32,651 nt of DNA from Actinomycetes bacterium. GTDB taxonomy: Bacteria; Actinomycetota; Acidimicrobiia; Acidimicrobiales; RAAP-2. Below the pieces are notes generated by a model. It did not search any database and had not been told where the DNA came from. It saw nothing but the letters and a program-made list of their open reading frames with translations. The translations under genes were made by a program, and so were the position numbers. Shown in pieces: positions 1 to 32,651 of the stretch. Position 1 is the stretch's first letter. The number at the start of each line of letters is the position of its first letter. Location: positions 1-32,651 of the forward strand of contig JAJZJT010000006.1 in the NCBI GenBank assembly GCA_021809995.1, given 5' to 3'.

Positions 1-2277
1 GTGGACGTCGCCGGCGCCGGTCGTGTCGACGGCGGTCGCAGGGTGCCCGGGCACGTGCACCGGAACCCCCCCCTGGCGAGCCACCCAGCAGCCACGCGGC
101 CCGACGCGGACCACGGCGATCCCGCCGGGGGCGAGCTGGCTGGCGAGTGCTGCCGCAGCCGCCGCCGGGGTGCGCTCCCCGGTGCGCCCGACAGCCTCGC
201 GCTCGTTGGCGCTGAAGAGGTCGACGCGCCCGAGCACCGCGCCGAGCGGACCACCGGGCGTGGCACCGAGCGGTCCCGGGTCCACGACCAGGAGGTGCTC
301 GGGGCCCAGCTCGTGCAGCCACGAGGCGATCGCGGGCCCGGCAACCGGGTAGAGAAGGTCGTAGCCCGAGACATAGATGGCATCGCCCGCCTCCGGGACG
401 ACCCGGTCGAGGACGGCGGCGTCGAGACGAGACTCGATACCGGGGGCAGTCAGGAACGTGCGCTCGCCACGAGCTTCGACGATGCCGACGGTGAACCCGG
501 TGTCCTCCCCGGAGACCGGTGGCACCAGGGACCGGATGCCGGACACCTCGAGGTCTCGCGCCACCTGACGCCCGAAAGCGCCGTCGCCGATCAGCCCTGC
601 GTACGCACTAGGCAGCCCGAGGCGGGCCGCTGCGCTCAGGACGTTGAACCCTCCGCCGCTGGCCAGGGTGCGGTTGCTGGCGATCACGTCTCCGCCCCGG
701 CTCGGCAACGCCTCCACGTGGACGAGGATGTCGAGGAGGATGCTGCCCACCACGACGATCCGGTGGACCGGGGACCGGGCCGGGACGAGCGCGCCGGGCT
801 CGGCGCTCCGGGTCGGTGTGCCCTTGCCGGTCGCGTCGCTGTGGGAACTGCACGGCGTCGTCGTGCGGCGTGGCGTCGTCGCACCGGCGCGGCTGCGGCG
901 TGCGGTCACGACCGCGCCCAGCTCCCAACCGGCGAGCGACACGGCCGCGGCCACGACGAGCCCGAGCCCGAACCCGAAGCTCCCGTCGCCGACCAGCCCC
1001 CTGGCCAACGGCCCGGTATACAGCGGCGACATCGTGGTGGCGAGCGCCACGGCAGATCCCGCGACGAAGCCAACCAGTCCCGGCACGTTCACCGCTCGGG
1101 CGGTCGCCTCGCCGCCAGCGCTGCCTCGGGCGGCCCCTCGCGAGGAGCGGACCATGTCAGCCAGGACCACCCCGGCCCAGGCGGTGAGCCCAGTCGCCAG
1201 CAGCGTCAGGAAGCTCTCGAACGGGCTGAGGAACCCGGCTCGGCCGACCATGAGCCACAGCCCTGCCCCGCACACGACGGCGCCGTCGACCAGGACGGTG
1301 CGGCTGCGGCGGATCCGGACACCGAGCGCGAGCAGCGTCAGCCCCGACGAGTAGCAGGCCAGGTCGGACTCGGCGAGCATGCCACCGGCCGCGACCAGCA
1401 GGAACGGCGCCGACAACCATGCGGGGAGCACGGCACCGACGGGCCCGATCGGATCGAGGGAACTGGCCAGGCCGTGGACCTTGGCGCTCAGGAGGTAGCC
1501 GGCGACCACCAGCACCGACGTCGGCAATGCCGCCCCGCACGTGACCCAGCCGACGATCGACCGAGCGCGCTCGTGCATCGGCAGGTACCGGCTGTAGTCC
1601 GGGGCGAGGTTGACCCAGCTGATGCCCGTCCCCGCCGCCAGGATCCCGCCGGCCACCAGCACGGTGCGCAGCGACGCTGGGGGTGCGGCGGCGACCCGGG
1701 CCACGTCGACGTGCAGCAGCAGCACCGGGAGCACGGCCACGGTGAGCAGGCCGAACCCGATGGCGGCGAGCCGCTGGAAGCGCACGATCACACCGTGGCC
1801 GAGCACGCCGAGGACGACCGAGGCCCCGATCATGACGCCAAGCGCCGCCGCATCGATCGCCGCCCCGGCCCGGACGCCGAAGGCGGCGTGCGCCACGCCG
1901 ACCAGGGCCCACGCCCCGATGACGGACGTCACCACCTCCCAGCCCAGCACGCTCACCCAGCCAACCGCCGCCGCCACCAGGTTGCCGGCCCGCCCGAGCG
2001 CCCGGCGCGACAGCACGAGGGCCGGCATGCCGGCGCGCTGACCAGCCACCGACACCAACCCGACCAGCAGGAACGAGGCCGTCGTCGCCACGACCGTCGT
2101 GAGCACCGCCTGGACCAGGTCGAGGCCCATGGTGGCCAGGATGGCGCCGAACACCAGGGCCAGGAGCCCGAGGTTCGCGGCGAACCACACCCCGAAGAGG
2201 TCGCGGGCGCGCCCGTGGCGCTCGTCAGGCGGCACCGCCTGGATGCCACGCTGCTCGATCCTGGTGAGTCCCGCCAT
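1..2277 (-). CDS. NCS1 cytosine/purine permease fused to PfkB-family kinase (partial)
   Basis: One uninterrupted minus-strand frame runs from an ATG at 2277 off the window start, so the C-terminus is missing. Residues 1 to about 456 look like an NCS1 (CodB-type) permease: the N-terminus reads VPPDERHGRARDLFGVWF and is followed by about 12 hydrophobic segments (last one near 908-990). A linker of about 45 residues rich in Arg, Thr and Pro (about 770-908) then leads into a ribokinase-like domain starting RIVVVGSILVD, with GGGFNV in the lid region and the PfkB signature DTTGAGDV at the window edge. The linker frame has no stop and no ATG, so a separate kinase start is unlikely. By family, the permease would import a base or nucleoside and the kinase would phosphorylate it on the inner side. 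The substrate is unknown; the kinase lacks the features of ThiD. A sequencing error that removed a stop is the main alternative. Confidence 0.8.
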   Translation of the reverse strand, partial: MAGLTRIEQRGIQAVPPDERHGRARDLFGVWFAANLGLLALVFGAILATMGLDLVQAVLTTVVATTASFLLVGLVSVAGQRAGMPALVLSRRALGRAGNLVAAAVGWVSVLGWEVVTSVIGAWALVGVAHAAFGVRAGAAIDAAALGVMIGASVVLGVLGHGVIVRFQRLAAIGFGLLTVAVLPVLLLHVDVARVAAAPPASLRTVLVAGGILAAGTGISWVNLAPDYSRYLPMHERARSIVGWVTCGAALPTSVLVVAGYLLSAKVHGLASSLDPIGPVGAVLPAWLSAPFLLVAAGGMLAESDLACYSSGLTLLALGVRIRRSRTVLVDGAVVCGAGLWLMVGRAGFLSPFESFLTLLATGLTAWAGVVLADMVRSSRGAARGSAGGEATARAVNVPGLVGFVAGSAVALATTMSPLYTGPLARGLVGDGSFGFGLGLVVAAAVSLAGWELGAVVTARRSRAGATTPRRTTTPCSSHSDATGKGTPTRSAEPGALVPARSPVHRIVVVGSILLDILVHVEALPSRGGDVIASNRTLASGGGFNVLSAAARLGLPSAYAGLIGDGAFGRQVARDLEVSGIRSLVPPVSGEDTGFTVGIVEARGERTFLTAPGIESRLDAAVLDRVVPEAGDAIYVSGYDLLYPVAGPAIASWLHELGPEHLLVVDPGPLGATPGGPLGAVLGRVDLFSANEREAVGRTGERTPAAAAAALASQLAPGGIAVVRVGPRGCWVARQGGVPVHVPGHPATAVDTTGAGDVH

Positions 2278-2628
2278 CGGCTCCTCCTCGAGGGCTGCCG
2301 GCACAGCGCCGGTTGCTGCGAGCGTGTGACCCCGGCCCGCACGGGGACGATCGTGGTGACGGCGGACGCGGCGACCAACGGCGCGACGACCACCGGACCG
2401 ACCTGATCGGTGCCGGCCGACGGTAGCGCACCCCAGGGCTCGCCCCGTGGGTGCAGCTCCCCTGCTCCGGAACACGGCGGCTCGATCGAACCGACCGGAC
2501 GGGCGCCAAGGGGGCGGTGACGCCAGGCGAAAGGAGACCGTGCACCCAGGACGGCCCAGATGACGAGCAGCGTGGCGTGGAACCTGGTCCCGTTCGCCCA
2601 GCAGCACCGCTCCTCGAGCCGGGGTGGA
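2278..2628. other. Divergent intergenic region, promoter-bearing
   Basis: No gene is seen in this stretch between the minus-strand permease-kinase and the riboswitch that serves the plus-strand operon. It must hold the promoters of both, but I cannot place -10/-35 boxes confidently in such GC-rich DNA. The pair GGGTGCA (2450-2456) and TGCACCC (2541-2547) could form a long-range stem; nothing else supports a function for it. Confidence 0.4.
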
Positions 2629-2789
2629 GCTGCGCTAGGCTCCCGCTCGTCGCAAGGCTTGGGAAGCCGGTGCGGTTCGACCCAGCCCAGCCGCTGTGAC
2701 CGGGGAGCGACCCCTCGGACGCCACCGGGCCCGCCAGCCTTGGACGGCGCGACGAGCGCAGATCTGGGAACCGGGAGATCGGCTGCAGC
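2629..2789 (+). promoter_or_regulatory. Cobalamin (B12) riboswitch
   Basis: The leader has the expected cobalamin aptamer parts in order. A possible closing stem pairs 2629-2633 with 2785-2789. A perfect 10-bp stem pairs CGCTCGTCGC (2644-2653) with GCGACGAGCG (2749-2758), and inside it CAAGGCT (2653-2659) pairs with AGCCTTG (2736-2742). The conserved core follows: GGGAAGCCGGTG near 2661, GCCGCTGTGA ending near 2699 and GCCACCGGGC near 2721. The 3' B12-box-like sequence CCGGGAGATCGGCTGC lies at 2771-2786. It ends about 30 bases before the cobI start, so it probably controls the whole cobalamin operon by sequestering the cobI ribosome site or by terminating transcription when coenzyme B12 is abundant. 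The mode of control is not visible. Confidence 0.9.
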
Positions 2790-2819
2790 GGTAGTGACGC
2801 CACGTACCGAGGGAGATGG

Positions 2820-3569
2820 ATGATGGGCCCGGCCCTGGTCGGAATCGGGGTAGGTCCCGGAGATCCCAGCTTGATCACGGTCAAGGCGCTGTCCGAGCTG
2901 CGCGGTGCCGACCGCGTCTTCGGCCCGACGATGGCGGTCGACGCAGTCGGGCGAGCCGAGTCGATCGTCCGGCAGGCCGCCCCCGACGTCGTGGTGGAAC
3001 GGTTGGTCTTCGCCATCATCGAAGACGCCGTCGCTCGCCGGGCCGCCCATGACCAGGCCGCCGACCGCGTCGCCGAGTGCCTCGCCACCGGGGAGCGCGT
3101 CGCCTTCGTGACCCTCGGCGACCCGAACGTGTACAGCACGTTCCACCACCTGGCCGACCGGGTGCTCGAGCGGCGCCCCGGAACCCCGGTGACGACCGTG
3201 CCCGGGATCTGCGCCTTCCAAGACCTCGCAGCGCGCAGCGGCACCGTGCTGGTCGACGGGGTGGAGCGGTTGCACCTCGTCAGCGCCGTCGCCGGGCCCC
3301 AGGCGATCGACGTGCCGCTCGCCGACCCCGAGGCCGCCGTCGTCGTGTACAAGGGCGGGCGACACCTCCCCGCGCTGGTCGAGCGCCTGCGTGCGGCCGG
3401 CCGGCTCGACGGTGCAGTGGTCGGTGAGCTCATCGGTCTGCCCGGGGAGCGGGTGGGGTCGCTCGCTCTCGCCGCATCCGGTCCGGCGGCCTACCTGTCC
3501 TCACTGGTCGTGCCGCCACGCCGCGAGGCGCGCGACGAGTCGACCGGTGCCGAGGCAGGTGAACCGTGA
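2820..3569 (+). CDS. cobI: Precorrin-2 C20-methyltransferase
   Basis: This 249-residue tetrapyrrole methylase has the CobI/CbiL signature. GIGVGPGDPSLITVKAL near the N-terminus forms the SAM and substrate cleft, and LGDPNVYSTFHHL (about residues 100-112) and VPGICAFQDLAA follow. It transfers a methyl group from SAM to C20 of (cobalt-)precorrin-2 in the cytosol. It is the first gene after the riboswitch. Two ATGs are in frame, 2820 and 2823; the ribosome site GAGGGAG (2809-2815) is spaced better for 2823, so the true protein may be one residue shorter. The stop overlaps the cobM start by 4 bases (GTGA). Confidence 0.93.
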   Translation: MMGPALVGIGVGPGDPSLITVKALSELRGADRVFGPTMAVDAVGRAESIVRQAAPDVVVERLVFAIIEDAVARRAAHDQAADRVAECLATGERVAFVTLGDPNVYSTFHHLADRVLERRPGTPVTTVPGICAFQDLAARSGTVLVDGVERLHLVSAVAGPQAIDVPLADPEAAVVVYKGGRHLPALVERLRAAGRLDGAVVGELIGLPGERVGSLALAASGPAAYLSSLVVPPRREARDESTGAEAGEP

Positions 3570-4354
3570 TCTCGTTCGTCGGCGCCGGGCCCGGTGCACC
3601 CGACCTCATCACGCTGCGCGGACGCGACCGACTCGCGGCTGCCGACGTCGTGGTCTGGGCTTCGTCGCTGGTCCCCGAAGCCGTCCTGGTCCACACGCGT
3701 CCTGGCGCCGTGGTGCACGATTCGAAGTCCATGACGCTCGAGGACGTCCTGGCCGTCTACGCCGCCAACCCCGACGGAGCCGTGGTCCGGCTGCACTCGG
3801 GCGACCCGTCCGTCTACGGCGCCATCCAAGAGCAGATCGACTGGTGCGTGGCCCAGGGACGAGACTTCGAGATCGTTCCTGGCGTCAGCTCTCTCGGTGC
3901 CGCCGCCGCCGCGGTCGGGCGGGAGCTGACCATCCCCGGCGTGGCCCAGAGCGTGGTGCTCACCCGCCTTGGCGGGCGAACTGCCGCCAGCATGCCCGGG
4001 CGCGAGCGCATCGCCGCCTTCGCCGCCGTGGGCCCGACTCTCGCCGTGTTCCTGTCGGCGGCCCGGCCGGTCGAGCTGCAGCGCGAGCTGCTCGCCGTGG
4101 GCTCCGCCTACGAGCCCACGACGCCCGCTGCCGTGGTGGTGCGGGCGTCGTGGCCCGACGAGCAGGTGGTGCGAACCACCGTGGGCGAGCTGGCCGACGC
4201 CGTCGCGTCCACCGGCGCCCGCACGACGGTGCTGGTGCTCGTGGGGCCCGCGCTGCAGGGCAACGCCGAGCGGAGCCATCTCTACTCGCCGTCGTACGCC
4301 CACGCCTACCGCCGCCGTTCCGCTCCGGGGACCACGACGGGCCGGCCGGCATGA
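3566..4354 (+). CDS. cobM: Precorrin-4 C11-methyltransferase
   Basis: The 262-residue protein begins at a GTG overlapping the cobI stop. It carries MISFVGAGPGAPDLITLRG at the N-terminus, the HSGDPSVYGAIQEQ loop and VPGVSSLGAAAAA, all typical of CobM/CbiF. It methylates C11 of (cobalt-)precorrin-4. Length matches the family. The 4-base overlaps at both ends (GTGA upstream, ATGA downstream) suggest translational coupling within the operon. It sits next to the CbiD-like stub, as cbiF and cbiD often sit close together in corrin clusters. Confidence 0.93.
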   Translation: MISFVGAGPGAPDLITLRGRDRLAAADVVVWASSLVPEAVLVHTRPGAVVHDSKSMTLEDVLAVYAANPDGAVVRLHSGDPSVYGAIQEQIDWCVAQGRDFEIVPGVSSLGAAAAAVGRELTIPGVAQSVVLTRLGGRTAASMPGRERIAAFAAVGPTLAVFLSAARPVELQRELLAVGSAYEPTTPAAVVVRASWPDEQVVRTTVGELADAVASTGARTTVLVLVGPALQGNAERSHLYSPSYAHAYRRRSAPGTTTGRPA

Positions 4355-4515
4355 CCCGGCCCCCCGCCACCGCGCCGTTGGACCGCGCCGTCGTCACGCC
4401 GCGGCGCCGAGGGCGGCGTACAGGCGTTGCCGCCGGCACGTGCGACGCGGTCGGGGCGAAGGCGGCGGCCCTCGTCATCGGCTTCGACGGGTCGCAGGTG
4501 GCGGCCCGTGCCTGA
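4351..4515 (+). pseudogene. CbiD-like N-terminal stub (54 aa)
   Basis: This short frame starts at an ATG overlapping the cobM stop and ends 8 bases inside the next gene. Its middle, RRTGVAAGTCDAVGAKAAAL, resembles the N-terminal motif of cobalt-precorrin-5B C1-methyltransferase CbiD, which usually reads like TTGTCAAAAAKAA after an Arg/Gly-rich lead. A full CbiD is about 350 residues; here the frame stops 11 residues after the motif region and no further CbiD sequence follows before cbiG-cobJ. I read it as a remnant left after CbiD was lost. That CobF, which also methylates C1, is encoded later in the operon fits this. It could still be translated, because the coupling overlaps are kept. The match is judged by eye. 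Confidence 0.6.
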
Positions 4516-6226
4516 GGCACGCCGTAGGCCGGCAGCCTCCACCCGGCCGGACGTCGAGCGCAGCGCGCTCCACCGCACCCTGGTGTCCGTGTCGGTCACC
4601 GAGGCAGGGCGCTCGATCGCCCACCGGCTGCCGTTCGCGCATCACCACGGCGACGTGGCCGGGACGGTCCGCCGACTGTGGGCGGACGTCGACGGCTTCG
4701 TCCTGATGCTGGCGGCGGGCGCAGCCGTGCGCATCGTCGCGCCGCTCCTCGAGGGCAAGGACCGGGACCCGGCGGTGGTCTGCGTGGACGACGCGGCACG
4801 CTGGGCCGTCGCCCTCGTCGGCGGCCACGGCGGCGCCAACGCGCTGGCCCACCAGGTCGCCGCCTTGCTCGGCGCCGAAGCTGTCGTCACCACCGCCACG
4901 GACGCCACGCGGACCCCGGCGCTCGACCTCTTCCCCGGCTTCCGGGCGGAGGGGGACGTCGCCGGTGTGACCGCGGCCATGTTGGCCGGGCGCTCGCCGG
5001 TCGTCGAGGTGGCGCTTCCCGAGTGGCCCACCCCGGCCAGCCTGACCGATGGGCCAGGTCCGGAGCGGGTCGTCGTCACGGACGCGGCGCTCGCCACCGA
5101 GGCGGGGGTTGCGGTGTTGCACCCACCGTCGCTGGTCGCCGGAGTGGGCTGCTCGACGGCCGCCGACCCGGCCGAGGTCGCTGCGCTCTTGGACCGCGCC
5201 CTGGCCGGTGCAGGCCTGGCCAGGGCCAGCGTCGGCTCGGTGGCAACGATCGATCGGCGCCGCCACCACCCGGCGGTCACGTCCCTCGGTCTCGAGGTGC
5301 AGGCGTTCTCGCCGACAGAGCTCGCCGCCGTAGCGGTGCCGAACCCGAGCACCACCGTCGCCGACGCGGTCGGCACTCCGAGCGTCGCCGAGGCCGCCGC
5401 CCTCCTCGCTGCCGGTCCCGGCGCGTCGTTGGCGGTGGCGAAGCAGCGATCGGCGACCGGCACCGTAGCCGTGGCCCGCCGCGCGGCGCCGGCCGGCTGC
5501 CTGTCGGTGGTGGGTCTCGGACCCGGCGGCGTCGCCCACCGAACCCCGGCTGCCGCTACCGCGGTGCGCCACGCCGAGGTCGTCGTCGGCTACGGGCCCT
5601 ACCTCGACCAGGCCGGCGATCTGCTGACCGCGTCGCAGGTCGTGGTGCGCTCGCCGATCGGCAGCGAGGAGGACCGGGCACGCCTGGCGCTGGCGCACGC
5701 CGCCGCCGGCCGACGCGTCGCCCTGGTCTGCTCGGGTGACGCGGGGGTCTACGGCATGGCGTCGCTCGCCGTCGAGCTCGCCGGCGACGAGCTGCCCGGG
5801 GTGCGGATCGACGTCGTCCCTGGGGTCACCGCGGCGCTGGCCTCGGCAGCACTGCTGGGCGCGCCGCTCGGCCACGACCACGCCACCATCAGCCTGTCGG
5901 ACCTCCTGACGCCGTGGGAGGTGATCGAGCGCCGCGTACGGGCCGCGGCTGAGGCCGACCTGGTGGTGGCCTTGTACAACCCGCGTTCGGGCGGTCGGAC
6001 CTGGCAGCTTCCCGCCGCGCTCGACATCCTGCGGCGCTACCGGCCGGCGGCGACCCCGGTGGGGCTCGTCACCGACGCCACCCGACCCAGCCAGCGCGTG
6101 GTGCACACGACCCTGGCCGAGGTCGAACCAGCAGATGTCGGGATGACGACCTGCGTCGTCATCGGCGCCACGACCACCACGACCGTTGCCGGGCGGATGG
6201 TCACCCCCCGGGGCTACCGATCGTGA
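4508..6226 (+). CDS. cbiG-cobJ: CbiG-CobJ fusion: cobalt-precorrin-5A hydrolase / precorrin-3B C17-methyltransferase
   Basis: Starting at a GTG at 4508 gives 572 residues. The first about 150 residues resemble the CbiG N-terminal domain (LMLAAGAAVRIVAPLL, ALVGGHGGANALA). Residues about 210-325 are the CbiG C-terminal/CobE-type domain (VAGVGCSTAADPAEV, VPNPSTTVADAVGTPSVAEAA). Residues about 332-572 are a CobJ/CbiH methylase with VVGLGPGG, CSGDAGVYGMASLA, VPGVTAALASAALLGAPLGHD and LYNPRSGGR. CbiG opens the delta-lactone and releases acetaldehyde in the early-cobalt route; CobJ methylates C17 and contracts the ring. CbiG-CobJ fusions are known in actinobacteria. An in-frame ATG at 4427 would extend it, but that stretch overlaps the CbiD stub and cobM-proximal DNA and is not CbiG-like. 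Confidence 0.92.
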   Translation: MPEARRRPAASTRPDVERSALHRTLVSVSVTEAGRSIAHRLPFAHHHGDVAGTVRRLWADVDGFVLMLAAGAAVRIVAPLLEGKDRDPAVVCVDDAARWAVALVGGHGGANALAHQVAALLGAEAVVTTATDATRTPALDLFPGFRAEGDVAGVTAAMLAGRSPVVEVALPEWPTPASLTDGPGPERVVVTDAALATEAGVAVLHPPSLVAGVGCSTAADPAEVAALLDRALAGAGLARASVGSVATIDRRRHHPAVTSLGLEVQAFSPTELAAVAVPNPSTTVADAVGTPSVAEAAALLAAGPGASLAVAKQRSATGTVAVARRAAPAGCLSVVGLGPGGVAHRTPAAATAVRHAEVVVGYGPYLDQAGDLLTASQVVVRSPIGSEEDRARLALAHAAAGRRVALVCSGDAGVYGMASLAVELAGDELPGVRIDVVPGVTAALASAALLGAPLGHDHATISLSDLLTPWEVIERRVRAAAEADLVVALYNPRSGGRTWQLPAALDILRRYRPAATPVGLVTDATRPSQRVVHTTLAEVEPADVGMTTCVVIGATTTTTVAGRMVTPRGYRS

Positions 6227-6408
6227 CCGCGGCGGTCGCGGTGGACGGTCGGCGCACCGCCTGGTCGCACGTTCCGACCAGCACGGAAGGGCACGGCCCG
6301 CTCGCCGCTCGGTCCGCGCCCGTGCCGGCGAGCTGCACGGCGTGCGGCGTCTCCCGGGCCACCTGCCCCCACGCGGCGCTCCGCTCCGTGCCACGGTGCC
6401 GGCCGTGA
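6223..6408 (+). CDS. Small Cys-containing ORF, possible decayed ferredoxin-like protein
   Basis: The frame starts at a GTG overlapping the cbiG-cobJ stop (GTGA) and ends at a TGA overlapping the cobH GTG, so it is placed exactly like the real operon genes. The 61-residue product has CTACGVSRATCP near residues 38-49. This resembles half of a 4Fe-4S ferredoxin site (CxxCxxCxxxCP), but the third Cys is missing, so it could not bind a normal cluster alone. The remainder is low complexity. It may be a degraded ferredoxin partner or merely a spacer that preserves translational coupling. Confidence 0.45.
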   Translation: MTAAVAVDGRRTAWSHVPTSTEGHGPLAARSAPVPASCTACGVSRATCPHAALRSVPRCRP

Positions 6409-7028
6409 CCGTCCACCCCATCGAGCAGGAGAGCTACCGGATCCTCGCCGACCGGATCGACCTGTCCAGCCTGCCGCCACTCAGCCGGGCGGTCGTCGCC
6501 CGCGTGGTGCACGCCACCGCCGACGTGGCGCTGGCCGGCACCATGGTCCTCGACGAGGCACAGCTGGACGTGGCAGTTGCAGCGCTGCGCGCCGGCGCAC
6601 CCGTGGTGACCGACGTGGCCATGGTGGCAGCCGGGATCAGTGGCCGCGACGCCCGCTGCTTCCTCGACCGCGTCCCCCCCGCCCGCGCGAGCGTCGCGCC
6701 GGCCATCGCCGGTGACGCCGCACCGACCCGCAGTGCCCGAGCGATGCGCCTGGCGGCGGCGGCGCATCCGGCTGGGGCCGTCTTCGTCATCGGCTGCGCG
6801 CCGACCGCACTGGTCGAGCTCGTCGCCCTGTCGGCAGCCGGCGCGCTCCACCCGGCCCTCGTCATCGGCATGCCGGTGGGGTTCGTCGGGGCGGCGGAGT
6901 CCAAGGAGGCGCTGCGAGCCAGCGGGCTCCCGGCCGTCAGCAACGTCGGCGAGCGCGGCGGGTCGGCAGCTGCAGCGGCAGCCTGTAACGCGCTCGTCCG
7001 GATCGCCGACGGCGGCGCCGATGACTGA
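6405..7028 (+). CDS. cobH: Precorrin-8X methylmutase
   Basis: The 207-residue protein from the GTG at 6405 matches the usual CobH/CbiC length. It reads VHPIEQESYRILADRIDLS at the start, then RAVVARVVHATADV with the likely catalytic His at residue 36, VTDVAMVAAGIS, and GCAPTALVELVAL and MPVGFVGAAESKEAL near the end. It moves the methyl group from C11 to C12, forming hydrogenobyrinate or cobyrinate. A GTG at 6396 is an alternative start. The stop overlaps the next ATG region by 8 bases (7021-7028). Confidence 0.94.
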   Translation: MTVHPIEQESYRILADRIDLSSLPPLSRAVVARVVHATADVALAGTMVLDEAQLDVAVAALRAGAPVVTDVAMVAAGISGRDARCFLDRVPPARASVAPAIAGDAAPTRSARAMRLAAAAHPAGAVFVIGCAPTALVELVALSAAGALHPALVIGMPVGFVGAAESKEALRASGLPAVSNVGERGGSAAAAAACNALVRIADGGADD

Positions 7029-7914
7029 GGCGGTGGTGCTCGTGGCGCACGGGTCGCGCTCGCCGGCGGGACGCGACGAGATGCTCGCCCTAGCCAGTGC
7101 GGTGGCCTCGGCCCGGCCCGGGACACCGGTACGCGCCGGGTTCCTCGAGATGAGCGACCCGCCTGCGTCGACCGTGCTCGAGGACCTGCTCGACAGCGGG
7201 GTCCGTGACGTGACCGTGGTCCCGCTCATGCTCCTCGCCGCTGGGCACGCCAAGTCCGACGTACCGGCGGTCGTCCTGCAAGCCCGGGCTCGTCATCCCG
7301 GTGCGCGCATCGCCTACGGCCGTCCCCTCGGCGTTGACCACGCGCTCTTGACGTTGGCGCGGCGACGGCTGGAGGCTGCCGGCGCGGTAGGCCTTCCCCT
7401 GGCGGTGCTGGCCCGGGGCACGTCCGACCCCGACGCGAACGCCGAAGCTTGGCGAGCGAGCCGACTGCTGGCCGACATGGCCGAGACGAGACTGGTGGCG
7501 ACCGGGTTCTCGGGCCTGACGTGGCCGACCGTCACCGGCGCGCTCGAGCAGCTGCAGCGGCTGGGAGCGACGCGCATCGCCGTGTTCTCGTGGTTCCTGG
7601 CCACCGGCGTGCTGCTGGACCGCATGCGTGCCGACTGGCAGGCGTTCGCCTCGGCGACGGGTGTCGGAGTGCTCGATGCCGGGTATTTCGGGATCGAGCC
7701 GGAGCTGGTCTCCCTGGTCTGGTCTCGCGTCGACGAGGCCGGCGCGGGCTGGGTCATGGCGAACTGCGACACCTGCGCCTACCGGCGACCGTTCCCGGGG
7801 CTGGCCGACCGGGTCGGCATGGCGATCGGTGTCGGACACTCGCATCTCGCCGCCGAGCACCGCAGCGGGCACGACCACGGCGGGCACGACCACCACCACG
7901 GAGGCGACGGCTGA
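7021..7914 (+). CDS. cbiX: Sirohydrochlorin cobaltochelatase, two-domain, His-rich tail
   Basis: The 297-residue protein starts at the ATG 7021. VVLVAHGSRSPAGRDEM holds the first chelatase His (H10), and two CbiX/SirB repeats follow (about 1-115 and 120-245). The C-terminal part has NCDTCAYRRPFPG, a CxxC motif seen in actinobacterial CbiX proteins, and ends in a His/Asp/Gly tail (HDHGGHDHHHGG) that could bind cobalt. CbiX inserts Co(II) into sirohydrochlorin, which marks the early-cobalt route. No ATP-dependent cobaltochelatase (CobNST) is in the window. Confidence 0.92.
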   Translation: MTEAVVLVAHGSRSPAGRDEMLALASAVASARPGTPVRAGFLEMSDPPASTVLEDLLDSGVRDVTVVPLMLLAAGHAKSDVPAVVLQARARHPGARIAYGRPLGVDHALLTLARRRLEAAGAVGLPLAVLARGTSDPDANAEAWRASRLLADMAETRLVATGFSGLTWPTVTGALEQLQRLGATRIAVFSWFLATGVLLDRMRADWQAFASATGVGVLDAGYFGIEPELVSLVWSRVDEAGAGWVMANCDTCAYRRPFPGLADRVGMAIGVGHSHLAAEHRSGHDHGGHDHHHGGDG

Positions 7915-8153
7915 GGCTGACGGGAGCGGGGCCGGCCAGACTCGGCCGGATCCTGACCAGGTCCGCCCGTGACCGCCAGTTCGTCGCGACCCGAGCGACC
8001 CCGAGCTGCTCTCGGGAGGTGACGGAGGCAGCTGGTCCGGCCAGCACCGGCAGGTCGGGCAACCCGGGTCCCACGGGCTCCCCGATCGAGCGCGGGTGCT
8101 GCCGCGCCGCCGGCGCCAGTTGTCGTCGCGGATGCCCACGCTAGTGTCGCACC

Positions 8154-8675
8154 GTGCCTCAGCCGTCGCGTCTGCTCGTGAACACCGGCACCGGAAAGGG
8201 CAAGAGCTCGGCCGCCTTCGGGGTGATGGGACGGGCCTGGGCCCGGGGGTGGTCGGTGGGCGTGGTCCAGTTCGTCAAGAGCGACAAGTGGCAGGTCGGT
8301 GAGCGCAAGCTGGCCGCGCACCTCGGGGTCGACTGGCACACGCTGGGCGACGGGTTCACGTGGGAGTCCGAGGACCTCGACGCGACCGAGGCCAGGGGCC
8401 GCCACGCCTGGCAGGTCGCCAGCGAGATGGTCGCCTCGGGCGACTACGACCTGGTGATCCTCGACGAGATGACCTACATCGTGAAGTACGGCTGGGTGCC
8501 GGTGGCAGACGTGGTGGCGGTCCTCGCTGCACGGCCGCAGCGGACCAACGTGATCGTCACCGGGCGCAATGCGCCTGCCGAAGTCGTGGCGCTCGCCGAC
8601 ACGGTCACCGAGATGGTCAAGGTGAAGCACGCGTTCGACCAGGACATCCGCGCTCGCAAGGGGATCGAGTATTGA
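8154..8675 (+). CDS. cobO: Corrinoid adenosyltransferase (CobA/CobO/BtuR type)
   Basis: Starting at GTG 8154, the 173-residue protein has the P-loop NTGTGKGKSSAA (residues about 10-21), VVQFVKSDKW, LVILDEMTYIVKYGW and VIVTGRNAP, the full BtuR family pattern. It transfers the 5'-deoxyadenosyl group of ATP to Co(I) of a corrinoid. The 239 bases before it (7915-8153) hold no recognisable gene and form the largest gap in the operon, so a second promoter may lie there. The stop overlaps the next start (TTGA). Confidence 0.95.
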   Translation: MPQPSRLLVNTGTGKGKSSAAFGVMGRAWARGWSVGVVQFVKSDKWQVGERKLAAHLGVDWHTLGDGFTWESEDLDATEARGRHAWQVASEMVASGDYDLVILDEMTYIVKYGWVPVADVVAVLAARPQRTNVIVTGRNAPAEVVALADTVTEMVKVKHAFDQDIRARKGIEY

Positions 8676-10057
8676 CCACCCTCGGCCCGCGCCTCGTCGT
8701 GTCGGGCACTCGCTCGGGGGCAGGCAAGACGACGGTGGCTTCGGGTCTCATGGCGGCGTTCCGGCACCGGGGGTGGCGGGTGGCGTCGGCCAAGGTCGGG
8801 CCGGACTTCATCGACCCGGGCTACCACTCGATCGCGACCGGCCGACCGGCGCGCAACCTCGACCCGTGGATGTGCGGCGTGGAGCTGCTGGGCCCGCTGG
8901 CATCCAGAGCCGGAGAGGGTGCCGACGTCCTCGTGGTCGAAGGGGTCATGGGCCTCTTCGACGGCGCAGCAGACGGCACCCCGTCGTCGACGGCCGAGGT
9001 CGCCAAGCGCCTCGACGCCCCGGTGGTCCTGGTCGTCGACGCAGCGTCCACGAGCCAATCGGTCGCCGCGGTCGTCCACGGCTTTCGCACCTTCGACCCT
9101 GCAGTGCACGTCGCCGGGGTGGTCCTCAACCTGGTCGGCAGCGACAGCCACGAGGCGATGCTGCGCGCCGCGCTCGCCGACTCCGGTGTGCCGGTGTACG
9201 GGGCGCTCCGACGCGACGACGCCCTGCGGTGGCGCAGTCGTCACCTGGGGTTGCAGCCGGTCGCCGAGGATCCCGCCGGCGTCGGCCGGTCACTCGATCG
9301 TCTCGCCGTGGCCATCTCGGCGCGCTGCGACCTCGACGGCCTGATGCGCCTGGCTCGCGCTGCTCCTCCCCTGCCCACCGCGCCGCTGCCCCGACCCCGC
9401 CGGGTCGTCGGCAACCGTTCTGCGCCCCGCGTGGCGGTCGCTTCCGGTCCCGCGTTCAGCTTCTGCTACCCGGACAACCTCGAGGCACTCGGCGCCGCCG
9501 GGGCGGAGGTGGTCACCTTCGACCCCTGCGTCGACGCGGGGCTGCCGCCGGAGACGTCCGCCGTGCTGGCCGGCGGCGGCTTCCCCGAGCTGTACGCCGA
9601 GGTCCTGGCCGCCAACGAGCCGATGCTCCGGTCCGTGGCCGATCACCACCTGCGAGGCGGCGTGATCTGGGCTGAGTGCGGAGGGCTCTTGTGGCTGACC
9701 CGCACGCTCGACGGGTCCGCCATGGCCGGTGTGGTCGATGCCGACGCGACCATGAGCGGCGGACGCGTCCTCGGCTACCGGTCGGCGACGACGACGCGCC
9801 CGTCGCCGCTCGGGCCGCCAGGGACCCAAGTCCGGGGGCACGAATTCCACTACTCGGCCACCGATCCGGGTGGCGACGCCCTGGTGCTGGCCGGCCGGCA
9901 CGGGACGACGACCGGCGGGTTCGCCGGCCCGCACCTCCTCGCCTCCTACCTGCACGTCCACCTCGCGTCGTACCCGACCATCGCCGAGACGTTCGTGTCG
10001 ACGGCAGCGAGGTCCCCGCTTGCCGCGCCCGGACCCGCTGGCCATGGCGTCCGATGA
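8672..10057 (+). CDS. cobB: Cobyrinate a,c-diamide synthase (CbiA/CobB)
   Basis: I chose the TTG at 8672, which overlaps the cobO stop and places the P-loop GTRSGAGKTTVA at residues 12-23 as in the family; this gives 461 residues. The N-terminal half is the ATP-dependent synthetase (KVGPDFIDPGYH, EGVMGLFDG). The C-terminal half is a class I-type glutamine amidotransferase with LAGGGFPELYAEVL and the catalytic Cys at about residue 336 in WAECGGLLWL, plus HEFHYS. It amidates the a and c side chains using glutamine and ATP. The stop lies inside the following 74-aa ORF. Confidence 0.94.
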   Translation: MTTLGPRLVVSGTRSGAGKTTVASGLMAAFRHRGWRVASAKVGPDFIDPGYHSIATGRPARNLDPWMCGVELLGPLASRAGEGADVLVVEGVMGLFDGAADGTPSSTAEVAKRLDAPVVLVVDAASTSQSVAAVVHGFRTFDPAVHVAGVVLNLVGSDSHEAMLRAALADSGVPVYGALRRDDALRWRSRHLGLQPVAEDPAGVGRSLDRLAVAISARCDLDGLMRLARAAPPLPTAPLPRPRRVVGNRSAPRVAVASGPAFSFCYPDNLEALGAAGAEVVTFDPCVDAGLPPETSAVLAGGGFPELYAEVLAANEPMLRSVADHHLRGGVIWAECGGLLWLTRTLDGSAMAGVVDADATMSGGRVLGYRSATTTRPSPLGPPGTQVRGHEFHYSATDPGGDALVLAGRHGTTTGGFAGPHLLASYLHVHLASYPTIAETFVSTAARSPLAAPGPAGHGVR

Positions 10058-10268
10058 GCCCACGGCCGGCCAGAGGGAGGCCGGTCGGCCGTGGCCCACG
10101 ACGCGCGAGACGTCGGCCTGGATCGCCGACGACCTGGTGGTGCCCGCGAGACGCGCGAGCATGATGGCCCTCGCCGGAGATGCCCTGGTCGACGCCGACG
10201 TCGACGTCCTGACGGCCAGCCCTGTCCGCTCGGCTCTTCTGGCCCGCGCCTTCGGGCTGGGGCGATGA
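10044..10268 (+). CDS. Orphan 74-aa protein in the cob operon
   Basis: The frame begins at the ATG 10044, overlaps the end of cobB by 14 bases and ends overlapping the cobL start (ATGA), so it fits the operon's coupling pattern. The product contains ARRASMMALAGDALVDADVD and ends VRSALLARAFGLGR. I do not recognise the family. The Val-Asp-Val-Leu strand followed by LLARA weakly recalls the C-terminal end of CbiD, which often lies next to cbiE/cbiT, but this is too short to claim. It has no membrane segment or Cys motif. Confidence 0.5.
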   Translation: MASDEPTAGQREAGRPWPTTRETSAWIADDLVVPARRASMMALAGDALVDADVDVLTASPVRSALLARAFGLGR

Positions 10269-11509
10269 CCCTCGAGACCTTGGTGGCTCCGGATGGCGGC
10301 AGGGTGCCGATCGCTGTGGTCGGCGTGCACGGCGGCCTCGTCTACGGTCCCGGAGCCCTCGCGGCCCTCGCCAACGCCGACGTCGTCGTCGGTTCGCCGC
10401 GCCAGCTCTCCCAAACGGCGTCCTTGTGCCGGCCCGAGGCCGACACCGTCGTCCTCGCCGGCCCCCTCGACGAGGTCCTCGATCGCGTCGAGGACGCGTC
10501 GGGGGCCGGGCGGGCGGTCAGCGTGCTGGCCTCTGGCGACCCGGGCTTCTTCGGTATCGTCAGGGTGCTGGCCGCACGGGTGGGACGCGGTCTCCTGCAG
10601 GTGCACCCGGCACCCAGCGCGGTCTCGCTGGCGTTCGCCCGGCTCGGGCTCAGTTGGGACGACGCGACCGTCGTGTCCGCCCACGGCCGTCCGCTGGCCG
10701 ACGCCGTGCGCGCGGTGCGGTCGTCGGCTCAGCCGTCGGTCGCCATCCTCACCTCTCCGGACAATCCGCCGCAGCTCGTCGCCGAAGCGCTGATCGCCGC
10801 CGGCGAACCGACGGGACCCGAGGCGGCCGCAGCGGTCGCGTCGCGGCTGGGGGAGCAAGGTGAGGCAGTGACCGTCTCCGATCTGTCGGACATCGCCGAG
10901 GGCAGCTTCGACCCCATGTCCGTACTGGTCCTGACAGGCCGGGCCGCCAGCCCGGGGGTCCCCAGCCTGGCGTGGGGGTTGGCGGAGGCCGCATTCGACC
11001 GCCGAGACGGGATGATCACCAAGGCCGAGGTGCGCGCCGTCGCGCTCGGGAAGCTCGACCTCCCACCCTTCGGGGTGCTGTGGGACGTCGGAGCAGGAAG
11101 CGGCTCCGTCGGGATCGAGTGCGGCCGGCTCCGCCCCGGCCTCGACGTCTTCGCCGTCGAGCGTGACCGAGCCCAGGTGGACAGGATCCGGTCGAACGCC
11201 GACCGCCACCGAGTCAAGGTCACCGTGACCGAGGGAGAGGCGCCGGACGCACTGGTCGGACTGCCCGACCCCGACCGCGTCTTCGTCGGTGGTGGTGGCT
11301 CCGAGGTCCTCGACGCGGTCCTCGGGCGACTGCGACCCACCGGCGTCGTGGTGGCCACGTACGCCGTCGTCGACCGGGCCGTAGCTGCCGCGGCCGTGCT
11401 CGGCAACGTGGTCGAGCTGTCGGTGAGCCGCGGGGTGGCAACGGGTGGCTTGGGCGTACGTCTGCGTGCCGAGAACCCGGTGTTCGTGTGCTGGGGGCCG
11501 GAGACTTGA
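10265..11509 (+). CDS. cobL: Precorrin-6Y C5,15-methyltransferase (decarboxylating), CbiE-CbiT fusion
   Basis: The 414-residue protein starts at the ATG 10265. Residues about 14-210 are the CbiE methylase (VVGVHGGLVYGPGALAAL, ASGDPGFFGIV, VHPAPSAVSLAFARLG). Residues about 235-414 are the CbiT Rossmann methylase (ITKAEVRAVALGKLDL, LWDVGAGSGSVGIE, FVGGGG). It methylates C5 and C15 and removes the acetate carboxyl group at C12. The domain order and length are those of CobL. A single base separates its stop from the ATG of the next small ORF. Confidence 0.95.
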   Translation: MTLETLVAPDGGRVPIAVVGVHGGLVYGPGALAALANADVVVGSPRQLSQTASLCRPEADTVVLAGPLDEVLDRVEDASGAGRAVSVLASGDPGFFGIVRVLAARVGRGLLQVHPAPSAVSLAFARLGLSWDDATVVSAHGRPLADAVRAVRSSAQPSVAILTSPDNPPQLVAEALIAAGEPTGPEAAAAVASRLGEQGEAVTVSDLSDIAEGSFDPMSVLVLTGRAASPGVPSLAWGLAEAAFDRRDGMITKAEVRAVALGKLDLPPFGVLWDVGAGSGSVGIECGRLRPGLDVFAVERDRAQVDRIRSNADRHRVKVTVTEGEAPDALVGLPDPDRVFVGGGGSEVLDAVLGRLRPTGVVVATYAVVDRAVAAAAVLGNVVELSVSRGVATGGLGVRLRAENPVFVCWGPET

Positions 11510-11510
11510 G

Positions 11511-11756
11511 ATGTCCCTCCTCGGCGTGGGCAGGTCCTCGTGCGCTCGGCGGACCGATCTCCAGCAGCTCGCGGGCAGGGTGCCGGCCGAGGCCGGAACG
11601 GCATGGGAAGAGGTGGCAGTAGTGGCAGTAGTGGCAGTCATGAGAGTGGTGGGAGCGACGGGACCGCGCGCGGCGGGAACCGGGCATTGCACCGTGGTCT
11701 CGGAGCGTTCCGGCCGGTACGTGCCGCTCGTCGCCGCGTTCGGTGATCGTCGATGA
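11511..11756 (+). CDS. Orphan 81-aa protein, weakly CobE-like
   Basis: The frame runs from the ATG 11511 just after cobL to a TGA that overlaps the cobF ATG (ATGA). LLGVGRSSCARRTDLQQLAG, then WEEVAVVAVVAVM, then VVSERSGRYVPLVAAF faintly follow the layout of the small CobE/CbiG C-terminal domain (which in CbiG-CobJ reads GVGCSTA... and ends in a K/R-S-G-T-V strand). It is about 40 residues shorter than that domain and lacks the conserved NPS and EAA motifs. The central Ala/Val run comes from a 9-base tandem repeat (11613-11639). It could be a shrunken CobE domain or an unrelated coupling ORF. Confidence 0.45.
   Translation: MSLLGVGRSSCARRTDLQQLAGRVPAEAGTAWEEVAVVAVVAVMRVVGATGPRAAGTGHCTVVSERSGRYVPLVAAFGDRR
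11613..11639 (+). repeat. Tandem 9-base repeat, three copies
   Basis: GTGGCAGTA occurs twice in direct succession, followed by GTGGCAGTC. It lies within the 81-aa ORF and keeps the frame, encoding VAV VAV VAV. Copy number could vary by slippage without breaking the frame. Confidence 0.85.
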
Positions 11757-12517
11757 GGACGGTCAGGGTGATCGGTGTGGGCATGGGCAACCCCCGCCAC
11801 CTGACGGCCGAGGCGGTGGACGCGCTACGAAGCGTCGACGTGTTCTTCGTCCCCGAGAAAGGGTCCGCAGCCGACGAGCTGGTGGCACTGCGCCGGGACC
11901 TGTGCCGAGCGGTCATCGGCACCGACGACTACCGCTTCGTCACGGTTCCCGACCCCCCTCGTGACCGCTCCACGACGGCGTACGCCCAGGCTGTGCAGAC
12001 CTGGGCTGCCGCCCGCGGCGACGTGCTGCTCGAGACCATGGAGGCCCACCTCGAACCCGGCCAGACGGCAGGGATCCTGGCGTGGGGCGATCCCGCCTTC
12101 TACGACAGCACGCTGCGGGTGCTGGACGCCGGCCGGACAACGGGACGCCTCGAGGTGGAGGTGGTGCCGGGGATCAGCAGTATCCAGATGCTGGCCGCGG
12201 CTCACCGGATCTCGCTCACCCGGGTCGGGCAGTCGCTCCAGGTGACCACCGGCCGGCGGTTGGCCGAGGAAGGGCTCCCTCCCGGCTGCCACGACGTGGT
12301 CGTCATGCTCGACGGCCGCTGCGCGTTCCAGCACGTCGGTCCAGACGGCGTTCAGATCTACTGGGGTGCGGACCTGGGCGGCCCCGACCAGGCGATCGTG
12401 TCGGGCGAGCTGGGAGAGGTGGCCGACGCGATCCTGGCCCGACGGGCCGAGATCCGGTCCCGCCGAGGATGGGTGATGGACACCTACCTGCTCCGCCGGG
12501 GCATCCCGCACCGATGA
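11753..12517 (+). CDS. cobF: Precorrin-6A synthase (deacetylating), C1-methyltransferase
   Basis: The 254-residue protein follows the CobF family closely: VIGVGMGNPRHLTAEAVDAL, VDVFFVPEKG, DPPRDRSTTAYA, WGDPAFYDSTLRVL, VPGISSIQMLAAAHRI, TTGRRLAEEG, VVMLDGRCAF, YWGADLG and the end GWVMDTYLLRRG. In the aerobic route CobF adds the C1 methyl and releases acetate. Its presence beside CbiX and CbiG, with CbiD reduced to a stub, is the main oddity of this operon. It overlaps the preceding ORF and the next gene by 4 bases each. Confidence 0.95.
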   Translation: MRTVRVIGVGMGNPRHLTAEAVDALRSVDVFFVPEKGSAADELVALRRDLCRAVIGTDDYRFVTVPDPPRDRSTTAYAQAVQTWAAARGDVLLETMEAHLEPGQTAGILAWGDPAFYDSTLRVLDAGRTTGRLEVEVVPGISSIQMLAAAHRISLTRVGQSLQVTTGRRLAEEGLPPGCHDVVVMLDGRCAFQHVGPDGVQIYWGADLGGPDQAIVSGELGEVADAILARRAEIRSRRGWVMDTYLLRRGIPHR

Positions 12518-13164
12518 TCTACCTGGTCCGCCACGGCCAGTCGGAGTGGAACCTCCTGCGCCGGACCCAAGGCCAGATCTCCCACCCGGGCCTGACCGTT
12601 CTCGGACGGCGACAGGCGTCCACCGCGGCGCGAGCGATCCGCGCCGACGCCGAGCGAAACGGCCAGCCGGTCCGCTCCGTGATCGCCAGCGACCTGGTCC
12701 GGGCGGTCCAGACGGCACAGATCGTTGCCACTGCCCTGGCGGCCCCCGTGCACATGGACGCGCGCTGGCGCGAACAGTGCCTCGGACGGCTAGAAGGGCT
12801 CGGGTACGACGAGACCTACGCCGAGCTGGCGAGCCACCGGGCCGACCCGGACGCACCGATCGGCGGAGGTGAATCGGAGCACCAGGTGACCGAGCGGGTA
12901 GCCGCCGCCTTGGCTGACGTGGTCCCGACGGAGGCGACCGTGGTCGTGACCCACGGGGACACGATCCGCTGCCTCGTGGCCCACGTCACGGGGATGGCCG
13001 CGGCGTACGACGTCTCGCACCCGGTGCCGAACGGCGCGGTCATCGTGCTCGAGGGCCGTTACGGCTGCCGGATCCGGCCGCTGGTTGGCCCGCCGCTGGT
13101 TGGTGTTCGAAGCGCCTCCGAGGCAGGGCCGCGTTCGTCCCGTCGGCGCCCGCAGATGCTCTGA
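12514..13164 (+). CDS. cobC: Histidine phosphatase, probable alpha-ribazole phosphatase (CobC)
   Basis: The 216-residue protein opens with MIYLVRHGQSEWN, the RHG motif holding the phospho-accepting His (residue 7). The second catalytic His lies in VVVTHGDTIRC (residue 147), and Arg and Glu of the SDLVRAVQTA and EQCLGRLEG stretches complete the site. Many histidine phosphatases share this layout. The position at the end of a cobalamin operon and opposite bluB-cobT supports dephosphorylation of alpha-ribazole phosphate or adenosylcobalamin phosphate. The last about 30 residues are basic, Ser/Pro-rich and probably disordered. Confidence 0.82.
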   Translation: MIYLVRHGQSEWNLLRRTQGQISHPGLTVLGRRQASTAARAIRADAERNGQPVRSVIASDLVRAVQTAQIVATALAAPVHMDARWREQCLGRLEGLGYDETYAELASHRADPDAPIGGGESEHQVTERVAAALADVVPTEATVVVTHGDTIRCLVAHVTGMAAAYDVSHPVPNGAVIVLEGRYGCRIRPLVGPPLVGVRSASEAGPRSSRRRPQML

Positions 13165-13208
13165 GCACGTCTCCTGCACGGCAGCATGCAGCCGCCGCGC
13201 TCAGGAGA
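13161..13208. terminator. Inverted repeat between convergent genes, possible terminator
   Basis: TCTCCTG (13170-13176) pairs with CAGGAGA (13202-13208), and CTGAGC (13161-13166) can alternatively pair with GCTCAG (13199-13204). The element lies in the 36-base gap between cobC and the convergent bluB-cobT and overlaps the latter's stop. There is no T-tract, so termination is an inference from position. Confidence 0.35.
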
Positions 13209-14934
13209 GGTCGGTCTCAGCCCACAGCTCCTCGACCGATGCCGTCGACTGGCGCGAACGTACGGCCGTCAACACCATCTGGGCGGCAAGGCAAGCACCG
13301 ACGCCCTCCCCGGCGCGCAGTCGAAGCTGCAGCAGCGGTTCGAGGCCGAGCTCTGCGAGCACCCGGCCGTGGGCCAGCTCTCGGCTGCGCTGGCCCGCCA
13401 CCAAGGCGCTCTGGGCTGCAGGTTCGATGCGCACGGCAACCAGCGCAGCGAGTGAGGTGACCAAGCCGTCGAGCACCACGGGTGCCCGAGCTGCGGCGGC
13501 GGCCACAGTCAGCCCGGCGAGGAACGCGATCTCGGGACCACCGACCGCGGCGAGCGCCACCTCCGGTTCGCCGAGCCGCTTGCCGTAAGTGGAGCGGGCC
13601 CGCTTCAGTGCGGCCGCGACGACGTCCCGCTTCCGGCGCACCATGGCCGAGTCTGCCGCCGCACCCAGACCGACGGCTTCGTCTACGTCGATCCCCAGCA
13701 AGGCGCAGGCCAGGGCGGCCGCTACGGTCGTGTTGCCGATGCCCACCTCCCCGAGGCAGACGAGCCCGTCCGCCCCGATCCGTCGGCCGAGCTCCTCCCC
13801 TGAACGGAAGAGAAGCTCGATGTCGGCGGGATCGAGCGCGTCGTCGGCGACCATGTCACCGGTGTGACGGGTGGCGACGGCGTGCACCGATTCCACGGCC
13901 AGGCCGACCTCACGTGCCGTCACGGCGCCGAGCGACACACCGGCTCGGGTGGCCGCCAAGACGTCGCCCGTGACCGAAGGGGAGAAGGCAGACACTCCGT
14001 GCCTCGTCACCGGATGGTCACCGGCCGCGACGACGAGCGTTCCCGTCGTCGGAGGATCTGGCCGCAGAGCCAGCACCCGGTTCACGACGAGGTCGAGCAA
14101 TCCCAGCGAGCCCGGGACGGTAAGCCGATGATCTCCCTCGTCGCGCCCGGCGACGACCGACGCAGGCCCGGGACCGGCCAGGTGCGATACCGGGGCGGCG
14201 GGCTCGTCGGTGCACGGCCAACGCTCCTCCACGACGACATCCTCGAGCGGTGCGCGCTCCGACCAGCCGTGCCGCTCCAGTCCGGGACTGGGGGGCCGCT
14301 CGTCCGGCCACCCGATGCAGAGCCAACCCAGTGTTTCGACCCCGTGCGGCAGGCCGAGCAGTCCGGCCAGCTCCTCGGGCTGGAACAGCGTCACCCAGCC
14401 GAGGCCGAGGCCGACCGCCCGCGCCGCCAGCCACATGTTCTCGATGGCGCAGGCGCAGCTCCACATGTCGGCATCGGCGAAGCTGGCCCGCCCGAGCACA
14501 CCTTCAGCCGGTACCCGCCGGTCGCAGGCGACGACCACGCCAACCGGTGCCTCCCTGATGCCTTCGAGCTGCAGGTCGAGCAGCCGCGACCTTCGCTCCT
14601 CGGTGAGCATCTCGGCCTGTCGAAGCCGCTCGCGGTCGGCCATGAACGCAGCCTGGTCACGCGTTCTCTGATCTCGCACGACGACGAAGCGCCAGGGTTG
14701 GGAGTGCCCGACGGACGGAGCCCGATGGCCCGCCATGAGCACCTGCCCCACCACCTCCGACGGCACCTCGTCAGGCCGGAAACGGCGGACGTCCCGCCTC
14801 GCGGCGAGGACCTCGTGCACTGCCGTCACCGTCGCCGCATCGAACGACCATCCGGCAGGATCCGCAGAACGCTGGGCCGCTGACGTCGGATCACCGACCA
14901 ACGGAACCGGTCGCGGCCACACAAGTTCGTCCAT
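13201..14934 (-). CDS. bluB-cobT: BluB-CobT fusion: DMB synthase / nicotinate-nucleotide:DMB phosphoribosyltransferase
   Basis: This 577-residue protein joins two enzymes. Residues about 30-230 are BluB, a flavin-destroying nitroreductase-fold enzyme (LAARRDVRRFRPDEVPSE 43-60, HRAPSVGHSQPWRF 70-83, FADADMWSCACAIENMWLAA, LGLGWVTLF) that makes 5,6-dimethylbenzimidazole from FMNH2 and O2. Residues about 270-577 are CobT (GDHPVTRHGVSAF 305-317, GEVGIGNTTVAAAL 395-408, RAGEGVGACLA 540-550 with the catalytic Glu), which makes alpha-ribazole phosphate. Joining them would pass the base directly. BluB needs oxygen, so the cell is at least oxygen-exposed. The ATG at 14934 has no clear ribosome site; a group II intron remnant ends just upstream of it. 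Confidence 0.94.
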   Translation of the reverse strand: MDELVWPRPVPLVGDPTSAAQRSADPAGWSFDAATVTAVHEVLAARRDVRRFRPDEVPSEVVGQVLMAGHRAPSVGHSQPWRFVVVRDQRTRDQAAFMADRERLRQAEMLTEERRSRLLDLQLEGIREAPVGVVVACDRRVPAEGVLGRASFADADMWSCACAIENMWLAARAVGLGLGWVTLFQPEELAGLLGLPHGVETLGWLCIGWPDERPPSPGLERHGWSERAPLEDVVVEERWPCTDEPAAPVSHLAGPGPASVVAGRDEGDHRLTVPGSLGLLDLVVNRVLALRPDPPTTGTLVVAAGDHPVTRHGVSAFSPSVTGDVLAATRAGVSLGAVTAREVGLAVESVHAVATRHTGDMVADDALDPADIELLFRSGEELGRRIGADGLVCLGEVGIGNTTVAAALACALLGIDVDEAVGLGAAADSAMVRRKRDVVAAALKRARSTYGKRLGEPEVALAAVGGPEIAFLAGLTVAAAAARAPVVLDGLVTSLAALVAVRIEPAAQSALVAGQRSRELAHGRVLAELGLEPLLQLRLRAGEGVGACLAAQMVLTAVRSRQSTASVEELWAETDLS

Positions 14935-14940
14935 CGGCCG

Positions 14941-15230
14941 TCAGGGGCGCGGCGCCGTCATGGCCCGGTCCCCCATCCCCCTTTCGATCCGTACGTGCGG
15001 TCGTCCCACATGGAGCCCACCGACGATCTGTCTGGACATGGTCACGCCGCCTTCGGGTATCGGATGGTGCCCATGAGCACGTGCAGGCCCTGGTCGCGGA
15101 ACCAGGCGCTGGTCCGGCTGCAGGTCGCAGCCACGCTTTTCGCACGTCGAGCGGGACAGCCGCCACCAAATGTAGCGATCCAACGCGACGAACTTCGTCG
15201 GTGCGTTGCCGGTGGTGCTGCTCGACTCCG
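14941..15230 (-). mobile_element. Group II intron 3' remnant with broken maturase C-terminus
   Basis: On the minus strand, TGNAPTKFVALDRYIWWRL (near 15220-15160) matches the conserved C-terminal stretch of group II intron reverse transcriptases (typically FRTGNA..KF..ID.YV..RL). After about 15130 the reading frame shifts, and AWFRDQGLHVLMGTIRYPKA, the usual maturase end, continues in another frame to a stop at 15042. Downstream, 15018-14986 has the size and shape of domain V (inner stem TGTGG/CCGCA around a short loop), but the lower stem has several mismatches and the AGC triad reads GGC. The rest of the reverse transcriptase is absent, so it is a dead fragment. The exact 3' end lies near 14941. 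Confidence 0.7.
14986..15018 (-). ncRNA. Degenerate group II intron domain V
   Basis: The 33-base minus-strand element ends CCGCACGTACGGATC, nearly identical to the 3' arm of canonical domain V. Its 5' arm GGGCTCCATGTGG pairs imperfectly in the lower helix, and the catalytic triad is altered, so splicing is not expected. Confidence 0.6.
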
Positions 15231-15666
15231 AGATGCCATGGCTGAGCCTCCCCTCGATGGTCGCCTCGACGGACTCCCGGGAGCGCCGGAGGGTCCGGGC
15301 GAGCTCCACGAACGGGGCGAGCTGCGAGCGGGTCGCGCAGACGAGCCCGTCGTCGGGCGCTCGGGGCTGCGCCAACCAGCTCGACACGCCACGTGGCAAC
15401 CGGCCCGTACCCACGCTGCGTCCGTTCTCCGTCGACCTCGCCGGGCGGGCGGGCGGGCGGGCGGGCATCGTCGTGGCGCCTTCCGACTTGGACCGCGCGG
15501 ATCGGCTGTCGACCGCCGTCTCGGACGAGGGGCCTTTCGCCACTTCGAGGACGTCCTCGAAGCGCGGACTTGGCGAGTTCGAGGACTGGCACGCGTGCTC
15601 CGACGAGGGCCAACGGGCCATCCACCCCGGTGCGACCTCGCGGGTCGGAGCCGTGTCGTCGGTGCC
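15231..15666. other. Stretch without a recognised gene
   Basis: Frames are open on both strands here, but none gives a protein I recognise; a minus-strand frame (to 15621) continues into the intron remnant. It contains the GGGC tandem repeat at 15443-15466. It may be an older insertion scar between the ClC gene and the intron. Confidence 0.4.
15443..15466 (+). repeat. GGGC tandem repeat, six copies
   Basis: Six perfect head-to-tail GGGC units form a run of six G3 tracts separated by single C bases, which could fold into a G-quadruplex on the plus strand. It lies in non-coding DNA between the intron remnant and the ClC gene. Confidence 0.85.
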
Positions 15667-17112
15667 TCAGCGCGCTTGGCGATCTTCACCTGGCCGATCG
15701 GGCGAGGTGGGGCTCGCGGGAGGGGGCGCCGCGTCGGTGGCAAAGGGAGGGGCGGTGGGCTTGGCGATGCGGGCCGAGTAGATCGACAGGCTCACAAGCT
15801 GCCGGGACACGAGGAGCGCACCGGCGAGGGCGAGCGCCACGACCACGAGGGAGACCGTGGTCGTCCCGGTGAGCTCGAGGGTGAAGGCGATCCCGGCCAC
15901 CGGCGCCTCCATGGCAGTGCCGATCATCGCTCCCGCTCCGATCACGGCGTAGGTGTCGAGCGATGCGCCTGGCCACGCCATGGCCCACAAGTGCCCGAGG
16001 GTGAGCCCCAGCACCGCCCCGAAGCTGAAGGTCGGCGTGAACAGGCCACCCGAGGCTCCGCTGCGCAGGCACAGGGCGGTCATGACCGGCTTCAACGCCG
16101 CGAGGGCGGCAACGGTCGCGAGGACCGCGGTGCCGCCGAAGGCGAACTGGGCGAGGTCCCGGCCGTTGCCGAGGAGGAGCGGGTACTCGATGGCGGCAAC
16201 GCCGAGCACCGTGAAGGCAGCCACGGGCTCGACGAGGAGCCGCCAACCCGTCGGCCGATGATCGCTCGCCCAAGCGATGAGCCGGACGTACCCGGCGGAG
16301 GCAACCCCGAGGACCGGCCCGGCGACGAGGGCGAAGATCACCATGGACGCCGACGGGAAGCCGGTGGGGGCGAGGCGGTAGAGGACGTGGGGCGGAAGGG
16401 TGGTCCAGGCGACTGCGGTGGCGATGGCCGAGGCCACCAGTGCGGGCACCACGGCCACGAGGGACAACGAGCCAAGGTACAACTCGGCCGCGAACAGGGC
16501 GCCTGCGAGCGGAACGTTGTAGACGGCACCCACGCCCGCCCCCGCCCCGCAGGCCACGAGCAGCACCCGCTGGTCTCTCGTGAGACCGAGCCGGCGCCCG
16601 AACGTCGACCCCGCAGCGGCTCCCACGTGCTGGGGGGCGGCCTCGCGGCCGAGCGAGCCACCGAGACCGATCACCACCTCGGAGAGGGTGCTGCTCGCCA
16701 CCGTTCGCCACCACGACAGGTCAGGGCGCTTGGTCCACACGGCGGCCGTCGGCTCCCCGCCGGTGCCCCCGGCCTTCTGGCGCAACACCCACCACCCGAT
16801 CCCGGCCACGGCACCGCCGAGCCCGACCACGACAATGCGCCACAGGTCACCGTGGCGGGCGACGGCCGCCACGTAGTCTCCGACGCGGTAGTCGAAGGCG
16901 ATGTGCTGGACGGCACGCAGCACGGCCATCATGGCCATGGCCCCGAGCCCGGCGGCCACCCCGGTGGCGACGAGCGCGATCCAGAACCGCAGCGGCAGCT
17001 CCCGCACGGTGGCCGGGACGTTGGGCTGGAGCCCTCCCCGGTCGTCAGCCACGATCGCCCGTCGAGCGGCCAGAGGGGGCTGCACCACGGACGGTCGGGG
17101 CAGCCTGGGCAA
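15667..17112 (-). CDS. ClC-family chloride channel or H+/Cl- antiporter
   Basis: The 481-residue membrane protein has the ClC fold: about 10 hydrophobic segments, GGSLGREAAP at residues 151-160 (equivalent to the G(K/R)EGP selectivity loop with the gating Glu), ACGAGAGVGAVYNVPLAGALFAAE in pieces, then LRSGASGGLFTPTFSFGAVLG and GAGAMIGTAMEAPVAGIAFTLELTG. It moves chloride or a similar anion across the cytoplasmic membrane. There are no CBS domains. The first codon is TTG at 17112; in-frame GTG codons 8-9 residues later are plausible true starts. The last about 25 residues are Pro-rich and probably cytosolic. Confidence 0.9.
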   Translation of the reverse strand: MPRLPRPSVVQPPLAARRAIVADDRGGLQPNVPATVRELPLRFWIALVATGVAAGLGAMAMMAVLRAVQHIAFDYRVGDYVAAVARHGDLWRIVVVGLGGAVAGIGWWVLRQKAGGTGGEPTAAVWTKRPDLSWWRTVASSTLSEVVIGLGGSLGREAAPQHVGAAAGSTFGRRLGLTRDQRVLLVACGAGAGVGAVYNVPLAGALFAAELYLGSLSLVAVVPALVASAIATAVAWTTLPPHVLYRLAPTGFPSASMVIFALVAGPVLGVASAGYVRLIAWASDHRPTGWRLLVEPVAAFTVLGVAAIEYPLLLGNGRDLAQFAFGGTAVLATVAALAALKPVMTALCLRSGASGGLFTPTFSFGAVLGLTLGHLWAMAWPGASLDTYAVIGAGAMIGTAMEAPVAGIAFTLELTGTTTVSLVVVALALAGALLVSRQLVSLSIYSARIAKPTAPPFATDAAPPPASPTSPDRPGEDRQAR

Positions 17113-17870
17113 GCCCCCACGGGCGACGGCCAGCCGAGGCCATCACGACCCGGGGAGACGGCAGTCGAGCCCGCACCGCCCGGACAGGAGCGTGGTCAGC
17201 ACGTGGTCCATGAGCCCGGGGTCGGAGGTGGGCGGCGAGCAGGGAGGCCGAGGTCCAGTGCAGCACCAGGTGGAGGGGTTGGGGGCCTCCCCCGCCATTC
17301 GCAGCAACCCCGGGGGGCACGCGCTGGAGACCAAGTGGAGCATTCCGACCTCGACAGCCGCTGGGCTCATCGTCGCACCGTACCCAGCCGACCCGGAGCA
17401 CGGCACGCGCCGTCGGCGACGCTCGACGGGCCCAGCCCCCGAGCGACCATCCTCCGCCCCCGACGCACCGGCGGCCGTGGCGGGCGTCCCCTCGGGTGCA
17501 CAGCTCGCGGGCTCGACGACGTCGCAGACCGAGTCGGGACGGCAGCGCCGGCACGAGCACGCCCACCTCGTCGTCGGAGCGGATGGCCTGCGTCGAGATC
17601 GCGGCCTGAGCTGCGAACGCACCGATCGTCGCCACCACCGCCAACATCGCACTCGGCCCTCCAGCCGAGAGAAGGAGAGATCGGGGTTCGCGCCATGGCT
17701 CCAGCCGGCACCGGCTCGACGAGCCGAGCGGTCGTTGCGCCAGCACGGCCTGACGGCGGCACAACTCAGGCGATCGACGATGGGCGGGGCTCGGCGGAGC
17801 CTCCGCAGCACCAACCCGTCGACACGGAAGACTGGGGCGGTCCGCCACCGTTCCACCGAGGAGGCCACCA
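17113..17870. other. 758-base stretch without a confident gene
   Basis: No known family is visible on either strand. On the minus strand MLAVVATIGAFAAQAAIS (near 17660-17610) looks like a secretory signal peptide, but the frame soon becomes Arg-rich and unlike a real protein. A different frame continues as a Cys-rich tail ending at 17143. This could be a frameshifted small exported protein or chance. The ribosome site for the next plus-strand gene (GAGGAGG) is at its right end. Confidence 0.4.
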
Positions 17871-18338
17871 ATGGCCACGCTGTCCGTCTACGACTACGTG
17901 CCCCACCACCGGACCAAGGAGAAGCTCGAGCACGGCGCCCAGCCCATCAAGGTGAGCGACCAGCTTCCGCACGACAGCGCGGCAGCCCGGTTCAACGCCT
18001 GGTTCGCCGTGAAGGTGACCAATGGCGTCGGCACGATGTGGTGCGCCTACGCCTTTGCCGCGCTCGCTCTGGTCAGCCTCCCCTCGGCGGTGAGCTCCCA
18101 CAACCCGGTTGTGCTCGTCTCGTGGATCTCGCAGACCTTCTTGCAGTTGGTCCTGCTGTCGGTGATCATCGTCGGCCAGAACGTGCTCGCGGCGGCGGCC
18201 GACAAGCGGGCCGAGGCCACTTACAACGACGCCGACGCGGTCCTCCACGAGGTCGTCAAGCTCCAAGAGCACCTCCTCGCCCAGGACGCCATCCTCCAGC
18301 AGCTGATCGGCGGCGCTGGTGGAGGTGCCCAGCCGTAG
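17871..18338 (+). CDS. Small DUF1003-like membrane protein
   Basis: The 155-residue protein begins at an ATG preceded by GAGGAGG at good spacing. Two membrane segments (GTMWCAYAFAALALVSLP, about residues 54-71, and FLQLVLLSVIIVGQNVLAAA, about 90-109) are followed by a charged helix, ADKRAEATYNDADAVLHEVV, ending in a coiled stretch. The pattern of two helices, then SQN/GQN, then a charged helix matches DUF1003-type proteins of unknown function. It lies between ClC and KimA homologues, so a link with ion balance is possible but unproven. Confidence 0.75.
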   Translation: MATLSVYDYVPHHRTKEKLEHGAQPIKVSDQLPHDSAAARFNAWFAVKVTNGVGTMWCAYAFAALALVSLPSAVSSHNPVVLVSWISQTFLQLVLLSVIIVGQNVLAAAADKRAEATYNDADAVLHEVVKLQEHLLAQDAILQQLIGGAGGGAQP

Positions 18339-18374
18339 CGCCGGCGAGCATCACGAGGTGGGAGCAACTGGTCG

Positions 18375-20207
18375 TCAGTCCTTGGTCAGGTGGTACGGGA
18401 CTCGTCCGACCGCCGCGGTGCTCCGGCGGCGCAGCACGTCGGCGAGGATCGCGCCGCGCTGGTTCTGCAAGAGCCGGTGCCGCCACTTGCGCGGCTCCAC
18501 CTCGGGGATGAGGACCATCACCTTGCGACCCCGGACCTCGGCCGATGCGAGGTACTCGAGCACGGGCGTGGCGATGGACCGGGTGTGCGGACGCAGAACG
18601 ACGAGGGGGACTCCGGGCTGCCAGCGGTCCCACGCGACCTGCAAGGCCGCGGCACGCTCGTCGTCGAACTGGACGCTAAGCGCTACCACGTCATGGCCGA
18701 GCGAAAGCGCCGTGGCGAGCGCTGACTCGGCCATCCGCGACACCGTCGCGACCATCACCACGATCAGGCGATCCTCTGGCTGGGGCATCGGCGGCGTCGA
18801 GCCGAGCCCGAGCTCGACACCGACGTCCTCGTAGTAGCGGGCGATCCGGGAGAACAAGAGGATGAGGGCGGGAACGGCGATCACCACCACCCACGCACCG
18901 CCGGTGAACTTGGTCACCAAGAAGATGACCGTGGCCGCAGCGGTCATCGCCGCCCCGGTCCCATTGAGCGCCGCCCGTGCCCACCAGTAGGGAGGGCGCT
19001 CCCGGTGCCAGTGTCGCACCAGGCCGGTCTGGGAGAGGGTGAAGCCGGTGAACACCCCGATCGCGAACAGCGGGATGAGCGAGTTCGTATTTGCGTTCAC
19101 CGCGATCAGCAGCACACCCGCCAGCACGGCCAAGACCACCACGCCGTAGCGGTAGACCGGACGGTCGGCCCGGAGCCCGAACACGTGCGGCACCAGGTTG
19201 TCGCGCGCCAAGAGGCTGGCCAGCACGGGCAGCCCTCCGAAGGAGGTGTTGGCGGCGAGCGCAAGGATGAGCGTGGTCGACAGGTCGACGACGTAGTAGA
19301 TCGCCCCCCTTCCGACGGACGCGCCGGTGATCTGGCTGAGCACGGTCTGGCTGGCTTCGGGGGCGATGTGGAACCGGACCGTGAGCACGGCGAGCCCGAG
19401 CAGCATGGTGCCGAGGATGCCCCCGAGGAGGACCTCGGTGCGCATCGCCCGCCGAGCTTGCGGAGCCCTGAACGCCGGCACGTCGTTGGCGATGGCCTCC
19501 ACCCCGGTGAGCGCACTGCACCCCGCCGCGAACGCCTTCAGCAACAGCAGCACCCCGACCGCCGCCGCCACCTTGGGGACGACGGCCGGGTGGATGCCGG
19601 CGCCCGCCGCCGGGTGGGAGCGGAACAACCCGGCGAGGATGACGACGTAGATCCCGGCGATGAACACCGCCGTCGGCAACAGGAACGTCCGGGCGCTCGT
19701 GGCGATGCCGCGCAGGTTGAGCGCCGTCAACACCGCCAGGAACCCGAGGGAGATGACAAGGCTGTCCGGTCCGAGGGTCGGGAACGCCGACACGAGGGCG
19801 GCGACCCCTGCCGAGATCGACACGGCAACGGTCAAGACGTAGTCGACGACGAGCGACGCGGCGCCAAGACGGCTGGCTCGGGCACCCAGGTTGGCCTTGG
19901 AGACCGCGTAGCAGCCTCCACCCTCGGGGAAGGCGGCGATGACCTGGCGGTAGGAGAAGACCAGGATCACGAGGAGGACCACGATGGCGACCGTGATCGG
20001 CTCGATCTTCGCGAGCGCGCCCGCACCCGCCGTCGCCAGCACGACGAGCATCGCCTCGGGCCCGTAGGCCACCGAGCTGATCGCGTCGAGCGACAGTGCC
20101 GGAATGCCCTCGAGGCTCGTGATCTGCCCCTTGACGGCACCTTCCCCGCCGGCGATCGGCCCGTCGGCAGCCGGACCGCCACGCGTCCGACGGTTCGGCC
20201 GGGCCAT
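18375..20207 (-). CDS. kimA: KimA-type potassium transporter (APC superfamily)
   Basis: Starting at the ATG 20207 gives 610 residues, the length of Bacillus KimA (YdaO). The N-terminus LSLDAISSVAYGPEAMLVVL, the motif FSYRQVIAAFPEGGGCYAVS, LVVDYVLTVAVSISAGVAAL, LLKAFAAGCSALTGVEAIAN and VTKFTGGAW all follow KimA, including 12 predicted membrane helices. The cytosolic C-terminal domain ends RWHRLLQNQRGAILADVL and VPYHLTKD as in KimA (RWH.ILHNQ, LPYHFKK). KimA is a high-affinity proton-coupled K+ importer that c-di-AMP inhibits. No c-di-AMP riboswitch was seen upstream. The frame is open far upstream, but that DNA is not protein-like. Confidence 0.85.
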   Translation of the reverse strand: MARPNRRTRGGPAADGPIAGGEGAVKGQITSLEGIPALSLDAISSVAYGPEAMLVVLATAGAGALAKIEPITVAIVVLLVILVFSYRQVIAAFPEGGGCYAVSKANLGARASRLGAASLVVDYVLTVAVSISAGVAALVSAFPTLGPDSLVISLGFLAVLTALNLRGIATSARTFLLPTAVFIAGIYVVILAGLFRSHPAAGAGIHPAVVPKVAAAVGVLLLLKAFAAGCSALTGVEAIANDVPAFRAPQARRAMRTEVLLGGILGTMLLGLAVLTVRFHIAPEASQTVLSQITGASVGRGAIYYVVDLSTTLILALAANTSFGGLPVLASLLARDNLVPHVFGLRADRPVYRYGVVVLAVLAGVLLIAVNANTNSLIPLFAIGVFTGFTLSQTGLVRHWHRERPPYWWARAALNGTGAAMTAAATVIFLVTKFTGGAWVVVIAVPALILLFSRIARYYEDVGVELGLGSTPPMPQPEDRLIVVMVATVSRMAESALATALSLGHDVVALSVQFDDERAAALQVAWDRWQPGVPLVVLRPHTRSIATPVLEYLASAEVRGRKVMVLIPEVEPRKWRHRLLQNQRGAILADVLRRRSTAAVGRVPYHLTKD

Positions 20208-20899
20208 CAGCTCTTCGCCCACGGAGCATCCCCCGTCACAGTTGCGGCACCACAAGATGGGATCGCACTGCGTGATCCTGGCACGACCAGCACTCCAACT
20301 CGTGGTCAGCGCGTAGGTGGCTGTCCCTGATCGGAGCGCCGAGCACAGTGGGCGCGAATGGATCAGGCTGGTCGCTGACCCAGCCTCTTCACCGGACGTT
20401 CCCACCTTCTCGACGACAGAACACCCTCGTCGCGACCCGGGCCGGCGGGCCGAGAGGGCTGGTGACGCTCGAAGGGCGCTCTCCGAAGGAGGACCGCGTC
20501 CGCCGACTCGTCCACCTGTGCCATCCCGGCGACGATCTGCTCGAGGCGTCGACGTCGCCGATCCGCTCGCGGTGCAGCTCGGCCCCACGCTCGTCGAGGA
20601 GGTGGCGCCCGGTCGCGCCCCGGCAAGTCCAGCTCCATTGGGAGCAGAGGCCATGGCGTCGCGGAGGCTTGCTCTGGCAGCGGCACGGCCAGTTCCACCC
20701 GTCACGGAACGACGCGGCTTTCCGGGCCGATGAACGCGATCCGGCCGAGCTCGGCCTCCAGCGACCAGCGCCCGGCCCCGAGGCGTCCGAGCCGGCTGAC
20801 CACCGTGCTCCTCCGCCCCTCCGGCAGGGAATGCAGGGCTTGGAGATCTGCCAACGGCGGCACTGGCCCCTCCCGAAGACCGGCTCACGGAGGGGATCC
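20208..20899. other. 692-base stretch without a recognisable gene
   Basis: Open frames exist on both strands but switch composition repeatedly. On the minus strand short protein-like pieces occur in different frames (for example LGRIAFIGPE near 20745 and RRLEQIVAGMAQVDESADAV near 20540), as expected of a decayed gene I cannot name. It must also hold the kimA promoter. Confidence 0.4.
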
Positions 20900-21815
20900 A
20901 TGTCGGACGAGGAGCGCTTCACCCTCGACCGCGAGCTCGTCGGCGCGTTGCCCGTCGTCAACTGGTGCTCTTCGTGAAAGGGGATCTTCGCGCCCCTGGA
21001 GCCCTTCGTCCTCTTCGACGGCGCCCGTCTCCGACTCGCGTCTCCGCCCCTGTTCACGGCGTGGCGCTGTGCAACAGCATCGCCGGCCACCGTCTCCCCT
21101 GTAGGCCCTCGGTGAGCGGGCAGCGCCCTTCGGCGCCTGGCTGCTCGGACCAATGCCCGGTGAGCCCGCCGCCTTGGACGCCAACCGAGTGGGCCGCATG
21201 CTCGACCGGATCTTCGACGGCGATCGGGCCACGCTCGTCACCGTGCCGATGGCGTCAGTGGAGCGCGCGCCGGTTGTGGAGCTGAACGGGCTCCACGACG
21301 ACTCGACGCCGGTGACCTTCACGGGGATCGAGTACCCCGGCGGCGAAGAGCGCGGCGGCAAGCCTGCCCTCAGGTCGGCCAACGCACAACCAGGCCCACC
21401 GGCCAGGACGGCGGCACCTGCTGCTCCTCGGCACCGCGTCGGCCGACGACGCGGTGCCCGTCGCCCGCCGAGCCCACGACGACAACGCCTCCGACGACAC
21501 GACTCCCATCCCTACCCGAGACGGGCCCGTCGCTCTCACCGGCGATCCGAGGGGTCTTCTACGTGGGGCGCACGCCAGGCTCCCCTCGAAGGAGGCACTG
21601 GCCACCCTGGGTCCCCTCAGCGGCACCTCATCGCTGACCAGAAGACGCTGCCAAGCCGCACGAGCGGATCCCGGAAAAGGAGCTCGTCGCGCCGACGCGC
21701 GACGTGGCGTCAGGCTGGTGACCCGCCCATGGGCATCCTCTCCGGCGCCGCGCGCCTTGCGGCGAACGTCCCTCGGACCGGGCCGAATCCAGTACGACCA
21801 TCACCGCGCTGACCA
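20900..21815 (+). pseudogene. Frameshifted IS transposase relic (IS1634/DUF4277-like)
   Basis: An ATG at 20900 begins ERFTLDRELVGALPVVN, a typical start of this transposase type, but the frame stops at 20977. The homology moves to other frames: GAWLLGPMPGEPAALDANRV then GRMLDRIFDGDRATLVTV, LHNDST-like LHDDSTPVTFTG and RGGKPA (to about 21370), then VPVARRAHDDNASDDTTPIP (about 21450-21515), then RGVFYVG and REALATLG-like fragments to about 21620. At least three frame changes and missing parts show it is dead. Terminal inverted repeats were not identified. Confidence 0.75.
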
Positions 21816-22916
21816 TCCGGGCTCGCTCGCTCGCACCTCGGACGGGAGGTGGATCCGGGCGTCGGCGATCCTCCGGGCGCTCCGCACCACCTCGACAGCC
21901 ACCAGTTGTGCATCATCGTCACGGACGCGGATCACGTCGACCGCCCCTGCAGCGGTCCCGATGCGGAGTTTCGGCCCCTCGGCCCTGTCACCCAGACAAG
22001 TAGCGACGACAGACTCTTCGATGGCACTGGCAGCAGCCACCGCAACTGCGCTCGTAATACCAATCGCCGGGTGCAGCTTGTCCATCGACAGCATCCTCAC
22101 GATCACGTCGACGTTGCTACCCGAAGCCGCAGGGACCACCACGCCGATCTTTGGGATCGCTTCTCCCAGGTCCGTGGCCCAACGAGCTACCCTTCCCTGG
22201 ATGTCGCGACGAGCATCGCGGAGCGGATCGACCAGCGCAGTCAACTGTTCCTCGAACCCGTCCGCGCCGGAATGGAGGTCGAGGTCGGCACCGTCGACGA
22301 AGACGGCGGGCGTACCTGCATCGATAACGGACGCCGTAGCCCGGTACGAGCCCACCATGACCTGCTCACGTGCCACACCGGTCGGCATGATCGACCCGCC
22401 CTTGCTGGTCCAGCTCTCCCGGCCGAACTCGAGCCGCACAGGGACGCCCGGGTGTGTCACACCGGGGACCATCGCATCTCCTGAGTTAGGTACCTCCGCA
22501 CCGCGAAGTGCGATCGCGGCATCCAGAACAAGGTCGGTGCGCGTGTTCACGAGCTGCACACGGATCTGCTCCCCATCCTGCATGCCATAACCCTGCTGAG
22601 CGGCATACAGGGCGAGTGCGGTAGCACAATTCCCACAATTACTCGTCCACTCGACCCGCGGTTCCTCCACAACCACCTGGCCGAACTCGTATTCGACGCG
22701 TCCGGAGCCACTGCGCGCCTCGTCGACGACCATGACCTTGCTCGTGGTCGATGTCGCACCCCCGACACCGTCGATCTGCCGTGCGTCAGGGCTACCGAAC
22801 ACACGACTGATCAGTCTGTCCCGATCAGCCGGGTCTCCGGGGAGCCGCTCGCGCGCGAACAGCCAGCATTTGCTCGTCCCACCTCTCATCCAGGTCGCAC
22901 GCACGTCATGACCCAT
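21801..22916 (-). CDS. PrpF-family isomerase/tautomerase
   Basis: From the ATG 22916 the protein has 371 residues, as usual for the family. It opens DVRATWMRGGTSKCWLF, with VGGATSTTSKVMVV, then SNCGNCATALALYAA carrying the active-site Cys region, PGVTHPGVPVRLEF, IDAGTPAVFVDG and MLSMDKLHPAIGITSAVAVA. PrpF proteins isomerise 2-methylaconitate; close relatives such as GalD tautomerise 4-oxalomesaconate in aromatic breakdown. Which substrate applies here cannot be told from sequence. It overlaps the hydrolase gene by 11 bases, so both belong to one transcript. An ATG at 22931 is an alternative start. Confidence 0.88.
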   Translation of the reverse strand: MGHDVRATWMRGGTSKCWLFARERLPGDPADRDRLISRVFGSPDARQIDGVGGATSTTSKVMVVDEARSGSGRVEYEFGQVVVEEPRVEWTSNCGNCATALALYAAQQGYGMQDGEQIRVQLVNTRTDLVLDAAIALRGAEVPNSGDAMVPGVTHPGVPVRLEFGRESWTSKGGSIMPTGVAREQVMVGSYRATASVIDAGTPAVFVDGADLDLHSGADGFEEQLTALVDPLRDARRDIQGRVARWATDLGEAIPKIGVVVPAASGSNVDVIVRMLSMDKLHPAIGITSAVAVAAASAIEESVVATCLGDRAEGPKLRIGTAAGAVDVIRVRDDDAQLVAVEVVRSARRIADARIHLPSEVRASEPGWSAR

Positions 22917-23823
22917 CGCCGTCGATCCCATCCGGCCTTCCCAGAGCACGCCGCATAACGAAGTCCACGAACGCATCTGGTTCGTCGACGTGCGGGGTGT
23001 GCCCAGATCTACCCATGACCGTCAGGTTCGCCCCCAGTTCTTCCGCCATCGCTTCGACCGCCGACATTTCCCTGTGCGAGTCAGCGAGGCCAAATACCCA
23101 TGCCGACCCCTTGCACTGCCGGACTGCCACTCCCAAAGGAACGCCTTCGAGGATGCAGTACATGCTGCGCACTAACACCTCGACAGATACATTCCGGGCC
23201 ACACCAGCGAGTATTGCCACATCATTCGGACCCATCGTCCGAACACACCATGACCGCACCATTGACTCAATCCACGGGCCGCACGTTCCCTCCTCCCGTA
23301 GGAGCCGAAGGCGTTCGATCCGTTCTGGTAGCGATGGCGGCATTGGACAATATCCTTCGAGCACCACTTGCTCGAAAGGCAAGCGATCCGCGAGTGTCAG
23401 GGCCACCGCTCCTCCCATCGAGTGACCCACCACCAGCGTGCGCGTTGGCAGATCGAGCGAACGGACTACTTCCCCGACCACTTCAGCGCAGGCCTCGAAG
23501 CTCCACGGCCCGCGAGAGACGCCGCTGCCACCGAAACCTGGAAGGTCGACAGCCACGGCTGTCACCTCCGTTACCGGCAGCCGCTTCAGCACAGGCAGCC
23601 AGTACAGTGACGAGCAGGCCCAACCATGCAAGAGCACGATCCCGATGGGGCCCGTTCCCACCATCCGCACCTGAACACGAGCTCCTGAGACCGACAGCTC
23701 GCGAAGATGCACATCAGCGGCCAGACCGAGGATTGACTCGATGCCGGCACTTCCATCATCGGCACCCACTCTGCCAGTGCTAGAACGTTCACCGAAGAGC
23801 ACTGGCCGCAGCACGTTACTCAT
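22906..23823 (-). CDS. Alpha/beta-hydrolase
   Basis: The 305-residue protein has the alpha/beta-hydrolase layout: GIVLLHGWACSSLYWLPVL (oxyanion-hole HG), VDLPGFGGSG, then the nucleophile elbow VVGHSMGGAVAL with Ser about residue 135, and GRSGHTPHVDEPDAFVDF with the catalytic His. It resembles meta-cleavage-product hydrolases and esterases. Lying between the transporter and the PrpF isomerase, it may act on the imported compound or an intermediate. Its ATG overlaps the permease stop by 8 bases. Confidence 0.88.
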   Translation of the reverse strand: MSNVLRPVLFGERSSTGRVGADDGSAGIESILGLAADVHLRELSVSGARVQVRMVGTGPIGIVLLHGWACSSLYWLPVLKRLPVTEVTAVAVDLPGFGGSGVSRGPWSFEACAEVVGEVVRSLDLPTRTLVVGHSMGGAVALTLADRLPFEQVVLEGYCPMPPSLPERIERLRLLREEGTCGPWIESMVRSWCVRTMGPNDVAILAGVARNVSVEVLVRSMYCILEGVPLGVAVRQCKGSAWVFGLADSHREMSAVEAMAEELGANLTVMGRSGHTPHVDEPDAFVDFVMRRALGRPDGIDGDGS

Positions 23824-25372
23824 ATCGGCGTTCGAGACGCCCTTCGAGGCCGACCAATAGCCCCGTCCCGATCAGCGCAATGGCGATGATCAAAACGATC
23901 ATACCGTACATCGCCCCGTACTCCTGCTGGTTGTAGTACGTCAGAGCCTGCACGCCAAGTCCGTAGTTCGAAGTAAACATCTCGCTAACGACTACAGCAA
24001 TGAACGCGACACCGAAACCTATGCGAATGCCGCCCAGCACTTGTGGCAGCACGGCAGGTACGATCACCTTGCGAGCGGCTTGCCAGCGGGAACAGTGCAA
24101 TGATTCCGCGACCTTGGACAGCACTGGGTCAACATTGGCAATCGACTCGCTGGTAATGATGGCGATCGGAAAGAAGGCGGAAATCCCTGCTATGACAAAC
24201 TTGGCGGTTTCGCCGACGCCAAATATTCCGAGAAAGAGCGGGTAGATCACTACCGTCGGAACGGTGAAGCACGCTGCCAGTAGGCTGCCGTAGGCATCTT
24301 GCAGGACGTGGCTGCGGCCCATGATGTAGCCCACCACCGTTCCAAAGATGACTGCCAGCGCAAACCCCACCGCCAGTGCCTCGACAGTGGAAAGCACGGC
24401 GGTGCCCAAGGAGGCGCCAGCCTTGTCTGCCAGCTGCGACACCGCCGCGGCCGGACTGGCAATCGTCGACGTGGTCAGGCTGAGAAGCGCCCACAGCCCA
24501 ATGGCTGCCAGCACCGTGGCGCCAAGGGCAGTGTGGCGGACGACTCTGTCGCGCCGAGCCGGACGGCCCTCTCGGGGCGCACGCCCCACCTCAGCCCTCC
24601 GCCGGAACAGCGCTGTCAGCAACGCGTTCAGGATGACCATCCCTGCCAACGTGTCGAGCACCAGCCCCCACATCGCGGTCGCGTCGAACCGCTGGTACGC
24701 CTGGGAGATTCCATAGCCGATACCGGAGCTGCCGTCGACGAACTGGACGGCGATGACGCCGAGCGCGCAAAACAAGATCGCGACACGGATCTGCGGGAGG
24801 GCAACGGGTAGTGCGGCAGGCAGCACCACCTTGCGGTACTTCGTGAACCCGCCGAGGCAAAGAGACCGGCTGATGCGTTCAAACCTGGGGCCGGTTGCCC
24901 GCAGCGCGTGAAGCATTCCCAGCGCCGACGGGACGGCGGCGATCGGAATGCCGATGACGATGATCGGCCAGCTGTTCAGCCCGAGAAGGACCAGGACGAT
25001 CGGATAGAAGATGATGGTCGGCGTGGCATACCAGGCCACCAGGACACTCTCGATGCCGCGGCCTACATTTCCGGCCTTCCATAGCGCAATGCCCGCCACA
25101 CCGCCCACCAACACGCCGGCCACGGCGGCGACGATCGTGAGCTCGGCAGTGATCCCCACCATCGACCAGAACGAGGATCTGCCCAACTGCCGCAACCCGT
25201 CACCGATAGCGCTGGCTGGCTCCGGTAGCACCAGGAAGCCCAGATGGGCGACCGAGACCGCGATCTGCCATGCCCCGAGCCCGACCACGGCCAGCAGCGC
25301 CCGCAGCCCCCACCGGGCACCAAAACGCCTCATCCAGCTGGCCCGGGTGGAGCGGGGGACGGCGGCAAGCAT
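23816..25372 (-). CDS. ABC transporter permease, two fused SsuC/TauC-type domains
   Basis: The 518-residue protein contains two complete binding-protein-dependent permease domains, about residues 20-255 and 275-518. Each has about six membrane segments and an EAA-type loop (RSLCLGGFTKYRKVVLPAAL in the first, ESLHCSRWQAARKVIVPAVL in the second) that contacts the ATPase. Most relatives are one domain and form homodimers; here one chain supplies both halves. The family imports nitrate, sulfonates, taurine or pyrimidine precursors, and small acids in related systems. It follows the ATPase gene by 4 bases. Confidence 0.92.
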   Translation of the reverse strand: MLAAVPRSTRASWMRRFGARWGLRALLAVVGLGAWQIAVSVAHLGFLVLPEPASAIGDGLRQLGRSSFWSMVGITAELTIVAAVAGVLVGGVAGIALWKAGNVGRGIESVLVAWYATPTIIFYPIVLVLLGLNSWPIIVIGIPIAAVPSALGMLHALRATGPRFERISRSLCLGGFTKYRKVVLPAALPVALPQIRVAILFCALGVIAVQFVDGSSGIGYGISQAYQRFDATAMWGLVLDTLAGMVILNALLTALFRRRAEVGRAPREGRPARRDRVVRHTALGATVLAAIGLWALLSLTTSTIASPAAAVSQLADKAGASLGTAVLSTVEALAVGFALAVIFGTVVGYIMGRSHVLQDAYGSLLAACFTVPTVVIYPLFLGIFGVGETAKFVIAGISAFFPIAIITSESIANVDPVLSKVAESLHCSRWQAARKVIVPAVLPQVLGGIRIGFGVAFIAVVVSEMFTSNYGLGVQALTYYNQQEYGAMYGMIVLIIAIALIGTGLLVGLEGRLERRYE

Positions 25373-25376
25373 CCAC

Positions 25377-26210
25377 TCACCTGTCTTCCGGCCGCGGAAG
25401 ATCGAGTGCGTCCTCCACCTGGCGCACCACTTGCTGCAACTCGGGCGACGTCATCATCGGCTTGGTCCTGGGTCGCGAAAGCGGCACGGGCACTCGCGTC
25501 AGCAACTCACAGGGGCGGGCGGATAGGACCCAGACCTCGTCGGACAGGAACACGGCCTCGGTCGTATCGTGCGTGACGAACAGCACCGTCTTACGCTCGT
25601 CTGGCTCTTCCGACCACCACAGGTCGAGCAGTACGTCCCCCACGCTCCGTCTGGTCAGTTGGTCGAGCGCGCCGAAAGGTTCGTCCATCAACAACAGGCG
25701 CGGGTCGAGCGCGAACGCCCTGCCGATCGCCACCCGCTGGCGCATGCCACCCGAAAGCTCACTTGGCTTGTGCTTCTCAAAACCGGTGAGACCCAGGGCC
25801 TCGATAACGTGCCTTGCTCGGGCGGTTCGTTCCGAGCGTGGCACCTGTCGAACTTCAAGGCCGAAGGCGACATTGTCGAGAACAGAGCGCCAATGGAGAG
25901 TCGAATCCTCCTGAAAGACAATCGCGGTGTCTTTCCGTGGCCCGCTGACGGCTTCGCCGTCGATCCGCACGGTCCCCCGGCTAGGCGCCCTAAGGCCAGC
26001 GACCAGATCGAGCAACGTCGTCTTTCCGCAGCCACTGGGCCCGACGATCGAGACGAACGCCCCCCTTGGCACTTGGCCCGACACCTCGCGAACTGCTTCC
26101 GTGGTCCGGCCGCGGGAGTCGTACATCACTGCCACCGCGTCGAAGTCGATGTGGGGAGTCTGGCTCAGCTCTTCTCGCTGAGCAGCGCGCACCATATCTA
26201 TTGCCGTCAT
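25377..26210 (-). CDS. ABC transporter ATPase (SsuB/TauB type)
   Basis: I start at the ATG 26210, 4 bases after the binding-protein stop, giving 277 residues; the upstream extension of the frame overlaps the preceding gene and is not conserved-looking. Walker A is GPSGCGKTT (57-65), the Q-loop is VFQEDSTLHW, the signature is LSGGMRQRVAIGRA, Walker B is LLLMDEPFGALD and the switch His is in VTHDTTEAV. It powers the fused permease. Confidence 0.93.
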   Translation of the reverse strand: MTAIDMVRAAQREELSQTPHIDFDAVAVMYDSRGRTTEAVREVSGQVPRGAFVSIVGPSGCGKTTLLDLVAGLRAPSRGTVRIDGEAVSGPRKDTAIVFQEDSTLHWRSVLDNVAFGLEVRQVPRSERTARARHVIEALGLTGFEKHKPSELSGGMRQRVAIGRAFALDPRLLLMDEPFGALDQLTRRSVGDVLLDLWWSEEPDERKTVLFVTHDTTEAVFLSDEVWVLSARPCELLTRVPVPLSRPRTKPMMTSPELQQVVRQVEDALDLPRPEDR

Positions 26211-26214
26211 CGCG

Positions 26215-27315
26215 TCAGGCGGAGTACGTGAACGGAGAGGGGAGGTAGCTGCCGTCGGCGATTGCCGTCGCCTTGGCGATACCATGCGCGACTCCCGTCA
26301 CGGCGTCTGCCTGTGCCGCCGCGGTGATGTACGAACCCTTGAAGCTCAGGCTGAAATTGTCACGGTTTTCAGTGAAAGCCGTGACCGTGGCCGCCGCGGG
26401 CTGCCCGGCCAGTGCCGCCCATTCGCTGCCCGCCTGGGACGGGTTCGCTCGAATGAACTGCGTAGCCTCTCCGATCGCCGAGAGAAAGTTCCTCGTGATC
26501 TCTGGGTTTGACTTCACGAAGGCCGCATCGGCAACGATGCAGTTATCGAACCAGTTAGGAGCATACTGGCTCGCCTTGAACAGCAGTCGGGCGGAGCCAG
26601 CGGCTATCTCCCCTGTCGACAGGGGAGGGATCGACCAGCAACAGTCGACCAATCCGTGCTGTAGCGCGGCATATACCGCAGGGGGAGCTCCGATATAGGC
26701 AATTGTGACGTCCTGCCCCGGAACCAGACCGGCCTTTTTGACAGCAAGAGTGGCGAAGTAAGTACTCAGGGCCGTAGGCGTACTGCACCCAATCTTCTTG
26801 CCCTTGAGATCCGCGACACTACGAATCGGCGAATTGGGCAGGACGATGTACTCGAGCGCAGCTGTGTCGTACAAGCCGGCGATGATCCGCAACTGGGAAG
26901 GGGCAGTGGCGTAGGCTGCCATCGCGTCGGTACTGGCCGGGATCCCAAAGTGGAGGTTTGTGAGCGCCTCGCGGACGATCTCGGCGCCGCTGGACGAGGT
27001 TACCGTCGACAGGTTCAGTCCGTACTTCTGGAAGTAGCCCTTGCTCAAGGCTAGGTCGTACGCTGCCAGTGTGAACAGGATCTTGTCGTCGACGACGGGG
27101 ATCTGGCCTGAGTAGCTCACCCGCGCGGCCTTACCAGCGGACGATGACCGAGCGGCCCCGGAGGACGTTGACGAACCACATGCAGCCAGTAGCGCACCCC
27201 CTGCTGCGGCCGCGCCGAATCCAGCGCCAAGGGTAAGGAACCTCCGTCTGGACAGCTGCGCTCCGGCAACGTCCAACGGCTGTCCACTCGCCCCACCAAG
27301 CTCAGTGCGTGCCAC
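26215..27315 (-). CDS. ABC transporter substrate-binding lipoprotein (NMT1/THI5-like)
   Basis: I chose the GTG at 27315 because a GAGGGGGG ribosome site lies about 8 bases upstream; the frame continues to 27432 without support. The 366-residue product has a twin-arginine-like motif SRRRFLTLGAG (22-32) and a lipobox LLAAC (Cys 46), so it is probably a lipid-anchored extracellular protein exported by Tat. The mature part reads FTLAAYDLALSKGYFQKYGL, EALTNLHFGIPASTD, LKGKKIGCSTPTALSTYF and FIRANPSQAGSEW, typical of the NMT1/SsuA/TauA binding proteins. It is the first gene of the cassette, divergent from the LysR gene. Confidence 0.9.
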   Translation of the reverse strand: MARTELGGASGQPLDVAGAQLSRRRFLTLGAGFGAAAAGGALLAACGSSTSSGAARSSSAGKAARVSYSGQIPVVDDKILFTLAAYDLALSKGYFQKYGLNLSTVTSSSGAEIVREALTNLHFGIPASTDAMAAYATAPSQLRIIAGLYDTAALEYIVLPNSPIRSVADLKGKKIGCSTPTALSTYFATLAVKKAGLVPGQDVTIAYIGAPPAVYAALQHGLVDCCWSIPPLSTGEIAAGSARLLFKASQYAPNWFDNCIVADAAFVKSNPEITRNFLSAIGEATQFIRANPSQAGSEWAALAGQPAAATVTAFTENRDNFSLSFKGSYITAAAQADAVTGVAHGIAKATAIADGSYLPSPFTYSA

Positions 27316-27478
27316 GAACGAACCCCCCTCTTCCTTGGTACGAATCGCCACCCACGGGCATCCGTGGCCGGCTCGAGGACCGACGCCCTCTCCTTCACGG
27401 CCAGTATGACCAGTGTCGTGCATTGAGCACAAGTTATGATTACTGTAAGTTGCTTAAGTAATAGTGAAGGGAGGCTAG
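27316..27478. promoter_or_regulatory. Divergent promoter region of the cassette and LysR gene
   Basis: This 163-base gap separates the divergent transporter operon and the LysR gene and is the most AT-rich part of the window (27430-27465). An imperfect dyad, TTACT...AGTAA (27440-27461), contains an inner CTTAAG. Such T-n11-A dyads next to divergent genes are typical LysR binding sites. A GAAGGGAGG ribosome site (27466-27474) serves the LysR gene. Confidence 0.6.
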
Positions 27479-28444
27479 ATGCTAGATACCCGGCGCCTGC
27501 TCGTGCTGGCGGAGGTCCATCGTCGAGGCTCGATCTCCAGCGCCGCCGTCGCGCTCGGCTACACCGTGTCCGCCGTCTCGCAGCAGATCAGCAAGCTCGA
27601 GGCCGAGGCTGGCATTGCCCTGGTGCGTCGAGATGCTCGCGGGAGCCACCTGACAGAAGCAGGCCGTGGGCTAGTCCTCCACGCCGGGCGCATCGAACGT
27701 GAGCTGCGGCTGGCTCAGGAGCACCTGGACGATTTCGCCGGACTTCGGCGCGGGACGCTGCGCATCGGGACCTTCCCCACCGTCGCCGCGTCGTCGTTGC
27801 CAGACGCTGTGCGGCTGTTTCGCGAGCAGCACCCGGACATCACGTTGAGAGTCCGAAGCGCACGGATCGCCGGGCTCATCGACATGCTCGAGCGGCGGGA
27901 GGTCGAGTTGTCCCTCCTCTGGGAGTACGACTGGGCGCGTCTTCCCACGGATGCCTTTGAGGTGCTGCCCCTCTTCGAAGACCCGACCATGCTGCTGGTA
28001 TCGGCTGACCACTGGATCACCGAACGTGGGATCTCTGACTTCGCGGACTTAGCCAACGAAGGGTGGGTGACGCGGGCACAGCACCCGGTGGCGGAGGTGC
28101 TGACCCACACATGCCAATCTGCTGGCTTCTCCCCGACGATCGTCTACGAGGCGAGCGACTATCAAGAGAGTCAGGCCATGGTCGCCGTCGGGCTCGGCAT
28201 CGCGCTCGCCCCGCGTTGCGCGCTGGCGACCCTGCGAACCGACGTTGTGAGCGTCAACCTCGGTCAGCTCGCACCAAAGCGCCGTATCCTGCTGGCTCAC
28301 ATCCGTGGCGAACACCTGACGCCCGCCGCTGACGCCATGGCGACGATCTTGGAGCGAACGACTCGGACGTACTGGAGTGAAGACGCCAGCGATCTGCCGG
28401 CCGGCCTTGCAAGTCCGATGAGCACTCGACCCTTCCGGAAGTAG
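27479..28444 (+). CDS. LysR-family transcriptional regulator
   Basis: The 321-residue protein starts at an ATG behind GAAGGGAGG. The winged helix-turn-helix is at residues 1-60 (LLVLAEVHRRGSISSAAVAL, GYTVSAVSQQISKLEAE) and a linker helix follows to about 88. The effector-binding domain begins RRGTLRIGTFPTVAASSLP and continues to about 300 (VELSLLWEYDW, ASDYQESQAMVAVGLGIALA). It likely controls the divergent transporter operon and itself, sensing the imported compound. It lies convergent to the STAS gene. Confidence 0.92.
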   Translation: MLDTRRLLVLAEVHRRGSISSAAVALGYTVSAVSQQISKLEAEAGIALVRRDARGSHLTEAGRGLVLHAGRIERELRLAQEHLDDFAGLRRGTLRIGTFPTVAASSLPDAVRLFREQHPDITLRVRSARIAGLIDMLERREVELSLLWEYDWARLPTDAFEVLPLFEDPTMLLVSADHWITERGISDFADLANEGWVTRAQHPVAEVLTHTCQSAGFSPTIVYEASDYQESQAMVAVGLGIALAPRCALATLRTDVVSVNLGQLAPKRRILLAHIRGEHLTPAADAMATILERTTRTYWSEDASDLPAGLASPMSTRPFRK

Positions 28445-28485
28445 CGGCTTACTAGCCCGGCCTCTTCACGTGGCCTTTTGAGCCG
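28445..28485 (+). terminator. Nested hairpin after the LysR gene
   Basis: CGGCT (28445-28449) can pair with AGCCG (28481-28485), enclosing GGCC...GGCC followed by TTTT. It starts directly at the LysR stop codon. The short T-run lies inside the outer stem, so this is a plausible but weak terminator. Confidence 0.4.
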
Positions 28486-28700
28486 AGTGTGCACTCCGGC
28501 GAACTCGGCCAGCCGTTCCGGTTGATCCCGGCCGGGGTCGGCGTCGCGTGTGATCGTTCTACTCGGTCGGAAACCTGCGCGGGTCGATCGCTTCGGCGGT
28601 TGGTGGGCGGCGAGGCGTTCGGCGCGTTGACCATCCCCCCCGTCGGGCCGGTCCCGGTCCGTACCGGGCGGGCCACCTTGACGTACGAGAAGCCGGTCAT
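28452..28700 (-). CDS. Small hypothetical ORF coupled to the STAS gene
   Basis: This 82-residue frame starts at an ATG that overlaps the STAS gene's stop (ATGA), the usual sign of translational coupling. The product is polar, rich in Pro, Arg and Asn, without membrane segment or known motif. It runs into the hairpin behind the LysR gene. It may equally be an accidental frame. Confidence 0.25.
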   Translation of the reverse strand: MTGFSYVKVARPVRTGTGPTGGMVNAPNASPPTNRRSDRPAQVSDRVERSHATPTPAGINRNGWPSSPECTLGSKGHVKRPG

Positions 28701-29317
28701 CTGGTCCTCGCTGCGGTGGCCAACCCGGGACGACCCTCGCGCCGTGCCTGGGCGGTGGCCGCTTCAGTCACATGGTCGTGGAGGTTGAGCACGGCGTCCA
28801 GGCCGACCAACGCGATTGCCCTGCGCTGCAGTGGCTGCGGGCACACGAGATCGAACCAGGCGTGGCAGGCGATGGCCCGCCGTCGGGCGACCAGCAGCAC
28901 CGTCAGGCCAGCCGCCCCCAAGAACCCCACGCCACCCAGGTCGCAGATGAGCCCTTTGGGCCCGAGGCTCAGGGCAGCGCCGAGCGCCTCGGAGAGTTGT
29001 TCGATCGTGGCGGCGCCGTCGACTTCGCCGGTGACCGACAGGATCACCGACGAGCCCATCGCCCACTCGGCGAGGCCCAGGCCCGCTACTCCGCTCCTGA
29101 CGGGCACGCTTGCTGGCTCGGCGGCCGTGAGCGCGTCCATGGCGGCCACCGCTTGCAGCTCTGGCGCTGCGCCGGCACGGAGAGACCCTCCGCCGAGGAG
29201 CTGCCAGCCCGGCCCCGGCCACCGCCCGAAATCGGAGCCAGCAGAGCTGGCAACCTTCGTCTGCGAACCGCGCTCTGGCCGCTCCAACGGCGCTACATCG
29301 TCGCTCGGCCGTGTCAT
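28697..29317 (-). CDS. STAS-domain protein, anti-sigma-antagonist-like
   Basis: The 206-residue protein has a polar N-terminal region of about 85 residues followed by a STAS domain (VILSVTGEVDGAATIEQL, LICDLGGVGFLGAAGLTVLL). In antagonists such as SpoIIAA the loop after the second strand reads D-S-S/A-G, with a Ser phosphorylated by the partner kinase; here it reads FLGAAGL, with Ala in that place. The protein may therefore not be switched off by phosphorylation, or may act as a structural partner. The neighbouring GAF-ANTAR genes suggest a role in stress signalling. No anti-sigma kinase is nearby. Confidence 0.85.
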   Translation of the reverse strand: MTRPSDDVAPLERPERGSQTKVASSAGSDFGRWPGPGWQLLGGGSLRAGAAPELQAVAAMDALTAAEPASVPVRSGVAGLGLAEWAMGSSVILSVTGEVDGAATIEQLSEALGAALSLGPKGLICDLGGVGFLGAAGLTVLLVARRRAIACHAWFDLVCPQPLQRRAIALVGLDAVLNLHDHVTEAATAQARREGRPGLATAARTR

Positions 29318-29368
29318 CCTCGCTGCTCCCTTCCTCCGGGGCGCCCTCCGAGCACACCGCTCGGATCT

Positions 29369-29412
29369 GCGTCGCCAGGGTCTGGAGCAACGATGTCGCC
29401 GTCAGGGCCCGA
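29369..29412 (+). repeat. Inverted repeat copy A
   Basis: This stretch, containing CGCCAGGGTCTGGAGCAACG, recurs in inverted orientation at 31534-31576 with about five mismatches over about 40 bases. It lies 50-95 bases upstream of the STAS start; copy B lies in the leader of ftsH, and both copies have the same orientation relative to the gene they precede. Confidence 0.8.
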
Positions 29413-29532
29413 TCGGCCCGACCGCGCCTGCTGCGTGCAGTGCTACCACCATTCTCGGGGCGCCACAAGGCGGACGGAACGTCGGATCGAGCACTTCAGG
29501 CAGGCGACATGCCACGCCGGCCTGGCGTCATT

Positions 29533-30315
29533 TCAACGGCGGCGGCCCGAGCGGCTTCGGGGCTGGATCACGAGTGCGTCGGCGGCGACCTCCCGGTCGA
29601 TCACCCGTCGTGCCACCTCGGAGAGCAGCAGGTTGTGATGGCGGGCATAGCCGCGCAGCAGGGAGAAGGCTTGGTCCATGTCGACCTTTGCTGCCTCGGC
29701 AACCACGCCCTTGGCCTGTTCGAGGACCACCCGGGTGTGGAACGCGACCTGGAGTTGTTCGGTGACCTCCTCGCGCCGGGCGATGAAGCGTTCGTGGAGG
29801 ATCCCGATGGTGGCCACGTCGGCTATCGCCTGGGCAAGGACCAGATCGGTATCGGCCAGGCCAGAGGTCTCGTTGGCGAACAGGTTGAGAGCCCCGAGGC
29901 GCTCGTCACGGAGCCGCATCGGCACGGCGTACGCGGAGGCGAACCCGGCCTCGACGGCAGCGGGAGCGAAGTGAGGCCAGCGTCCCGTGGCGCCGACCAG
30001 GTGGTCCTCGGCAACGGCCCCACCGCTGCGCCAGCAGTCGAGGCAGGGACCGTCTTCGTGCTGCACCTCGAGCAGCTCGATGAGGTGCATGCGTTCGCTC
30101 GAGGAAGCCAATGCCTGCAGCTGCCCACGGGCGTCGACCAGCACCAGGCCCGCCTCGGCCATCCCGAGCACCTCGACGCAGCGCTCGGCCAGGTGGTGGA
30201 GGAACTCGAGCGGGTCGTAGCCCTCGACCAGGGTGTCGGCCAGCTCCACGAAGGTACGCGCGATCAGGGTCTCTCGAGCCACGGCCTCCTCACCTCCTCG
30301 TCTTCGAGCCGCCAC
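29533..30315 (-). CDS. GAF-ANTAR regulator 1
   Basis: The 260-residue protein has a GAF sensor domain (about residues 25-165; VEVLGMAEAGLVLVDARGQL, HEDGPCLDCWRSG, YAVPMRLRDERLGALNLF) and a C-terminal ANTAR domain (about 190-245; VVLEQAKGVVAEAAKVDMDQ then AFSLLRGYARHHN). ANTAR domains bind paired RNA hairpins and prevent transcription termination. The ligand of the GAF domain is unknown; the Cys pair in CLDC could be redox- or metal-sensitive. A GTG 12 codons in (VARETLIART) is another possible start. It is followed downstream by the STAS gene in the same direction after 215 bases. Confidence 0.9.
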   Translation of the reverse strand: MAARRRGGEEAVARETLIARTFVELADTLVEGYDPLEFLHHLAERCVEVLGMAEAGLVLVDARGQLQALASSSERMHLIELLEVQHEDGPCLDCWRSGGAVAEDHLVGATGRWPHFAPAAVEAGFASAYAVPMRLRDERLGALNLFANETSGLADTDLVLAQAIADVATIGILHERFIARREEVTEQLQVAFHTRVVLEQAKGVVAEAAKVDMDQAFSLLRGYARHHNLLLSEVARRVIDREVAADALVIQPRSRSGRRR

Positions 30316-30366
30316 GGAGTGGGGTCGACCACCCCCATCATCGTCCAGGCTCGGCCTGGCGGGTGT

Positions 30367-31095
30367 TCACGGCTGCGGGCTCCCCGGCGGCGCTACCGTC
30401 CCATCCTGGTCGAAGCGGAACCTCCGAGCGACCACGTCTGCGGCCACCTCGCCCACCGGACGGTCGGTGGCATACGCCCGTGCCCGGATCGCAGCGACGG
30501 CCTCTTCAGGGCCGACGTCGAGCTGCACCACAACCATGCCCGTGGCCTGGTAGAGCTCGGTGCGCTTGTCGGCGAGCCGGTCGAGGACCTCGTGCAGCGA
30601 CCCGGGTGGCACCTGGGCCTGCAGGCCCAGCGTGATCTCGCACGCCACCTCGGCCATGGCCAGCGCATCGGTGAGCACCCCTTCGCCGAGGGGTCCGGGC
30701 CGGTCTCGATAGAGGATCAAGACCCCAAAGCGCGCCGCGCCGACCTGCAAGGGCAGAGCGAAGACCGCTGCCGCCCCAGCTGCAACCGCCTCGGGAGCGA
30801 AGGCCGGCCAGCGAGTCGAGGAGCTCAGGTCTCGTTCGAGGACAGCCCGTCGACTGCGATGGGCGTCGATGGCAGGCCCTTCACCGGTGCTGAACTGCAG
30901 GTCCACGACGGCTGCGGCCACCTCGTCGGAGGCGGCGATGGCGCCAGGGTCGTGGCCGGAGAGGATCAGCGCCACCGCCGCACCGCTCACTCCGAGCTCC
31001 TGGGCGCAGATGCCACAGAGCCAGTCGAGCGAGGTATCGGAACCGCCGACCTCTCCCAGAAAGTCCAGGATCCTGTCCAGGCGCCGGCCCCCCAT
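30367..31095 (-). CDS. GAF-ANTAR regulator 2
   Basis: From the ATG 31095 the protein has 242 residues. The GAF part (about 20-155) includes LCGICAQELGVSGAAVALI, FSTGEGPAIDAH and FALPLQVGAARFGVLILY. The ANTAR part (about 175-232) reads RTELYQATGMVVVQLDVGPE then EAVAAIRARAYATDRPV. It is a diverged paralogue of the neighbouring GAF-ANTAR protein, 51 bases upstream of it in the same direction, so they may form one unit. The frame extends to 31440 but that part is Cys/Arg-rich and not domain-like. Confidence 0.88.
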   Translation of the reverse strand: MGGRRLDRILDFLGEVGGSDTSLDWLCGICAQELGVSGAAVALILSGHDPGAIAASDEVAAAVVDLQFSTGEGPAIDAHRSRRAVLERDLSSSTRWPAFAPEAVAAGAAAVFALPLQVGAARFGVLILYRDRPGPLGEGVLTDALAMAEVACEITLGLQAQVPPGSLHEVLDRLADKRTELYQATGMVVVQLDVGPEEAVAAIRARAYATDRPVGEVAADVVARRFRFDQDGTVAPPGSPQP

Positions 31096-31879
31096 CACCA
31101 CCGTCCCCGCCCGCCGTCCGGACGCCGTCCCAAGCGGAGCCGAGGTCCGCTGTCTGGCGCCGATACCGCAAGAGCGCGATCTTCGATCCGCATCTGTCCT
31201 TCCTCTGGCGCAGTGGTCGCGAGAGCAGAGGGACGCCACAGCGGGGTCTGGATCGAAAGCCGGCGAGCAGGCAGGACACGCCGCGCCAGCCATTGTGCAC
31301 GCTCGCTGGGCGAGGGACAACCGCGGGCTGGTGACAGCCGAGGACCTCGCAGGAACAGCCGACACCCATCCACCGGATCGCCCACTGCTGTTCCTCCGGT
31401 GATCGAGGCGGGGCCCGACGTCTCCGCCCTGTTGGCTCACGTCAACTTGCCCAGAGCGCCGTGCCCGAACCGGCTTTCATCGCTTCGGGAGGTAGGCTCC
31501 CAACCAGACCAGTAGTAGCAGCCGAGGCCCTCTCGGGCCCCGTCTGCGACCTCGTTGCTCCAGACCCTGGCGGCGCTGACCTCGACCTTGAGCGTCACGT
31601 TCGAAAAGACACCCAGGAGCAAAGGAGCAACGTTGGAGACCTGCCCATCGGGCCAGCTCCGCGAGATCGACCTCGCAGCGCGGCATGCCATCGGCGTTGG
31701 CGCTGCCCGCCGCTCCGAGGTGGGCGCCCTACCGCTCTTGGACCCCGAGCAGCTCGGCGACCGCGAGCTCGGGCAGCGGGGCCGTTGCCCCGGGGCCGTC
31801 GCTCAGGACCGACGATGAGCCGACCGGGTGCCGCGTCGCCTCGGGTATGCCCGGGAGCGCTCTTGTCCGGGGACGCGAT
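31096..31879. other. 784-base intergenic stretch before ftsH
   Basis: No convincing gene is seen. A plus-strand frame (31461-31883) overlaps the ftsH start as GTGA but encodes an Arg/Pro-rich sequence without domain character. The stretch carries repeat copy B (31534-31576) and should include promoters for ftsH and for the divergent GAF-ANTAR gene. Confidence 0.45.
31534..31576 (-). repeat. Inverted repeat copy B
   Basis: The reverse complement contains CGCCAGGGTCTGGAGCAACG and matches copy A at 29369-29412 with about five differences over about 40 bases. It lies about 300 bases before the ftsH start, so A and B bracket the two GAF-ANTAR genes. Confidence 0.8.
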
Positions 31880-32651
31880 GTGACCAGCGCGAACGGCACG
31901 ACCCCGCCGCGTCCCGGCCCGCCCAACCAGCGCTCTCTGCTGCCGGCGCCAACCTCAGGTGCACCGCGCTGGCGGATGTGGATCGTGCCGATCGGGATCG
32001 TGCTGGCGCTCCTTCTGCTGATCCACCCGGGCTCGAAGGGCGGCACGCCGACCCGGACCTTGACCTACACCGGCTTCGTCAACGAGGTGACGGCGAACAA
32101 GGTGTCGACGGCGACGATCACCTCGGCGGGCGCGGTCACCGGCACGCTCCACGGCGGCGCCCACTACACCTCCCAGATCCCCACCGCCTTGAACGACACC
32201 TCTCTGTCGCCCCTGCTCCGTGCCCACAAGGTGCAGGTGACCGGAACCGTCCCCTCCACCAGCTCGCTGCTGGGCGTGCTCGGCTTCCTGCTGCCGCTGG
32301 TGCTCATCGTCGGGGTGTTCGTCTGGATCGGTCGCAAGAGCCGCAAGCAGCTGGGGGGAGGCCTCGGTGGGATCATGGGCATCGGCAAGTCCAAGGCCAA
32401 GGTCTACGACGAGGAGCGGCCTACCACCCGCTTTGCCGACATCGCCGGCTACGAGGGCTCCAAGGCCGAAGTCATGGAGGTCGTCGACTTCCTGAAGCAC
32501 CCAGACCGCTATGCCGCCGCCGGTGCGGTCGGCCCGAAAGGTGTGCTCATGGTCGGTCCGCCCGGGACCGGCAAGACCCACCTGGCGAGAGCGGTCGCCG
32601 GCGAGGCCGGTGTCCCGTTCTTCGCCCTGTCGGGGTCGAGCTTCGTCGAGA
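31880..32651 (+). CDS. ftsH: ATP-dependent zinc metalloprotease FtsH (N-terminal part)
   Basis: Translation from the GTG 31880 gives at least 257 residues, cut by the window end. A Pro-rich cytosolic start (about 30 residues) leads into the first membrane helix ([17 protein letters not shown]), an extracytoplasmic domain of about 85 residues, the second helix ([20 protein letters not shown]), then [10 protein letters not shown] and [16 protein letters not shown], the conserved start of the AAA domain, and Walker A in [20 protein letters not shown]. The zinc protease domain lies beyond the window. FtsH degrades misassembled membrane proteins and short-lived regulators. No strong ribosome site precedes the GTG. 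Confidence 0.9.

Follow-up and report, generated by a model that had tools for sequence, protein, structure and literature searches.

Does the gene that fills the first 2277 nucleotides of this contig really encode a transporter and a kinase in one polypeptide and, if so, which compound would such a protein take up and phosphorylate? The window (the whole stretch of 32,651 nucleotides analysed here) is the entire contig C84 of a draft MAG, 2.9 Mb in 355 contigs. On its minus strand, the NCS1-PfkB fusion gene (1..2277) runs as a single open frame with two Pfam domains from an ATG at 2277 to the contig end without a stop, and is preceded by a likely ribosome binding site read from the sequence (GAGGAGGAG; 2281..2289, minus strand). 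The encoded chain comprises an NCS1 permease domain (residues 15-417; 1027..2235, minus strand; PF02133, E 2.7e-39, 135.6 bits against a cut-off of 23.5, with profile positions 2-419 of 440 covered), a polar linker (residues about 456-504; 766..912, minus strand) and a PfkB/ribokinase-type kinase domain (residues 505-757; 7..765, minus strand; PF00294, E 2.7e-26, 93.1 bits against a cut-off of 25.8). Because the window is the whole contig and the gene runs off its end, the 3' end of the gene and hence the C-terminus of the kinase are missing; the kinases of relatives extend roughly 55-105 residues past this point. The catalytic DTTGAGD motif falls just within the window and is invariant, as D-T-x-GAGD, in an alignment of the kinases. 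At the equivalog level, no named PfkB specificity emerged for this C-terminally cut domain, all NCBIfam equivalog matches lying far under their cut-offs (75.9 against 299.65 for ribokinase).

An open frame alone is weak proof of a fusion here, because high GC makes long frames cheap: the antisense strand is itself open for 801 codons (window 1-2406, plus strand), most likely as a by-product of high GC. The case for the fusion therefore rests on comparative evidence. That related genomes might carry the same fusion, as the first-pass annotation envisaged, proved right: a scan of GTDB genomes and relatives of the window genome identified NCS1 and PfkB domains in one frame at 17 further distinct loci (L031-L044, L111, L112 and L116), which are 42-90% identical. 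Thirteen of these are full-length, the other four (L036, L043, L044 and L116) being cut by contig ends, and at the DNA level the closest two are 99.0% identical and the others 93% or less. The genomes that carry the in-frame joint span 41-75% GC and many assemblies. A chance open frame is ruled out by this comparison, since the full-length fusions of 810 and 809 aa found in genomes of 47% and 41% GC occupy stretches in which each of the remaining five frames contains 14-85 stops. The linkers of the relatives are likewise polar and very different in length, and yet the frame is never broken. The first-pass annotation had described a single uninterrupted chain with a linker devoid of ATG, and both statements hold; the window linker also lacks an in-frame TTG and contains a single GTG at its start (codon 907-909). 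An internal start that would yield a free kinase was considered for this GTG and rejected: none of the codons ATG, GTG and TTG occurs in the linkers of L031, L032, L033 and L035, so that their kinases could hardly be made apart from the permease. Taken together, these sequence comparisons confirm the NCS1-PfkB single chain as a genuine arrangement conserved across several families. We also note that at L039 (2999-5701) the linker has been extended, in frame, by a long tandem hexapeptide repeat of the APVPSG/APVPPG type, to about 70 residues more than that of the window.

Predicted structures agree with both domain assignments. The AlphaFold2 model of the full-length homologue L041 had a mean pLDDT of 79 and a pTM of 0.56 over the whole chain, with a poorly ordered linker (pLDDT under 50), while its kinase domain modelled alone reached a pLDDT of 86.7 and a pTM of 0.87. 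The permease fold named in the first-pass annotation was recovered in the match of this model to the cytosine transporter CodB (7qoa; Z 34.2, rmsd 3.2, 393 residues aligned), even though a profile search by sequence matched the permease to no solved chain. CodB and other NCS1 transporters share fold and family with the N-terminal domain of the fusion, but have no kinase attached and show about 15% identity to its permease in the structural alignment. The kinase fold was recovered likewise, with Z scores of 35.6 against E. coli ribokinase (1rk2) and 33.6 against aminoimidazole riboside kinase (1tz3). These enzymes and adenosine kinase share the fold and the GG and DTTGAGD motifs with the C-terminal domain, but are soluble stand-alone proteins with 19-26% identity to it. 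Since the model also matches fructokinase and adenosine kinase, and sugar- and nucleoside-kinase matches score close together, the fold does not pick a substrate for the kinase.

A clue to the substrate comes from the genes around the fusion. Divergent from it on the plus strand, Pfam and NCBIfam matches delineate a block of cobalamin genes (2820..11509) made up of two tetrapyrrole methylases (cbiL- and cbiF-like), cbiG-cbiH, cbiC, cbiX, cobO, cbiA/cobB and cbiE-cbiT. Beyond these lie cobF and a CobC-like phosphatase (11768..13164, plus strand; TIGR02434, 302 bits; TIGR03162, 88.9 bits against a cut-off of 162.9, the phosphatase thus falling below cut-off) and, on the minus strand, a BluB-CobT2-type fusion of dimethylbenzimidazole synthase and a divergent CobT (13201..14934; TIGR02476, 228.5 bits, over cut-off; PF02277, 219 bits; CobT models, 199-206 bits, below their cut-offs). 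A weak cobalamin riboswitch match precedes the divergent cbi genes (2660..2781, plus strand; RF00174, 21.3 bits, below the gathering threshold of 31.5, E 0.0039), and L033 and L041 show full-score matches in the equivalent position. Control of the fusion gene itself by a riboswitch was considered and set aside, as the matches found precede neighbouring cbi/cob genes and none was shown before a fusion gene.

Cobalamin genes adjoin the fusion in 12 of the 15 main-clade loci (the window, L031-L035, L037-L039, L041, L043 and L044); no cobalamin neighbour was seen at L040, at L042 or in the short flank of L036. The arrangements differ: the fusion gene may diverge from cbiL and converge on cbiJ, lie downstream of cobN-chlID, or stand between nicO and cbiA. 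In genomes G152 and G155 (loci L090 and L091), it is the last gene of a same-strand run of cobU, cobS, cbiB, an aminotransferase, cobQ, cobN and chlID; in G152, cbiZ precedes this run. In genome G001, where permease and kinase are split into two genes, the pair is placed between cobO with a GHMP kinase and BluB-CobT2. This GHMP kinase (L102, 7247-8173, minus strand) has weak homoserine/mevalonate kinase matches and is possibly a threonine kinase of the cobamide pathway. Elsewhere, some fusions, and most of the distant relatives, are located away from B12 genes; the complete low-GC fusions L111 and L112 are among those that have no cobalamin genes next to them, although both CobS and CobT are present in their genomes. 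Because of these two loci, and because more loosely associated NCS1 and PfkB genes adjoin sulfatase genes in genomes that lack CobS, the cobalamin link is strong for the main clade only.

The distribution of CobS, CobT and BluB across genomes provides a second line of evidence. In a set of 148 genomes, CobS was present in all six with the permease-kinase pair, against 52 of the 142 others (p 0.003, kinship ignored), and this co-occurrence extends to genomes in which the fusion lies away from cobalamin genes. Overall, CobS was found in 17 of the 20 genomes with the pair and was not found in the MAGs G149, G153 and G154; draft MAGs may miss genes, and absence from a single draft genome is weak evidence. 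CobT was missing in 8 of the 17 CobS genomes with the pair (G067, G127, G136, G148, G151, G152, G155 and G158), a count that excludes two permease-only genomes and one duplicate, against 7 of 54 CobS genomes without it (p 0.005, kinship ignored). Seven of these eight have no BluB over cut-off, G151 having one, and thus at least 7 of the 17 have neither CobT nor BluB (the BluB search left out G403, G449, G498 and G501). G152 and G155, in which the fusion gene closes the nucleotide-loop operon, have no detectable CobT and no BluB over cut-off. Some CobT is kept in the other 9 of the 17, including the window genome (G000) with its BluB-CobT2-type fusion.

CobS needs alpha-ribazole phosphate, for which the usual source is CobT acting on dimethylbenzimidazole (PMC8123684). 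We consider it, on balance, somewhat more likely than not that the fusion combines, in one chain, the import and phosphorylation of a cobamide lower-ligand riboside, with alpha-ribazole as the most likely substrate. We infer transport and phosphorylation from the protein families, and the substrate from the neighbourhood and the pathway hole; the direction of transport and the coupling of uptake to phosphorylation are likewise inferences, coupled uptake being the natural reading of a permease-kinase chain. The ring compound imported by the NCS1 domain would be alpha-ribazole, which is the alpha-riboside of 5,6-dimethylbenzimidazole, or a riboside close to it; once inside, it would be phosphorylated at its 5'-hydroxyl by the ribokinase-type domain tethered on the cytosolic side, and so trapped in the cell. 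The predicted product, alpha-ribazole 5'-phosphate, would be a direct substrate of CobS, to be joined to the activated corrin by a route that bypasses both CobT and BluB. In genomes that keep CobT or BluB-CobT2, among them the window genome, the fusion could serve for scavenging in addition to the cell's own synthesis. Two traits of the families speak for alpha-ribazole: nucleobase-like rings are the substrates of NCS1 carriers, and riboside kinases (1tz3) and adenosine kinases are found among the ribokinase-type enzymes. A free benzimidazole base has no sugar hydroxyl for a ribokinase-type enzyme, and corrinoids greatly exceed the size that an NCS1 carrier could handle. The first-pass annotation had looked to cytosine, purines, nucleosides and pseudouridine; the gene context leads away from these general substrates and towards the lower-ligand branch of cobamide (vitamin B12) biosynthesis.

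Several observations count against alpha-ribazole: the matches of the kinase include both sugar and nucleoside kinases, L111 and L112 lie off cobalamin genes, some CobT persists in 9 of the 17 pair-bearing CobS genomes, the sulfatase-side NCS1-PfkB neighbours occur without CobS, and no riboswitch was shown before a fusion gene. The protein might serve general nucleoside salvage, importing and phosphorylating an ordinary nucleoside, with the cobalamin neighbours reflecting inherited gene order rather than function. Such a role would suit two families that usually serve nucleobases, nucleosides and sugars, as well as the low-GC fusions and sulfatase-linked pairs that have no cobalamin neighbours. 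However, no fewer than three different arrangements of cobalamin neighbours were found, so that one gene order simply passed on by descent does not account for them, and the co-occurrence with CobS also holds in genomes whose fusion lies elsewhere; we regard general nucleoside salvage as unlikely. Alternatively, the fusion might be cobamide-related with another substrate. One example is nicotinate riboside, which would be converted to NaMN, from which CobT takes its ribose phosphate; another is the riboside of a different lower ligand, such as a purine or a benzimidazole other than dimethylbenzimidazole. The cobalamin context fits these substrates too, some genomes with the pair have CobT, and the gap in the pathway could also be filled by a lower-ligand riboside of another kind. 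Nicotinate riboside, however, would be of no help to the CobT-less genomes G067, G148, G152, G155 and G158, an objection that does not extend to the other lower-ligand ribosides; to this group of substrates as a whole we assign a distinctly low probability.

In a tree of the permease domain, the 15 fused rows grouped in a single clade (support 100/99), whose sole non-fused member is the split pair of G001; in that pair, the permease stop overlaps the kinase start as GTGA. On this phylogeny, the simplest history would be a single fusion followed by one later fission in G001, the deepest join being less certain, with L111 and L112 on long branches. The first-pass annotation had set its fusion against the alternative that all close homologues encode two separate proteins, an arrangement that the main clade shows only in G001, where the tree makes it a later fission. 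An error of assembly or sequencing might be imagined to have joined two genes that overlap, given that a one-base error could fuse a pair like that of G001 and that the window comes from a draft MAG. This last and weakest alternative can be dismissed as having next to no probability, because the same in-frame joint recurs at the 17 other loci, in many assemblies at 41-75% GC and with differing linker lengths. Spread by plasmids or viruses was also considered and rejected: no relative was found in PLSDB or, by pattern scan, in IMG/VR. Two MAGs each contain two different fusion genes (L031 and L039 in G148; L034 and L044 in G151), which are either true paralogues or the result of mixed bins.

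The alpha-ribazole importer-kinase that we favour has a counterpart in CblT and CblS, described as the alpha-ribazole transporter and kinase of Listeria innocua and Lactobacillus and known mostly from Firmicutes (PMC6461909, PMC8123684). The role proposed for CblT/CblS is the one that we propose for the fusion: alpha-ribazole is taken up and converted to its phosphate, in many cases in organisms that lack CobT. The fusion shares this pattern of occurrence, being found with CobS (17 of 20 genomes) and often without CobT (8 of 17). The difference is that CblT/CblS are two proteins found mostly in Firmicutes, whereas the fusion is one NCS1 and PfkB chain of Acidimicrobiia-type actinobacteria. CblS and CblT probably belong to other protein families than the fusion, for which the profile searches listed only NCS1 and PfkB-type models. 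By analogy, the fusion would best be read as matching CblT/CblS in function while being assembled from different protein families. Whether these CobT-less actinobacteria possess, in a secondary transporter joined to its own substrate's kinase, an import-and-trap chain, a second and independently evolved form of alpha-ribazole salvage by which they complete cobamides from a shared precursor, seems to us evenly poised.

Other fusions of partly similar design are known. The BluB/CobT2 fusion of Propionibacterium freudenreichii, which has a proline-rich linker, belongs to the same lower-ligand branch of B12 synthesis (PMC4657239) and has a relative in the window at 13201-14934, but it joins two synthesis enzymes rather than a transporter and a kinase. 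PTS permeases also combine transport and phosphotransfer in one polypeptide, but through their own phosphorelay. CbrA (PMC13022988) is one polypeptide too, but it carries a signalling histidine kinase, whereas the fusion joins a secondary carrier to a metabolite kinase. In a literature search with most subscription journals outside its coverage, we found no published NCS1-PfkB fusion, no PfkB alpha-ribazole kinase and no earlier description of a one-chain NCS1-PfkB importer-kinase. Alpha-ribazole is released into natural waters and has been discussed as a precursor that helps microbes overcome B12 deficiency (PMC9296465), and 42% of predicted cobamide producers are without recognised genes for benzimidazole synthesis or phenol attachment (PMC6461909). 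If our reading is true, such gaps would be filled, in another phylum, by a second alpha-ribazole system that can be recognised from a simple domain fusion. With its metabolite kinase attached to a secondary carrier, the protein would, in addition, allow a clean test of whether uptake by phosphorylation gains from physical coupling.

The two families also occur in looser associations. At L098, L099 and L101, all in one genus without CobS, separate NCS1 and PfkB genes lie near a gene for a 751-aa protein (a sulfatase in L099); these pairs are a different use of the same two families. Permease relatives without an adjacent PfkB gene were found at L084 (7084-8550), L085 (1931-3415), L086 (1103-2446), L087 (3-1325, cut by the contig end), L114 (8756-10285) and L115 (1748-3061). 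These are 35-49% identical to the window permease and all lie in genomes with CobT; they could import a free lower-ligand base. The permease relatives in other Actinomycetota (35-39% identical) were considered as a clue to the substrate and rejected as uninformative, their neighbours being isochorismatase-family or unrelated genes. At L124 (8156-10290), L125 (1524-3616) and L127 (41-2118), the genes of more distant permease relatives in other Actinomycetota overlap an isochorismatase-family gene, forming another possible transporter-enzyme couple.
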